From Patescibacteria group bacterium (GTDB lineage Bacteria; Patescibacteriota; Minisyncoccia; Minisyncoccales; PEYH01): a stretch of 49,208 bases of DNA. Where the stretch lies: the NCBI GenBank assembly GCA_018900835.1, contig JAHIFQ010000005.1:1-49208 (forward strand). Reading direction: 5' to 3'. The notes beneath the pieces are model-generated. The model had not been told where the DNA came from. It was given only the letters and a program-made list of their open reading frames with translations, and ran no database searches. The translations under genes were made by a program, and so were the position numbers. Positions 1 through 49,208 of the stretch are shown in pieces. The stretch's first letter is position 1. Every line of letters begins with the position of its first letter.

Positions 1-17
1 ATTAATTTTATCCTATA

Positions 18-173
18 TTATCCTTTTATAAAATCCTTTTGTAGCCTTTTTATCTCTTTTTTTCCTAATTTATTGGCTTCTTCTAAGTCTTTTTGAGACT
101 TTTCATAAACAAAATAATAAAATGGTAATAAAATGGTGTCAACCCTGGTTTTCCATTGTCTTTTCGCTTTGGC
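18..173 (-). pseudogene. short open frame without a start codon, possible gene remnant
   Basis: Read on the minus strand, this stretch gives about 51 codons that look protein-like (…FVYEKSQKDLEEANKLGKK…, then a stop at 18-20). A stop codon lies just upstream and there is no ATG, GTG or TTG in frame. The C-terminal half is helical, charged and rich in Glu and Lys. It may be the decayed 3' end of a gene whose 5' part was replaced by the repeat motif at 131-226. I do not recognise a family, and chance coding appearance is possible. Confidence 0.25.
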
Positions 174-226
174 TCAATTTGTTATCTTAAAAAATAGTAT
201 TAAAAACCAGACCTGACACCATTTTT
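131..226. repeat. inverted pair of TGGTGTCA-type motifs
   Basis: Two copies of a roughly 24-bp motif face each other. One is at 131-154 (AAATGGTGTCAACCCTGG…) and one, reverse complemented, at 202-226 (…CCAGACCTGACACCATTT). Related copies lie at 3346-3370 and 4531-4554, so the motif brackets and punctuates the radC-to-nuclease block. The pair could fold into a hairpin beyond the end of radC. Copy 131-154 read on the minus strand contains TTGACA (137-142), followed after 17 nt by TATTAT (114-119), which is a good sigma-70 promoter reading out of the window's left edge. Confidence 0.5.
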
Positions 227-264
227 GTCACCATTTTTGTTTTAGCTTGCTTTTTTTAAAAAAT

Positions 265-966
265 CTATAAATTACCTTTTTCAGCAAAACTGTAATAATT
301 ATTTCTAGCAACTATCATATGATCGCTCACTGATATGCCTAAAATCCTACCCGCCTCAACCAGTCTCTTTGTCGTAAAAATGTCCTCTTCTGATGGCGTA
401 GGATCTCCTGATGGATGATTATGCGCTATGACAACATAAGACGCATTCTTTAATACTGCATCATTAAACACCTCTCGTGGATGGACAATACTTGCGTTCA
501 GAGACCCAACGGATACATTATTAACTATTAGCTTATTTCTTGTATCAAAGAACAAAATTGCAAAATGCTCCTTTTTTTCCTTGCCTATCTTCTCCTTAAG
601 AAATTCAAACAACATCTGGGGCGTGTTTAACTCTTTCTTTAAATTAATTTTTTCTTTTGCATATATTTCCAAAATATTTTGGAAGAGATTAACGCCAATC
701 GCATTTGATGGACCAATCCCATCAATTTGCATAAGTTCATCAATTGACGCATCAAGCACTCCGACTATACCATTGAATTTTTTAATAGCTTCTTTAGCCA
801 TGGGCTTGCAGTCTTTACGAGGCGTATTGAGGGTCAACAATAATTCTATTACTTCATAATCTGCAAAACCATTCAGCCCAGATTGTAAAAATCTCTCTCT
901 GAGTCTTTTTCTATGTCCAGCACTTTTATATTTTGAGCCATCTGTGCTTACCATAAAATTTATCAC
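265..966 (-). CDS. radC: RadC family protein (JAB/MPN domain)
   Basis: This 233-residue protein has the two parts of the RadC (DUF2466) family. The N-terminal half carries helix-hairpin-helix DNA-binding signatures (IDGIGPSNAIG). The C-terminal half is a JAB1/MPN metalloprotease-like domain with the JAMM pattern: Glu in PREVF, then H182-N-H184 and D195 in HNHPSGDPTPSEED. Length is normal. The first codon is a GTG at 964-966 that overlaps the TGA stop of the upstream helicase gene; an ATG at 952-954 is the alternative start. The overlap implies translational coupling with the helicase. The biochemical role of RadC is not established, the old DNA-repair assignment was withdrawn, and the family is common on mobile and defence-associated DNA. 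That context fits here. Confidence 0.9.
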   Translation of the reverse strand: MINFMVSTDGSKYKSAGHRKRLRERFLQSGLNGFADYEVIELLLTLNTPRKDCKPMAKEAIKKFNGIVGVLDASIDELMQIDGIGPSNAIGVNLFQNILEIYAKEKINLKKELNTPQMLFEFLKEKIGKEKKEHFAILFFDTRNKLIVNNVSVGSLNASIVHPREVFNDAVLKNASYVVIAHNHPSGDPTPSEEDIFTTKRLVEAGRILGISVSDHMIVARNNYYSFAEKGNL

Positions 967-2873
967 TTATCTAAACTGATTGATTCGCCAGAGCTCGAAC
1001 CATACCTTATATTTTTATTTGAATTTTCTGATAATCTGTCCTTAAAATATTGTTGCGTTTCTGGATCAACACAATAAATATAACAACCATTCATCCCTCT
1101 GGTCATTAGTGTTCTGTAGGTATTTTTTATTATACTATCAGCTATCCTACCTGCTTTGATCGGACTTTCTTTAATTAATCCATTCAATCCCCTTAAAGAT
1201 CTATCAGTTATTGCCCGTTTTGTCGGATCTGTTACTACTTTTCCCTCTCTTATAATAAAATCAGCTCCTATAATTACCCCTACATAATCAAGGTCTAGTC
1301 CTTGACATGTATGGATACAACCAACTTCAGTAACAGATTCAGGATGGACTAGCCAAGCTTGTCCATGTTCTGTTAAATTCCAAGTAGCTTGGTAATCACC
1401 AATGACTATATCTTTTAATCCTGGATCTCTTTTACTAATCCACTTCCAACAATAGCCCGCAACTATTCTAGATTTATTGTTATGTTTATTCCTGATGATA
1501 ATTTCATTGTGTAGTGATCTCACGTCATCAAATATTTTAAAATCATAATCAATACCTTCTAATGTCTCATTGGCGGTTTCTTTAATTTGCAATAGATTAT
1601 CTAACCATGGCAAATAGCCATCGTCACCACTACATCTAAACTGAGAAGCGAGCTCCATAAAGTTTACATTCGCGCCTAATTTTTTAGCCCAATTCGAAAT
1701 TTCAGATTCTCTTCCTATGTCTTTCAGCGTCACTCTTTGATCTTCATCGATAAAAAATATACTAAATTTTGTTGCCTTAATTAGCTCCATGATTTGATTT
1801 TCGCCTAAATTGCCCATAAAACCGCCCTGTTTCGTAATCCTATGTGCTTCATCTATTATTAGAGTATCAAATATATTAGGTTCGAGATCCAGAAAAGAAT
1901 CTGACGACCTAAACAAATTTGAAATCCTTGTGTGAGTGAATACGCCAGATAATTTTACTTGGAATACTCTTCTCGGTGCTGCATTTTTAGTAACATAACT
2001 CACATTATTTTCAGTTTTTTTATTTATTAATTCAGAAAGCAAATTAATTGCAACAACCGATTTGCCGGTACCAGGACCACCACGAACTATTAAAACATTT
2101 TTATTGTAGCTGGTTGATAGCTTGGCGAGCTGCAATGCTTTCTCATAAACAATTTTCTGATCGTCTATTAAAATAAATTCTTTTTTATTTTTTTTCAACA
2201 TTGCAGCCAGACTATCTGCTAACGCCTTGGATGGTCTTATTTTTCCATTTTCGATTGAATATAAAGATTCCTTATTATCACCATATTTAACGAATTTCTT
2301 TATAAAGTTTTGAAGTTTCTCGCAATCTGACTTAAAAAATACTGGTGCTTTCTTTGTATATTCTTTATAAAAATCATTTTTAATAACATTGTCCTCTTGA
2401 TAATTATGGAGGTAAGCACATGGCTCAATAAAAATATGTTTTTCTTGAACTTCGCTATTATAATCTTCGAGAAGAGTCGCGTAAGACCAAGCCTGGTATG
2501 ATGGATGCTCAACATCGCCATAAAATTCGGTATTTACAATACCGTCCATATTAGTAACAGAAATGCTCTTACTCCACTGTTTTAATTCAATCAAAACTAG
2601 CACTGGCTTATTATCTTCGTTTTTTCCAGTGATAATAAAATCAATCCTTTTAGAAGTAGAAGGAATTTTATATTCTATAGCGATACCTACATCACCGGGT
2701 ATCTCAGAAACTTCCATAACCCTTCTCATGTATGGTAATGAATTTCTAAATGCACTAATTTGGGCAGGCGCTGGTCGATAACCAACCTCTCTAACAAATG
2801 ACACCTCTACTGTTGTGGCAATATCAACATCTGCCATGAACTCATTTTTTGTAGATGAATAAATAACTGCCAT
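963..2873 (-). CDS. PD-(D/E)XK nuclease fused to a DUF2075 (Schlafen-type) helicase
   Basis: The protein is 636 residues in two modules. Residues about 55-135 match a PD-(D/E)XK nuclease core: E67, D78 in RIDFIITG and E96-L-K98 in LVLIELKQW. Residues about 250-620 are a superfamily-1-like P-loop helicase of the DUF2075 type. It has Walker A at 265-272 (GGPGTGKS), Walker B at 339-344 (IIDEAH) and a QFR motif at 411-413. Such proteins act on nucleic acid ends or invading DNA, but the exact substrate is not known for this subtype. The gene starts 2 nt after the MazG stop and ends inside the radC start, so the three genes form one operon. The pairing of nuclease-helicase with nucleotide pyrophosphohydrolase suggests antiviral defence, which is inference. 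Confidence 0.85.
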   Translation of the reverse strand: MAVIYSSTKNEFMADVDIATTVEVSFVREVGYRPAPAQISAFRNSLPYMRRVMEVSEIPGDVGIAIEYKIPSTSKRIDFIITGKNEDNKPVLVLIELKQWSKSISVTNMDGIVNTEFYGDVEHPSYQAWSYATLLEDYNSEVQEKHIFIEPCAYLHNYQEDNVIKNDFYKEYTKKAPVFFKSDCEKLQNFIKKFVKYGDNKESLYSIENGKIRPSKALADSLAAMLKKNKKEFILIDDQKIVYEKALQLAKLSTSYNKNVLIVRGGPGTGKSVVAINLLSELINKKTENNVSYVTKNAAPRRVFQVKLSGVFTHTRISNLFRSSDSFLDLEPNIFDTLIIDEAHRITKQGGFMGNLGENQIMELIKATKFSIFFIDEDQRVTLKDIGRESEISNWAKKLGANVNFMELASQFRCSGDDGYLPWLDNLLQIKETANETLEGIDYDFKIFDDVRSLHNEIIIRNKHNNKSRIVAGYCWKWISKRDPGLKDIVIGDYQATWNLTEHGQAWLVHPESVTEVGCIHTCQGLDLDYVGVIIGADFIIREGKVVTDPTKRAITDRSLRGLNGLIKESPIKAGRIADSIIKNTYRTLMTRGMNGCYIYCVDPETQQYFKDRLSENSNKNIRYGSSSGESISLDK

Positions 2874-2875
2874 AA

Positions 2876-3226
2876 TTAAAGTTTATTATATTTAGTATGG
2901 CTACCCTTAGTTTTTTCAACTGGATATTTTCTTTCATTCTTTGTAACCTTTTTCTCTTCAGCCGCAACAATATCTATTCCTAAGTCATGTGCCATGATAA
3001 GAAGATAATTCAACACGTCAGCAAGTTCTTCTGCAATTTCCTCTTTATTTGTTTTTACATATTCATTAATCTCAGATTCACTCTTCCATTGAAAATGTTC
3101 CAAAACTTCAGATGCTTCGATAGACAAAGAAACAGCCAAGTCTTTTGGCTTGTGAAATTGTTTCCAATCCCGTGCATCGCGGAAAGCAATTATTCTTTTT
3201 GTTAAATCATTAATATTTTTAACCAT
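2876..3226 (-). CDS. MazG-like nucleotide pyrophosphohydrolase
   Basis: The protein has 116 residues, about the size of a single-domain MazG/dUTPase-like all-alpha NTP pyrophosphohydrolase. The metal-binding pattern is present: E37 and E40 (SIEASE) on one helix and E67 and D70 (EELADVLNY) on the next. The family hydrolyses (d)NTPs to monophosphates and pyrophosphate. The Lys-rich C-terminus (VEKTKGSHTKYNKL) is typical of short MazG proteins. It is the first gene of the run MazG, nuclease-helicase, RadC, with a 2-nt gap to the next gene. In that setting it may deplete or sanitise nucleotides during phage attack, but ordinary house-cleaning is equally compatible with the sequence. Confidence 0.88.
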   Translation of the reverse strand: MVKNINDLTKRIIAFRDARDWKQFHKPKDLAVSLSIEASEVLEHFQWKSESEINEYVKTNKEEIAEELADVLNYLLIMAHDLGIDIVAAEEKKVTKNERKYPVEKTKGSHTKYNKL

Positions 3227-3254
3227 ATTATTTATTTTAATTATTCCATAATAC

Positions 3255-3285
3255 CAAAAAATCGCTCAAAAAGCGATTTTTTGGA
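3255..3285. terminator. hairpin between MazG and the EVE-nuclease gene
   Basis: A perfect inverted repeat, CCAAAAAATCGCT / AGCGATTTTTTGG, with a 5-nt loop lies in the 167-bp gap downstream of the EVE-nuclease gene. The T-run is part of the stem, so it could terminate in either direction. It probably separates the nuclease transcript from the MazG operon. Confidence 0.6.
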
Positions 3286-3345
3286 CTTCTCAACTGCGCA
3301 ACACGCCCTCTCCCCCATTATTCAAAATGTTTTCAAAATGTTTTC

Positions 3346-3370
3346 AAAAACCAGACCTAATACCATTTTT
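3346..3370 (-). repeat. TGGTGTCA-type motif, internal copy
   Basis: AAAAACCAGACCTAATACC…, preceded by a doubled TTTTCAAAATG, is a diverged copy of the motif at 202-226. It lies between the MazG operon and the EVE-nuclease gene, just downstream of the latter. Confidence 0.45.
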
Positions 3371-3393
3371 TTCATTTTCCCATTCTTTTGATT

Positions 3394-4497
3394 TTAAATT
3401 TGGTCTAGACCAACCATTTTCCCGATTGTCTTCAAGCGATCACCGTCAAAGCACGATACTCCTAGTTTCAAAGAATTTATAAATTTAATATAATTAGGAT
3501 TTCGTGGCTCTTCTGAAAAAGTTAGGTTTTTGAAAGCAGGAAGCTCTTTAAGTTTATTCTCTTCATAGAACTTTTTTACTTCAAAATATTCATATTCAAA
3601 AAGTTGCACAATGCCTTTTCTTGATTGACTAATAAAATTTTTATTTTTAAAACTTTTAACTTCGAACAAATAAGATCTTTCGGGATTCGTAGCAAATAAA
3701 TCAATGCGTTGGTTGCAATAAATTCTGTAACCTTTACTTTTAAATAAATTTCTAAGTCTTTCTATGGTATTCTGGTGAGCTTGATTAGCTCTTTCGAGAA
3801 GTATGTTGTCGCGAACATATATAGATTCTGCTTCCATGTGGTTTATTACTTTATTTTTTATATCTTTCAAAATGAACAAACTGGTTCCGTATCTGAAAAC
3901 ATCCTCTTTTTTTTCAAATTCTAAAAAGGGAGATTGTGCATATATTTCGCTCTCTTTCCGTGAAGATCCAATTATAAAAAGATTATTAGAACAAGCAAGA
4001 ATTTGTTCAACAATATCATCTCTAACGCCGGAAAACGAACCCATAACTGGAAAGCCAGGAACTTGTTTAAGGGGAACCGCTTTTGCAAGTAACTGCGCCA
4101 CAAATCCCTCTATCTGTTTTAAATTATTAATTGTTACATCGGGTAAATCTTGGGACAAAAAAAATGGACTAAAAAGATAAATCTCCGAGAAAGGAACAAG
4201 TAGGGGCCACTTATTGATAGCTTTCTCTCTTTCTTCTATCCATAAAAATTCTTTTTTCCTTATCTTGCCCACATCTCCCACCACGCCAAATCCTATAATA
4301 GCCGGCCTGGCATTCTTCAAAAGCGTATTAGTAGACATAGAATGCATTAAAAACAAATCCCCTGGCATTATCTTCTGCCAAGTAGACAGATGCTTTTCTT
4401 CAAGCCCCCAAGTCATATGCTTGATTGCCGTAATCCAATTCTCTGGAGAACCTGTAAATCTAAAAAATTGTTTTCTGCCAAAATAATCCTTTAGCAT
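3394..4497 (-). CDS. EVE/PUA-like domain plus PD-(D/E)XK endonuclease, putative modification-dependent restriction enzyme
   Basis: The protein has 367 residues. The N-terminal about 115 residues look like an EVE/PUA-like domain (FFRFTGSPENWITAI, W40, PGDLFLMHS, AIIGFGVVGDV), the fold that reads modified bases in type IV-like systems. The C-terminal part, about 235-310, has a PD-(D/E)XK core: D266 in RIDLFATN, E279-V-K281 in YLFEVKS and a downstream Q298-L-F-E-Y. This order, base reader then nuclease, is that of modification-dependent restriction endonucleases. There is no methyltransferase partner nearby, which fits a type IV enzyme. The gene lies between tRNA-Gln and the MazG operon, with a hairpin after it. 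The EVE assignment rests on motif resemblance only; the nuclease core is clearer. Confidence 0.7.
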   Translation of the reverse strand: MLKDYFGRKQFFRFTGSPENWITAIKHMTWGLEEKHLSTWQKIMPGDLFLMHSMSTNTLLKNARPAIIGFGVVGDVGKIRKKEFLWIEEREKAINKWPLLVPFSEIYLFSPFFLSQDLPDVTINNLKQIEGFVAQLLAKAVPLKQVPGFPVMGSFSGVRDDIVEQILACSNNLFIIGSSRKESEIYAQSPFLEFEKKEDVFRYGTSLFILKDIKNKVINHMEAESIYVRDNILLERANQAHQNTIERLRNLFKSKGYRIYCNQRIDLFATNPERSYLFEVKSFKNKNFISQSRKGIVQLFEYEYFEVKKFYEENKLKELPAFKNLTFSEEPRNPNYIKFINSLKLGVSCFDGDRLKTIGKMVGLDQI

Positions 4498-4530
4498 AGA
4501 TTAAAGCTGATTATATAGATGGTGTTATAT

Positions 4531-4554
4531 AAATGGCGTCAACTCTGATCTTTT
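4531..4554 (-). repeat. TGGTGTCA-type motif, tRNA-proximal copy
   Basis: AAATGGCGTCAACTCTGATC… matches copy 131-154 in core and orientation. It sits between the start of the EVE-nuclease gene and tRNA-Gln. On the minus strand its TTGACG (4537-4542) could serve as a -35 box for the nuclease gene. The nearest TATAAT-like box (in TATATAAT) is farther away than the usual 17 nt, so that role is weak. Confidence 0.4.
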
Positions 4555-4589
4555 ATGCGTCTCCATTGTAGCAACCGAGGGTAGGCATA

Positions 4590-4660
4590 TTGCGGGGCTT
4601 GGATTCGAACCAAGATAGCGGCCTCCAGAGGGCCGTGTCCTACCGTTAGACGATCCCGCA
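4590..4660 (-). tRNA. tRNA-Gln (anticodon CUG)
   Basis: A cloverleaf folds on the minus strand. The acceptor is TGCGGGA/CCCCGCA, with the U1-A72 pair typical of glutamine tRNA and one A7·C66 mismatch. The D-arm is GTCT…GGAC, the anticodon stem CGGCC/GGCCG with loop CTCTGGA (anticodon CTG), and the T-arm CTTGG-TTCGAAT-CCAAG. CCA is not encoded. The gene marks the boundary between the accessory block to its left and the ftsX-ftsE-prfB core to its right, and tRNA genes are common integration sites. Confidence 0.92.
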
Positions 4661-4745
4661 GTACTTTGCAGTGTAAGTGCCCAATGCTGTGCTCTGCCGT
4701 GCTGTTGTATATAATCTCTGTTTGATGTATCCTACTGGCGGTGGG

Positions 4746-5654
4746 TTAGGCTGTCAAATATTTTCTAATGGCAATCAAGCTGGAGATTACTCCCAGCGCA
4801 ATTCCGCTTGCAAGTTGAGCGAAGAATAAACTAAATGCCCGCGCCTTGAACCACGAGAATACATTGAAGCCATTGGTCATCGCATCGAGCTTGGGAGCGA
4901 GAAAATAGCTGACCAAAAGCAGGATAAAGAATGATGCCAAGGCAGCAATAGCTCCGGCAATCATGCCCTGCACAATAAATGGACCTCTTATAAAACGATT
5001 TGGGGCGCCGACTAAGCGCATAATGGAGATTTCCTTGCTCGCGTCGTAAATCGCCACCCTGATTGTATTAAAAGCCACCAGAACAGCCACTACTCCAAGA
5101 GCCAATGCCAACAAAAGTCCTCCTGTGTTAACATTGGTTATAAAACTGGTGAGTTTTTCTATAACTGTTTTTTTCTCCACATAATCCACTTTGTAAATAA
5201 CATCATCAAGAGAAGAGCTGTTTAAAATTTCTAATATGGCTGCGTATTGTTCCGGGTCATTTGCCCTTATATTCAACGAAGCGTAAAAAGGATTGGTTCC
5301 GACAATATCCAAAGAATCCAGCAAGACCGGGTCGTTCTTGTGCCTATCTCTGAATTGTTCCAAAGCATCTTCTTTGGAAACAATGCTCACTGCCTGAACT
5401 TCCGGCATTTCAGCCAATCTATCTTTTATCATTACCATTTCTTCGTCGCTTGTTTCAGGCGTCATATAGACGCTGATGTCTATCTTTTCTTTTATCTGGG
5501 TGATTATGTGTTTTACAGCGCCCTCGGAAATGAAAAGGGTTGTAATTAAAGTAATGGTCACAATTAAAACAAACACAGTGGCTACATTTAAGCCCCCGGC
5601 TCTCCAAAAATTATGCCATCCAAAACGGATTACTCTTCTTAAAAATGTAAACAT
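4746..5654 (-). CDS. ftsX: cell division protein FtsX
   Basis: FtsX is the membrane subunit of the FtsEX complex, which couples divisome ATPase cycling to control of peptidoglycan hydrolases. The protein is about 302 residues with the family layout. One membrane segment near the N-terminus (VATVFVLIVTITLITTLFI) is followed by an extracytoplasmic domain of about 100 residues. Three further membrane segments follow in the C-terminal half, ending with ALGVISSLIAIRKYL. I chose the ATG at 5654, giving MFTFLRRVIRFGWHNFW. It starts 4 nt after the ftsE stop, while the longer frame to 5690 would overlap ftsE and adds an uncharacteristic polar lead. It forms an operon with ftsE and prfB. Confidence 0.93.
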   Translation of the reverse strand: MFTFLRRVIRFGWHNFWRAGGLNVATVFVLIVTITLITTLFISEGAVKHIITQIKEKIDISVYMTPETSDEEMVMIKDRLAEMPEVQAVSIVSKEDALEQFRDRHKNDPVLLDSLDIVGTNPFYASLNIRANDPEQYAAILEILNSSSLDDVIYKVDYVEKKTVIEKLTSFITNVNTGGLLLALALGVVAVLVAFNTIRVAIYDASKEISIMRLVGAPNRFIRGPFIVQGMIAGAIAALASFFILLLVSYFLAPKLDAMTNGFNVFSWFKARAFSLFFAQLASGIALGVISSLIAIRKYLTA

Positions 5655-5658
5655 ATTA

Positions 5659-6345
5659 TTATAATATAAATCTGCCTTTTTCTTCATCACGGATGATTTC
5701 GCCGTTGTCTAAAGTAATCACCCGCCGACCCAAGCTGTTTATTATCGCCTTGTCATGAGTAGAAAGAATCACAGTTGTGCCCAAATCATATATTTTCTCA
5801 AGCAAACTGATTATATCCCTCGTATGATACGGGTCAAGATTGCCAGTCGGCTCGTCAGCAATAATCAATTCCGGCCTTACAGCCAAAGCTCTTGCAATGG
5901 CTGTGCGCTGTTTCTCTCCTCCGGAAAGCCCGGGCGGAAAATGTTTTGCTCTGTCTTCCAACCCCACAATTTCCAAAAGCCGTGGCACATCTCTCAAAAT
6001 TTCGTAATCAGTAGCTCCCATTACTTCCATTGCATAAGCCACATTTTCAAAAACTGTTTTATTGGGCAAAAGCCGATAATCCTGAAACACGCACCCGATT
6101 TTTTGGCGAAACGACGATAAGTCCTTATTCTTTATTTCCGAGATATTTTTCCCGCTATAAATTATCTTTCCACTGGTCGGCTCTTCTTCGCGCAAAAGCA
6201 ATTTGATAAGAGTTGTCTTTCCTGCGCCGGATTTTCCCACAATGGAAACAAATTCTTTTCCATTTGCCCTAATTTGAAAACTGACATTTTTTAATGCCAC
6301 TGTGTCTGGCTTATACATCTTGCTTATATTCTCAAAAAAAATCAT
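5659..6345 (-). CDS. ftsE: cell division ATP-binding protein FtsE
   Basis: FtsE is the ABC ATPase partner of FtsX at the division site. In its 228 residues all motifs are seen: Walker A at 37-45 (GKSGAGKTT), Q-loop in VFQDYRLL, signature LSGGEKQR at 140-147, Walker B with D164-E165 ([11 protein letters not shown]) and the switch histidine H197 (STHD). It lies 6 nt downstream of the prfB stop and just ahead of ftsX. The order prfB-ftsE-ftsX is widespread in bacteria, so this is ordinary core synteny. Confidence 0.96.
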
Positions 6346-6351
6346 TTTATT

Positions 6352-7459
6352 TTATGTTAAACGAAGTTCGGCTTCAATAAATTGGTCCAAATCGCCATCC
6401 ATCACCTCTTCAAGTTTGCTGGTCTCAACTTTTGTCCTATGGTCTTTAACCATTTTATACGGATAAAATATATACGAACGGATTTGATTCCCCCATTCCG
6501 GGCTTTTTGAAGCGCCCTTTATTCTCTCCATTTTTGTTTTTTCTTCCTGTTCTTTTTTCTGCAAAAGCTTGATTTTCAAAATTTCCATTGCTTTTTTCCG
6601 GTTCATTCCTTGTGTCCGCTCAACCTGACAGCTCACCACAATCTTTGTTGGCAAATGCGTGATTCTTATTGCTGACTCCCGCTTATTCACATATTGTCCG
6701 CCCGGGCCTGATGCCCTATATGTATCAACCTTCAAATCCTCATCTTTAATTTCTATTTCTTTGGTCGCTTCTTCTGCCAAGACCGGCATTGCTTCCAAAG
6801 AAGCGAATGAAGTATGTCTTAACTGCTTAGAGGAAAACGGAGATATTCTTACTAAACGATGCACCCCGCTTTCTCTTTTCAATAATCCAAATGCGTTTTT
6901 GCCATTCATTTCCAGCACTACTTCTTTTGTTCCTATTCTGGATTCAGGGCCTGGCTCTCCAAAACTACGGGAAAGGACTGAATATTTGAATCCTTTTCTG
7001 TCAGCATATCTTTCGTACATTCTCAAAAGAATTGTTGCCCAGTCCTCTGCGTCTTTTCCTCCTGCGCCAGCATTGATGACTAAAATGGCATTTCCTTGGT
7101 CGTATGGTCCTGAAAGAAACACATCGTTTTCTTTGATTTCAAGTTCTTTGAAAAGTTTTTCCGCCATTTTTCCGGTCTCCTCTGCGATTTTCTGGTCTTT
7201 GGAAGATAAGTCCATTAATTCCGCCAAATCATTTGTTTCTTTCTGAAATTTCTCAAGCTGTCCGACTTCTTGTTTTAAATAGGATAATCTTTTACTGGCT
7301 TCCACTAATTTTTCCTGACCCTTCCAATCAGAGACACTGGATAATTCTTTTTCAAGCTGTTTTAACTCTTTTTTCTTATTCTCAAATTCAAAGACAGTCC
7401 ATCAGATGATGGAGTTTATCTTGTATGTCTTGTATTTTGATTGAAAATTCTTCTTTCAT
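6352..7459 (-). CDS. prfB: peptide chain release factor 2, programmed +1 frameshift
   Basis: RF2 releases completed peptides at UGA and UAA. The full protein is about 368 residues, encoded in two frames. The short first frame starts at ATG 7457-7459 (MKEEFSIKIQDIQDKLHHL…) and reaches the shift site CTT-TGA at 7393-7388. A +1 slip on CTT continues in the long frame as EFENKKKELKQLEKEL. In the joined numbering the stop-recognition motif SPF is at about 206-208 and the catalytic GGQ at about 253-255. The CTT-TGA site is the classical autoregulatory one. A purine-rich GATGGA a few nt upstream may act as the weak internal Shine-Dalgarno. Annotating only the long frame would lose about 50 N-terminal residues. 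It heads the ftsE-ftsX operon. Confidence 0.95.
7388..7393 (-). promoter_or_regulatory. prfB: prfB +1 frameshift site (CTT TGA)
   Basis: Codon 23 of the first prfB frame is CTT, followed directly by an in-frame TGA, and the next frame continues as RF2 sequence. In known bacteria low RF2 stalls the ribosome at this UGA and favours slippage, so RF2 controls its own level. The site also shows that UGA is read as a stop in this organism. Confidence 0.93.
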
Positions 7460-7477
7460 GAATAAATATGATATTCA

Positions 7478-7549
7478 AGCCAGCGGTCGGATTTGAACCG
7501 ACAACCTACGCGTTACGGGTGCGTTGCTCTACCATTGAGCTACGCTGGC
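7478..7549 (-). tRNA. tRNA-Thr (anticodon CGU) with an unusual C33
   Basis: The minus-strand cloverleaf has acceptor GCCAGCG/CGCTGGC, D-arm GCTC…GAGC, anticodon arm ACGCA-CCCGTAA-CGCGT and T-arm GTCGG-TTCAAAT-CCGAC. Aligning the loop with the usual threonine loop (UUCGUAA) gives anticodon CGU. Position 33 is then C instead of the nearly universal U, and the closing pair 31-39 is an A·C mismatch. CCA is not encoded. The other arms are normal, so it is probably functional. Confidence 0.88.
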
Positions 7550-7630
7550 AGTCGGTGTGAGCGGGATACGGGAATCCCCTCCTTCGCCTGCGACTTCGTC
7601 GGGGCTGCGGAGGACAAGGAACCCTTGCCG

Positions 7631-7701
7631 AGCGAGAGAGGGGAATCGAACCCCCATCTGTTCCTTGGGAAGGAACCATTCTGCCACTGAACTACTCTCG
7701 C
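7631..7701 (-). tRNA. tRNA-Gly (anticodon CCC)
   Basis: The minus-strand cloverleaf has acceptor GCGAGAG/CTCTCGC, D-arm GTTC…GAAT, anticodon stem GTTCC/GGAAC with loop TTCCCAA (anticodon CCC), and T-arm GGGGG-TTCGATT-CCCCT. The discriminator is U and CCA is not encoded. It lies 81 nt from tRNA-Thr in the same orientation and is probably co-transcribed with it. Confidence 0.93.
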
Positions 7702-7715
7702 ATTGAGTTGCTCAA

Positions 7716-8138
7716 CTAATCCCGCTCGAAAATGCTGCCAAAGAAATCAAGAATTTTCTGCCAAATTGAAGCGCTTCCTTTTGTTTGTTGAGCACTCACT
7801 TGCGTTTGTTCTATCTGCGGAGCGCTATCCCTTGTTATCACAATCACCTCTTCCCCTTCTTTTTTGTACAAACCTTTTTCCCTCAACATTGCCTCTGTAT
7901 AGTCCTCTTCGTTGGCATAGGAAAACAACTCTTTCAATTCCTGATTCTTTGTCTCCAGATATTGAAGCTCTTTGTCCAAATCAAGATACTGTCCCCTCAC
8001 CTCTTTATTCTCGGAATAAAGTTTGAGATTTCCGAATACCAAAAAACCCATAATCAGAACATTTAATATTATCAGAAGAGCAATCAAAACTTTTTCTTGT
8101 CCTGTATGCTTTGTATATTTCCCTTTTTTTGCTACCAT
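7716..8138 (-). CDS. septum formation initiator family protein (FtsB/DivIC-like)
   Basis: This is a small single-pass membrane protein of about 140 residues. After a basic N-terminus (MVAKKGKYTKHTGQEK) comes one membrane helix (VLIALLIILNVLIMGFLVF). A coiled coil rich in Leu, Glu and Lys follows (about 45-80), then the YANEEDYTEAMLREKGLYKKEGEEVIVI stretch, whose form is typical of FtsB/DivIC proteins. The family bridges FtsQ and FtsL in the divisome. I prefer the ATG at 8138 over 8171, because the longer frame adds an unlikely hydrophobic lead and would run into the divergent small ORF at 8148. The tail (SAQQTKG…FFGSIFERD) is lineage-specific. Confidence 0.82.
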   Translation of the reverse strand: MVAKKGKYTKHTGQEKVLIALLIILNVLIMGFLVFGNLKLYSENKEVRGQYLDLDKELQYLETKNQELKELFSYANEEDYTEAMLREKGLYKKEGEEVIVITRDSAPQIEQTQVSAQQTKGSASIWQKILDFFGSIFERD

Positions 8139-8147
8139 AGAAGTAAT

Positions 8148-8258
8148 ATGAATAAAGTTAAAAGCAAACAATTAGTGCGCTGGATTTGGATAATAATAGC
8201 AGTCGTAGTGTCTTTGAGTATGATATTGAGCTTATCATTATCAGCCCTTTTTAGATAA
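8148..8258 (+). CDS. 36-residue single-pass membrane peptide
   Basis: ATG at 8148-8150 opens a frame of 36 codons ending at TAA 8256-8258. The product begins MNKVKSKQLVRWIW and continues with one hydrophobic helix (IIIAVVVSLSMILSLSLS), ending ALFR. The positive-inside N-terminus and clean hydrophobic segment look selected. The gene is divergent from the FtsB-like gene, with only 9 nt between the two starts, and convergent to lepA. No function can be assigned. A small membrane regulator of a neighbouring divisome protein is one guess. Confidence 0.5.
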   Translation: MNKVKSKQLVRWIWIIIAVVVSLSMILSLSLSALFR

Positions 8259-8288
8259 TACCCTTAAAATTCATTTTTTTCAACTCGC

Positions 8289-10070
8289 TTATTCGGTTCT
8301 AAACATTTTCCAAAGCACTGCTTGGGGAATTCTCAAACTGGCTCTTCCTTGTCGCCTTTTCTTTCCTTTCTTTTGTTTTTCCAAAAGTTTTCGCTTACGA
8401 GTCACATCTCCGCCATAAAGTGGAGCTGTAACATCTTTTCGCCTTGCCTTTACAGTTTCGCGGGCAATAATATTTCCGCCGATTTTCGCTTGCAATGGCA
8501 CTGGAAATAATTGAGAAGGAAAAATGCCTTTAAGTTTTTCCACTATTGCCCTGCCCTCTTGGAACGCTTTTTCTCTTGGCACAACTGTTGAAAGCGCTTC
8601 TTCAAGATTGCCTAAAACTAAAACTTCAAGCTTTACCAAATCTGACTCCCGCCAATCCAAGAAATGATAATCCATAGACCCGTATCCTTGTGTAGAACTT
8701 TTCAGTTTGTCATAAAAGTTTGCCATCAATTCTCTGAACGGCATCTCACAGGTTAAAAGAATTTTATCAGTACTCAAATGATTGATGTTTGGCTGACGGC
8801 GTTCAAGTAATTCCAAAGTATTTCCCAAAAATTTTAAAGGCAGAATAATTTTTAAATCACAAAACTGCTCTTTGGTTTTCTTTATCCTTGATTCATCCGG
8901 CCAATCCATTACTGAACAAACCATTTCTTCCTTGCCTCCTTCAAATTCAAGCAAATAACAGACAGAAGGCGCAGAGGTCATTAATTCAAGATTGAATTCC
9001 CGCTTCAGCCGTTCAATCACGATTTCAGCGTGCAAGAGTCCTAAAAATCCGCATAAAAATCCCCTGCCAAGAGCTGATTTTGATTCTGGCTTAAAGCTCA
9101 AAGACGGGTCATTCAATCGCAATTTCATCAAAGCATCCCTTAATATTGTCCAGTCATCAGCATCTTCCGGAAATATACCGACAAAAACCACTGCTTTCGG
9201 CTCTTTGTATCCTGGTAGATGCTCAACTTTTTCGCAGCCATTATACAGCGTGATTGTGTCTCCAATTTTTACTTTGTCCGGCTCTTTGATTCCCAAAGCA
9301 ACATATCCTATTTCCCCGCTTTGTAAATGGTCTTGAGGGATTCGTTCGGGCTTAAAAAAACCAACTTCTTTTGCCTGCGCCCGGGTCGCGGAATTAATCA
9401 TAAAAATCTCGTCTCCTTTTTTTATCATGCCTTCCCTTACCCTGAAATGAGCAATAACTCCTTTGAAAGAATCATATTGAAAATCAAAAATCAAAGCCCT
9501 TAATGGCGCTTCTGTGTTCAGTTCCGGAGCAGGCACTTTTTCAATAATCACTTCTAATATTTTTTCAACATTTAGACCTGACTTGGCTGAAATTGTTATT
9601 ATCTCTTGTCTATCTATTTTTAAAAGTTCAGCCACTTCATCCACTATTGTTGCTAATCGTTGTTCGTCATTGCCTATCAAATCAATTTTGTTTATCACAG
9701 GAATAATCACAAGCCCTTCTTTTTTCGCTAATTCCAAATTCATCAGGGTCTGGGCTTGAATACCTTTTAATACATCAACCAAAAGTATCACCCCTTCTAT
9801 TGCAGCCAAACTGCGCGAAACCTCGTAAGTAAAATCCACATGGCCTGGCGTGTCAATCATATTTAAGACATATCCCTTGTATTCCATTCGCACTGGCTGG
9901 AGCTTGATGGTAATGCCTTTCTCTCTTTCCAATTCCATCATATCCAAAAACTGGGGCTGCATTTTTTTCGGGTCAATCGTATGAGTCAATTCCAAAAACC
10001 TGTCAGCCAATGTTGATTTTCCGTGGTCTATGTGCGCGACAATTCCAAAATTGCGGATATTCTGATTCAT
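8289..10070 (-). CDS. lepA: elongation factor 4 (LepA)
   Basis: This is a ribosome-associated translational GTPase. The N-terminal G domain shows G1 AHIDHGKST, G3 DTPGH and G4 NKID. It is followed by EF-G-like domains II, III and V and the LepA-specific C-terminal domain (KRKLLEKQKKGKKRRQ…). Length is about 593 residues from the chosen start, normal for LepA. I prefer the ATG at 10070 (MNQNIRNFGIVAHID), since LepA proteins begin just before this motif; an ATG at 10091 adds seven residues. It lies downstream of murJ with a small hairpin between them. Confidence 0.96.
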   Translation of the reverse strand: MNQNIRNFGIVAHIDHGKSTLADRFLELTHTIDPKKMQPQFLDMMELEREKGITIKLQPVRMEYKGYVLNMIDTPGHVDFTYEVSRSLAAIEGVILLVDVLKGIQAQTLMNLELAKKEGLVIIPVINKIDLIGNDEQRLATIVDEVAELLKIDRQEIITISAKSGLNVEKILEVIIEKVPAPELNTEAPLRALIFDFQYDSFKGVIAHFRVREGMIKKGDEIFMINSATRAQAKEVGFFKPERIPQDHLQSGEIGYVALGIKEPDKVKIGDTITLYNGCEKVEHLPGYKEPKAVVFVGIFPEDADDWTILRDALMKLRLNDPSLSFKPESKSALGRGFLCGFLGLLHAEIVIERLKREFNLELMTSAPSVCYLLEFEGGKEEMVCSVMDWPDESRIKKTKEQFCDLKIILPLKFLGNTLELLERRQPNINHLSTDKILLTCEMPFRELMANFYDKLKSSTQGYGSMDYHFLDWRESDLVKLEVLVLGNLEEALSTVVPREKAFQEGRAIVEKLKGIFPSQLFPVPLQAKIGGNIIARETVKARRKDVTAPLYGGDVTRKRKLLEKQKKGKKRRQGRASLRIPQAVLWKMFRTE

Positions 10071-10107
10071 AACAATATTTAATTCTATCAAGAAACCCTG
10101 ATTTTGC

Positions 10108-10134
10108 CTAATGAAAAACGCCTTTCAGCGTCTA
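10108..10134 (-). terminator. hairpin between murJ and lepA
   Basis: Read on the minus strand, GACGC-TGAAA-GGCGT is followed by TTTT. This is a short terminator-like hairpin in the gap after murJ. The stem is weak, so partial read-through into lepA is likely. Confidence 0.4.
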
Positions 10135-10151
10135 TTCTTTTTTAAGTATGG

Positions 10152-11819
10152 TTAATTTTCTTCAATAATTTCTTGGAATTTATATTTCGTAATATAGCGT
10201 TTCAGAAAATTTTTCAATAATTTTGTTTCTTCGGATTTTATTAAAACCGAAATCAAAAGATATGTTAAAAGTCCTGTTATTCCTGCTCCTGCTGTCTGGG
10301 CAAAAATTCCCCCAAAAGTAGCAGTGTTCAAAAACAAGGCGAAAAATCGAAGAGAGAAATATGTTGCCACCACAGCCGGGATGGTCGCAATAATCGTTTT
10401 TTTAGCGGTCTGAATGATTTCTTTTTTTCTAACGCTCCCAATTTTTTTATGCAAAAAAGTGAAGAGTAAAACAAATTGGATAATTCCAGAAATAGAATAT
10501 GCCAGAGGCAGACCAACAATACTTATATCCCCCAACCCTTTTAATTTCAAGGCGCTGGATATGAAGTTATGAAAACAGCCCTGATTTTGAAGAGCATACA
10601 CAAAGGAAAAACACAAAACAATATTTACTAAGACCGTTGACACGCTTATCAAGGTCGGGGTCTTAGTATTATGCGCTGCGTAAAATGCGCGAGAAAGCAA
10701 AAGCCCTAAACCGTAAGCAAACAAACTTATGGAAAATAAAGCAAGGCAAGCTCCGGTTAATCGGGTATCAGCCCAGCTGAAACGGCCTGTTCCGAAAATA
10801 ATTCTTACTACTTGCGCTCTTAGAATAAATAAAAATGCGCTGGCTGGGATAATAAGGAAGAGTAGAAGGCGGAAACTTAAAGAAAATTTCTTCAAAAATT
10901 CATCTTTTCTGCCTTCGGAAAAAACAGTTGCCAAAGCAGGAAAAGCAGCAGTGGAAAAAGGAACTGCCAAAAGGATGATAAAGCTTCTGCTCAAATTATT
11001 TGCTAAATTAAATACAGCGATTGAGCCAGCTGCCAAAGTAGAGCCAATAGCTGTCATAACCATAAAATTAATCTGGGAAACTCCTATTCCAATGGAGCGC
11101 GGAAGCATTAAATAAAAAACTTTTTTAATTCCCTCATTCATCGGGGCAAAAATTTTCATTGGCCTGAATCCCAAATGCAAAAATATCGGCAGTTGAATCA
11201 TCAGATGGAGAAAAGCGCCGAGCGCAACCCCCCAAGCAAGTCCGACTAATCCGATTTTTGGGACAAAAAATAAAATGCCGAAAATAATGCCAAGATTATA
11301 CATTATCGGCGCCAGAGCAGTGACTAAAAACCTTGAAAACACATGGAGAATGCCGCTCAAGACATTGCTGGTTCCGAGAATTATCGGGCTTAAAAACATT
11401 ATCCGAGTCAAGAGCACGGTCATTTCTTTTTTTGCTCCAGAGAATCCGGGCGCTATCACAGAAACCAGTTGTGGAGCAAAAATCAACAAGACCAACGAGA
11501 CCGCAGCAAAAGCTGTGAACATTATGTTCAATAAATTAGCCAGAAATTTTCTTGCTTCTTCTTTGTCTTTTGACCAGTAAAGAGTAAAAATCGGCACAAT
11601 CGCAGCGGATATTGCGCCCATAATCAAGACCATGTTCACAAAATCAGGAATTCTAAAAGCAGTGTAATAAATATCAAGCTCATCCCCTGCTCCAAATCTT
11701 CCAGCTAATAAACGGTCCCTGAAAAAACCGAGCAAAGCGCTCGTTAAGCTGGCTGCGGACAAGATAAGGGCAGCTATCGTGATATTACTGGACTTTAAGT
11801 TTAGAATTCTTTTTATCAT
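10152..11819 (-). CDS. murJ: lipid II flippase MurJ
   Basis: MurJ moves lipid II across the cytoplasmic membrane for peptidoglycan synthesis. The 555 residues comprise about 14 hydrophobic segments of the MOP/MviN superfamily, with the family N-terminus (SLTSALLGFFRDRLLAGRFGAG) containing the conserved Arg/Asp cluster. The length is slightly above the usual 510-530, with a longer loop after about residue 400 (QNQGCFHNFISSALKLKGLG). It lies 15 nt downstream of the CofE-like gene, so the two may be co-transcribed. Confidence 0.93.
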   Translation of the reverse strand: MIKRILNLKSSNITIAALILSAASLTSALLGFFRDRLLAGRFGAGDELDIYYTAFRIPDFVNMVLIMGAISAAIVPIFTLYWSKDKEEARKFLANLLNIMFTAFAAVSLVLLIFAPQLVSVIAPGFSGAKKEMTVLLTRIMFLSPIILGTSNVLSGILHVFSRFLVTALAPIMYNLGIIFGILFFVPKIGLVGLAWGVALGAFLHLMIQLPIFLHLGFRPMKIFAPMNEGIKKVFYLMLPRSIGIGVSQINFMVMTAIGSTLAAGSIAVFNLANNLSRSFIILLAVPFSTAAFPALATVFSEGRKDEFLKKFSLSFRLLLFLIIPASAFLFILRAQVVRIIFGTGRFSWADTRLTGACLALFSISLFAYGLGLLLSRAFYAAHNTKTPTLISVSTVLVNIVLCFSFVYALQNQGCFHNFISSALKLKGLGDISIVGLPLAYSISGIIQFVLLFTFLHKKIGSVRKKEIIQTAKKTIIATIPAVVATYFSLRFFALFLNTATFGGIFAQTAGAGITGLLTYLLISVLIKSEETKLLKNFLKRYITKYKFQEIIEEN

Positions 11820-11834
11820 TACGGATTTGCCTGT

Positions 11835-12557
11835 TTAATTTGTTATTTCCCTGATAATCCCTATCGGCGTTGATTGGGATTTTTGGCCCAAAGGATTGTC
11901 TTTGAGTATTTGGAGCAATAATTTTTCTTTTATTTTTAAATCACTGCTCATGCCCAAAATGTTTCCGCCTATGTCATTGATGTCAGCTACTATTGCTGAA
12001 AAATTATATTTCTTTTTTATTTCATCACAAAGCTTGTCGCAATTTTTAAGACCAAGGACTCCCATTTCAAGATAATCATTGAAAGCATCATCGCAAAATC
12101 CATCTATCTGATTAACTTGGTTTCCTGCCAACCGATAAAAAGTTCCGGATATGCCGAATAATTTTGCTATTGCGCCTGTTGCGCCGGCAAACAAAATTCT
12201 TGGCAAACCAGCTGTATTGATTGCAACTTGCATTTTATACGGGTCGCCCATTGCCGGACCAGCTGGATTTTTAGTAGCAAATTTTGATAAATACTTTGCC
12301 CAAAAACTCAACTTAATATCTTTTTTATAAACTATCCTGTTTTGTATAATTGCAACGACTTTTTGACCAAACATTACTATATCAGATGGTTGGGCTATTT
12401 CAAGAATGTATTTCTTAATTATATCATCTAAATTATCTTGATTGGTAATAAAATGCGTTTTGACAGGAATCCTGGCAAAACTTTTTCCATCAACTTTTAT
12501 AATCAGCTCTTTTCCTTGATTCGGCTGGTATTCCATAATTCTTCGCTGGTATTCCAT
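11835..12557 (-). CDS. CofE-like F420-0:gamma-glutamyl ligase family protein
   Basis: The protein is about 240 residues and resembles the CofE domain family: DIVMFGQKVVAI, then GDPYKMQVAIN, GATGAIAKLFG, QIDGFCDDAF and VADINDIGG. CofE adds glutamates to coenzyme F420, but no F420 biosynthesis gene is visible here. CofE homologues occur in many Patescibacteria, so the substrate is probably different and is unknown. The N-terminus contains a doubled segment, MEYQRRIMEYQ, encoded by a short direct repeat (12530-12557), giving a choice of starts at 12557 or 12536. The second start would remove the duplicate. Confidence 0.78.
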   Translation of the reverse strand: MEYQRRIMEYQPNQGKELIIKVDGKSFARIPVKTHFITNQDNLDDIIKKYILEIAQPSDIVMFGQKVVAIIQNRIVYKKDIKLSFWAKYLSKFATKNPAGPAMGDPYKMQVAINTAGLPRILFAGATGAIAKLFGISGTFYRLAGNQVNQIDGFCDDAFNDYLEMGVLGLKNCDKLCDEIKKKYNFSAIVADINDIGGNILGMSSDLKIKEKLLLQILKDNPLGQKSQSTPIGIIREITN

Positions 12558-12630
12558 AATCTCTCACAATATATATCTAAATATTAGTATTTTTCCGCGT
12601 TTTTTACAAATACTCTACCGTAAAATATCC

Positions 12631-12676
12631 GCCGAGAATCCGCCGAGATCGTTTCTCGGCGAGTCTCGGCGAGATT
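12631..12676. repeat. nested GCCGAGA palindromes
   Basis: The 19-bp palindrome GCCGAGATCGTTTCTCGGC (12642-12660) is flanked by further GCCGAGA / TCTCGGC half-sites on either side. The same stem occurs at 14161-14179 and 23844-23862 with the loop in the opposite orientation. Confidence 0.8.
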
Positions 12677-12677
12677 C

Positions 12678-12771
12678 AAAAATTACCCGCCCCGGGCGGG
12701 TTGTGAGAATCCTCAATACTGGTATGGGTTCCGACATTTTACGAAAATTACGAGGCCCGGCCTCGTAATTT
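12678..12771. repeat. 94-bp two-hairpin intergenic element, copy 1
   Basis: The element runs from AAAAATTACCCGCCC to CCTCGTAATTT. It holds two perfect odd palindromes: ACCCGCCCCGGGCGGGT near the left end, and a 27-bp palindrome with arm AAATTACGAGGCC at the right end. Between them lies a conserved middle (GAGAATCC…TTCCGAC…TTTTACG). Copies of exactly the same length occur at 14286-14379 and 48269-48362. This copy lies in the divergent gap between the CofE-like gene and the kinase gene. Confidence 0.92.
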
Positions 12772-12786
12772 AATTGTGATGTCTGC

Positions 12787-12814
12787 TTGACTATGAAAAA
12801 GGTTTTGGTAGGAT
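12787..12814 (+). promoter_or_regulatory. possible promoter of the deoxynucleoside kinase gene
   Basis: TTGACT (12787-12792) and TAGGAT (12809-12814) are separated by 16 nt, about 90 nt upstream of the kinase start. The -35 box is good and the -10 box is moderate. Confidence 0.45.
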
Positions 12815-12906
12815 GACAATATGACAAGTATCAATCTGGCCATTTGTCGCAACAGCACTCTAACAACCAAGATTTAAATAATGTAGCAAATAAGGAGGCA
12901 TGGAAA

Positions 12907-13635
12907 ATGGAGGGCAGGAAAATGATTCTGTTTGAGGGAAATATCTCGGCAGCCAAGAGCACTCTTGGGAAAGAACTATTGCAAGGCGGGGAATTCGGGT
13001 TTATTGAGGAGCCAGTGGGCCAATGGCAAAACTTCGAACTTCCGGACAGCAAGGAAGTGGTGAACTTACTGAAACTGTTCTATAAGAATCCGAAGCGCTG
13101 GGCATTCACTTTCCAACTCGCTGCGTTCACGACTCGGGCAAAAACATGGACAGAAATACTGAAGCGCGACAATCATCAAATGATGGTGCTTGAGCGCTCC
13201 ATTTTCTGCGACCGCAATGTCTTTGCCAAGAACTGCTATGAATCTGGGCTGATGAAGGAATGGGAATGGCAAATCTACTGCAGGATGTGGGATTTCATCA
13301 ATTCCCAAAACTGGTGCGCTCACCCTGACCTTGTGGTCTATGTGAGAACTCCGGCAGAGGTCTGCCATGAGAGATTGCCATTCCGCGGCAGGAGCGAAGA
13401 AAAGACCATCCCGCTTGAGTATCTACGAGACCTTGAGATTTTGCACGACGAGTGGCTCGCTTCATCCGAGCATCCAGGCCAGTGCCTAATCAATGGCATT
13501 CTGACTCCTGTCCTATATCTGAACGGAGAAAAACACTGGACAGCAGAAGAGCTCCAAAAACTGCTCAAGGCGCATCTGCCGCAGATGGCGATTGAGCTTC
13601 CTCTCCGAGGGAAAACATCTCTTCGCAGGGGGTAG
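12907..13635 (+). CDS. deoxynucleoside kinase (dCK/dGK/TK2-type)
   Basis: This enzyme family phosphorylates deoxynucleosides for salvage. The protein is about 242 residues. The P-loop is EGNISAAKST (10-19), with Ala where the GKS/GKT glycine is usual. The ERS motif is at 96-98 and the Arg-rich lid at about 160-173 (RGRSEEKTIPLEYL). Substrate specificity cannot be told. The start is fixed by a perfect AAGGAGG (12892-12898) placed 8 nt before ATG 12907; the longer frame from TTG 12844 is unlikely. The gene is alone on the plus strand, clearly richer in G+C than its neighbours, with its own promoter-like boxes and strong terminator. These features suggest horizontal acquisition. Confidence 0.88.
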   Translation: MEGRKMILFEGNISAAKSTLGKELLQGGEFGFIEEPVGQWQNFELPDSKEVVNLLKLFYKNPKRWAFTFQLAAFTTRAKTWTEILKRDNHQMMVLERSIFCDRNVFAKNCYESGLMKEWEWQIYCRMWDFINSQNWCAHPDLVVYVRTPAEVCHERLPFRGRSEEKTIPLEYLRDLEILHDEWLASSEHPGQCLINGILTPVLYLNGEKHWTAEELQKLLKAHLPQMAIELPLRGKTSLRRG

Positions 13636-13654
13636 CGTCCCTGATGCTTATGAC

Positions 13655-13708
13655 CCGCAAAGCGAACAGAGACATTGTCTCTCTTCGCTTTGCGGTTTCT
13701 TTTTTTTG
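13655..13708 (+). terminator. rho-independent terminator after the kinase gene
   Basis: CCGCAAAGCGAA pairs with TTCGCTTTGCGG across 13655-13695, with an inner GAGACA/TGTCTC stem. It is followed by TTTCTTTTTTTT, a textbook terminator 20 nt after the kinase stop. Confidence 0.93.
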
Positions 13709-13714
13709 ATTTAA

Positions 13715-13761
13715 TAAAAAATAAAAGACAAACACAAACAGCTCCTTCGGGGAGCTGTTTG
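13715..13761 (-). terminator. terminator of RNase P RNA
   Basis: Minus-strand CAAACAGCTCC / GGAGCTGTTTG (arms at 13751-13761 and 13735-13745) with a 5-nt loop is followed by a T-rich run (TCTTTTATTTTTT). It lies immediately beyond the 3' end of rnpB. Confidence 0.85.
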
Positions 13762-13765
13762 TGAT

Positions 13766-14096
13766 ATGCCAAGTAGGCAATAAGCCGAATTCTGTTTTAA
13801 GCAATCATCTATCTAGCTCCTCGGTTACCCTCGGAGTCATGCGAGCTACTTTATTTGCTCTTGCACCCGGGCAAGGATTTAGCCGTTTCACCCCTTGAGT
13901 TTCCTCAAGGGCTTACCCCAAAGGGGTATCCTTCGCCTTTCAGCTCAGGACGTCACTGTTCGCACCTCTATCCTCACGGACGACGGGCGTTACCCGCTGC
14001 CTGTGTCGCTGGCAAACAGCCACTGGGTGTTCGGACTTTCCTCCCCTTATTAACACAAATTGTCAATAAAGAGCGATTGCTTTGACTACTTGGCAT
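13766..14096 (-). ncRNA. rnpB: RNase P RNA (bacterial class A type)
   Basis: This is the catalytic RNA that trims the 5' ends of tRNA precursors. On the minus strand the hallmark conserved segments are present: GAGGAAAGTCCGAAC near the 5' side and ACAGAATTCGGCTTA near the 3' end. The ends pair to form helix P1 (ATGCCAAGTAG with CTACTTGGCAT). The length of about 331 nt is slightly short for class A. Upstream lies a near-consensus promoter and downstream a terminator, so it is an independent transcript. Confidence 0.95.
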
Positions 14097-14100
14097 TCTT

Positions 14101-14128
14101 ATTATATCAAAATCTCCCAAAAAGTCAA
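14101..14128 (-). promoter_or_regulatory. sigma-70 promoter of rnpB
   Basis: On the minus strand, TTGACT (14128-14123) and a perfect TATAAT (14106-14101) are separated by 16 nt. The -10 box ends 4 nt before the first nucleotide of the RNase P fold, which matches the expected start site. Confidence 0.88.
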
Positions 14129-14160
14129 CTGTTCGCACCATCCTTTCTTGCCGAAAATCT

Positions 14161-14179
14161 GCCGAGAAACGATCTCGGC
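14161..14179. repeat. GCCGAGA palindrome, copy 2
   Basis: GCCGAGAAACGATCTCGGC is a 7-bp perfect stem with a 5-nt loop. It lies just upstream of the rnpB promoter and is preceded by GAAAATCT. Confidence 0.8.
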
Positions 14180-14285
14180 AAAACTAAGCGGATTTTGTTC
14201 TGATTGAAACTATCGAAAGAATTACAAAAAAATGACTAAGAATAGCTAAGAATCACCAAAGAATGGCTGTGGATAACTTTCCCCC

Positions 14286-14379
14286 AAAAATTACCCGCCC
14301 TGGGCGGGTTGCGAGAATCCCCAATGCTGGCGTGGGTTCCGACGTTTTACGAAAATTACGAGGCCCGGCCTCGTAATTT
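14286..14379. repeat. 94-bp two-hairpin intergenic element, copy 2
   Basis: The length is identical to copies 1 and 3. The right 27-bp palindrome is unchanged. The left palindrome differs only at its central base (T for C). Six or seven substitutions fall in the middle, all transitions. The preceding TGTGGATAACTTTCCCCC resembles TGTGGAAAACTTTCCTCC before copy 3, so the element may extend about 20 bp to the left. It lies in the gap between the rnpB promoter and the end of the RNase H gene. Confidence 0.92.
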
Positions 14380-14463
14380 CATAACGCTATAAAATGATGC
14401 AAAAAATATTAGAAGAATATTAGGGACGGACACTAATAATGCTTATAGAGCTAACAAAATGAT

Positions 14464-14898
14464 TTAAAATAGTTTTTGGGACTCTGCGTCAAGGGCATGG
14501 TTTGCCAATTTGTCAGCCAAAGAATTTTGCTCCCGAGGGACAAGCTGAAAATCCACTTTTTTGTAATCAATTTTTAAATTCCATGCCTGAATAAATAATT
14601 TTTGGATATTCGGCTCTTTTATTTTGTATTTCCCCGACAATTGAGAAACCATCAGTTCAGAGTCGGATTTTATTAAAATTTCAGCATTTTTTATTTTTGC
14701 TTTGCCAACAAGAGCTTTAACTTTTTTTAAGGCAAAAATCACTGCCTGATATTCTGCCTCGTTATTAGTTGCCTTGCCAATTGTTTGAGAATATTCTTTT
14801 TGCGCAACACCATGCGAGTCAGCTATTAAGACACCGATAGAAGCTGGTCCTGGATTGCCGCGCGAAGCGCCGTCTGTGAAAATAATTATTTTATCCAT
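14464..14898 (-). CDS. ribonuclease HI family protein
   Basis: The protein is about 144 residues. The RNase H fold signatures are present: first catalytic Asp in IIIFTDGASRGNPGP, Glu in TNNEAEYQAVIFAL, Asp in IKSDSELMVSQL and the final Asp in LADKLANHAL. It cleaves RNA in RNA-DNA hybrids. I take the ATG at 14898 (MDKIIIFTDG), which overlaps the stop of the RecJ-like gene by 8 nt (ATGGATAA). The longer frame to 15006 lies inside the RecJ coding sequence. The overlap implies coupled translation of two nucleic-acid-processing enzymes. Confidence 0.92.
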   Translation of the reverse strand: MDKIIIFTDGASRGNPGPASIGVLIADSHGVAQKEYSQTIGKATNNEAEYQAVIFALKKVKALVGKAKIKNAEILIKSDSELMVSQLSGKYKIKEPNIQKLFIQAWNLKIDYKKVDFQLVPREQNSLADKLANHALDAESQKLF

Positions 14899-16093
14899 TG
14901 TTTTCTTGCTTAATTTGTTTTTTGAAGTATGCTTCCAAGCATTTTTCGAATTTGGAAAGATTTTTATTCTCCACCCGGCATCCGCAAGCAGGGGCATGCC
15001 CGCCATAGGTCTTGAGTAATTTCTTACACTTTATCAGAGCATCAACCCCGTCTAAATCATATGGTAATCTAGCTGAACAAACGCTCTCCTGCTCTCCTCT
15101 TTTGAAAACAAATACCGGCTTTTTATAAATATGAAGGAGTTTTGAGGCAATCACCCCAAGAGCTGGCGCTGGCCAATAATCGCTTATTTCAAAAATTATC
15201 AATGATTCTTTCTTTTCTCTTTCTATTTTCTGGATAAGCTCTGCGAGAGTTTGTTGGATTAGGGCTTTCTTTTCTTTATTCTGCCTAATCAAGCGCTGTG
15301 CTAATATTTTCGCTTTTTTAGGAGAATCCTCTATTAAAAGCAAATAGCTTTCAGCAATATTGTTCTTTAATTTCGCGCTATTGAGTGGAGCAATAATTTT
15401 CTGGAAAATATCAATATCTGTCTGTAAATCAACATCCCCAAGCTCAATCAATGCCAGAAGACCCGGTCTCTGGGTAGTCAACAAAGCGTTCATTCCTTTG
15501 TCTACTAACTCGCGATTATCTTCTTTCAACGGCATTTGGTCAGAAAGAGTTGCCAAAGCGGTTAATTCTAATAACTTTTCTTTCGCATATTCTGGATGGC
15601 TTGTTTCTTCCAAAACGCATTCAGCCACTTTATAGACAAGCCCTACTGCAGCAAAATCAGTAAACGGATATGTCTCTCCTTTCTGTTTTGGGTCAACTAA
15701 AAGGTCTGGTTCAGCCACTTTCTCCAATGGCGGATGATGGTCTATAATTATTGTTTCAAAACCAATTTTTTTCGCGAGCTTGATTTCTTTAATATTGGCT
15801 ATGCCACAATCAACCGCAAAAAACAAAGCAGGAACTTCTTTTTTAAAAGAATTTAACATCTCTTTGCTAATCCCGTGACCCTCTTCTTCCCTGTCTGGAA
15901 AATAAACTTTAATATTTTTATTCTGACTATATAAGGGATTCAAAAGCTCAAAAAGCTCCTGTAATACAACAACCGAAGCGATGCCGTCTAAATCAGCATC
16001 GCCAAAAATAATCACTTTTTCTCCTTTTTGAGCTGCCCTTAAAATTCTTTGGGCAACTTGTTTTGTGCCTTTTGGATATTTTCTTTTTGGCAT
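14891..16093 (-). CDS. recJ: RecJ-like single-strand exonuclease (DHH/DHHA1)
   Basis: The protein is a compact 400 residues. The DHH phosphoesterase motifs are D32-A-D34-L-D36-G, VDCG with D95, and D118-H119-H120-P. The C-terminal DHHA1 domain ends with the YGGHAPACGC motif. RecJ degrades single-stranded DNA 5' to 3' in recombination and repair. The E. coli enzyme is longer (577 residues) and has an OB-fold that appears reduced or absent here. The gene lies 4 nt after pgk and overlaps the RNase H start. Confidence 0.85.
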   Translation of the reverse strand: MPKRKYPKGTKQVAQRILRAAQKGEKVIIFGDADLDGIASVVVLQELFELLNPLYSQNKNIKVYFPDREEEGHGISKEMLNSFKKEVPALFFAVDCGIANIKEIKLAKKIGFETIIIDHHPPLEKVAEPDLLVDPKQKGETYPFTDFAAVGLVYKVAECVLEETSHPEYAKEKLLELTALATLSDQMPLKEDNRELVDKGMNALLTTQRPGLLALIELGDVDLQTDIDIFQKIIAPLNSAKLKNNIAESYLLLIEDSPKKAKILAQRLIRQNKEKKALIQQTLAELIQKIEREKKESLIIFEISDYWPAPALGVIASKLLHIYKKPVFVFKRGEQESVCSARLPYDLDGVDALIKCKKLLKTYGGHAPACGCRVENKNLSKFEKCLEAYFKKQIKQENNG

Positions 16094-16097
16094 AAAT

Positions 16098-17276
16098 CTA
16101 TCTTTCTAAAACCTTAATCCCTGGGAGCTTGTTCCCGCTGAAAAATTCAAGCATTGCTCCCCCGCCAGTTGAAACATAATCAAACTTTCCACGCAAATTA
16201 TTCTCTGCCAAAAAAGCTGATGTATCTCCTCCTCCGACTACTGAAAAAGAACGACCCCTTAAAATTGCGCTAGCAATTGCCAATGTCCCTCCAGCAAATC
16301 TTTCATCTTCAATATAGCCAAGGGGTCCATTCCAAATAACTGTCTTTGCTTCTTGAATAATATCGGAAAACATTCTTACGCTCTCTGGGCCGATATCAAA
16401 CATCTGCTCCTCTTTCCTTATTCTACCAACTGCTGACTGGCGCAAATAATCCGACTGATGATTTTTCAGCCCCACCATAGCATCTATGGGCATATGTAAT
16501 TTTGAATTTGTAAGTTCAAGCCCAGACAACTCTTCTCCCTCGCCATCTTCTAATATAGACGGGGACAATGAAATCCCTTTGATGAAGAGTATGGCTGGAG
16601 CGATTTTCCCTCCAACTAAAATATGGTCAGCGATTTTTAAAAGATTAATCAAGCAAGGAATTTTCGTTTTCAATTTAGCTCCACCTAAAATTGCTACTAA
16701 TGGCCTCTTGGGCTTTTCTAAAACAGCGCTCAAAATCTTGACTTCCTCTTCAAATAATAATCCTGCTACTGAAGGCAGGTATTTTGGTATTCCCACAACA
16801 GAAGCATGCTCACGGTGAGCGTTGCTAAAAGCATCATTAACAAAAATTTCTCCTAAAGATGATAACTGTTTGGCGAAACCATTATCATTAGAAATTTCTC
16901 CTGGGAAAAATCTTAAATTTTCTAATAACAAAATTTCTCCTGATTTAAGATTCTTGACCGCCCTCTCTGCTTCTCTGCCAACGCAGGTCTTAACGAATTT
17001 CACTTCTTTATCCAATAATGATGACAATTTTTTAGCTATTGGATAGAGGGTTAATTTTTGAACCCTTGTTTTGATATTTTGAATTTTATCAGGTCGGCCT
17101 AAATGACCTATCAAAATAATTTTTGCGTCATTTTCAATAAGAAATTTTATAGTAGGCAAAGACCTTCTGATTCTGAAATCATCAATGATTTCCCCTTTTT
17201 CATCAATAGGAATATCAAAATTAGCTCTTAACAGAACTCTTTTGTCTTTGAACGCGAAATTTTTAAGAGTATTCAT
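16098..17276 (-). CDS. pgk: phosphoglycerate kinase
   Basis: This glycolytic enzyme transfers phosphate from 1,3-bisphosphoglycerate to ADP. It is 392 residues, the normal length. Family motifs are LLRANFDIP (a variant of RVDFNVP), GHLGRP, VNDAFSNAHREHAS, LGGAK, VIWNGPLGY, and the nucleotide-binding GGGDTSAF with STGGGAMLEF near the end. The ATG at 17276 follows an AT-rich gap of about 50 nt. Confidence 0.97.
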   Translation of the reverse strand: MNTLKNFAFKDKRVLLRANFDIPIDEKGEIIDDFRIRRSLPTIKFLIENDAKIILIGHLGRPDKIQNIKTRVQKLTLYPIAKKLSSLLDKEVKFVKTCVGREAERAVKNLKSGEILLLENLRFFPGEISNDNGFAKQLSSLGEIFVNDAFSNAHREHASVVGIPKYLPSVAGLLFEEEVKILSAVLEKPKRPLVAILGGAKLKTKIPCLINLLKIADHILVGGKIAPAILFIKGISLSPSILEDGEGEELSGLELTNSKLHMPIDAMVGLKNHQSDYLRQSAVGRIRKEEQMFDIGPESVRMFSDIIQEAKTVIWNGPLGYIEDERFAGGTLAIASAILRGRSFSVVGGGDTSAFLAENNLRGKFDYVSTGGGAMLEFFSGNKLPGIKVLER

Positions 17277-17328
17277 AAATTATTAATAATTAATCAGTAA
17301 TCATTTATCATTAATTGGTGATTAGTGG

Positions 17329-19044
17329 TTAATCAAAATTAACTTTTTCTCCTGGCTTCAAAAATCCGCTCTTTCTTTCAATTTCGGGCAACATCTCTTC
17401 CTTTTTAATCTCCATTGGCTTTCTATTTTGCAATGCTTCTTCCAGAGCTCCTTTCAATGCTCCCAGATCAACTTCTTTCTTTGCTCTTTCCTTCTCATTA
17501 TTATTTTTATTATTATGCGAAGGTGAAAAATGAATCGGCTCTTTTTCTATTGCCTCTTTTAAGCTAATAGAAACTGTTGGCATCGTTTCCTCTGTGGTTT
17601 TGGGGATTTCCTTGATGTCAGAGCGGTTATTAATATTGCTCCTGCTGTTGCTGCTATTTCTATTTCTATTACTATTATTGCTGCTTCTATTGCCACTGCT
17701 GCGGCCAGTATCCCTCTGTTTATTACTATTATTATTTTTTTTGGGTCTTGACACCTCGCTCCCCTCATTTGCCTTGGACCATTCGCTGATACGGTCCTCA
17801 ACTTCTTTCCGCGAAAGAGCGTATTTATTTCGGGAAAAATCAATTATCTCATTTCTAAAAGAATTCTCCATTTTCCCGACTGGTGGGAGCGTCATTGCAG
17901 AAAACGGTCTGCCCGCAACCCCATCAATCATCAGTTTTATATATATATCATATTTTGGCAGATTAACGAAATCACCTGCTTCAAAAACCGGAGTAAATTC
18001 CTTTTCCAAATATTCCGCATCTTCAGCTCCGATTCTAAATGTAATTATAGTTCCAGCATTGCCAAAAACCGCATCACCTACCATTTCTTCCATTTGCGCG
18101 ATATACTGATGCGCCAGAACCAAAGACAAGCGATATTTTCTTGCCTCTGACAAAATGTTTGCAAATGATTCTGTTGCAAAATTCTGGAATTCGTCTACAT
18201 ACAGAAAAAAATCGTTTCGCTCCTCCTCGGATATCTCAACACGAGACATTGCTGCAAGGTAAAGTTTAGTTATAATAAGCGCGCCCAAAAGAGTGGAATT
18301 CGCTTCTCCTATTCTGCCCTTGGACAAATTAACAATCAAAATCTTTTTCTGGTCCATAATTGCCCTCATATCTATTGTAGAATGCATTTGTCCAATAATA
18401 TTCCTAACTAATGGGTTTGAAGAAAATTGTCCAACCTTATTCTGAATGGCTGCTGTTGCTTCAACTTCATATCGTTGAGTGTAGCGGGCAAATTCCTGCG
18501 TCCAAAAAGCTCTTACCACTGGGTCGGTAACTGCTTCAACCACCTTCTTCCTGTAATCCACATCCGACAACATCCTATTGATGCAAAGAAGAGTGGCTCC
18601 CGGATATTCAAGCAAAGCCAGAATCGCATTGCTCAAAATATATTCCATTCTCGCAGACCAAACATCCGGCCAAATTTTCTTAAAAACCCCCATGAGTCCA
18701 GAAGCGATTAAATGCCGAGTGTTCGGGTCTTTCACCTCCATAATATTAAAACCAACTGGCCAATCAATATCAGCAGGATTTAAATAAATCACATCTTTCA
18801 TCCTTTCCTTTGGGACATAATCCAAAAGCTCTTCTGCTTGCTCTCCGTGTGGGTCAATAAACGCCAAACCATATCCCTGACGGATATCCTGGGCTGCCAT
18901 ATTAGCCAACAAAGTGGTCTTGCCCATACCGGTTTTGCCGATTATATAAATGTGCTTCCGCCGGTCATCGAGCTTAATACCAAATCTCTTGTCTGTATTA
19001 CGAAAATTCGTTATACCCAAAAAATTTATATATTCATTATCCAT
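17329..19044 (-). CDS. VirD4/TraG-like P-loop ATPase with TraM-recognition-type domain
   Basis: The protein has 571 residues. Walker A is at 36-44 (GKTGMGKTT) and Walker B at about 281-287 (LYVDEFQ). The intervening all-alpha insert and the FIDPHGEQAEELLDYVP motif are those of type IV coupling proteins and HerA-like DNA pumps. The C-terminal about 130 residues are low complexity and rich in Asn, Ser and Arg (about 440-490), probably disordered. No N-terminal membrane segments are present, unlike VirD4, but the next gene upstream encodes a membrane protein with a 3-nt gap. A membrane-tethered DNA or protein translocating ATPase is likely; the cargo is unknown. Confidence 0.82.
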   Translation of the reverse strand: MDNEYINFLGITNFRNTDKRFGIKLDDRRKHIYIIGKTGMGKTTLLANMAAQDIRQGYGLAFIDPHGEQAEELLDYVPKERMKDVIYLNPADIDWPVGFNIMEVKDPNTRHLIASGLMGVFKKIWPDVWSARMEYILSNAILALLEYPGATLLCINRMLSDVDYRKKVVEAVTDPVVRAFWTQEFARYTQRYEVEATAAIQNKVGQFSSNPLVRNIIGQMHSTIDMRAIMDQKKILIVNLSKGRIGEANSTLLGALIITKLYLAAMSRVEISEEERNDFFLYVDEFQNFATESFANILSEARKYRLSLVLAHQYIAQMEEMVGDAVFGNAGTIITFRIGAEDAEYLEKEFTPVFEAGDFVNLPKYDIYIKLMIDGVAGRPFSAMTLPPVGKMENSFRNEIIDFSRNKYALSRKEVEDRISEWSKANEGSEVSRPKKNNNSNKQRDTGRSSGNRSSNNSNRNRNSSNSRSNINNRSDIKEIPKTTEETMPTVSISLKEAIEKEPIHFSPSHNNKNNNEKERAKKEVDLGALKGALEEALQNRKPMEIKKEEMLPEIERKSGFLKPGEKVNFD

Positions 19045-19047
19045 AAA

Positions 19048-20358
19048 TTAGTTTCCTGGTAAATTTATTGGCGGTTCAGCTTTCTTCGCCTCTACTCTTT
19101 GAACCATAGGAGACGGCACAGCAGCGCGACCGACAATGTGAAACATTGTAGCAAGTTCTTCTAAATTCAAAATAAAGGTTTTGTCCGGCTTTGGATAATT
19201 ATACCACAAGCGCTGTTGGTATTTTCTGAATAACTTCCTCTTGCGCAGATAGAGCTTGCGGTCGTGAAATAATATGTTTAAAAAGAACAATTCATGCTTG
19301 TGAATCTTGGTAATACTCGGAGACCATGGTTTAAAACTGTTAAGATTTTCAGTATTAAAATTAGCAAAAAAGGCCAAAATATTTTTAAGATTGGCTTTGT
19401 GCCACTTGTCTCTCTCTCCCAAAATGATAAATCTGATATAGCCCTCAAACATAACTTTAGAAATTTTTTGCTCAATTTGGCCAACTATCTCTCTTTCCCC
19501 AGGAGTAAGCTTCATCTCCGGCGGGAGCATTGGTCCCTCTTCTTTTTTCTCCTTAAAATCAGCTGGCGGCTGTCCGGTTAAAATAACATCCAAGGCCTGC
19601 TTGATTAATGGAAAATGCCTTGCCTTATTTTTTGAATCATCAGGCCTGTAAACCAATTTGTTGACTTCTTTTTTTGTCCTATCCTTATAATCATTCTCTG
19701 CATTGGTGACTGGCTTTATTCTTATTTGGACCCAAATTTGCTCTCCTGGTTCAACCTTAGCTAAGCCCTCTAAAAGAGACGCTAAAGGGTCTATCCTTTT
19801 TTCCTCTTTGGCAGCAGGACTTTCCTCAAAAAATCTTGAATATGTTTTCATTGGATAGATGTCGGGCTTGATAAACTCATAATCACTGCCCCACATATCC
19901 CATGTTTTATTAGGTATGTCTTGCGGAACTTTTAATGTGTAATCCTCTGCTTCTGTGATTTCCACTTCTGGATACTGCGCGTAAATACTTGACTCTATCA
20001 AATTGCGAAGGGCTTTCGGAGTTCTAATATAGAAATGGATATCTCCGCCAATACTGATAACCTCAATCGCCATAGCAATCTGATATTTCCCTTCCCACCA
20101 CTTTTCCCACCAATCAGGCGGGTCGTAAAGCATCCAAAAACCTGCAAAGACCTGTTCCATTGCCCTAAAAGGCCTATCTACTTCAGCTGGCATTTTTAAT
20201 TCAAGCAACATGCTCGGAACTATCTTGGCATACGCATCCTGACGCCATTTAATCCACATAAACAAAAACCGCGGCCACAAAATTATTGGCAGCAGAACCC
20301 ACCACCAGGCCTTAAAGATTGCCCAGATAGGGGAAATAATGGCCCAAAAAACCTCCAT
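19048..20358 (-). CDS. conserved membrane-anchored protein paired with the VirD4-like ATPase
   Basis: The protein has 436 residues. A strongly hydrophobic, Trp-rich N-terminus (about 4-36) gives one or two membrane segments. A large soluble domain follows (for example GDIHFYIRTPKALRNLIESSIYAQYPEVEI, then EQIWVQIRIKPV). The IRTP…LIES…YPEVEI pattern recalls proteins that accompany HerA/VirD4-like ATPases. No catalytic motif is seen. It precedes the ATPase gene with a 3-nt gap, so it is probably the membrane receptor or scaffold of that ATPase. The precise function is unknown. Confidence 0.65.
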   Translation of the reverse strand: MEVFWAIISPIWAIFKAWWWVLLPIILWPRFLFMWIKWRQDAYAKIVPSMLLELKMPAEVDRPFRAMEQVFAGFWMLYDPPDWWEKWWEGKYQIAMAIEVISIGGDIHFYIRTPKALRNLIESSIYAQYPEVEITEAEDYTLKVPQDIPNKTWDMWGSDYEFIKPDIYPMKTYSRFFEESPAAKEEKRIDPLASLLEGLAKVEPGEQIWVQIRIKPVTNAENDYKDRTKKEVNKLVYRPDDSKNKARHFPLIKQALDVILTGQPPADFKEKKEEGPMLPPEMKLTPGEREIVGQIEQKISKVMFEGYIRFIILGERDKWHKANLKNILAFFANFNTENLNSFKPWSPSITKIHKHELFFLNILFHDRKLYLRKRKLFRKYQQRLWYNYPKPDKTFILNLEELATMFHIVGRAAVPSPMVQRVEAKKAEPPINLPGN

Positions 20359-20371
20359 TGAGATAAGCTAA

Positions 20372-21373
20372 TTATTTTACTAAAAAATACCTGCCTTGTT
20401 TGTCTTTTCTAAACAAGGATTTATCCTGCAAGTTAAGCAATATCGTGCTTGCTTGGACTTTTCTTTGCTCAAGAATATTTTCAAGAATCTCTTCTTTAGT
20501 AAGTCCTTTTTTGCTCTGTTTTAGAATCTTAATCAAAATATCTTTTACAGTTCCCGGCTCATAGCCCCACTCCTTCAAAGCATACATTCCTCTGCCTATT
20601 AAAACAAATCTTTGATTTCTGATTAACTCATTGTGCACGCTTTCTGGTAAAATCTTTCTATTAACAGAAGGCAATTTGCCGATAAGGTCGGCAATTTCCA
20701 TAAAATGCAATGGTCTATTTTCTCTTTTTAATACTAAATACGCTTGGTCTTTGAGCCCTCTCGGTCTAATCTCTGGCCAATTAACCAAACCGTATAAGCC
20801 AAACGGCGATTCAAAAACGAATTTAGAAATATCAATATATGAAATAAGAACCGGAATTTTTACTTCAACAGAAACCCGTTTTCCCACTTCTTCTATTGCT
20901 AAAGGGACTGCAGTATTTTTAAATTCTTTGATAAGCGAATTCAAAAGAATCTTTACTTGCTGAACCTTTTTTGGGTCAGTGGTCCAAAAAGGAAAGAAAT
21001 CGTCTGTTTCTTTAAATTTATGAAAATCATCGCCCAGATTGAGCAAAAGTAGGACATGATTCCTAAACTTGTCCTGCCCAAGGTCGTCAAGCAACATTAA
21101 TTCTCCCCTCACTCCGCCATGTTCGTCAAAATAATCAGAAAGATATTCAAACGGCTTTTGAAGTTTAACTCCCTGTTGCTCTCTGATGAGCTCAAAAGCA
21201 TTATTTTCGAGTTGTCTTACTCTTTCACGGGTGATTTTAAGCTGGTCCCCGATTGCCTGAAGCGTGAGTGGCTCCTGCCCGAGCAAACCAAAACGCCTCT
21301 CCAAAACTTCTCGTTTACGAGGGGCTAAATTACTAAAAATTTCATCAATAACTTTCTCGTAGTTTATAGTCAT
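20372..21373 (-). CDS. sigma-70 region 4 / HARE-HTH fusion protein, putative transcription regulator
   Basis: The protein has 333 residues. Residues about 13-65 are a classical sigma region 4 (APRKREVLERRFGLLG, then TLQAIGDQLKITRERVRQLE). There is no region 2, so it cannot be a complete sigma factor. Residues about 205-270 match a HARE-HTH wing (RPLHFMEIADLIGKL, then VHNELIRNQRFVLIGRGMYAL), the domain also found in the RNA polymerase delta subunit. A further HTH-like part ends the protein (LTKEEILENILEQRKVQASTI). It probably modulates RNA polymerase at promoters. It lies 13 nt upstream of the membrane-protein and ATPase pair and may belong to that operon. Confidence 0.75.
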   Translation of the reverse strand: MTINYEKVIDEIFSNLAPRKREVLERRFGLLGQEPLTLQAIGDQLKITRERVRQLENNAFELIREQQGVKLQKPFEYLSDYFDEHGGVRGELMLLDDLGQDKFRNHVLLLLNLGDDFHKFKETDDFFPFWTTDPKKVQQVKILLNSLIKEFKNTAVPLAIEEVGKRVSVEVKIPVLISYIDISKFVFESPFGLYGLVNWPEIRPRGLKDQAYLVLKRENRPLHFMEIADLIGKLPSVNRKILPESVHNELIRNQRFVLIGRGMYALKEWGYEPGTVKDILIKILKQSKKGLTKEEILENILEQRKVQASTILLNLQDKSLFRKDKQGRYFLVK

Positions 21374-21518
21374 GCCTCAAGGGTTTAATAATATATTTGT
21401 GTGCTAACAGCAACTTTGTTTATTAAAACATTTTGAAGTTATAAAGTCAAGGTTTTGGGTGTGGAAATCTCTCAGCCAGAATTCAGATGCCTGTGATTGA
21501 AATTATTTTCTATTCTTA

Positions 21519-22424
21519 TTAACGAAATTTCCGCTGATTAAAATAATATATCTGGGCAATTAGGGTGCTTGCCAAAAATATTGACGAATAAGCGCCAAGA
21601 GATATCCCGAGAATTAAAGCTAGAGAAAAATAAGTCAAGCTCTGACCCCCAAAGAAAAATATTGCAAATAAAGCGAGGAGGGTTGTGAAAACAGTGTTAA
21701 AAGAGCGCCCCAATGTTTGATTCAAACTCTTGTCAATTATATCATTAAAGGTTTCTCCTACACCCTTGATAAGATTTTCCCTAATCCTGTCAAAAACAAC
21801 CACTGTGTCATTTACAGAATACCCCAATATAGTAAGAAGCGCTGTTAAAATAGGAATAGAAAATTCAACGCCCCAAAATTTTCCCAGAATAGCGAAGACC
21901 CCCACTGGAATCAGGACATCGTGGACCAGTGCCACCACAGTAGCTATGCCGTACTGCCATGATTTGACAGGTCTGGAAATTTTCCTAAATGCAAAAGCAA
22001 CATAAACCACTATAGCAATGATAGAAAAAATGATGGCTTTACTCGCCCTTGTCTTACTCTCTTCGCCAATTACAGGACTCACTGATTCAAAACTGATAGA
22101 GCCCTCTTCTATATTCTCCATATTATAAAAAACACTGGATACCTCGTCTTTTATATCTTGAGAAACTTCAGGCATTCTAATGATAATCTCATTTTCCCCG
22201 CTGAAACGGATAGAGAAACCGCTCAAGCCAAGCTCTGAAATCCTGTCTGACAATTCTTGGATTTCTGGTTTCGGGTGAGAATATACCGCCTTTAATATAC
22301 TCCCTCCTGCAAAATCTACTCCCCAATTAAGGCCGTAGGCAGTGATAGTAATAATGCTGGCAATTATTAAAATTCCAGAAAAAATAAAGTATATTTTGCT
22401 ATATTTTAAAAATGGAAAATGCAT
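21519..22424 (-). CDS. secF: protein translocase subunit SecF
   Basis: SecF with SecD uses the proton motive force to help secretion through SecYEG. The protein is about 301 residues with six membrane segments. It has the family N-terminal pattern GLNWGVDFAGGS, a periplasmic domain of about 90 residues, and the motif GYSVNDTVVVFDRIREN. I chose ATG 22424 (MHFPFLKYSK), which starts 2 nt after the secD stop; the longer frame begins with a TTG inside secD. Confidence 0.95.
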   Translation of the reverse strand: MHFPFLKYSKIYFIFSGILIIASIITITAYGLNWGVDFAGGSILKAVYSHPKPEIQELSDRISELGLSGFSIRFSGENEIIIRMPEVSQDIKDEVSSVFYNMENIEEGSISFESVSPVIGEESKTRASKAIIFSIIAIVVYVAFAFRKISRPVKSWQYGIATVVALVHDVLIPVGVFAILGKFWGVEFSIPILTALLTILGYSVNDTVVVFDRIRENLIKGVGETFNDIIDKSLNQTLGRSFNTVFTTLLALFAIFFFGGQSLTYFSLALILGISLGAYSSIFLASTLIAQIYYFNQRKFR

Positions 22425-22426
22425 AT

Positions 22427-23785
22427 TTATCCCCAAATCCGTTTAATTTTACTCAATCTCCCGCGCGAAAAACTTATCAATAAACTTCTTGTAATAAATA
22501 TGGCAGAGAACATACTCAATAAAATACCGATGCACAAGGTAGTAGCAAAGCCCTGAACAAAACTTGTGCCGACCGAGAACAATATCAAACCGATAATAAG
22601 GGTGGTAAAATTGCTGTCTCTAATTGACGGCCAAGCCCTTTTAAATCCTTCTTCTATTGCATATTCAAGTTCCTTACCGCTTCTCAATTCTTCTTTCAGC
22701 CGCGCAAATATTAAAACATTAGCGTCAACTGCCATACCAACTGATAAAATAAATCCTCCGATACCCGCTAAAGTAAGAGTAATCGGGACCAGCTTGAATA
22801 ACCCCAAAAGCAACACACAATATATCAACAAAGCAATAACAGACAAAAATCCTGGGAATCTGTAAACCAATACCATAAATACAATGATTGCAAAAAATCC
22901 TATAATTCCCGCTTTAATGCTTCTCTGAAGGGAAATCATTCCAAGGGTCGGACCAATAGTTACCTGTGAAATCGGTTCGCCAATCGGCACAGGCAAAGCG
23001 CCGGCATTAAGATTGCGAGCCAATGACCTTGCTTCTTCTGCAGTAAAGCTCCCGCTAATCTGGGCCTTGCCTCCGGAAATCTTTTCTCTAATCATTGGCG
23101 CAGATATGATTTGATTATCAATAGAAATTGCCAAAGGCATTTCTGTAAATTTTTCTGTCAATTCTTCAAAAATTTTTGCGCCCTCTTCGTTGAATTGCAA
23201 AGAAACAGTCGGCTCCATTGTATTCTGGTCAAAGACAACAATTGCCTCTTCAAGATATCTGCCGGTTAAATTACTCGGCTGGAAAGGATTCTGAAATGTC
23301 CCCTCTCCTGCCTCCACAACACTCTGATTTGCTATTTGTATTTCATTAAAATCAGGTCTTGGTTCTTGAAATTCAAGATACGGAGTTCTGCCGATTTCCT
23401 CAATCGCTTGTTCTGGGTCAGTAATTCCCGGGATTCTTACTTTTAAACGATAAGTTGAACCAGACTGGGTAACCTCAATTTCCGGTTCTCTCACGCCTAA
23501 AACATTTATTCTTCTGTCTATAACATCCCTTAAACCATCCATTGCTTGACTCCGACCATCCGACTCTATATGCGATAAATCCGCTTCGTATAAAAGCTCT
23601 ACACCTCCTTCAAGGTCAAGCCCCAATTGAAAAGGCCTATCCCAAAAATGAGAAAGACCTAAATCAAATTTATTATTCACAAAATCAATTCCTTGATTAA
23701 AAAATCTCGGCTCAATAAAGATAGCCGCGATTATGCCCAAGAAAATAACAGCAATGCTAATCAATTTAAAATATTTTTTTACCAT
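22427..23785 (-). CDS. secD: protein translocase subunit SecD
   Basis: The protein has 452 residues. An N-terminal membrane segment is followed by the FQLGLDLEGGVELLYEAD motif, the P1 periplasmic region (INVLGVREPEIEVTQ), and a C-terminal block of five membrane segments with GMAVDANVLIFARLKEEL. It is shorter than the E. coli protein (615), as in many Gram-positive and CPR bacteria. It forms a tight pair with secF. Confidence 0.96.
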   Translation of the reverse strand: MVKKYFKLISIAVIFLGIIAAIFIEPRFFNQGIDFVNNKFDLGLSHFWDRPFQLGLDLEGGVELLYEADLSHIESDGRSQAMDGLRDVIDRRINVLGVREPEIEVTQSGSTYRLKVRIPGITDPEQAIEEIGRTPYLEFQEPRPDFNEIQIANQSVVEAGEGTFQNPFQPSNLTGRYLEEAIVVFDQNTMEPTVSLQFNEEGAKIFEELTEKFTEMPLAISIDNQIISAPMIREKISGGKAQISGSFTAEEARSLARNLNAGALPVPIGEPISQVTIGPTLGMISLQRSIKAGIIGFFAIIVFMVLVYRFPGFLSVIALLIYCVLLLGLFKLVPITLTLAGIGGFILSVGMAVDANVLIFARLKEELRSGKELEYAIEEGFKRAWPSIRDSNFTTLIIGLILFSVGTSFVQGFATTLCIGILLSMFSAIFITRSLLISFSRGRLSKIKRIWG

Positions 23786-23843
23786 TCAAGCATTTTAAAC
23801 ACTTCTCCCAAAAAAGTCAAATTTTCACACTTACCAAGAGCTT

Positions 23844-23862
23844 GCCGAGAAACGATCTCGGC
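23844..23862. repeat. GCCGAGA palindrome, copy 3
   Basis: GCCGAGAAACGATCTCGGC is identical to 14161-14179. Here it is followed by AGATTTTC, whereas copy 2 is preceded by GAAAATCT. The loop is therefore inverted relative to its flank. Confidence 0.8.
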
Positions 23863-23874
23863 AGATTTTCCTAC

Positions 23875-23925
23875 AAAAATTACGAGGCCTGCTTGCCCAT
23901 CCTCGGACGGGGTCTCGTAATTTTT
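23875..23925. repeat. AAAAATTACGAG inverted repeat with a CTGCTTGCCC loop
   Basis: AAAAATTACGAGGCC pairs with GGTCTCGTAATTTTT (one mismatch) across a 21-nt GC-rich loop. It shares the stem of the 94-bp element's right palindrome but has a long loop containing CTGCTTGCCC. It lies in the gap between secD and fic and could terminate transcription in both directions. Confidence 0.78.
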
Positions 23926-23941
23926 GTCTGTCATGTTTAGA

Positions 23942-24997
23942 TTATGTTAATATATAGGCCGAAGCAGGCCCTTTGCCAACTTGCTTAATAATTTTTAATG
24001 TCTTGAGACGCTGGAGATGAGCTTGCGCGGTTCTCTTAGGACACTCAAGAATATCCACCACATCACTCGCAGTTATTTTACCCATTTGGTCTATAAATTC
24101 CAAAATTTTCATTTGATTTTTATTAATATAAATTTGAGCATGGAGTTTATCATCAATTTTCTTTAGCGATAGAGATGCCACTTTTATTTTCACATTGTCA
24201 ATTTCTTCCTTGAATCCTCTCACAAAATACTCAAGCCATGGCGTGATATCTGTTTTTCGTTTTTCGTAATTTTCACCGATATTAATCGCCTGATAGTATG
24301 CAGGGCGATCTTCGTTATAGTAATCCTCCAGCGCGAAGAGTCGTCTAAAATCGAAACCACGCTGATAAAGAACGAATGTTGCCAATGCCCGAGCGGTCCG
24401 ACCGTTTCCGTCAATAAATGGGTGAATAGCTGCTATTTCTTGATGAACAATCCCCGCTGCTATCACGGGATGAATATCCTGTTCTTCGCTCTTTCGCACC
24501 CATTCTACGAGTTCTGCCATAAGCTTCGGGACGCTCTTTGACTCAGGGCCTGTATACACTATTTCTTTTGGCATGCCAAACCGTTGCCTAACAACATATA
24601 TCGGTCCCTCACGATATTTGCCACACTGCTCTTCTGCCAGAGTCTTGTCAGTAACGAGTTTATGGATTCTTAATATTATTTTTTCAGTAATTGGCTGTTT
24701 TTTCCGAACCACTTGTTCAATATATCGTATGGCATTAAGATAATTTTGCGCCTCATAAATATCGCGGTCTGGAGCATCAACCTTTTTATGAGCATACACC
24801 GCCTCTACCTGATGAAGATTTAGTTGATTGCCCTCTATGCCTGTGGAGCTGTGAGTCATGCGAATTAACGCCTGTCGGCGAAGTTGTAGTTCCTGTTTTG
24901 GCAAAATTTTCGCACGCTCAATGACCGCTTTAGCCGTAGCAATAGCAGTGAGCATGGCAACGATTTTATCAGTAAGCTTATATTTAGGATTGAACAT
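23942..24997 (-). CDS. Fic domain protein with C-terminal winged helix (probable AMP-transferase)
   Basis: The protein has 351 residues. The Fic core motif HPFIDGNGRTAR is at 192-203, with catalytic H192. An N-terminal inhibitory motif, S51-TGI-E55-GN, marks class II self-inhibited Fic enzymes. The C-terminal about 65 residues form a winged helix (ITASDVVDILECPKRTAQAHLQRL). Fic enzymes transfer AMP or other nucleotide moieties to target hydroxyls. The HTH suggests a regulatory or DNA-linked role. Flanking palindromes on both sides and its position between secD and secA suggest an independent, possibly acquired gene. Confidence 0.92.
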   Translation of the reverse strand: MFNPKYKLTDKIVAMLTAIATAKAVIERAKILPKQELQLRRQALIRMTHSSTGIEGNQLNLHQVEAVYAHKKVDAPDRDIYEAQNYLNAIRYIEQVVRKKQPITEKIILRIHKLVTDKTLAEEQCGKYREGPIYVVRQRFGMPKEIVYTGPESKSVPKLMAELVEWVRKSEEQDIHPVIAAGIVHQEIAAIHPFIDGNGRTARALATFVLYQRGFDFRRLFALEDYYNEDRPAYYQAINIGENYEKRKTDITPWLEYFVRGFKEEIDNVKIKVASLSLKKIDDKLHAQIYINKNQMKILEFIDQMGKITASDVVDILECPKRTAQAHLQRLKTLKIIKQVGKGPASAYILT

Positions 24998-25026
24998 ATA
25001 TCCCTATATTACCATTGATAAAATAA

Positions 25027-25102
25027 TCGCGCAAGTATCGCGCAAAAAATCGCGCAAAGTATTACGAGGTATTACTAGTCCTGCTTGCCCGGCCTCATAA
25101 TT
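25027..25102. repeat. CGCGCAA triplet repeat followed by an ATTACGAG/CTGCTTGCCC hairpin
   Basis: Three copies of TCGCGCAA lie at about 25027-25056. They are followed by ATTACGAGG, then CTGCTTGCCCGG, then CCTCATAATTTTT. The hairpin is a diverged relative of 23875-23925. The block fills the gap between fic and secA. Confidence 0.65.
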
Positions 25103-25106
25103 TTTA

Positions 25107-27602
25107 TTATTTCCCGCAGCACTTCTTATATTTATATACCTTTCCAGTCGCCGGATCAATCTCTCCGCAGGGGCAAGGGTCGTTTCTTCCTGCTTTATCG
25201 CCCGAGTTGGCTAGAACAGAATTATTATTAGCTAAATTTTGTTGCTGTGTCTGTTGCGTTTGCTGCGCCTGCTGTGTCAAAGAAATGTTGAGCACTCCTT
25301 TTATTATATTCGTCTCAATCAGATTAAATAATTGCTTGAACATTTTGTAGCCCTCGTTCTTATACTCAACCAATGGGTCAAGCTGGCCATATGCGCGCAA
25401 TCTAACCTTATCTCTTAAATAATCCATTTCTGTAAGATGCTCAATCCAGAAAGCGTCAAACATCCGCAAACAGACAAACCGCAACGCTCTTGAAAATTCG
25501 CTTCCAAGCTCTGTTTCTTTTTTCAAAAAATCATCTTTCGGCTCACCCTGTTTTTCAAAAATTGCAGAAACATTTGCCTTCAATTTTTCATCTGTGGCAT
25601 CCACTATCTCATTTCTCTTTTTATAAAAAGAAGTTCTATGGACATTCATAACATCATCATATTCCAAGAGATGTTTTCTGGCATCAAAATTCATCCCCTC
25701 AATTTTTGCCTGCGCGCTTTCCACTGCCTGACTAATTAATTTTGATTGAATTGGCTGACCCTCGGGTACGCGCAATCTTTCCATTAGTCCTTTGATTCTA
25801 TCTCCGCCAAAAATCCTCAACAAATCATCTTCTGCTGACAGGAAAAATTGGCTCACCCCCGGGTCTCCCTGTCTGCCAGACCTTCCCCTTAATTGATTAT
25901 CTATTCTTCTAGCTTCGTGTCTTTCAGTTCCTAAAACTAAAAGCCCGCCGAGTTTCTTGATTTCCTCTGCCCCCTGAACATCAGGCGGATTGCCTCCAAG
26001 AACTATATCTACTCCCCTGCCTGCCATATTCGTAGCCACTGTTACTGCGCCTTTCCTTCCTGCTTGAGCAATAATTTCTCCTTCTCTTTGGTGATGTTTA
26101 GCATTTAAAATCTCATGGGCAACTCCTTTTGTTTCCAGAATCCTACCCAGCATCTCATTTTTTTCAATTGACCTTGTGCCTATCAAGACCGGTTGCCCTT
26201 TCTGGTGGCATTCTTTTATTTTCTCGGCAATAGCTAAAAATTTTTCTTTCTCTGTTTTGTAAATTACATCTGCCAAATCCTGTCTTACCATTGGATTATT
26301 CGTAGGAATAGCTACGACATCCAGTTTATAAACCTTTTCAAACTCTTCGGCTGAAGTGATGGCAGTGCCTGTCATACCAGCGAGTTTTTTATACATTCTA
26401 AAATAATTTTGAAGCGAGATGCTTGCCAAAGTCAGGGATTCTGATTGAACTGAAAGTCCTTCTTTCGCCTCCACAGCTTGATGCAACCCACCCGACCATC
26501 TTCTCCCCGGCATCATCCGTCCGGTAAACTCATCTACAATAATTATCCCACCATCTTTCACCACATAATCCTTGTCTTTTTTAAACACAACTTCCGCGCG
26601 CAAGGCCTGTTCAAGGTGATGCAGATATTTCGTGCCTTTTTCTTCATAAATATTTCCTATACCAAGAATTTTTTCAATTTTTGTAACACCAACATCTGTA
26701 AGGGTCGCTGCTTTTTCTTTTTCATGAATCTCATAATCCTCATTTTCTTTCAAACGAGGGATAATTCTTGAAAACCCCTCGTAAAGCTTTGAACTCTCAA
26801 CATCTGGCGCAGAAATTATTAAAGGAGTCCTTGCTTCGTCTATTAACACTGAATCAACTTCATCAATGATTGCAAAATTCTGACCTCTCTGCGCTCTTTG
26901 TTCTGGAACTTGCGCCATGCTGTCCCTCAAGTAATCAAATCCAAATTCATGATTAGTTCCATATACTATATCTGCCTGATACGCTTCTTTCCGCGAAACA
27001 GGTCTTAGATAGCTTTCAACCACTTTAAATCCGCCAACCACATCCCTCTCCTCGTCTCTATCTTGGTCTTCTTCGTTTTTGGATTTTGGGTCTTGAGTTT
27101 CGTATTCCGGGTCGTAAATCAATGCTGAATCATGAACCAGACACGCTGTGGACAACCCAAGCGCATAATAAATCTGCCCCATCCAAACTGCATCTCTCTT
27201 TGCCAAATAATCATTAACAGTAACTATGTGAACGCCTTTTCCACTTAATGCGTTTAAAACAGCTGGTAATGTGGAGGCAAGCGTCTTGCCTTCTCCTGTT
27301 TTCATTTCAGCAATACCTCCTTGGTGCAAAACAATACCCCCCATCAATTGAACATCAAAATGCCTTTGTTTTAAAACTCTCTTAGCTGTTTCCCGTACTA
27401 ATGCAAAGGCCTCTGGCAAAGTATCATCCAATGAATTATTTTTTTGAATTCTTTCCTTAAATTCGCTTGATTTATTTTTCAATTCTTCATCTGAAAATCG
27501 CTTGAACTCTGATTCAAGATTGTTAATCTTCTCTACTAATGGCCTAAGTCGTTTTAAATATTTTTCATTGTCATCGCCAAAAATGGCTTTGAGAATTGAC
27601 AT
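25107..27602 (-). CDS. secA: preprotein translocase ATPase SecA
   Basis: SecA is the motor that drives secretory proteins through SecYEG. The protein has 831 residues. The DEAD motor shows EMKTGEGKT (Walker A), the DEVDSVLIDEART box and LRGRSGRQGDPG near the end of NBF2. An acidic insertion (DPKSKNEEDQDRDEERD) follows the early part of NBF1. The tail has a Gln-rich linker and the SEC-C zinc motif, but the usual CPCGSGKKYKKCC is expanded to CPCGEIDPATGKVYKYKKCC. Cys spacing at both ends is kept, so zinc binding is probably retained. Confidence 0.97.
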   Translation of the reverse strand: MSILKAIFGDDNEKYLKRLRPLVEKINNLESEFKRFSDEELKNKSSEFKERIQKNNSLDDTLPEAFALVRETAKRVLKQRHFDVQLMGGIVLHQGGIAEMKTGEGKTLASTLPAVLNALSGKGVHIVTVNDYLAKRDAVWMGQIYYALGLSTACLVHDSALIYDPEYETQDPKSKNEEDQDRDEERDVVGGFKVVESYLRPVSRKEAYQADIVYGTNHEFGFDYLRDSMAQVPEQRAQRGQNFAIIDEVDSVLIDEARTPLIISAPDVESSKLYEGFSRIIPRLKENEDYEIHEKEKAATLTDVGVTKIEKILGIGNIYEEKGTKYLHHLEQALRAEVVFKKDKDYVVKDGGIIIVDEFTGRMMPGRRWSGGLHQAVEAKEGLSVQSESLTLASISLQNYFRMYKKLAGMTGTAITSAEEFEKVYKLDVVAIPTNNPMVRQDLADVIYKTEKEKFLAIAEKIKECHQKGQPVLIGTRSIEKNEMLGRILETKGVAHEILNAKHHQREGEIIAQAGRKGAVTVATNMAGRGVDIVLGGNPPDVQGAEEIKKLGGLLVLGTERHEARRIDNQLRGRSGRQGDPGVSQFFLSAEDDLLRIFGGDRIKGLMERLRVPEGQPIQSKLISQAVESAQAKIEGMNFDARKHLLEYDDVMNVHRTSFYKKRNEIVDATDEKLKANVSAIFEKQGEPKDDFLKKETELGSEFSRALRFVCLRMFDAFWIEHLTEMDYLRDKVRLRAYGQLDPLVEYKNEGYKMFKQLFNLIETNIIKGVLNISLTQQAQQTQQTQQQNLANNNSVLANSGDKAGRNDPCPCGEIDPATGKVYKYKKCCGK

Positions 27603-27646
27603 GGTGTATGATTCTAATCTAACACGATGATTCGGAAAAAGAAAGA

Positions 27647-27682
27647 AGGCCCCTCTGCTATAAATAGCAAGAGAGGCCTCAC
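27647..27682 (-). terminator. terminator after the PKD lipoprotein gene
   Basis: Minus-strand AGGCCTCTCTTGCTA / TAGCAGAGGGGCCT with a short TTTA loop is followed by TCTTTCTTTTT. It is a strong rho-independent terminator just beyond the lipoprotein stop. Confidence 0.88.
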
Positions 27683-27690
27683 AAATCGCA

Positions 27691-28386
27691 TCATCCGATG
27701 GCTCCGACGCTCACCTGGTTCCATCCTCGCGCGCCTTCGTTGTCAAAGACCTCGAGAATCAGTTGATAAGTGTCTCCTGCCAGCACCCTCACCCAAATGA
27801 TTGAGTTGTTGCCAAGGTCGTGGTCTGACCATTGCCAGTGGTAATTCAGTACTAACCCGTCCTGGTCATACGATTCAGAAGCGTCCAGCTTCCAATATTC
27901 GTATGTAGGCACAGGCACAATCCCTTTTGCCTCAAATGCCTTTGGAACAAACCCTTCACGCAAAGGATGTACCAATTGTCCACCAGGCGGCAGCTCTTGG
28001 CTGATTCTTGCCAATGCCACTGGGCGGTGGTTGACCGACAACAGGACAGTTGAGGGATTGCTCCTTAGCCCGTTTGCGTTTCTAACAACCAGGGTTAGGA
28101 AATAATTCCCGCCTTGGCTGTAAGTGTGCGAAGCAGTCGGCACCACTGACGGAGGAACCATTGGCGTTCCATCTCCGAAATTCCATTCAAAGCTCGTGAT
28201 AGCTGTTCCGCTTGGACTATATGAAGAGGCAGCGCTGACCAGAACTGCTTGCCCGGGTTGGGCACGACTCGGAGCAGAAATTACTGCCACTGGATTTTGG
28301 TCAATGATGATAGGGATAAGAGAACACCCTATCACGACCAAAGCCAATCCGATAAACACCAACAGAACAAAACTCTTTTTAAACAT
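27691..28386 (-). CDS. PKD-domain lipoprotein
   Basis: The protein is about 231 residues. A signal sequence (FKKSFVLLVFIGLALVV) ends in the lipobox VIGC, so the mature protein is lipid-anchored. Residues about 32-115 form a PKD (polycystic kidney disease-like) fold (AQPGQAVLVSAASSYSP, then FEWNFGDGT and SHTYSQGGNYFLTLVV). A second, degenerate PKD-like region follows (YWKLDASESYDQDG…YHWQWSDHD). The start at 28386 is fixed by AAGGAGG seven nt upstream. Higher G+C than its neighbours, a consensus promoter and its own terminator suggest recent acquisition. The likely role is surface adhesion or ligand binding. Confidence 0.85.
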   Translation of the reverse strand: MFKKSFVLLVFIGLALVVIGCSLIPIIIDQNPVAVISAPSRAQPGQAVLVSAASSYSPSGTAITSFEWNFGDGTPMVPPSVVPTASHTYSQGGNYFLTLVVRNANGLRSNPSTVLLSVNHRPVALARISQELPPGGQLVHPLREGFVPKAFEAKGIVPVPTYEYWKLDASESYDQDGLVLNYHWQWSDHDLGNNSIIWVRVLAGDTYQLILEVFDNEGARGWNQVSVGAIG

Positions 28387-28425
28387 CTCTATCCCTCCTT
28401 GGGATTTGATGCGATTACTGTTTAT

Positions 28426-28454
28426 ATAATAACATAAGCTATTAAAATAGTCAA
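28426..28454 (-). promoter_or_regulatory. sigma-70 promoter of the lipoprotein gene
   Basis: TTGACT (28454-28449) and TATTAT (28431-28426) on the minus strand are separated by exactly 17 nt. They lie about 40 nt upstream of the lipoprotein start and its Shine-Dalgarno. Confidence 0.82.
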
Positions 28455-28456
28455 AT

Positions 28457-28477
28457 AAAACCCTTGTAAAAGGGTTT
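28457..28477 (-). terminator. short terminator after the membrane/coiled-coil gene
   Basis: Minus-strand AAACCC-TTTTACA-GGGTTT is followed by TATTTGACTATTTT. It ends transcription of the gene at 28540-28974 just before the lipoprotein promoter. Confidence 0.65.
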
Positions 28478-28539
28478 GTCATTATTGATTTTTAAGCATC
28501 TGCGGTTCTGCTTGCCACAGAAAAAATAATGATAAAAAA

Positions 28540-28974
28540 TTATTTTTTTCCGCTCTGCAGGGACTCAAACATTTGTTTTAATTCCGCCATTTTCAATTCC
28601 CTGCCAGCCACAAGATTACGCCACATTTCTAAATCCCTTGTTCTTTCTTGCAAAACAATCTTGCTCCGCGCTATTTCTTCTACCCTTTCTATTAATGATT
28701 TCTTGCTTTCAATAATAGCCCTGGTCCTCTGCTTTACCATTTTTCCTAAAACCTCTTTTCTGCGCTCTTCAGCTAAAGAATGAACGATTAGCAATACACC
28801 TATAAGAGCATAAGCTACAAGAATCAATATATTGGTTATCCTCACAGCAATATCTGCGGATAACAAAACTTTGGCAATGGATATTGAAATAATAGATGCC
28901 ACCAGAATATTAATTAATACAACCCTTGTTTTAAAAAAATTCTTTTTGAAAATATTTTTCATCATAATTATCAT
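28540..28974 (-). CDS. two-helix membrane protein with sensor-type coiled coil
   Basis: The protein has 144 residues (a later ATG at 28962 is possible). Two membrane segments lie at about 18-40 and 46-66. A long charged coiled coil follows, with ERTRDLEMWRNLVAGRELKMAELK. The RTxxLE…VGRELKMxELK pattern is common in linkers of membrane sensor kinases, but no kinase, receiver or output domain follows. It may be a truncated sensor or a small membrane scaffold. Function is not known. Confidence 0.6.
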   Translation of the reverse strand: MIIMMKNIFKKNFFKTRVVLINILVASIISISIAKVLLSADIAVRITNILILVAYALIGVLLIVHSLAEERRKEVLGKMVKQRTRAIIESKKSLIERVEEIARSKIVLQERTRDLEMWRNLVAGRELKMAELKQMFESLQSGKK

Positions 28975-29021
28975 AAAAAGAAACTCTTATGATTGATTCT
29001 ATCATTTTAAAAAACAATAGA

Positions 29022-29066
29022 CAAAAAAATCACTTCTATACCGTAGGCAAAGAGGTGATTTTTTTG
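29022..29066. terminator. bidirectional hairpin downstream of hpf
   Basis: AAAAAAATCACTTC pairs with GAGGTGATTTTTTT, giving T-runs on both strands. It lies between hpf and the membrane/coiled-coil gene and most likely terminates hpf. Confidence 0.75.
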
Positions 29067-29088
29067 TATTGATTTAATTAAACGCTCT

Positions 29089-29511
29089 CTAAATCCCTTT
29101 CTTAAATTTTCTACTCTGCAAGACCTCTGTTGTGCGCAATCTTTCTTTAAGTTTTCTTGCCCATCCTCTGGCCCGATCCACGCGTTTGCCTTTATACTTT
29201 TTGATTTCTCTCTGGATTTCTTCTTTGGCAATATTAATAGCTGTTCTTAAATCGCTGTCTCGAACTACTGCTCTCAATGATTTCTTTGGTAACGATAATT
29301 GCACTTCAGCGCGAAAAACATCACCCTTAAGGTGATGTTTTGAAATCTTTCCAATTTCAACAAATGCCTCTATCTTTTCCCTTTCTCCAGCAGAAAATTC
29401 ATCTGGTCCAAAAACTCCCAAAATCCTTTCCAGTTCTCCTATTCTATCATTGACCCAAATAGTAAGAGCTTCATCTATTTCAATATTTGTGGTTTTTATA
29501 TTCACTTTCAT
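29089..29511 (-). CDS. hpf: ribosome hibernation promoting factor (HPF/YfiA family)
   Basis: The protein has 140 residues. It matches the S30AE family: MKVNIKTTNIEIDEALTIWV, then KISKHHLKGDVFRAEVQLSLP, VVRDSDLRTAINIAKEEIQREI and a basic tail. The short form lacks the C-terminal dimerisation domain of long HPF. It binds the 30S decoding region and silences ribosomes under stress. The basic, Lys/Arg-rich last 30 residues are longer than in E. coli HPF. Confidence 0.93.
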   Translation of the reverse strand: MKVNIKTTNIEIDEALTIWVNDRIGELERILGVFGPDEFSAGEREKIEAFVEIGKISKHHLKGDVFRAEVQLSLPKKSLRAVVRDSDLRTAINIAKEEIQREIKKYKGKRVDRARGWARKLKERLRTTEVLQSRKFKKGI

Positions 29512-29564
29512 TTATTTCTACCTGTCTATCCTTATAATAATATCTAATTAAATCTTAAGAGAAT

Positions 29565-29651
29565 TTATCTCTTCTTCTTTTTCTTCGCTACCTTCTTCTT
29601 TGCTACCTTCTTTGCTACCTTCTTTTTGGCGGCCTTTTTCTTTTTAACCAT
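29565..29651 (-). CDS. 28-residue Lys/Ala-rich peptide (histone H1-like)
   Basis: ATG at 29651 opens 28 codons ending at TAA 29567-29565. The product begins MVKKKKAAKKKVAKKVAKKK and consists almost only of Lys, Ala and Val. The AAKKKVAKK repeat resembles the C-terminal tails of bacterial histone H1-like and HU-extension proteins. It lies 53 nt upstream of hpf on the same strand. It may be a nucleic-acid-binding peptide, or simply low-complexity AAG/GTA repeats. No Shine-Dalgarno is seen. Confidence 0.5.
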   Translation of the reverse strand: MVKKKKAAKKKVAKKVAKKKVAKKKKKR

Positions 29652-29746
29652 AGTAGTTTTAAGCTTTTAATTATTCAGCGAGCATTAGATCGGCCTCCTT
29701 TAATATATTTTCTTTCTTTTAAAACAATGTGTCAATGTGGAAAACT

Positions 29747-30745
29747 TTAAATAACAGAAATCTCTTCTTCTAAATCAATTTGGAATTTATTTTTGATTTC
29801 TTTTTTGACTAACCCTATCAATTTTAAAACATTTTTTGCCGTAGCCCCACCTAAATTAATAATAAAATTGCAATGTTTTTCAGATATCTGCGCCTTACCG
29901 ATTATTTTACCCTTAAGCCCGGCTTGCTCTATTAGGAATCCAGCTGGGACAAATCCATTTTTCGCAATTTTTGGATAATTTTTTATTATATCCTCTCTCA
30001 ATTTTGGATTTTTAAAAATTGACCCTGCTGAAGGATAATTCAATGGATGGCGCTCTAATCGATAATTTTCGTATTTATCAATCTTTTCCTTAATATTTTC
30101 CTTATCCCCTTTTTGCAACTCAAACTCACAAGAAAGAATAATTAAATTTTTATTTTCTTTAAAAATACTTGAGCGATAATCAAAATGGCATTCTCTATTA
30201 TTACACTGCCTGATTTCATCTTTAACAACATCAAAATATTCAACCCCTTTTAATACATCCAAAATTTGCCCTCCAAAAGCGCCAGCATTTCCCCTCACCG
30301 CTCCTCCGACAGTACCATAAATACCTGCTGCCCATTCTAACCCAGATAATCCTGCCTCTTCTGTTAATCTTACCAAATACGACAACATAACTCCTGCCTC
30401 GGCATAAATAATATTATTTTGGATTTTGGATTTCCCGCCTGCAACGCTTTGCCCGCCAGAAACGCTGTATCTACTGTGGGCTGGCGTAGCAATACGAGCA
30501 GGTGGATTTTGGATTTTCACAATCAGTCCATCAAATCCATTATCAGAAAATAAAATATTGCTTCCGCCTCCTAAAATAAAAAATGGCAACCCACATTTTT
30601 GAGCTGCTTTCACTGCTTTTAAAATATTATCCTTGGTTTGAGCTACAAAAAAATATTTCGCGTTTCCACCTATTTTGAAAGTAGTATGTTGCGCCAAAGA
30701 AATATTTTCTTGCACTTCTGGCAATAATTCTTTAATCTCCATCAA
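29747..30745 (-). CDS. murB: UDP-N-acetylenolpyruvoylglucosamine reductase with an in-frame insertion
   Basis: MurB makes UDP-N-acetylmuramate with NADPH and FAD. The 332 residues show HTTFKIGGNAKYF, FILGGGSNILFSDNGFDGLIV, WAAGIYGTVGGAVRGNAGAFGG, the YRSSIFKEN region, YPSAGSIFKNP and the C-terminal AGLKGKIIGKAQIS. The length exceeds the usual 290-305. The extra residues lie at about 78-108, between two KIQN tetrapeptides. They are encoded by GC-richer DNA (30434-30503) framed by a 13-bp direct repeat, which looks like a repeat element inserted into a surface loop. The frame is intact, so the enzyme is probably active. Confidence 0.93.
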   Translation of the reverse strand: MMEIKELLPEVQENISLAQHTTFKIGGNAKYFFVAQTKDNILKAVKAAQKCGLPFFILGGGSNILFSDNGFDGLIVKIQNPPARIATPAHSRYSVSGGQSVAGGKSKIQNNIIYAEAGVMLSYLVRLTEEAGLSGLEWAAGIYGTVGGAVRGNAGAFGGQILDVLKGVEYFDVVKDEIRQCNNRECHFDYRSSIFKENKNLIILSCEFELQKGDKENIKEKIDKYENYRLERHPLNYPSAGSIFKNPKLREDIIKNYPKIAKNGFVPAGFLIEQAGLKGKIIGKAQISEKHCNFIINLGGATAKNVLKLIGLVKKEIKNKFQIDLEEEISVI

Positions 30746-30794
30746 CTTAAATTTTTAATTTTGGCTTTTTCGAAAATTGGGAATTGAAAATTGC

Positions 30795-31050
30795 AAGACC
30801 CTTATGGGTCTCCGCCGGTTAACTCCAAAAAATCTTTTAAAGAGTGTTGCCGTTCAAAAAGACCCTTATGGGTCTCCGCCGGTTAACTCCAAAAAATCTT
30901 TTGGTGAGTGCAGCACGGAGACCCAAATTTAGTATAACAAAGAAGGCCAAAAAAAGCAAAAGACCCCTAGTTTCCAAGGGGCCTTCCGCCGATTTATTTG
31001 GAGTCCCAAATTGCTTTGGAACACTCACTGGGGTCATATTAGCAAACAGA
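30795..31050. repeat. tandem repeat block with AGACCC…GGGTCT hairpins
   Basis: A 44-bp unit beginning AAGACCCTTATGGGTCT occurs exactly twice, at 30795-30838 and 30859-30902, with a 64-bp period. A diverged third copy follows at about 30960-31050 (AAGACCCCTAG…AAGGGGCCTTCCGCCG, then ACTCACTGGGGTC). Each unit holds a hairpin followed by CCGCCG and a TTGGAGT/ACTCCAA-type segment. Open frames across this block on both strands are repeat-derived and are not called as genes. Confidence 0.8.
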
Positions 31051-31257
31051 CCCAATTTTGTCAAGAGTTTTTAGCATTGTATCAAAAGGGATTAAAGGTG
31101 TCATGAATTTTTTGGGGGAAAGAGGAAAATGTAGCTATGTGGCTAGCGATGAGCGGGGAATTTGGCTGTGGATAAACTATTGCCTAATTTGCGCTCTCGT
31201 GATATATTTAAATTGTAGCGAAAGCTACCTTGTCCGTCGGAGACGGATCCGATATCC
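31051..31257. other. intergenic stretch with no recognised gene
   Basis: A plus-strand frame of 78 codons (31058-31294) crosses it but shows no recognisable protein pattern and runs through the hairpin at 31263-31284, so I do not call it. One TGTGGATAA nonamer (31167-31175) equals a DnaA-box consensus, but it stands alone. Confidence 0.5.
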
Positions 31258-31262
31258 AAACC

Positions 31263-31290
31263 TCGCCCCTTTTGGGGCGAGGTTTATTTT
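31263..31290 (+). terminator. GC-rich hairpin after the intergenic block
   Basis: AACCTCGCCCC-TTTT-GGGGCGAGGTT is followed by TATTTT on the plus strand. It would end any plus-strand transcript from the repeat block. It lies at the 3' end of the NYN gene, but on the minus strand the T-run is missing. Confidence 0.65.
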
Positions 31291-31922
31291 ATAGAAGCAA
31301 TAAATGATTTGATTTGCTGAGAATTTATGAGCAAATCTGCATTTTCCTTTAGGGTATGAAATAATTTCCCTGGTGCGATAATAATAATTTTCTTGCCACA
31401 CTTCTTCAGATATTTAACCAAGTGGGCGAAATCACTATCGCCTGAAAGCAAACAAAAAGTATCGTATTTTCCTAAAAGGCGAATTGAATCAACACTGATT
31501 TCCACATCAAAATTGCTCTTAGGAATCTCTATAAATTTTCCATGAATATCCTCTCGGATTAATCGCGTCTTAATATTTGACAATTCTTCGTCGTTTAAAT
31601 AATGCCTTATAAACTGAATAGGTTTCGTTATTTTTACGAATCCGTTCTTCTCTGCCTTGATGACAATGTGCCAAGAACTTTTTAGTCTTCTGTGCCAACC
31701 ATAATAAAAGCGTTTTTGTTCTGAAAAAGAACTCAAAAAATCAGCTAACTTTATTATATCTATTATCAATTTCTGATTTCCCGCCAACGCCTTATCATTC
31801 CAATCCCTTCTATCTTTTTCATACCAATAGTTTGCATTGCCGAAATCAACAAATGCAAAAATCTTACCAAATTTTTCCTCGTTGATTCCTATTTTGTGCA
31901 GTTTCAATTCCTCTAAATTCAT
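31284..31922 (-). CDS. NYN domain protein (LabA/PIN-like nuclease fold)
   Basis: The protein has 212 residues. The NYN/PIN-like core is seen in FAFVDFGNANYW (first Asp), NFDVEISVDSIRL and CLLSGDSDFAHLVKYLKKCGKKIIII. The acidic residues D26, D142-type and D165/D167-type are placed as in the family. These proteins are probable metal-dependent RNases, and relatives occur both as housekeeping genes and next to defence genes. It is the gene immediately downstream (minus strand) of the polysaccharide polymerase gene. Confidence 0.82.
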   Translation of the reverse strand: MNLEELKLHKIGINEEKFGKIFAFVDFGNANYWYEKDRRDWNDKALAGNQKLIIDIIKLADFLSSFSEQKRFYYGWHRRLKSSWHIVIKAEKNGFVKITKPIQFIRHYLNDEELSNIKTRLIREDIHGKFIEIPKSNFDVEISVDSIRLLGKYDTFCLLSGDSDFAHLVKYLKKCGKKIIIIAPGKLFHTLKENADLLINSQQIKSFIASIK

Positions 31923-31953
31923 ATTATGTATCAGCTATGAATACCGTCTTGTG

Positions 31954-34029
31954 TTAATTATCCAAAGCCTGCCTCACAGATGACTCTAATTCAGGGTAAT
32001 ATTTTAAAAGTTCGTCTCCTTTTTGGCGCGCTTTCTCAATGTCCCCAATTTTCTTGTAAAAAACTATTGCCATCTGATAAGAGCGGAGAACTCTCGGGTC
32101 CAGAGAAATAGCTTTTTCGAGCAATTCAGATGCTTCATCATTTTTATTAAGCATTGACTTTGTTGTTGCCATTTCCCAATATCCTTCCTGCTTGGTTGGC
32201 GAGAGCCGGAGCGCATCTTCTAAAACTTCTTCTGTCCGCTTCAAAACAATTTCATCTTTTTCCTTCTGAAGTTCTGAATATGCGTTATATGTTCTGGCAA
32301 GAGTTATCCGTTCATAATAATCAAAAGGGGAATTCTGGACAGATTCTTCTAGCGCTTCGGTAACAATTTCAAAATCCCTTGTTTCCACCAATCTTGCCTC
32401 TATTAAATTGAAAATATGAAGTCCCAAATGTTCTCTTATTTGATACTGGCCCATTGGTGAAGAATGTAGCGCCTTCTCGTAAAGCGGTTCTCTTGCTTCA
32501 AAAATAGAACTCTTCATCACTCTGATTGTTGCTGTGCCAGCTATCGCTGGCTTTATCACAAATGATGATAAGGAAAAAAAGAATAAAAGCGCAATCAAGG
32601 GCAAAAATATTATTCTGCCTTTCTTGCGTCCTGCTAAAATCACTTCCTGCGCTGGCTCATCGCAGGAAACAACGCTTATAAAACTAAACGATATGAATAA
32701 CATTAAAAAGCTGGCAGGCATATCAAAAACAGTGAGGTTTTGCGTAAAATGGGCTACCAAGATAACAGACGGTACAGCAGCAGTGATGAAATCTAGCTTC
32801 TTCCTTTTATAGCCCCTCCGCAAAATCCAAAAACTTGTTCCAAACATAGACAAATATCCGAATAACCCCAAAGCGCCTCCATCCACTAAATTATCAAAAA
32901 TAATATTGTGAGCTCTGTCAAAACGAGTATCTGCCCCATAAATTTCCGGGATATAGAATCCAGGGTCAAAATGTTTATGGAAAACAAAGGAAAAATTTCC
33001 AGAGCCCCAACCCAAAATAGGTCTTTCAGAAAATCCTTGCCAAGCATTTGACCAGATAACCTGACGCGACTTGTTGGCTCTCTCGGAAAGCCATTGCTGG
33101 ACTGGGCTGTTGCTCCACAGAAGCATAGTGAGCCCAGACAAATAAATTACCAACCCCAGAATCAAACATATTTTTGCGATTAAGCGAATATTATTTTTCT
33201 TGTGCTCCAAGGCCAAATACAATAATAACAACAATCCTGCTCCTCCGAAAAAAGCCAATATAGCTGCCCTGCCAGTGCTAAACAACAATGTAATAAGCAT
33301 AAAAACAAATCCTGTTGTTGCTATTGTTAAACAAATCTTTCTTGATTCTTTGATAAAGAAAAATTGGAATATCTTTCTTTTCTTTAATTCAAAAAATAAA
33401 TAGATGGCAAAGAAAAGATTAAAAAGAAGATAAGTTGCTAAAAAAGAACTGTTGCCAACAGTAGACCCGTTATAGGCGACTGATAGGCCTTGCATTCCCG
33501 CCTTATTCAGCCAAAACAAGAGACAAACGAACATTGAAACTAATATTGAAAAACTAAAAATCCGCAACCAATCATCTTTTTTAAATATTATTCTGGAAAC
33601 AATAAAAAAACCAAAAAGATGAAGCCACATTAAAAGACCTGACATCCGCTCAAACTTAGACCAGAAACTGCGTAAAGGGTCAGCCCCGAAAATAGTGGAT
33701 AATATCATAACCAACACAAAAAAACCAATTGCAAAAGAAAGGGCATTGTGCTTTGCGCGGTATTTTGGAGAGTAAATTATAAGAAAAATTCCAGTGGCAA
33801 AAAATATTTCTATCAATGCCATTAGATACAGTCCTTTAGGCCCGACAAAAGGAAAAAGAAAATCCCCGCTTACTATAAGGGGTATTAGAAGCATTAAATA
33901 GGCAGAGGAATAAAGAATAAAAAGACATATTTTCTCTAAACCCCCTACAGCGCCTTTGGGCTGCTTTTTAATAAACTCCTCGGTCTGTTCAGACCTTCTT
34001 TCTTTTTTTTCTCTTGATTTTTTACCCAT
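31954..34029 (-). CDS. O-antigen ligase/polymerase family protein with C-terminal TPR repeats
   Basis: The protein has 691 residues. About twelve membrane segments make up residues 25-510. The large loop motif GWGSGNFSFVFHKHFDP is typical of the O-antigen ligase (Wzy_C/WaaL) family. The C-terminal about 170 residues form tetratricopeptide-like helices (SPFDYYERITLARTYNAY, then NKNDEASELLEKAISLDP). It probably polymerises or ligates lipid-linked glycan units made by the neighbouring locus. The basic N-terminus (GKKSREKKERRSEQTEEF) is cytoplasmic. Confidence 0.85.
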   Translation of the reverse strand: MGKKSREKKERRSEQTEEFIKKQPKGAVGGLEKICLFILYSSAYLMLLIPLIVSGDFLFPFVGPKGLYLMALIEIFFATGIFLIIYSPKYRAKHNALSFAIGFFVLVMILSTIFGADPLRSFWSKFERMSGLLMWLHLFGFFIVSRIIFKKDDWLRIFSFSILVSMFVCLLFWLNKAGMQGLSVAYNGSTVGNSSFLATYLLFNLFFAIYLFFELKKRKIFQFFFIKESRKICLTIATTGFVFMLITLLFSTGRAAILAFFGGAGLLLLLYLALEHKKNNIRLIAKICLILGLVIYLSGLTMLLWSNSPVQQWLSERANKSRQVIWSNAWQGFSERPILGWGSGNFSFVFHKHFDPGFYIPEIYGADTRFDRAHNIIFDNLVDGGALGLFGYLSMFGTSFWILRRGYKRKKLDFITAAVPSVILVAHFTQNLTVFDMPASFLMLFISFSFISVVSCDEPAQEVILAGRKKGRIIFLPLIALLFFFSLSSFVIKPAIAGTATIRVMKSSIFEAREPLYEKALHSSPMGQYQIREHLGLHIFNLIEARLVETRDFEIVTEALEESVQNSPFDYYERITLARTYNAYSELQKEKDEIVLKRTEEVLEDALRLSPTKQEGYWEMATTKSMLNKNDEASELLEKAISLDPRVLRSYQMAIVFYKKIGDIEKARQKGDELLKYYPELESSVRQALDN

Positions 34030-34080
34030 AATATAAATTTTGAGCGAAAAGCATTGAAATCAAAGAGAGTTTGGTTTAGG

Positions 34081-35448
34081 ATGAATCAAATGCTCAATCT
34101 TACGATTTTCAGAAAAATTTTGCTCTTTTTGGGAGACCTCTCTCTATTTTATGTTTCGTTGATTATAACTCTTTTTATCCGCTTTGGTCAAAACCTTACG
34201 CCCAAAACATTCTCTACGCACTTGGTCGCATTTTCTCCATTGTTTCTCGTCTGGATATGTGTTTTCCTTTTTTTCGAGCTCTACGAACTTAATATTGCGA
34301 ATCTTAATACTTCTTTTATTGCCCGACTAAGTTTCGGTCTTATAGTGTGCCTGATGGCAGGCGTAATATTCTTTTACTTGTTCCCTATATTCGGGCTCAC
34401 ACCGAAAACCAATCTTCTAATACTAACAGTAATACTTTGGGTCTTTATAATCCTATGGCGAAAATTAGCGCTTTATCTTTACTCTTCGTATTTTCAAAAT
34501 CGCATTGCAATAATCGGCATCACCAATGAATCAGAAAAACTTGCCCAAATATTAATGAGAAATCCACAACTCGGATACAAAATGATGGAATTAATCCCGA
34601 CTGGCGACATAATTGAATTGCCTCAAAAAATAAAAGAATCCAGAATAAATACTATTATCCTTGCCGAAGACATATCGGGAAACCAAATGCTTGAAAGGAT
34701 TCTCTATCAATATCTATCTTTGAAGGTCAACCTCCTTGATTTAGCGCAGGCGTATGAAATTATCCTCAAAAAAATTCCTATCGGATTCATAAATCAGTCC
34801 TGGTTTTTAGAAAATCTTCAAGAAGGCCAAAAACGATTTTATGACAAGATTAAAAGAATGCTTGATGTTTTAATGGCCTTATTTTTCTTGATATTATCAA
34901 TTCCTTTTTGGCTTATTGCTCCTATTATTATAAAGATAACCAGCAAAGGACCTGTTCTTTATTTTCAAAAACGATTGGGGAAAAATTTAAATAAAATACG
35001 GGTTATTAAGTTCAGAACAATGGAAAAGAACGCCGACCAATTTGGCGATGATTGGAGCCAGGGCAAAGAAGATTCAAGGATAACAAAGGCAGGAAGAATA
35101 TTAAGATATTTCCACATTGATGAGATTCCTCAGATTTTCAATATTCTTTCCGGAAAGATGTCTTTTGTCGGGCCAAGACCGGAAAGCTTGAAAAACATTG
35201 CTTTTCTGGAAAAAGAAATTCCTTATTATCATTTGAGACACTTGGTAAAGCCAGGAATTACGGGCTGGGCTCAAATGAATTCCGGACATCTTAATACATC
35301 GGGCGAAATAGGAAGTTTGAGTGAAAAAATCCGTTATGATTTTGAAAAAGTAGAATACGATTTTTATTACATAAAAAACAGGTCTTTTGTTCTTGACCTG
35401 AATATCTTTTTTAAAAGCTTGGGGTTATTTTTTAAGCAAGGGCAATAA
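34081..35448 (+). CDS. polyprenyl-phosphate sugar-1-phosphate transferase (initiating enzyme)
   Basis: The protein is about 455 residues. Four or five membrane segments fill the N-terminal third. A Rossmann-like middle part (RIAIIGITNESEKLAQIL) follows, then another membrane helix and the C-terminal bacterial sugar transferase domain: VLYFQKRLGKN, IKFRTMEKNAD, RITKAGRILRYFHIDEIPQ and MSFVGPRPE. It resembles WbaP/WcaJ-type enzymes that load the first sugar phosphate on undecaprenyl phosphate. I prefer ATG 34081; a TTG at 34054 would extend it. It is divergent from the polymerase gene. Confidence 0.9.
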   Translation: MNQMLNLTIFRKILLFLGDLSLFYVSLIITLFIRFGQNLTPKTFSTHLVAFSPLFLVWICVFLFFELYELNIANLNTSFIARLSFGLIVCLMAGVIFFYLFPIFGLTPKTNLLILTVILWVFIILWRKLALYLYSSYFQNRIAIIGITNESEKLAQILMRNPQLGYKMMELIPTGDIIELPQKIKESRINTIILAEDISGNQMLERILYQYLSLKVNLLDLAQAYEIILKKIPIGFINQSWFLENLQEGQKRFYDKIKRMLDVLMALFFLILSIPFWLIAPIIIKITSKGPVLYFQKRLGKNLNKIRVIKFRTMEKNADQFGDDWSQGKEDSRITKAGRILRYFHIDEIPQIFNILSGKMSFVGPRPESLKNIAFLEKEIPYYHLRHLVKPGITGWAQMNSGHLNTSGEIGSLSEKIRYDFEKVEYDFYYIKNRSFVLDLNIFFKSLGLFFKQGQ

Positions 35449-36549
35449 TCAGCCGAGGATTTCTTCGTAACGAATGGCTACATTAGTAATATCAAATTTT
35501 CTTCCCATGGTTTCAAGCCATTTTTTTGTCCTTGTTCGCGCGTTCTGACAAAAATCAAAATCTGTGACTAATTGCTTTAATATTACTGCCAACTTTCCGC
35601 TGTTGCTTGGCTCAAATAAAAATCCATTATTATTATGCTCAATAAATTCCCGAATAGCGGGAAGGTCGGAAGCAACCACTATTTTTTCGGCAAACAGTCC
35701 CTCAAGCGCCACTAATCCAAAACCCTCGCTAAGAGACGGCACTACCAAGACATCAATTAATTTCAGCTTCGCAGACACATCTTCTGTCATCCCCGTGAAT
35801 TGAATGTTCTCAAGATTGTTCTCTTCCACAAATTTCTGTAATTTTTCTCTAAGCTCTCCGTCCCCAACAACTAATGCTTTCGGCCTAATCGCCTCTCTGT
35901 TTAATGTCTTCATTGCTTCTAAAAAATAAATGTGTCCTTTGACTGGCTCTAATCTGCCAATAATCCCAAAAACTATATTGTCCTGCCCTAATTCTTTGAC
36001 TCCCCTGCTTATATCAGACATATTAACGCCATTATGAATCACTGAAATCTTTTTTTCAGGAACGCCAAAAAAAGAAATCAAGAAGTCCTTAGTAGTATTT
36101 GAATTAGCAATTATTTTGGTTGCTAAATTAATTGCAAAAATCTTTTTTATAATTCTTACAAAAAAATTTAATCGCTTAACATCGTGCTGGATAATGATTC
36201 GTTTTTTTACGCCAACCAGCCAAGAGCTGAAAATACCCAAGATATCTGATTGATAAAGGGATGTAACCACTATGTCTGGCTTGTTTTTCTTCAAAAAAAC
36301 AACTAATCTGAAAGCAGTGCCAAATACGGAAAATATTTTTGCAAAAATATTGGAAAGACATCCCCTCGACCCAGCAAAATAAATAGGCAATCCCAATGTC
36401 TGAAAATCTTTTTCTAAAACACCGCTCCCCCAAGTGCTTACTATGGAAATCTCAAACTTATCTTTATCAAGGTTTTTAATAAGGCCATAAAGGAACTTCT
36501 CTGTTCCTCCGATTAAAAAATTATTCATTATAAATACTATTTTTTCCAT
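35449..36549 (-). CDS. glycosyltransferase family 4 protein
   Basis: The protein has 366 residues with two Rossmann domains of the GT-B fold. The N-terminus is MNNFLIGGTEKFLYGLIKNL. The C-terminal domain has FGIIGRLEPVKGHIYFLEAM and VVPSLSEGFGLVALEG with the E-x7-E motif. It transfers a nucleotide sugar to the growing lipid-linked repeat. The start codon shares two bases with the divergent gene at 36548 (CATG), so no intergenic promoter exists between them. Confidence 0.92.
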   Translation of the reverse strand: MEKIVFIMNNFLIGGTEKFLYGLIKNLDKDKFEISIVSTWGSGVLEKDFQTLGLPIYFAGSRGCLSNIFAKIFSVFGTAFRLVVFLKKNKPDIVVTSLYQSDILGIFSSWLVGVKKRIIIQHDVKRLNFFVRIIKKIFAINLATKIIANSNTTKDFLISFFGVPEKKISVIHNGVNMSDISRGVKELGQDNIVFGIIGRLEPVKGHIYFLEAMKTLNREAIRPKALVVGDGELREKLQKFVEENNLENIQFTGMTEDVSAKLKLIDVLVVPSLSEGFGLVALEGLFAEKIVVASDLPAIREFIEHNNNGFLFEPSNSGKLAVILKQLVTDFDFCQNARTRTKKWLETMGRKFDITNVAIRYEEILG

Positions 36550-37825
36550 GGATAAAAATTTTAAAAAAATTCTTGTTGTCTCGTCCTACGCCCCTCCAGC
36601 CATCGGCGGACCTCAAAATCTTTATAATCTTCTTCGGGATTTTCCGAAGGATTGTTATTTTATCCTAACAAGCTTCTATAATATTGACAATCTCTCTGCT
36701 CAAAAAGGCACTTGGCTTAATGGTGAGTATATTTTTTATGATAAACCAAGCGCCAACAAAGAAGACAGAATAAGTGCTCAAGAAGAAAAAACAATTACTA
36801 AAAAAAGTTCTTTATTGAATAAGTTAAAGCATTTAGCCAGAAGGAATTGGCTTGTGAGAAATCTAATAGGTGTGCCAATAATCATCACTCAAATCTTCTG
36901 GATAGTAAGGCAAGGCAAAAAATCTATTGAAGAAAAAAAACCAGATGTTTTGCTGGGCTTCTCCGACTATGGGCCAGCAATGATAGGAACTTATCTTTTG
37001 CATAAAATCAGCAAAATACCTTTTAAATTATTCCTTTTTGATTTATACAAAGGAAATTTTTATCCTTTTCCCGGCGGTATTTTATCAAAAATATTTGAGC
37101 CAAAATTATTCAAGCAATCAGAGCAAATTATTGTCACCAACCAAGGCACTAAGGACTTTTACATTAAACGCTATGGCGAGAATATCAGGGAAAAGATAAA
37201 AATAATACATAATTCAGCTTTTCCAGAGCCATATATTGCTTCGCAACAAAAATATCAACCCACTCCACCGTTTTCAATTCTTTTTACTGGACGAATTTAC
37301 TGGCCACAAATAAATGCCATTAAAAACCTTGCCCAAGCAGTAGAAGAAATTAATGATTTAGATTTAAAATTAGATATTTACTGCCCTAATCCCAGAGAAT
37401 ATTTGGACGGAATCGGAATTAAAGAAAGCGAGAAAATAAAAATCTCTGTGGCGCCTCCCCAAGATATGCCAAGAATCCAGAGCCAGGCAGACATATTATT
37501 TCTCCCGCTTTCGTGGGGAACAAAAAGCAATGATATCATAAATACTGCTACACCCGGTAAGTTTACGGATTATTTGGTGGCTGGGAAACCAATGTTAATC
37601 CATGCTCCTGCCAGTGCTTATCTTGTAAAATATGCCAAAGAAAATAATTGCGCTATGGTGGTTGATAAAAACGAAATTGAAGAACTGAAAAAGGGAATTA
37701 GGGCATTGATTAAAAACCCTGACTTGGCAAGCCAGTTAATCCAAAATGCTAGAAAAATATTTTTTGCCAACCACGACGCAAACAAAAACGCGGAATTATT
37801 CCGCGCCCTATTTGTAAAAGATTAA
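36548..37825 (+). CDS. glycosyltransferase (GT-B fold)
   Basis: The protein has 425 residues. The N-terminus KILVVSSYAPPAIGGPQNLYNLLRD is the acceptor-site pattern of GT4 enzymes. The C-terminal donor domain shows FSILFTGRIYWPQI, DILFLPLSW, then TPGKFTDYLVAGKPMLIHAP. Donor and acceptor cannot be told. It converges on the next glycosyltransferase gene with only 3 nt between the stops, and its start overlaps that of the divergent gene. Confidence 0.88.
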   Translation: MDKNFKKILVVSSYAPPAIGGPQNLYNLLRDFPKDCYFILTSFYNIDNLSAQKGTWLNGEYIFYDKPSANKEDRISAQEEKTITKKSSLLNKLKHLARRNWLVRNLIGVPIIITQIFWIVRQGKKSIEEKKPDVLLGFSDYGPAMIGTYLLHKISKIPFKLFLFDLYKGNFYPFPGGILSKIFEPKLFKQSEQIIVTNQGTKDFYIKRYGENIREKIKIIHNSAFPEPYIASQQKYQPTPPFSILFTGRIYWPQINAIKNLAQAVEEINDLDLKLDIYCPNPREYLDGIGIKESEKIKISVAPPQDMPRIQSQADILFLPLSWGTKSNDIINTATPGKFTDYLVAGKPMLIHAPASAYLVKYAKENNCAMVVDKNEIEELKKGIRALIKNPDLASQLIQNARKIFFANHDANKNAELFRALFVKD

Positions 37826-37828
37826 TTC

Positions 37829-38740
37829 TTACAAATCACTAATTACTTTTTCCCATTTTATTATCATTTCTTCTCGAGACAATCCCCTCTTAAATGCCTC
37901 TTTGCGAGGATTTTTATTTTCTGGATGCCAATCTGCAAAAATGCCTACATTACTTACATCTATCGGCACATTGCAAAACATCGCCTCAATCGGCGTTAGC
38001 CACAAGCTCTCTACCCTACTTCTGCCAATATAAACATCAGCGCAGTTATAAAGTTCTGACAAAGATTGTTGAGAAACTCTATTAAATACTTTTATGTTTT
38101 TAAATGGCATCTCTCGGACTTTCTCGTCCTTGAAAACTAAAATATAAAAATCATCTTTATCGCTTTTAATTTCCTTTTTAAGAATATCCCATCCTTTTAC
38201 AGAATGAGCACTGCCAACATATATTTTTACAAGACCATTCAGAGGAATTCCATATTTTTTTCTCAAAAACATTTTCTCCATTGGCTTAAAAAGATTTGAA
38301 TCAACACCTATTGGAATGATATCTGCTTTAACGCCATACCAATCAGCGATATTTTGAGAAACCGCGACTATTAAATCAGCGTCTGATAATGCTGACTCTT
38401 GTTTTATGATATTCTGGGAATAAAAATCATTCCCCAATTTTATTACTTTTGAAGCAATCCTGCGAAGTTTTCCGGGCAAGACCTTTTTCATAGCTAAAAA
38501 ATTGTCTTGTAAAATGACAATTTTTTTAATATTTTCAGGAATTCTTATGTCCCCAAATATAGAATTAAATATCAAGATATCGGGCGAATATTGTTTGATA
38601 TAATTCTCTATATCTCCATCTCTAAAATCCTTCAATGCAATTGCCTTACAATTCAATAAATTTTTCGCCAAAACAGACCAAAGCGTTTCTTCCCCACTTA
38701 CAGTTCCATAAATATTTTCATTTAAAATCAAAATTTTCAT
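37829..38740 (-). CDS. glycosyltransferase (GT4-like)
   Basis: The protein has 303 residues. The start is MKILILNENIYGTVSGEETLW. The donor half shows VKIYVGSAHSVKGWDIL, then SELYNCADVYIGRSRVESLWLTPIEAMFCNVPI. It is shorter than a typical GT4 (350-400), with a reduced N-terminal domain. It overlaps the end of the methyltransferase gene by 4 nt, indicating coupled translation within the minus-strand operon 46407 to 37829. Confidence 0.82.
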   Translation of the reverse strand: MKILILNENIYGTVSGEETLWSVLAKNLLNCKAIALKDFRDGDIENYIKQYSPDILIFNSIFGDIRIPENIKKIVILQDNFLAMKKVLPGKLRRIASKVIKLGNDFYSQNIIKQESALSDADLIVAVSQNIADWYGVKADIIPIGVDSNLFKPMEKMFLRKKYGIPLNGLVKIYVGSAHSVKGWDILKKEIKSDKDDFYILVFKDEKVREMPFKNIKVFNRVSQQSLSELYNCADVYIGRSRVESLWLTPIEAMFCNVPIDVSNVGIFADWHPENKNPRKEAFKRGLSREEMIIKWEKVISDL

Positions 38741-39900
38741 TTTATAACCTCTAAAACTAATGTCATTTCTCTGCAGGTGCTTAGCTCTCGAAACGAGCGA
38801 GAAATTTCCTTATATTTGCCTACAAAATAATATGGCTTATTCCAATAAATCGGCTCAATCAAAGTTCTAAAAGTATGCTCATTAAAAAATCTGACATGGG
38901 TCATATCCGAGGCATCCATCAAAGGTACAGCAATTGTTATTTTGGCGCCATTTTTACAAACACGATAAAACTCCCGCAAAACAAAAAGTATGTTGCTAAC
39001 ATGCTCCAAAGTATGCGAACACCTGATTTCGTCAACGCTGTTGTCTTCAAAAGGAAGCCCTTTTTCAATGTCGCAGACAATATCGGGCTTCGTGCTTGGG
39101 TCAATATCAATGGTTTTAAAACCCAATAATTGCTCCCCGCCTGCCCCTATATTAAGTTTTATTTGCTCCTGATTTTTCATAATAATTGGATTATAGATTA
39201 AAAATATAATCTTTTTAATTACTTTTTTGATTCTATTAGGAATAAATTTTTTGAAAAAAGAAAAGATTTCTTTTCTACCATACCATAAACTCCTAAAAAA
39301 TTTTACTTGCGGTTTGTAAATTTTGGTTGGAGTTTCACTGGAATAATTGGTATTAAAAGCTCTACTTCTGCCGATATATACACCCAATCCTTCTTCTTTA
39401 TGCTTTATCAAAAATTCATCTGTAAACGACAAAGATAAAAATTCTTTATCAGACCACTGGGCTCGATGTATCTCGTAAGGATTGTCCCAATCTTTATCCC
39501 CTGTCCCAGCTGGGGCATTAGTTTCGGCATCAAGGGGCAAAGAAATAATATAAAATTTAGTATATTTTCTAACTCCTTCTATTGTTGCGACAGCATCTTT
39601 TTTTGACATATGTTCCAAAACATCTCCGAGGATAACAACATCATAAACTTGGCATGGTATAAAATTCCTGATATTCTCCTTATAAATCATCCTATATTTA
39701 CGATAAAGCTTGAAACGATAAATATATGGCTCCCAAATTTCAACACATGACCAATCTATTTTTCTTTTAGCAGAAGAATTTAATAAATCAAAATATGTGC
39801 CCATGCCGGGCCCAATGTCCATTATAGATTGAATTTCAGAATGATTTTTTTTAAACCAATCCAAGATTGTAGATTTGCTCGCGGGCGAACTGCTTGGCAT
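38737..39900 (-). CDS. tandem SAM-dependent methyltransferase, two domains
   Basis: The protein has 387 residues and two complete class I methyltransferase modules. In the first, motif I is MDIGPGMGTYFDLL (27-40), with VVILGDVLEHM (88-98). In the second, motif I is KLNIGAGGEQLLGF (248-261), followed by DIDPSTKPDIVCDI and RCSHTLEHV. A basic, hydrophobic linker (about 200-240) connects them, and Met241 could serve as an internal start. The enzyme probably methylates sugars of the surface glycan. The fusion is unusual in size and order but shows no frameshift. Confidence 0.82.
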   Translation of the reverse strand: MPSSSPASKSTILDWFKKNHSEIQSIMDIGPGMGTYFDLLNSSAKRKIDWSCVEIWEPYIYRFKLYRKYRMIYKENIRNFIPCQVYDVVILGDVLEHMSKKDAVATIEGVRKYTKFYIISLPLDAETNAPAGTGDKDWDNPYEIHRAQWSDKEFLSLSFTDEFLIKHKEEGLGVYIGRSRAFNTNYSSETPTKIYKPQVKFFRSLWYGRKEIFSFFKKFIPNRIKKVIKKIIFLIYNPIIMKNQEQIKLNIGAGGEQLLGFKTIDIDPSTKPDIVCDIEKGLPFEDNSVDEIRCSHTLEHVSNILFVLREFYRVCKNGAKITIAVPLMDASDMTHVRFFNEHTFRTLIEPIYWNKPYYFVGKYKEISRSFRELSTCREMTLVLEVIK

Positions 39901-39915
39901 TTTATTAAGATTTTA

Positions 39916-41457
39916 TTAATCGTCCATTTCGCCTTCTTGAACATGATAAACAATGCTGTCAAAGGCGGTATAGTGTTCTATGCCCATTGGCTTTAATTTT
40001 TCGTAAAATAAAATATGGTCACCAGAGGTTTCTCTGCCATTCGATTCTTTGCGATTACCAATCGGATATCCCCCGCTTTTTATAAATGAATCCTTATAAA
40101 TAGCGCAAGGCATAAATAATCCACACTTACGAAGCTCTGGCTTACTAATTTCTTTAGCGTATTTTTGGAATTCGTTGTCTTGGTATTCTTTATGGGTTTG
40201 TCCAAAATTTTTAGAAATGCCATGTTTCCCGCTCGGCATCTTGCCCGACTCTACTAGACGAGAACAAACTATTCTATCTCTTTTTAAATTCTTTAATAAA
40301 TTTTCAAGCCAATTTTCTGAAAAAGCCATATCAGAGTTTATGAAAACAATAATATCTCCGGGTGCGTTAAATCCTCCGAAATTCCAAGCCCGATAAACGC
40401 GCTTTAAATAATACTCATTTTTGTCCTCATTCTCAAAAATCAAATGAGGTAAATTATTTTCCCGTAAATAATTTTTTACTTTTTCTGTCGCATCATTCGC
40501 AATAAAAAGAAACTCCGCGTCTTTTGTATATTTTTGAAAAGATTTCCAAACAAAATCAATATAGCTGATTGATTTATAAACCAAACAAACTATTGAAATT
40601 TTAAGTGTAGAAAAGGGGAAAATATCAGAATTTATTTTATTTAATTCGACATTATCTCCATCTTTCAATCTTTCCAAATTGAATCCCGTCTGTCCGCTTT
40701 CTTTGTATAATTGATATTTTTTCTCAATCAATTCAGTGCTTGAAAAGCCATAATGAATAACTTTAATATCTGTTTTCTTTATTTTTCTAAGACCATTTGG
40801 ATTTTGTATATTATGCAATCCGGTTTTATTTTCAAATTCTAATGAACCGTTATTTCTCCATAACCGCACGAACCAACCTTTATTCCAAAATTCATCAACC
40901 CTATACTGCTCTACGCTTCTCCATAAATTACATTCTTTAAAAGAAAATCCATCTATGTTCCTTTTTTCTCCTTCTAAACAAAGATTTCTTATCCCGAACA
41001 GTTCCCCCTTTCTGTCAAAAACCTCATCAGCGTCAAGCCAAACAATCCAATCAGGATTAAATTTCAGTGCATAAACAAGCATTTTTTGTTTTATGAAAAG
41101 CTCGTTTTTAAAATCATTCGGCTCCCTCAAGACATGTTTAGTAAATCTTCTGGCGATATCAGCACTGCCATCTGTTGATTCGCAATCACAAACTACAATG
41201 TCATCGCAAAATTTCTGCATATGCTTTAAGACTCTTTCCAGATTTCCGTTGTTCGCTTCATTATAAATTTTTAGAAAACCAATTAACCGAATCTTTTTTG
41301 ACTCAACTGAAGAATATAATTCTTTTGTTCTTATTGAGCGCTCAAAAATACTCGGTATTTTTTTAAAATTAAACCAAGCCAAAAGAATGTTTTTTTGAAA
41401 TTTATCTGGTAATTTATAAACTAATTTTTTGAGAATGATTTTAAAAAATTTTATCAT
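39916..41457 (-). CDS. tandem family-2 glycosyltransferase
   Basis: The protein is about 513 residues with two GT-A/GT2-like modules. The first begins KIRLIGFLKIYNEANNG, with DIVVCDCESTDGSADIA and the DxD-type WIVWLDADEVF. The second begins STLKISIVCLVYKSISYI, with IIVFINSDMAFSENWLENLL. I chose ATG 41457, which overlaps the TAA of the WecB-like gene by one base (TAATG), over the longer frame from 41487. It probably adds two sugars, or one domain binds and the other transfers. Confidence 0.85.
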   Translation of the reverse strand: MIKFFKIILKKLVYKLPDKFQKNILLAWFNFKKIPSIFERSIRTKELYSSVESKKIRLIGFLKIYNEANNGNLERVLKHMQKFCDDIVVCDCESTDGSADIARRFTKHVLREPNDFKNELFIKQKMLVYALKFNPDWIVWLDADEVFDRKGELFGIRNLCLEGEKRNIDGFSFKECNLWRSVEQYRVDEFWNKGWFVRLWRNNGSLEFENKTGLHNIQNPNGLRKIKKTDIKVIHYGFSSTELIEKKYQLYKESGQTGFNLERLKDGDNVELNKINSDIFPFSTLKISIVCLVYKSISYIDFVWKSFQKYTKDAEFLFIANDATEKVKNYLRENNLPHLIFENEDKNEYYLKRVYRAWNFGGFNAPGDIIVFINSDMAFSENWLENLLKNLKRDRIVCSRLVESGKMPSGKHGISKNFGQTHKEYQDNEFQKYAKEISKPELRKCGLFMPCAIYKDSFIKSGGYPIGNRKESNGRETSGDHILFYEKLKPMGIEHYTAFDSIVYHVQEGEMDD

Positions 41458-42659
41458 TATAGATTGTATGCCTGTTTGACGCGCCAATCATCTCTTATCA
41501 TCTCAAGATTTCTGGATTTTTTAAAATAATTGTTTTCTATCTTTTCCACCAAATCATCAAAAACCCTTTGGCTCGGACTGCCTCCTTCTGGGTTTAAAAT
41601 AGTCCTGTCCCAATCAATTTTTAATTCAAATCCCTCTTTTATTTTATTATAAAGCTTGTCTTTGCCCTCTATTCCTTCCAAAATAGTAGCCCCGGCCCAA
41701 ATTGTTTCCGGCCTTTCAGTTGCGCGCCGAGCAACAACACAAGGCGTTCCAAAAATTAAACCATCTTCTTGCACTGTTCCGCTGTCTGTCACAATCAAAC
41801 GAGCGGTTCTTTCTAATTTTGAAAAATCAAAAAACCCTAAGGGCTTTGTTTTTATCAAATAATCGCTGTTTAAAACATTTTCCAACCCAAAATTTCTCAA
41901 GGCCATCTCTGTTCTCGGCATTATCGGGAAAACTACAGGCAACTTTTTTTCTTCTCCTAATTTTATAATATCTGATATTTTATTCTCCAAAATATTTTTA
42001 TCAGCAATATTTTCTTCCCTGTGAAGGGTTACGACAATAAACTCCCTCTCCTCTATTTTGAGTTCCTCTAATATCTTGCTTTTGTCAATTTTTGAAGCAA
42101 ATCCTTCTATCGCATCCACAATAATATTACCAATGACTTTGACTCTGAAGCTCTCAATACCTCTTGTTAGTAATAATTCTTTATACCTTTCCAAATATGA
42201 ATACATCGCATCAGCCAAGCCATCTATCACTATCCTATTTTTTTCTTCTGGCATCCGCCAGTCAAAACTCCTGCCACCTGCTTCCAAATGAATAATAGGA
42301 ACTCCACACCGAGCCACTGTGATAGAAGATAGAACTGTATTGGTATCGCCTAAATACATAATTGCGTCTGGTTTTTCTTTTTCTATCAAATCAAATACCT
42401 TTTCGTTCAAAAGTGAAACCTGATAAGCGTGATTAGAAATCCCTTTTTCCTTAAGAGTCAAACCAATACCAAAATCAATATCTGGCTTCCGAATCTCAAG
42501 CTCTTTCAAAAAATTTCCAAAAAGTTCTGGATCATAATGCTGGCCAGAATGGACCAAAATATGGTCCACATCTGATTTGTCTAGTAAGTCAATTACCTTA
42601 AACATCCTGATATAATCAGGACGAATGCCAAGTAGGGTGATGAGTTTAAATTTCTTCAT
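41457..42659 (-). CDS. wecB: UDP-N-acetylglucosamine 2-epimerase (WecB-like)
   Basis: The protein has 400 residues. The non-hydrolysing 2-epimerase family is recognised by LITLLGIRPDYIRMFKVI, HSGQHYDPELFGNFL, LGDTNTVLSSI, HLEAGGRSFDWRMPEEKNRIVID, VVTLHREEN and LIVTDSGTVQEDG. It makes UDP-ManNAc or a related 2-epimer. Next to RmlD-like and cupin genes it may instead act on a deoxy-amino sugar, as FnlC/Cap5G do in the UDP-L-FucNAc pathway; the sequence alone does not decide. Confidence 0.9.
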   Translation of the reverse strand: MKKFKLITLLGIRPDYIRMFKVIDLLDKSDVDHILVHSGQHYDPELFGNFLKELEIRKPDIDFGIGLTLKEKGISNHAYQVSLLNEKVFDLIEKEKPDAIMYLGDTNTVLSSITVARCGVPIIHLEAGGRSFDWRMPEEKNRIVIDGLADAMYSYLERYKELLLTRGIESFRVKVIGNIIVDAIEGFASKIDKSKILEELKIEEREFIVVTLHREENIADKNILENKISDIIKLGEEKKLPVVFPIMPRTEMALRNFGLENVLNSDYLIKTKPLGFFDFSKLERTARLIVTDSGTVQEDGLIFGTPCVVARRATERPETIWAGATILEGIEGKDKLYNKIKEGFELKIDWDRTILNPEGGSPSQRVFDDLVEKIENNYFKKSRNLEMIRDDWRVKQAYNL

Positions 42660-42671
42660 TTATATTTTCCT

Positions 42672-43553
42672 TCAATTTAATTCTTTTAGCATCTCATCAA
42701 AGCACGGAATTTCTAATTGCGAACAAACAGGATGAATAGTGCTTAATGTTCTATCTAATTTGGGTCCGTCATCTGCTTCAATATCACAGCCCAAATTGTA
42801 TTTTTCTTCAAATTTTACAAGCATATCATATTTGGAAACAGTGTTTGAGAAAATATGAAAAATCCCAGAAACAGGATATCGCTCCCTGTTTTGCATAATC
42901 TTATCGCAAACCTTCCCGAATTCTCTTGTAGTGATGCCGTTCCAAAAATGATTAGTAAAGCCCTTCAATTTCTGTGTTTTTTGCTGTAAAAACCATTCCA
43001 AAAGCCCAGTAAACCCATGTAGTTCCCTGCCAATAATAGATGTTCTTAATGTGAGACAATTAGTCGGCTCGCCAAGTGCTTTTGAAAACCCATAAATATC
43101 ATAAGGGGTTTTAGGAGAGCTCTCATCGTAAGGAGCGCCTTCTTGGCCGTTATAAGCACAATCAGTTGTGATATGAATCAACCGACTACCAAATAGATTA
43201 GACAGGATAAACGGAAAGGCGGAGTTAATAAAAAAAGTTAAAGCCGGGTCTTTGAGAGAAAAAGGAATAGTGATTCCAATTGCATTGATAACAAAATCAA
43301 CATCTCCGATTTTTTCCAAAAACGAGTTGAAGTATTCTCCCGGGTCCCCTTTTTTCTCCAAATAATCCTGATAAACAAATTTTAAATCAAACGCTTCTGC
43401 TTGATGATTTTCTGTGCCCCCGTATTTCGCTTCCAAAAGCTCTTTTTCCCTTAAATCCCTAAATGTTAAAACTAAATTATATTTTTCTTTCAAAACATCA
43501 TAAACCGCACTCCCCAACATTCCACTTGCTCCTAATAATAAAACTTTTTTCAT
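42672..43553 (-). CDS. RmlD-like sugar nucleotide reductase/epimerase (SDR)
   Basis: The protein is about 293 residues. The nucleotide-binding motif is KKVLLLGASGMLG, with VDFVINAIG, HITTDCAYNG and the active-site Y-x3-K in PYDIYGFSKALGE. The closest named types are RmlD (dTDP-4-dehydrorhamnose reductase) and FnlB/Cap5F. The start at 43553 abuts the cupin stop at 43550 with an overlap of 4 nt; the longer frame to 43577 is inside the cupin gene. Confidence 0.85.
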   Translation of the reverse strand: MKKVLLLGASGMLGSAVYDVLKEKYNLVLTFRDLREKELLEAKYGGTENHQAEAFDLKFVYQDYLEKKGDPGEYFNSFLEKIGDVDFVINAIGITIPFSLKDPALTFFINSAFPFILSNLFGSRLIHITTDCAYNGQEGAPYDESSPKTPYDIYGFSKALGEPTNCLTLRTSIIGRELHGFTGLLEWFLQQKTQKLKGFTNHFWNGITTREFGKVCDKIMQNRERYPVSGIFHIFSNTVSKYDMLVKFEEKYNLGCDIEADDGPKLDRTLSTIHPVCSQLEIPCFDEMLKELN

Positions 43554-43996
43554 ATTTCCCAGACCTCTTTTCCCCAATAATCATAAGGGAAACGATAGTC
43601 GTCTTTTTTTGCTTCTTCTATGCTAATAGTGGAAAAAAATATCACTTTCGTATTTTCTTCAATTACCCTGACTCCATTGGCATATCCTCCGGGTATATGT
43701 AAAACCATTGGTTCTTCAGCAGACAAAACAAAACGAAAAACTTCTTTGTCTTTACTCGGGCTTTGAGTATCATCCATCTCCACAACGCAAACCAATGCCT
43801 TGCCAAATGTTACGAGCACATATTTTTCTTCATTTAAGTGGCCATGGAATCCCCTGATAATGTCTCTTGAACTATTTTCAACAATATAAAATCGCTTGAC
43901 TCCTTTAAAATCAAAATCATTTGCAAAAGAAACGCTTCCTCTTTCATCTTTCGCAATATTCCCTTTTATTATTTGCGGTTTACTTAAATTCTCCAT
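43550..43996 (-). CDS. cupin sugar epimerase/isomerase (RmlC or WxcM/FdtA-like)
   Basis: The protein has 148 residues of cupin fold. The pattern DERGSVSFANDFDFKGVKRFYIV, then RGFHGHLNEEKYVLVTFGKALVCVVEMDD and IPGGYANGVRVIEENT matches dTDP-sugar isomerases and 3,5-epimerases. The ending DDYRFPYDYWGKEVWEI resembles the RmlC C-terminus. It overlaps both neighbours by a few bases and probably acts on the same keto-sugar as the RmlD-like enzyme. Confidence 0.82.
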   Translation of the reverse strand: MENLSKPQIIKGNIAKDERGSVSFANDFDFKGVKRFYIVENSSRDIIRGFHGHLNEEKYVLVTFGKALVCVVEMDDTQSPSKDKEVFRFVLSAEEPMVLHIPGGYANGVRVIEENTKVIFFSTISIEEAKKDDYRFPYDYWGKEVWEI

Positions 43997-44945
43997 TTTT
44001 AAAAAGATTAGTAATGTGTCGTTCGTTGGAGTAGATATCGCTCTGTCCGAATTTCATTCTGCCTGATTTTATCAATGAGGCAATTTCTTTTGCGCCGATT
44101 TCAATATCGTGAACAGAAACCAAATTCATAATTCCTGCTTTCTCTGCTTTTTCAGTACTCGCCCGATAATTTCTCATATCCTCAAATTGTTTGCCTGTCC
44201 ATTCAATCTCGCAACTAGTGAGTCCGCTTATAATCTTTGCCAAGTCTTTAATCTGGATGTTGGTTGTCGCTACATTGTATATTCCATTTATATCTTTATC
44301 TAAATTATCAACAACAATCTGGGCAATATCTTTGACATGTATCAATGGCCTCCATTGTTCGCCTCCAAAAACCGTAAGCTTGCCTTCTGTTAATGCGGTT
44401 CCAGTCATATAATTCACGACCAAATCCATCCTTAAGCGGGAATGAGTATCAGAAACACCGAACACCGTGCCCAACCGGAATATCAAAGAGTTTTTATTCT
44501 GTAAAAATTTCTCTGTAGCCAATTTGGTTTGAGCATAGAGCGAGAGAGGATTTACCAAAGAGTTTTCATCAGCGATTCCATCATGCTGGCCGTAAACTGA
44601 GCAAGTTGAAAGAAAAATAATCCTGCCATCATAATTATCAGCAAGCCAACGAGTTGCTTCCTGATTCACTGAAACCGTAAGCTCTGGCTTGACTTGACAA
44701 GCAGCATCGCCAACAATCGCTGCCAGCCATATTACATGGCTGAACTCAGGCAATAATTTTTTGAGTTTTTCCGTGTCCCGGACATCGCCATAAATAAAAT
44801 CAACTGGCTTGAGATATTGATGTTCGTATAAAAGATTATCGTAAACAACAAAAGGAATTTCTTTTCTGGACAGGGCATTAGTGACTCCCCCGCCCACATA
44901 ACCGGCTCCGCCCACCACTAACACTTTTTTAATTTTGTTTTCCAT
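43980..44945 (-). CDS. NAD-dependent epimerase/dehydratase (extended SDR)
   Basis: The protein has 321 residues. The Rossmann motif is VLVVGGAGYVGGGV. The active site is STCSVYG and YAQTK (Y-x3-K). FRLGTVFG and the PLIHVKDIAQIV segment follow. It may be a C4-epimerase or 4,6-dehydratase-like enzyme supplying the locus with an activated sugar. It lies in the operon between the flippase and cupin genes, overlapping both. Confidence 0.88.
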   Translation of the reverse strand: MENKIKKVLVVGGAGYVGGGVTNALSRKEIPFVVYDNLLYEHQYLKPVDFIYGDVRDTEKLKKLLPEFSHVIWLAAIVGDAACQVKPELTVSVNQEATRWLADNYDGRIIFLSTCSVYGQHDGIADENSLVNPLSLYAQTKLATEKFLQNKNSLIFRLGTVFGVSDTHSRLRMDLVVNYMTGTALTEGKLTVFGGEQWRPLIHVKDIAQIVVDNLDKDINGIYNVATTNIQIKDLAKIISGLTSCEIEWTGKQFEDMRNYRASTEKAEKAGIMNLVSVHDIEIGAKEIASLIKSGRMKFGQSDIYSNERHITNLFKNGEFK

Positions 44946-46407
44946 ATTTTGGCGATTTTAAGAGTATTCTGTCTGATAGTCCTTTATATATGAGAAAGGC
45001 GGATAAGTAAACCCCTGCGCCGACTAAAATCGCAAAAACCACATGCAGATTATTAATAACCGATAATTTCAAAACAAAATACATAATAATGCCTGCCAAA
45101 ACCATTCCTAAAAGATTTATTAGTCCATTAAAATCAAGCCAGCGAATATGGATACATCTGTCAACGAAAATAAACATGAGGGCCAGCAACATAATATAGG
45201 TTATAAGAGTTGCCAGAGCAGCACCGTATAAATCAAATTTGGGAATGAGAATCAGGTTGAGAAAAATATTCACTATTCCACCGGCAACCGTAATCCAAAA
45301 AGCATTTTTCTGAAAATTAAAAACCAGCAATATTGCTCCGAGTGGATAAATTAAAAAAGTGGCGGCCACTATTGCCATCAAAATTTGCAAAGCAAAACTT
45401 GCAGGCAAATAACTTTCGCCGTAAAGCCAATTTATAATCTTAGGAGCTAAAACAATCCCACCAATCAAAATCGGAACAGACAAAAAGAACATCGCCTCTA
45501 TAAACCCTTTATATATTTTTGATAACCTTTCTTTTGACTCTTTATAGGCAACATTAAGAACTGGAACAAAGCTCATTGCCACCATTGCGCCAGGTATTAA
45601 TGCTGCTCCAACAATCCGATAAGCAGCATTATACCATCCGGTCTGGGCTATATATCCCCAATAACCCATCATCACAGAATCAATCTGGCTATAAATAGTG
45701 CTGAAAATCCCGGCTAAGGCCAATGGCCAAGAAAGAATTAAAAACTTTTTCCAGACATTTTTATCAAAAACAAATTTTATCCTCGCGATTATTAAGTGAA
45801 AAGACACCAATAATCCAGCCAAGGCCAAAAAGCTGGCAAGAGAATAACCAAGACCCAAATTTTGCGCAGAAGGAAATTTAAAAATAACAAAGAACCCGAT
45901 AGCTGCGAAAACTATCGCGTACGCTATTTTTACAATGGCCTCATATTCCATTTTTTGACGCGCCCTTAAAAATCCGTAGAAAAGCTCAGCAAAGCTATCA
46001 AAAATCATAAAGAAAGCCAATATCCAAATAATACTGCGGATTGCCAAGTCCTGGGTTATAAAAAATGAAGCGACTATTGCCAGCACAAAAGCTATCATCC
46101 CTAGGGCTACCTTTAAGGAAACTATTGCTGAAAATTCTTTTCCATTCTCCTTGTTCTGCGATATTTCTCTGGTAACAAGCGGTGATATGCCAAGGTCTGA
46201 AAAAATGATAAAAAATGAAATAAAAGCAAGCGCAAATGTAAATTTTCCGTATTCAATCACTCCTAAAATGCGCGCTGCGTAAATAATCAAAAACAGCCGT
46301 AAAAATCGGCTGATTGTTTCTGCTATCGTTAGCCAGAAAGTGTTTTTAATGATTGTCTGTTTTATTCCGGTATTTTCAAAAAGAAATTTTTTAACTGGCA
46401 AAAACAT
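44929..46407 (-). CDS. polysaccharide flippase (Wzx/RfbX type)
   Basis: The protein has 492 residues with about 14 membrane segments of the MOP superfamily (LRLFLIIYAARILGVIEYGKF near the N-terminus, then FIIFSDLGISPLVTREIS). It exports the lipid-linked repeat unit to the outer face, where the Wzy-like polymerase encoded at 31954-34029 could use it. It is the first gene of the minus-strand sugar operon, 15 nt after the peptidase stop. Confidence 0.93.
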   Translation of the reverse strand: MFLPVKKFLFENTGIKQTIIKNTFWLTIAETISRFLRLFLIIYAARILGVIEYGKFTFALAFISFFIIFSDLGISPLVTREISQNKENGKEFSAIVSLKVALGMIAFVLAIVASFFITQDLAIRSIIWILAFFMIFDSFAELFYGFLRARQKMEYEAIVKIAYAIVFAAIGFFVIFKFPSAQNLGLGYSLASFLALAGLLVSFHLIIARIKFVFDKNVWKKFLILSWPLALAGIFSTIYSQIDSVMMGYWGYIAQTGWYNAAYRIVGAALIPGAMVAMSFVPVLNVAYKESKERLSKIYKGFIEAMFFLSVPILIGGIVLAPKIINWLYGESYLPASFALQILMAIVAATFLIYPLGAILLVFNFQKNAFWITVAGGIVNIFLNLILIPKFDLYGAALATLITYIMLLALMFIFVDRCIHIRWLDFNGLINLLGMVLAGIIMYFVLKLSVINNLHVVFAILVGAGVYLSAFLIYKGLSDRILLKSPKYGKQN

Positions 46408-46421
46408 TTTTGCTTTTCAAA

Positions 46422-48209
46422 TTAGTTGCCTAATAGTTGATTAATCTTATTTCGTGTGCTTATTCCAACATATCCGGTTCCATTTTGAAGTCCAAATGGC
46501 AGCAAAATCTCGCTTACATATTTTTCCTGAAAACGAATCACTGCCTGCTTGGTTGCAGAATAAAAATTTCCGGTTATCAGGCCTTCTGGATAAATATTAG
46601 TCCCCTGATTTTTCAAAAATTCCTGCAGACATTTTACTTCAATATTATTGGCTATGCCAAAATAAAGATTATTGTCAATCCTACTGCAGTCCGCGGTTTC
46701 TCCCTTAATCTTCTGAAGTTCTGCCAAGAGCACAACCAACATCTTTTGAATCTCCAAAATCTTGGCTCTTAATTCCGCAATAGTCATCTGGCTGATTGGC
46801 TTGGGTTCTGGTTCCGGCTCTGGCTCTTCGTTATTCCCGCTATTTCCATTTTCAAAAGTGGAGACTGATAATGAAAATCTCCATAACGGTTCATTGTCAG
46901 AAAAATCAGAGACCTTTTTTTCAATAACAGGAAGCAAAATCAATGATTGATTATTCTCACCGAAATACGGCAACTCTATAGTCCCCTTATTGTCTTTATC
47001 AAGAGTTAAAAAATTGACTGACTGAATTTTATTCGCCCGTTCTATTAAATAAGGGACAATAAATGACTTGCTGGTAAGGCCCCTGAACTCAACTTTTAAT
47101 CCCTTGTCTCCACCCACAATCTTGTACCAGTTTCCTGACCATTCCTTTATGGTGTAAATTAACGATAAATGACTTTCTTGGGTTGATGGCAAATAAATCA
47201 ATGAGGGAGCAACTTTAATCGCATTTAAGAAGTCATTATCATAACAATATTCCTTGCCCAAAGCGCAATCATTCGTTGATATCGCTATCAGCCAATCAGT
47301 AAAGACCTCGGCAATATTCTTTTTAATATTGTTCTTAGCCAAAGCATAATCCAAAGAAACCAGTCCAACGCTTTGTGAACTTAAAGAATCTCTTAATATA
47401 TTTATCCCGTAATGCTCAACCAGATACTGACCGAACATGCTGATTACGCCATAATCAGTCACGCTTCCCTTCCATTCTGCCAAAGGATCATTCGGATAAT
47501 CAATAAAATTGCGCACCCGATTCTGTAAATTAGTAGCAGTGTATTCTGCGTCATAGCCCAAAAGTGTCGAAACATATTCAGCCCTTAGCTCGTTCAACCA
47601 AATATCCTCATCTTTCCCTGTTTGCCTGTTCTTTTGGTTAAAAGTTATCAAATGCATAAACTCATGGGCAATATAGCTTTCCGGGTACGAGTGATTAAAA
47701 ACTTCTGTGTTGAGATAAATCATTTCTCTCTCGTTTGACCCCGGCGCTTGAATAGTTGGATATTCATCAATGGTTCGGAAATAACCAGCTGCTTCATTTT
47801 TCATTTGATGAAAAAGAATTGTTATTTTGTAATCACCATCAATCCCGGGCTTCCATTCGCTACCAAAAGCATCTGTCATTTTTGGATAAATTTCTAAATC
47901 AAAATGTTTTGCCAAATCAGCCAACTTTGCGTTCAAAGAATCTCTGCTCTCTGTGGGCAAGCCCTCCCACCACTGGTTTTCTATATAGAAATAAGCATTG
48001 GTTGAGACATAACGAATAGTAGCGTAAATGGTCTCGCGGTCGTTTTTGTCAAAGTCCTGTTCTAAATAAAATTTATTCTGCGCTCCAGAAGAATAAGCAA
48101 AAACAAAAAAAGGCAGGGCAAAAAACAGTACCCCAAAAATAGCAACAATTAATTTTTTATTGCCTTTTTTTATCATCTTTAATTCTTTCATCATACTATA
48201 AAAAAACAA
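46422..48209 (-). CDS. secreted zinc metallopeptidase with C-terminal peptidoglycan-binding-like tail
   Basis: The protein has up to 595 residues (a later ATG at 48176 is equally good). A signal peptide ends near FFALPFFVFA. The gluzincin motif is H182-EFM-H186, followed by the Glu-bearing NELRAE (E207/E211), similar to M30-like peptidases. A Pro-Glu linker (PEPEPEPKP, about 465-473) precedes the tail, which has a coiled coil (MTIAELRAKILEIQKML) and a PG_binding_1-like domain (VKCLQEFLKNQGTNIYPEG, then GNFYSATKQAVIRFQEKY and GTGYVGISTRNKINQLLG). The tail is shared with the next gene. The protein is probably exported and bound to the cell wall. Confidence 0.85.
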   Translation of the reverse strand: MFFYSMMKELKMIKKGNKKLIVAIFGVLFFALPFFVFAYSSGAQNKFYLEQDFDKNDRETIYATIRYVSTNAYFYIENQWWEGLPTESRDSLNAKLADLAKHFDLEIYPKMTDAFGSEWKPGIDGDYKITILFHQMKNEAAGYFRTIDEYPTIQAPGSNEREMIYLNTEVFNHSYPESYIAHEFMHLITFNQKNRQTGKDEDIWLNELRAEYVSTLLGYDAEYTATNLQNRVRNFIDYPNDPLAEWKGSVTDYGVISMFGQYLVEHYGINILRDSLSSQSVGLVSLDYALAKNNIKKNIAEVFTDWLIAISTNDCALGKEYCYDNDFLNAIKVAPSLIYLPSTQESHLSLIYTIKEWSGNWYKIVGGDKGLKVEFRGLTSKSFIVPYLIERANKIQSVNFLTLDKDNKGTIELPYFGENNQSLILLPVIEKKVSDFSDNEPLWRFSLSVSTFENGNSGNNEEPEPEPEPKPISQMTIAELRAKILEIQKMLVVLLAELQKIKGETADCSRIDNNLYFGIANNIEVKCLQEFLKNQGTNIYPEGLITGNFYSATKQAVIRFQEKYVSEILLPFGLQNGTGYVGISTRNKINQLLGN

Positions 48210-48268
48210 AAAAAGAAAATAGCGCTATTTTTCTGTTTTCTTCTGCGCCCTGTGGAAAACTTTCCTCC

Positions 48269-48362
48269 AAAAATTACCCGCCCCGGGCGGGTTGTGAGAA
48301 TCCTCAATACTGATATGGCTTCCGCCATTTTACGAAAATTACGAGGCCCGGCCTCGTAATTT
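48269..48362. repeat. 94-bp two-hairpin intergenic element, copy 3
   Basis: The same 94 bp length as copies 1 and 2, with both palindromes perfect. Only a few substitutions separate it from copy 1 (ATGGCTTCCGCCA for ATGGGTTCCGACA and one more). It lies upstream of the peptidase gene, 34 kb from the other copies. Confidence 0.92.
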
Positions 48363-48393
48363 CATAAGTGGATGAAATTTGATAAAAAATAAT

Positions 48394-48480
48394 AAAAACA
48401 AAATAAGATAAAGACAGGTAAAGACAAAATAAGATAAAGACAGGTAAAAACAAAATAAGATAAAGACAGGTAAAGACAAA
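48394..48480. repeat. 26-bp tandem array, about 3.3 units
   Basis: Units at 48394-48419, 48420-48445 and 48446-48471 each contain ACAAAATAAGATAAAGACAG. They differ only at one base near their start (AAAAAC or AAAGAC). A partial fourth unit follows. 26 is not a multiple of three, so the array is non-coding. Confidence 0.88.
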
Positions 48481-48482
48481 AC

Positions 48483-48515
48483 AAAAGCCCCCTGAGTTTA
48501 TCAAAGGGGGCTTTT
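48483..48515. terminator. bidirectional terminator hairpin
   Basis: AAAAGCCCCC pairs with GGGGGCTTTT across a 13-nt loop, with A/T-runs at both ends. On the minus strand it would terminate the secreted-protein gene at 48797. Confidence 0.75.
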
Positions 48516-48671
48516 GGATTCACAAGGAAAACAAATAAGGTATCATCGGGCAAAATTCTATTTAGCTGCCCGATAACCAAAGGAGTATCCTCCTTTGGAA
48601 TCCTCAATAACGCCCACCATATATTTAAAAGATTAAGGAAAGCATTATCAATTTAGATTGGATTAATCTAT

Positions 48672-48793
48672 GTTTAGAGGTTCAACCTCTAAACATTCCT
48701 AAACATTCCAAACATTCACCTAACAAAGCAGTGTTTAGAGGTTGAACCTCTAAACATTCCTAAACATTCTAAACATTCACCTAACAAAGCAGT
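48672..48793. repeat. duplicated 61-bp unit with a perfect palindrome
   Basis: Two 61-bp units (48672-48732 and 48733-48793) differ at two positions. Each begins with an odd palindrome with arms GTTTAGAGGTT / AACCTCTAAAC and continues with repeated AAACATTC and ACCTAACAAAGCAGT. The array ends 3 nt before the stop codon of the following gene. Confidence 0.88.
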
Positions 48794-48796
48794 GGA

Positions 48797-49208
48797 TTAC
48801 TTACCTAACAGGGTGTTTAGCTTAGCTCGGGTGGAAGAGCCAACATATCCAGTGCCTTGAGAAAGTCCCACAGGTGTGAGAATCCCTGAAGCATATTTGT
48901 TCTGGAAATTGATTACTGCTGCTTTGGTTAGAGAACCAAAGTAGTTGGTTTCTTTTCCCGGAGAGCCAACGCCTGATACAGCTATCTTGGTGTCTGTAGA
49001 AGAATTGAGGATTGTCTGGAGATACTTAACATCTATAGATGACATTCCCTGCTTCAGATTGTTTGTAAAGCTGAATGTGGAAGGAATGCCTGTGATAACT
49101 CCTGTCTCCCCTTTCAATTCCAGCAAAGCAACTTGAAGTTGCAAGATTGATTGTAATAACTCTGCAATCTTGGCTCTAAGTTGGGTTGCTGTCATTTGGG
49201 AGAGGGGA
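48797..49208 (-). CDS. C-terminal part of a secreted protein with peptidoglycan-binding-like tail (runs off the window)
   Basis: The frame is open to the right edge. The ATG at 49195 is internal, because PLSQMTATQLRAKI matches PISQMTIAELRAKI within the peptidase tail. About 137 residues are visible: a short coiled coil followed by a PG_binding_1-like domain (GMSSIDVKYLQTILNSS, then NYFGSLTKAAVINFQNKY and GTGYVGSSTRAKLNTLLG). The tail is probably a cell-wall anchoring module. The upstream part, which would tell the function, is outside the window. Confidence 0.8.
   Translation of the reverse strand, partial: PLSQMTATQLRAKIAELLQSILQLQVALLELKGETGVITGIPSTFSFTNNLKQGMSSIDVKYLQTILNSSTDTKIAVSGVGSPGKETNYFGSLTKAAVINFQNKYASGILTPVGLSQGTGYVGSSTRAKLNTLLGK

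Follow-up and report, generated by a model that had tools for sequence, protein, structure and literature searches.

We found that the genes beside tRNA-Gln in the analysed DNA (the window, a 49,208-nt stretch of a Patescibacteria group bacterium assembly) do not behave as one four-gene system. MazG and a nuclease-helicase (HEL) form a widespread pair that RadC joins at some loci only, and the EVE-nuclease is an alternative MazG partner recurring without HEL. We tentatively interpret the block, a reading that we consider plausible rather than probable, as a restriction-like module against invaders, exchanged horizontally at a tRNA-Gln hotspot, in which MazG would clear modified dCTP. The window begins at base 1 of contig C5 and therefore the outer end of the block is out of sight. 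The visible features are as follows.

131–150 (minus strand) and 205–224 (plus strand): two inverted copies of a dispersed motif
265–966, minus strand: RadC family JAB protein (NF000642, PF04002 and a motif read in the sequence)
963–2873, minus strand: HEL, a PD-(D/E)XK/SLFN-g3 helicase (PF09848, AlphaFold model, PDB fold match)
2876–3226, minus strand: MazG, an all-alpha NTP pyrophosphohydrolase of DCTPP1/RS21-C6 type (PF12643 and alignment)
3246–3375, strand not given: dispersed repeat separating MazG from the EVE gene
3394–4497, minus strand: putative EVE-PD-(D/E)XK protein (weak family matches and a nuclease motif)
4590–4660, minus strand: tRNA-Gln (CTG), the core-side border of the variable region
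4746–5690, minus strand: ftsX, the conserved core flank and the anchor for the sister-genome comparison

The four families named in the initial annotation were all recovered by profile matches, those of the EVE-nuclease being weak family matches only, and the tight linkage that it described for the last three genes was borne out by a 2-nt gap between MazG and HEL and a 4-nt overlap between HEL and RadC, in the operon order MazG, HEL, RadC. These three genes are the tight operon core, and the EVE-nuclease is a separate neighbour. The 116-aa MazG matched PF12643 (E=1.5e-20) and aligned with DCTPP1/RS21-C6 with 83 bits over 111 residues, which identifies it at the sequence level as a homologue of these proteins, from the (5-methyl-)dCTP pyrophosphatase family. 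The ExxE...ExxD metal motif of all-alpha NTP-PPases is present (E37, E40, E67, D70), and E37xxE40, E67xxD70 and W21/W47 were invariant in nine relatives. His38, which we take to be a pocket residue of DCTPP1, is not conserved in this MazG. RadC (233 aa), whose GTG start lies in the overlap with the HEL stop, scored 209.4 bits against NF000642 (cut-off 180) and E=6e-43 against PF04002, and carries the JAMM-type metal motif residues HNHPSGDPTPSEED.

HEL (636 aa) matched the whole SLFN-g3 helicase model PF09848 (positions 1–354, E=3e-100) in the Pfam search, with the Walker A GGPGTGKS and DEAH motifs of an SF1 SLFN-g3 (DUF2075) helicase, and its N-terminus is a PD-(D/E)XK-type nuclease with invariant D78 and E96-x-K98. 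HEL itself showed no modification-reading domain, and no Schlafen core (AlbA-like) domain was matched by Pfam at E≤0.1. Its AlphaFold model (pLDDT 86) had human SLFN11 as the best PDB fold match (TM-score 0.34) and also resembled RecD, RecD2 and Dna2. About 51 of 80 HEL relatives end in a LexA-like S24 domain, 46 of these with cleavage-like A/C-G, Ser and Lys, and the window HEL is without this domain. The fold likenesses fit an alternative that we regard as unlikely, in which the genes move horizontally as a non-defence cluster for DNA repair and nucleotide hygiene: HEL would be a RecD/Dna2-like repair nuclease-helicase, MazG would clean the dNTP pool and RadC would aid recombination. The S24 domains, pointing to a DNA-damage response, speak for it as well, as does the only moderate richness in defence genes of the HEL-locus flanks described below.

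The EVE-PD-(D/E)XK protein (367 aa) comprises an EVE-like region at residues about 10–130 and the nuclease motif D266 ... E279-V-K281. Its match to PRK00809 (E=5e-5, residues 18–135) reached 22.9 bits, below the cut-off of 139, the PDDEXK_9 match was weak (E=0.01), and its sole PDB matches were two UPF0310/EVE structures, also weak (E=0.014 and 0.077); single-sequence folding gave no confident model (pLDDT 32). D266 and E279-V-K281 were conserved in the four PD-(D/E)XK members of the family, with an HNH motif at the same place in a fifth. We predict that the protein is a modified-base-dependent endonuclease.

The initial annotation would have been undermined had MazG, the helicase and RadC shown no linkage elsewhere, and the MazG-HEL(-RadC) linkage did recur in other genomes. 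Strong HEL matches were patchy (6 of 147 relatives' genomes) yet spread across many phyla, HEL loci numbering at least 566 and including MazG-HEL loci of Marinobacter and Halomonas (L157, L150), and the pairing of MazG with a nuclease recurred in many bacteria and some archaea. Of the 80 HEL loci nearest to the window's own, 64 had MazG within 600 nt on the same strand, 67 when an intervening gene was counted, and the other 13 had none within about 1.3 kb; in the phylum sample, MazG was immediately adjacent in 18 of 20 HEL-bearing genomes. MazG also directly preceded EVE-PD-(D/E)XK genes in G034, G233 and G391 (the first two were found with EVE queries and hence not picked through MazG), an EVE-HNH gene in G299, a type II-like restriction endonuclease, and helicases whose N-terminus is of another, GIY-YIG-like kind. 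On a haloarchaeal plasmid, MazG was convergent with a weak EVE-nuclease relative, with a 4-nt overlap, and on a Priestia plasmid a DUF3578 protein, which is a McrB-type modification sensor, preceded MazG-HEL inside a defence island. The DNA identity to the closest relative, L084, was ~88% in HEL and ~65% in MazG and RadC, with the step at the gene borders, indicating that the nucleases are swapped as cassettes. Restriction-type nucleases standing in for HEL next to MazG would be unusual for repair genes, as would the patchy presence of HEL.

The constancy of MazG next to varying sensor or nuclease proteins would also suit abortive infection by nucleotide depletion, in which HEL or EVE would act as the sensor of infection and MazG would be the effector, destroying dCTP or another NTP so that replication stops. 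A MazG domain is listed among predicted, unvalidated defence domains in the DefensePredictor paper (PMC13092281, Fig. 6F), which lends this route some further support. We nevertheless judge it quite unlikely: the variable partners, with their nuclease motifs intact, would act as effectors in their own right, this MazG is a stand-alone DCTPP1-type enzyme with no evident regulatory domain, and the weak co-divergence of HEL and MazG speaks against a tightly gated complex. The weak correlation between HEL and MazG distances (r=0.30) is more in keeping with MazG as an enzymatic guard than as a cognate antitoxin that acts by binding.

RadC occurred only in a subset of MazG-HEL loci, in candidate-phylum bacteria wherever the group was named, most loci being without it. 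Among HEL loci, RadC and S24 were mutually exclusive (11 to 0 against 48, Fisher p=3e-5), a pattern that is suggestive only and that phylogeny accounts for as well as function does, because the loci with linked RadC belong to a small number of related lineages and S24 was seen just twice in candidate-phylum genomes.

Comparison of the tRNA-Gln sites in sister genomes, suggested in the initial annotation, revealed accessory, patchily distributed genes next to a fixed flank, the ftsX/tRNA-Gln order being the same in nine other genomes. Other restriction systems occupied the site in two of three sister genomes: G001 has a type I-like restriction-modification locus with RadC, an OLD-like ATPase and a serine recombinase, and G003 has an MvaI/BcnI restriction endonuclease with a LexA/S24-methyltransferase; none was found there in G002 or G004. 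The tRNA-Gln/ftsX site is thus a hotspot that in relatives also houses known defence systems, and an exchange hotspot of this kind is again unusual for repair genes. The serine recombinase in G001 is compatible with the genes being mobile-element cargo, with RadC and the nuclease-helicase serving anti-restriction, transfer or establishment of the element itself rather than host defence. This reading appears very unlikely, however, as the visible block contained no integrase, relaxase or phage gene, most MazG-HEL loci are without RadC, and HEL relatives numbered only six, all weak, in 2.9 million viral contigs and four in 50,697 phage records. A viral origin was likewise rejected, the EVE protein having no relative in the same viral contigs. 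No plasmid copy was detected at the DNA level. An att duplication derived from the tRNA was not supported, since no stretch of 12 nt from the 3′ end of the tRNA recurred in the window.

The short motif AACCAGACCTGACACCATTT, which had been proposed to bound and divide the block, was confirmed at 131–150 (minus strand), 205–224 (plus) and 3349–3368 (plus), three copies in the window against 0.12 expected, but the copy proposed at 4531–4554 has at least four mismatches and escaped a search allowing up to three. As an island border the motif was ruled out, being dispersed over the genome: 7 of the 10 genomic copies lie in three other contigs (the reversed control gave 0 matches). The repeat at 3246–3375 holds a 13-bp perfect inverted repeat (3254–3284) together with the 3349–3368 copy, and a similar repeat copy lies upstream of an NYN-type gene in contig C1. 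TTGACA occurs in the 131–150 copy, where a sigma-70-like site (11/12) runs from 142 to 114 on the minus strand.

The proposal of a defence island stands as regards a variable site shared with restriction systems in relatives, and less so as regards the neighbourhood: 125 proteins flanking HEL loci matched 93 PADLOC models and 32 control genes of the window matched 3, a comparison that counts models rather than proteins and draws its controls from one genome, and that weakly suggests a moderate enrichment of known defence families. Under the restriction-like reading, the defence role of which we infer, the nuclease cassettes (HEL or EVE-PD-(D/E)XK) would attack foreign DNA, and MazG, their constant partner, would hydrolyse modified dCTP (for example, 5-methyl- or 5-hydroxymethyl-dCTP). 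Host DNA would thus stay free of modified bases that attract the nucleases, and/or phage would be stopped from fully protecting their own genomes. Weighing against this reading, HEL lacks a modification-reading domain of its own, the EVE scores are weak, MazG is missing near 13 of the 80 closest HEL loci, known defence families are only moderately frequent in the flanks, and His38 of DCTPP1 is not conserved. RadC would be an accessory nucleic-acid-processing or regulatory operon part in some candidate-phylum bacteria; in relatives outside this group, the nuclease-helicase often bears a LexA-like S24 domain. A general, hitherto unrecognised design is possible but doubtful: modification-sensing or related nucleases would travel with their own modified-dCTP pyrophosphatase, a metabolic antitoxin that would prevent the trigger base from entering host DNA. 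MazG would be the constant chassis into which nucleases are plugged as cassettes, and a second layer of control would come from RadC in some candidate-phylum bacteria or from a fused LexA-like S24 domain in other bacteria. If true, this would be a new widespread defence family, covered by PADLOC 2.0 through distant relatives only, and would make immunity one of the roles of bacterial MazG/DCTPP1 enzymes; modification-dependent nucleases would be made affordable by policing the precursor pool, not by methylating DNA. MazG would then be expected to prefer C5-modified dCTP, and the nuclease without MazG to be toxic when modified cytosine is salvaged.

We found no published description of the module, and literature searches that paired MazG with DUF2075, RadC, Schlafen or S24 turned up no pertinent paper; DUF2075 and RadC are not named in the main text of the DefensePredictor paper (PMC13092281). 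Among known systems, the single-gene defences Nhi and AbiO, like HEL, join a nuclease to an SF1 helicase, the helicases all belonging to one broad class, and matched HEL with E=9e-11 (39 bits) and E=6e-12, respectively. The Nhi match spanned model positions 133–329 of 470, that is, the helicase core only, and HEL differs from both in its N-terminal PD-(D/E)XK domain, its MazG partner and the S24 domain of many of its relatives; Nhi is thought to detect phage SSB (PMC12904381). The PADLOC candidate PDC-S41 resembles HEL residues 2–299 in its N-terminal nuclease region and helicase start (E=1.6e-17), but with 61 bits on a 657-position model, and as a one-gene candidate without MazG, it is a distant relative from a different family. 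Schlafen proteins (human SLFN11) share the SLFN-g3 helicase domain PF09848 with HEL, which in contrast has a PD-(D/E)XK-type N-terminal domain and no detected Schlafen core. The EVE-PD-(D/E)XK and EVE-HNH type IV restriction enzymes (PMC7641849; VcaM4I, PMC7897488) have the architecture predicted for the 3394–4497 protein and for the G299 HNH variant, with weak EVE scores here, and differ in that the window protein stands beside a DCTPP1-type MazG, a word absent from the text of the EVE survey (PMC7641849). The same survey offers a parallel pairing, with MutT adjoining SauUSI homologues, and MutT-type Orf135 likewise has an activity of the DCTPP1/RS21-C6 kind. Human DCTPP1 and mouse RS21-C6 have their metal-binding acidic residues and two Trp in common with the window MazG, which is set apart from them as a bacterial operon partner of nucleases with a predicted substrate.

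The window represents the whole of contig C5, one of the 20 contigs of a 655-kb genome. The core genes ftsX, ftsE, prfB and lepA lie to the right of its tRNA-Gln, and a block of four minus-strand genes, identified by gene and family searches, extends from the left side toward the end of the contig in the order EVE protein, MazG, HEL, RadC.

Features of the block
3394-4497, minus strand: EVE-like PD-(D/E)XK protein (EVE protein)
2876-3226, minus strand: MazG
963-2873, minus strand: PD-(D/E)XK/SLFN-g3 helicase (HEL)
265-966, minus strand: RadC
131-150, 205-224 and 3349-3368: copies of the dispersed motif AACCAGACCTGACACCATTT, present also on contigs C1, C4 and C15 of this genome (L002-L010)

MazG, HEL and RadC were tightly packed (2-nt gap between MazG and HEL, 4-nt overlap of HEL and RadC), and the EVE gene was located 167 nt upstream of MazG, with the dispersed repeat carrying a 13-bp perfect inverted repeat in between. 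Variants of the motif contained TTGACA and the copy at 131-150 displayed an 11/12 σ70-like site, suggesting that the repeat may carry a promoter. Another copy, on contig C15 (L006), lies next to two PD-(D/E)XK-like genes of a family that follows MazG-nuclease loci in genomes G034 and G427.

The order of ftsX and tRNA-Gln(CTG) was kept in nine other genomes, and the gene content past the tRNA differed from genome to genome. Sister genome G001 carried a serine recombinase, an XRE gene, RadC, an N6-methylase/HsdR_N protein, HsdS and an OLD-like ATPase. In G003, an MvaI/BcnI restriction enzyme stood there together with a LexA/S24-methyltransferase, whereas G002 encoded small membrane proteins and G004 core isoprenoid genes. 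This variability, with restriction genes in G001 and G003, identified the tRNA-Gln position as a restriction-system hotspot in the genus. The G003 enzyme adjoins a fusion of LexA DNA-binding, S24 and N6/N4 methyltransferase domains (L262:1538-4101), so restriction in this system seems to be coupled to a LexA-like switch. Motifs similar to AACCAGACCTGACACCATTT were found near the tRNA-Gln of G003. Inverted copies of the tRNA-3′-end sequence stand on either side of the G001 recombinase, which adjoins tRNA-Gln (L083:9198 and 10877).

The PF09848 model was matched over its whole length in HEL, whose N-terminal domain contained D78 and E96-x-K98, invariant among 27 aligned relatives. A PDB fold search with a good structure model (pLDDT 86) returned human SLFN11 at the top, followed by RecD and Dna2, at TM-scores of only ~0.3, which points to a likeness of fold class and not to a full homologue. 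A MazG profile of nine neighbours matched DCTPP1/RS21-C6 at 83 bits and retained its acidic metal site together with two tryptophans. EVE matches of the EVE protein were weak yet consistent in family and PDB searches, with D266...E279-V-K281 standing C-terminal to the EVE-like part; in G299, HNH replaces PD-(D/E)XK at the end of a protein with the same N-terminal domain. RadC scored over the curated family cut-off and contained JAMM-type residues.

Full HEL proteins were present in 6 of 147 related genomes (window counted), RadC in 37 and the EVE protein in 2, and this search found neither HEL nor the EVE protein in any sister of the same genus. MazG neighboured HEL in all six HEL-bearing genomes. 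Across a phylum sample, 20 of 380 genomes contained HEL, with MazG immediately adjacent in 18, one gene off in one and absent in one. At least 566 HEL relatives emerged when 84,980 species genomes were scanned, and we examined the 80 closest to the window. Of these 80 loci, 64 had a same-strand MazG within 600 nt, a fraction that may differ across the whole family since the loci were picked by similarity to the window; in three more, a gene or HEL fragment intervened. Their hosts included candidate phyla, Desulfobacterota, Bacteroidota, Proteobacteria, Verrucomicrobia, Nitrospira, Elusimicrobia and others, and an adjacent MazG-HEL pair also occurred on a haloarchaeal plasmid. The record of Microcystis phage Mwe-JY31 (PP438423.1; L291), deposited as a 22-kb phage, codes for a MazG-HEL pair with HEL 52% identical to that of the window.

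MazG is the constant part of these loci. Its direct partners were PD-(D/E)XK-helicases, EVE-PD-(D/E)XK, EVE-HNH, a family matching a PADLOC type II restriction enzyme model, and helicases with another N-terminus, a putative GIY-YIG-like one judging by its motif. RadC joined HEL operons either ahead or behind, and the orders RadC-MazG-EVE (G034, G391) and RadC-MazG-restriction enzyme (G084) were also observed; HNH and PD-(D/E)XK genes came after in G034, G116 and G427. Protein identity to the closest relative, a Daviesbacteria locus, was 86% for HEL, 63% for MazG and 58% for RadC, the DNA identity shifted at gene borders, and HEL and MazG distances were weakly correlated (r=0.30 over 84 pairs; permutation maximum 0.12), all of which shows that nucleases are swapped as cassettes. 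The restriction enzyme-model family (~375 aa, ‘HY.DTIKNK’) stands straight after MazG (L074:7948-9093, L079:7434-8555), and no methyltransferase was seen adjoining it at these two loci. An HNH-type protein (‘QRGMNF..NP.YSVILMS’) recurs in MazG-nuclease loci (L072:7016-7711, L076:9917-10618, L218:4812-5549), and a weakly reverse-transcriptase-like protein lies immediately downstream of the G391 operon (L232:6584-8374).

A Peptidase S24 domain, confirmed by Pfam in one protein, was located at the C-terminus of approximately 51 of the 80 HEL proteins, and 46 showed cleavage-like A/C-G, Ser and Lys; the domain is LexA/UmuD-like, with an apparent self-cleavage site. Among the 80 loci, no RadC-linked HEL had it. 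Such a distribution is suggestive of control triggered by damage in most bacteria, with an alternative based on RadC, but phylogeny could give the same pattern.

PADLOC 2.0 returned only distant matches for HEL (PDC-S41, Nhi, AbiO). The MazG domain is among the predicted, unvalidated defence domains of DefensePredictor (PMC13092281), the main text of which names neither DUF2075 nor RadC. In the open-access papers that the search covered, we found no description of the MazG-HEL pair; an earlier one may exist elsewhere. Anatomy, linkage, exchange and hotspot are observed, and a defence role, the MazG substrate and the specificity are inferred, as is any reading of modifications by HEL. The most economical reading, in our judgement, is that MazG would prevent modified cytosines from entering host DNA and thereby spare it from attack by the neighbouring nucleases; it may also deprive phages of modified precursors. 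Both dCTP and modified dCTP are among the substrates described for DCTPP1 (PMC7162842). EVE domains serve type IV enzymes as readers of modified bases, and E. coli McrB has DUF3578 in place of EVE (PMC7641849); on a Priestia plasmid, MazG-HEL comes directly after a DUF3578 protein inside a defence island. MutT pyrophosphohydrolases adjoin SauUSI homologues (PMC7641849), and Orf135, a MutT-type enzyme, also hydrolyses 5-methyl-dCTP.
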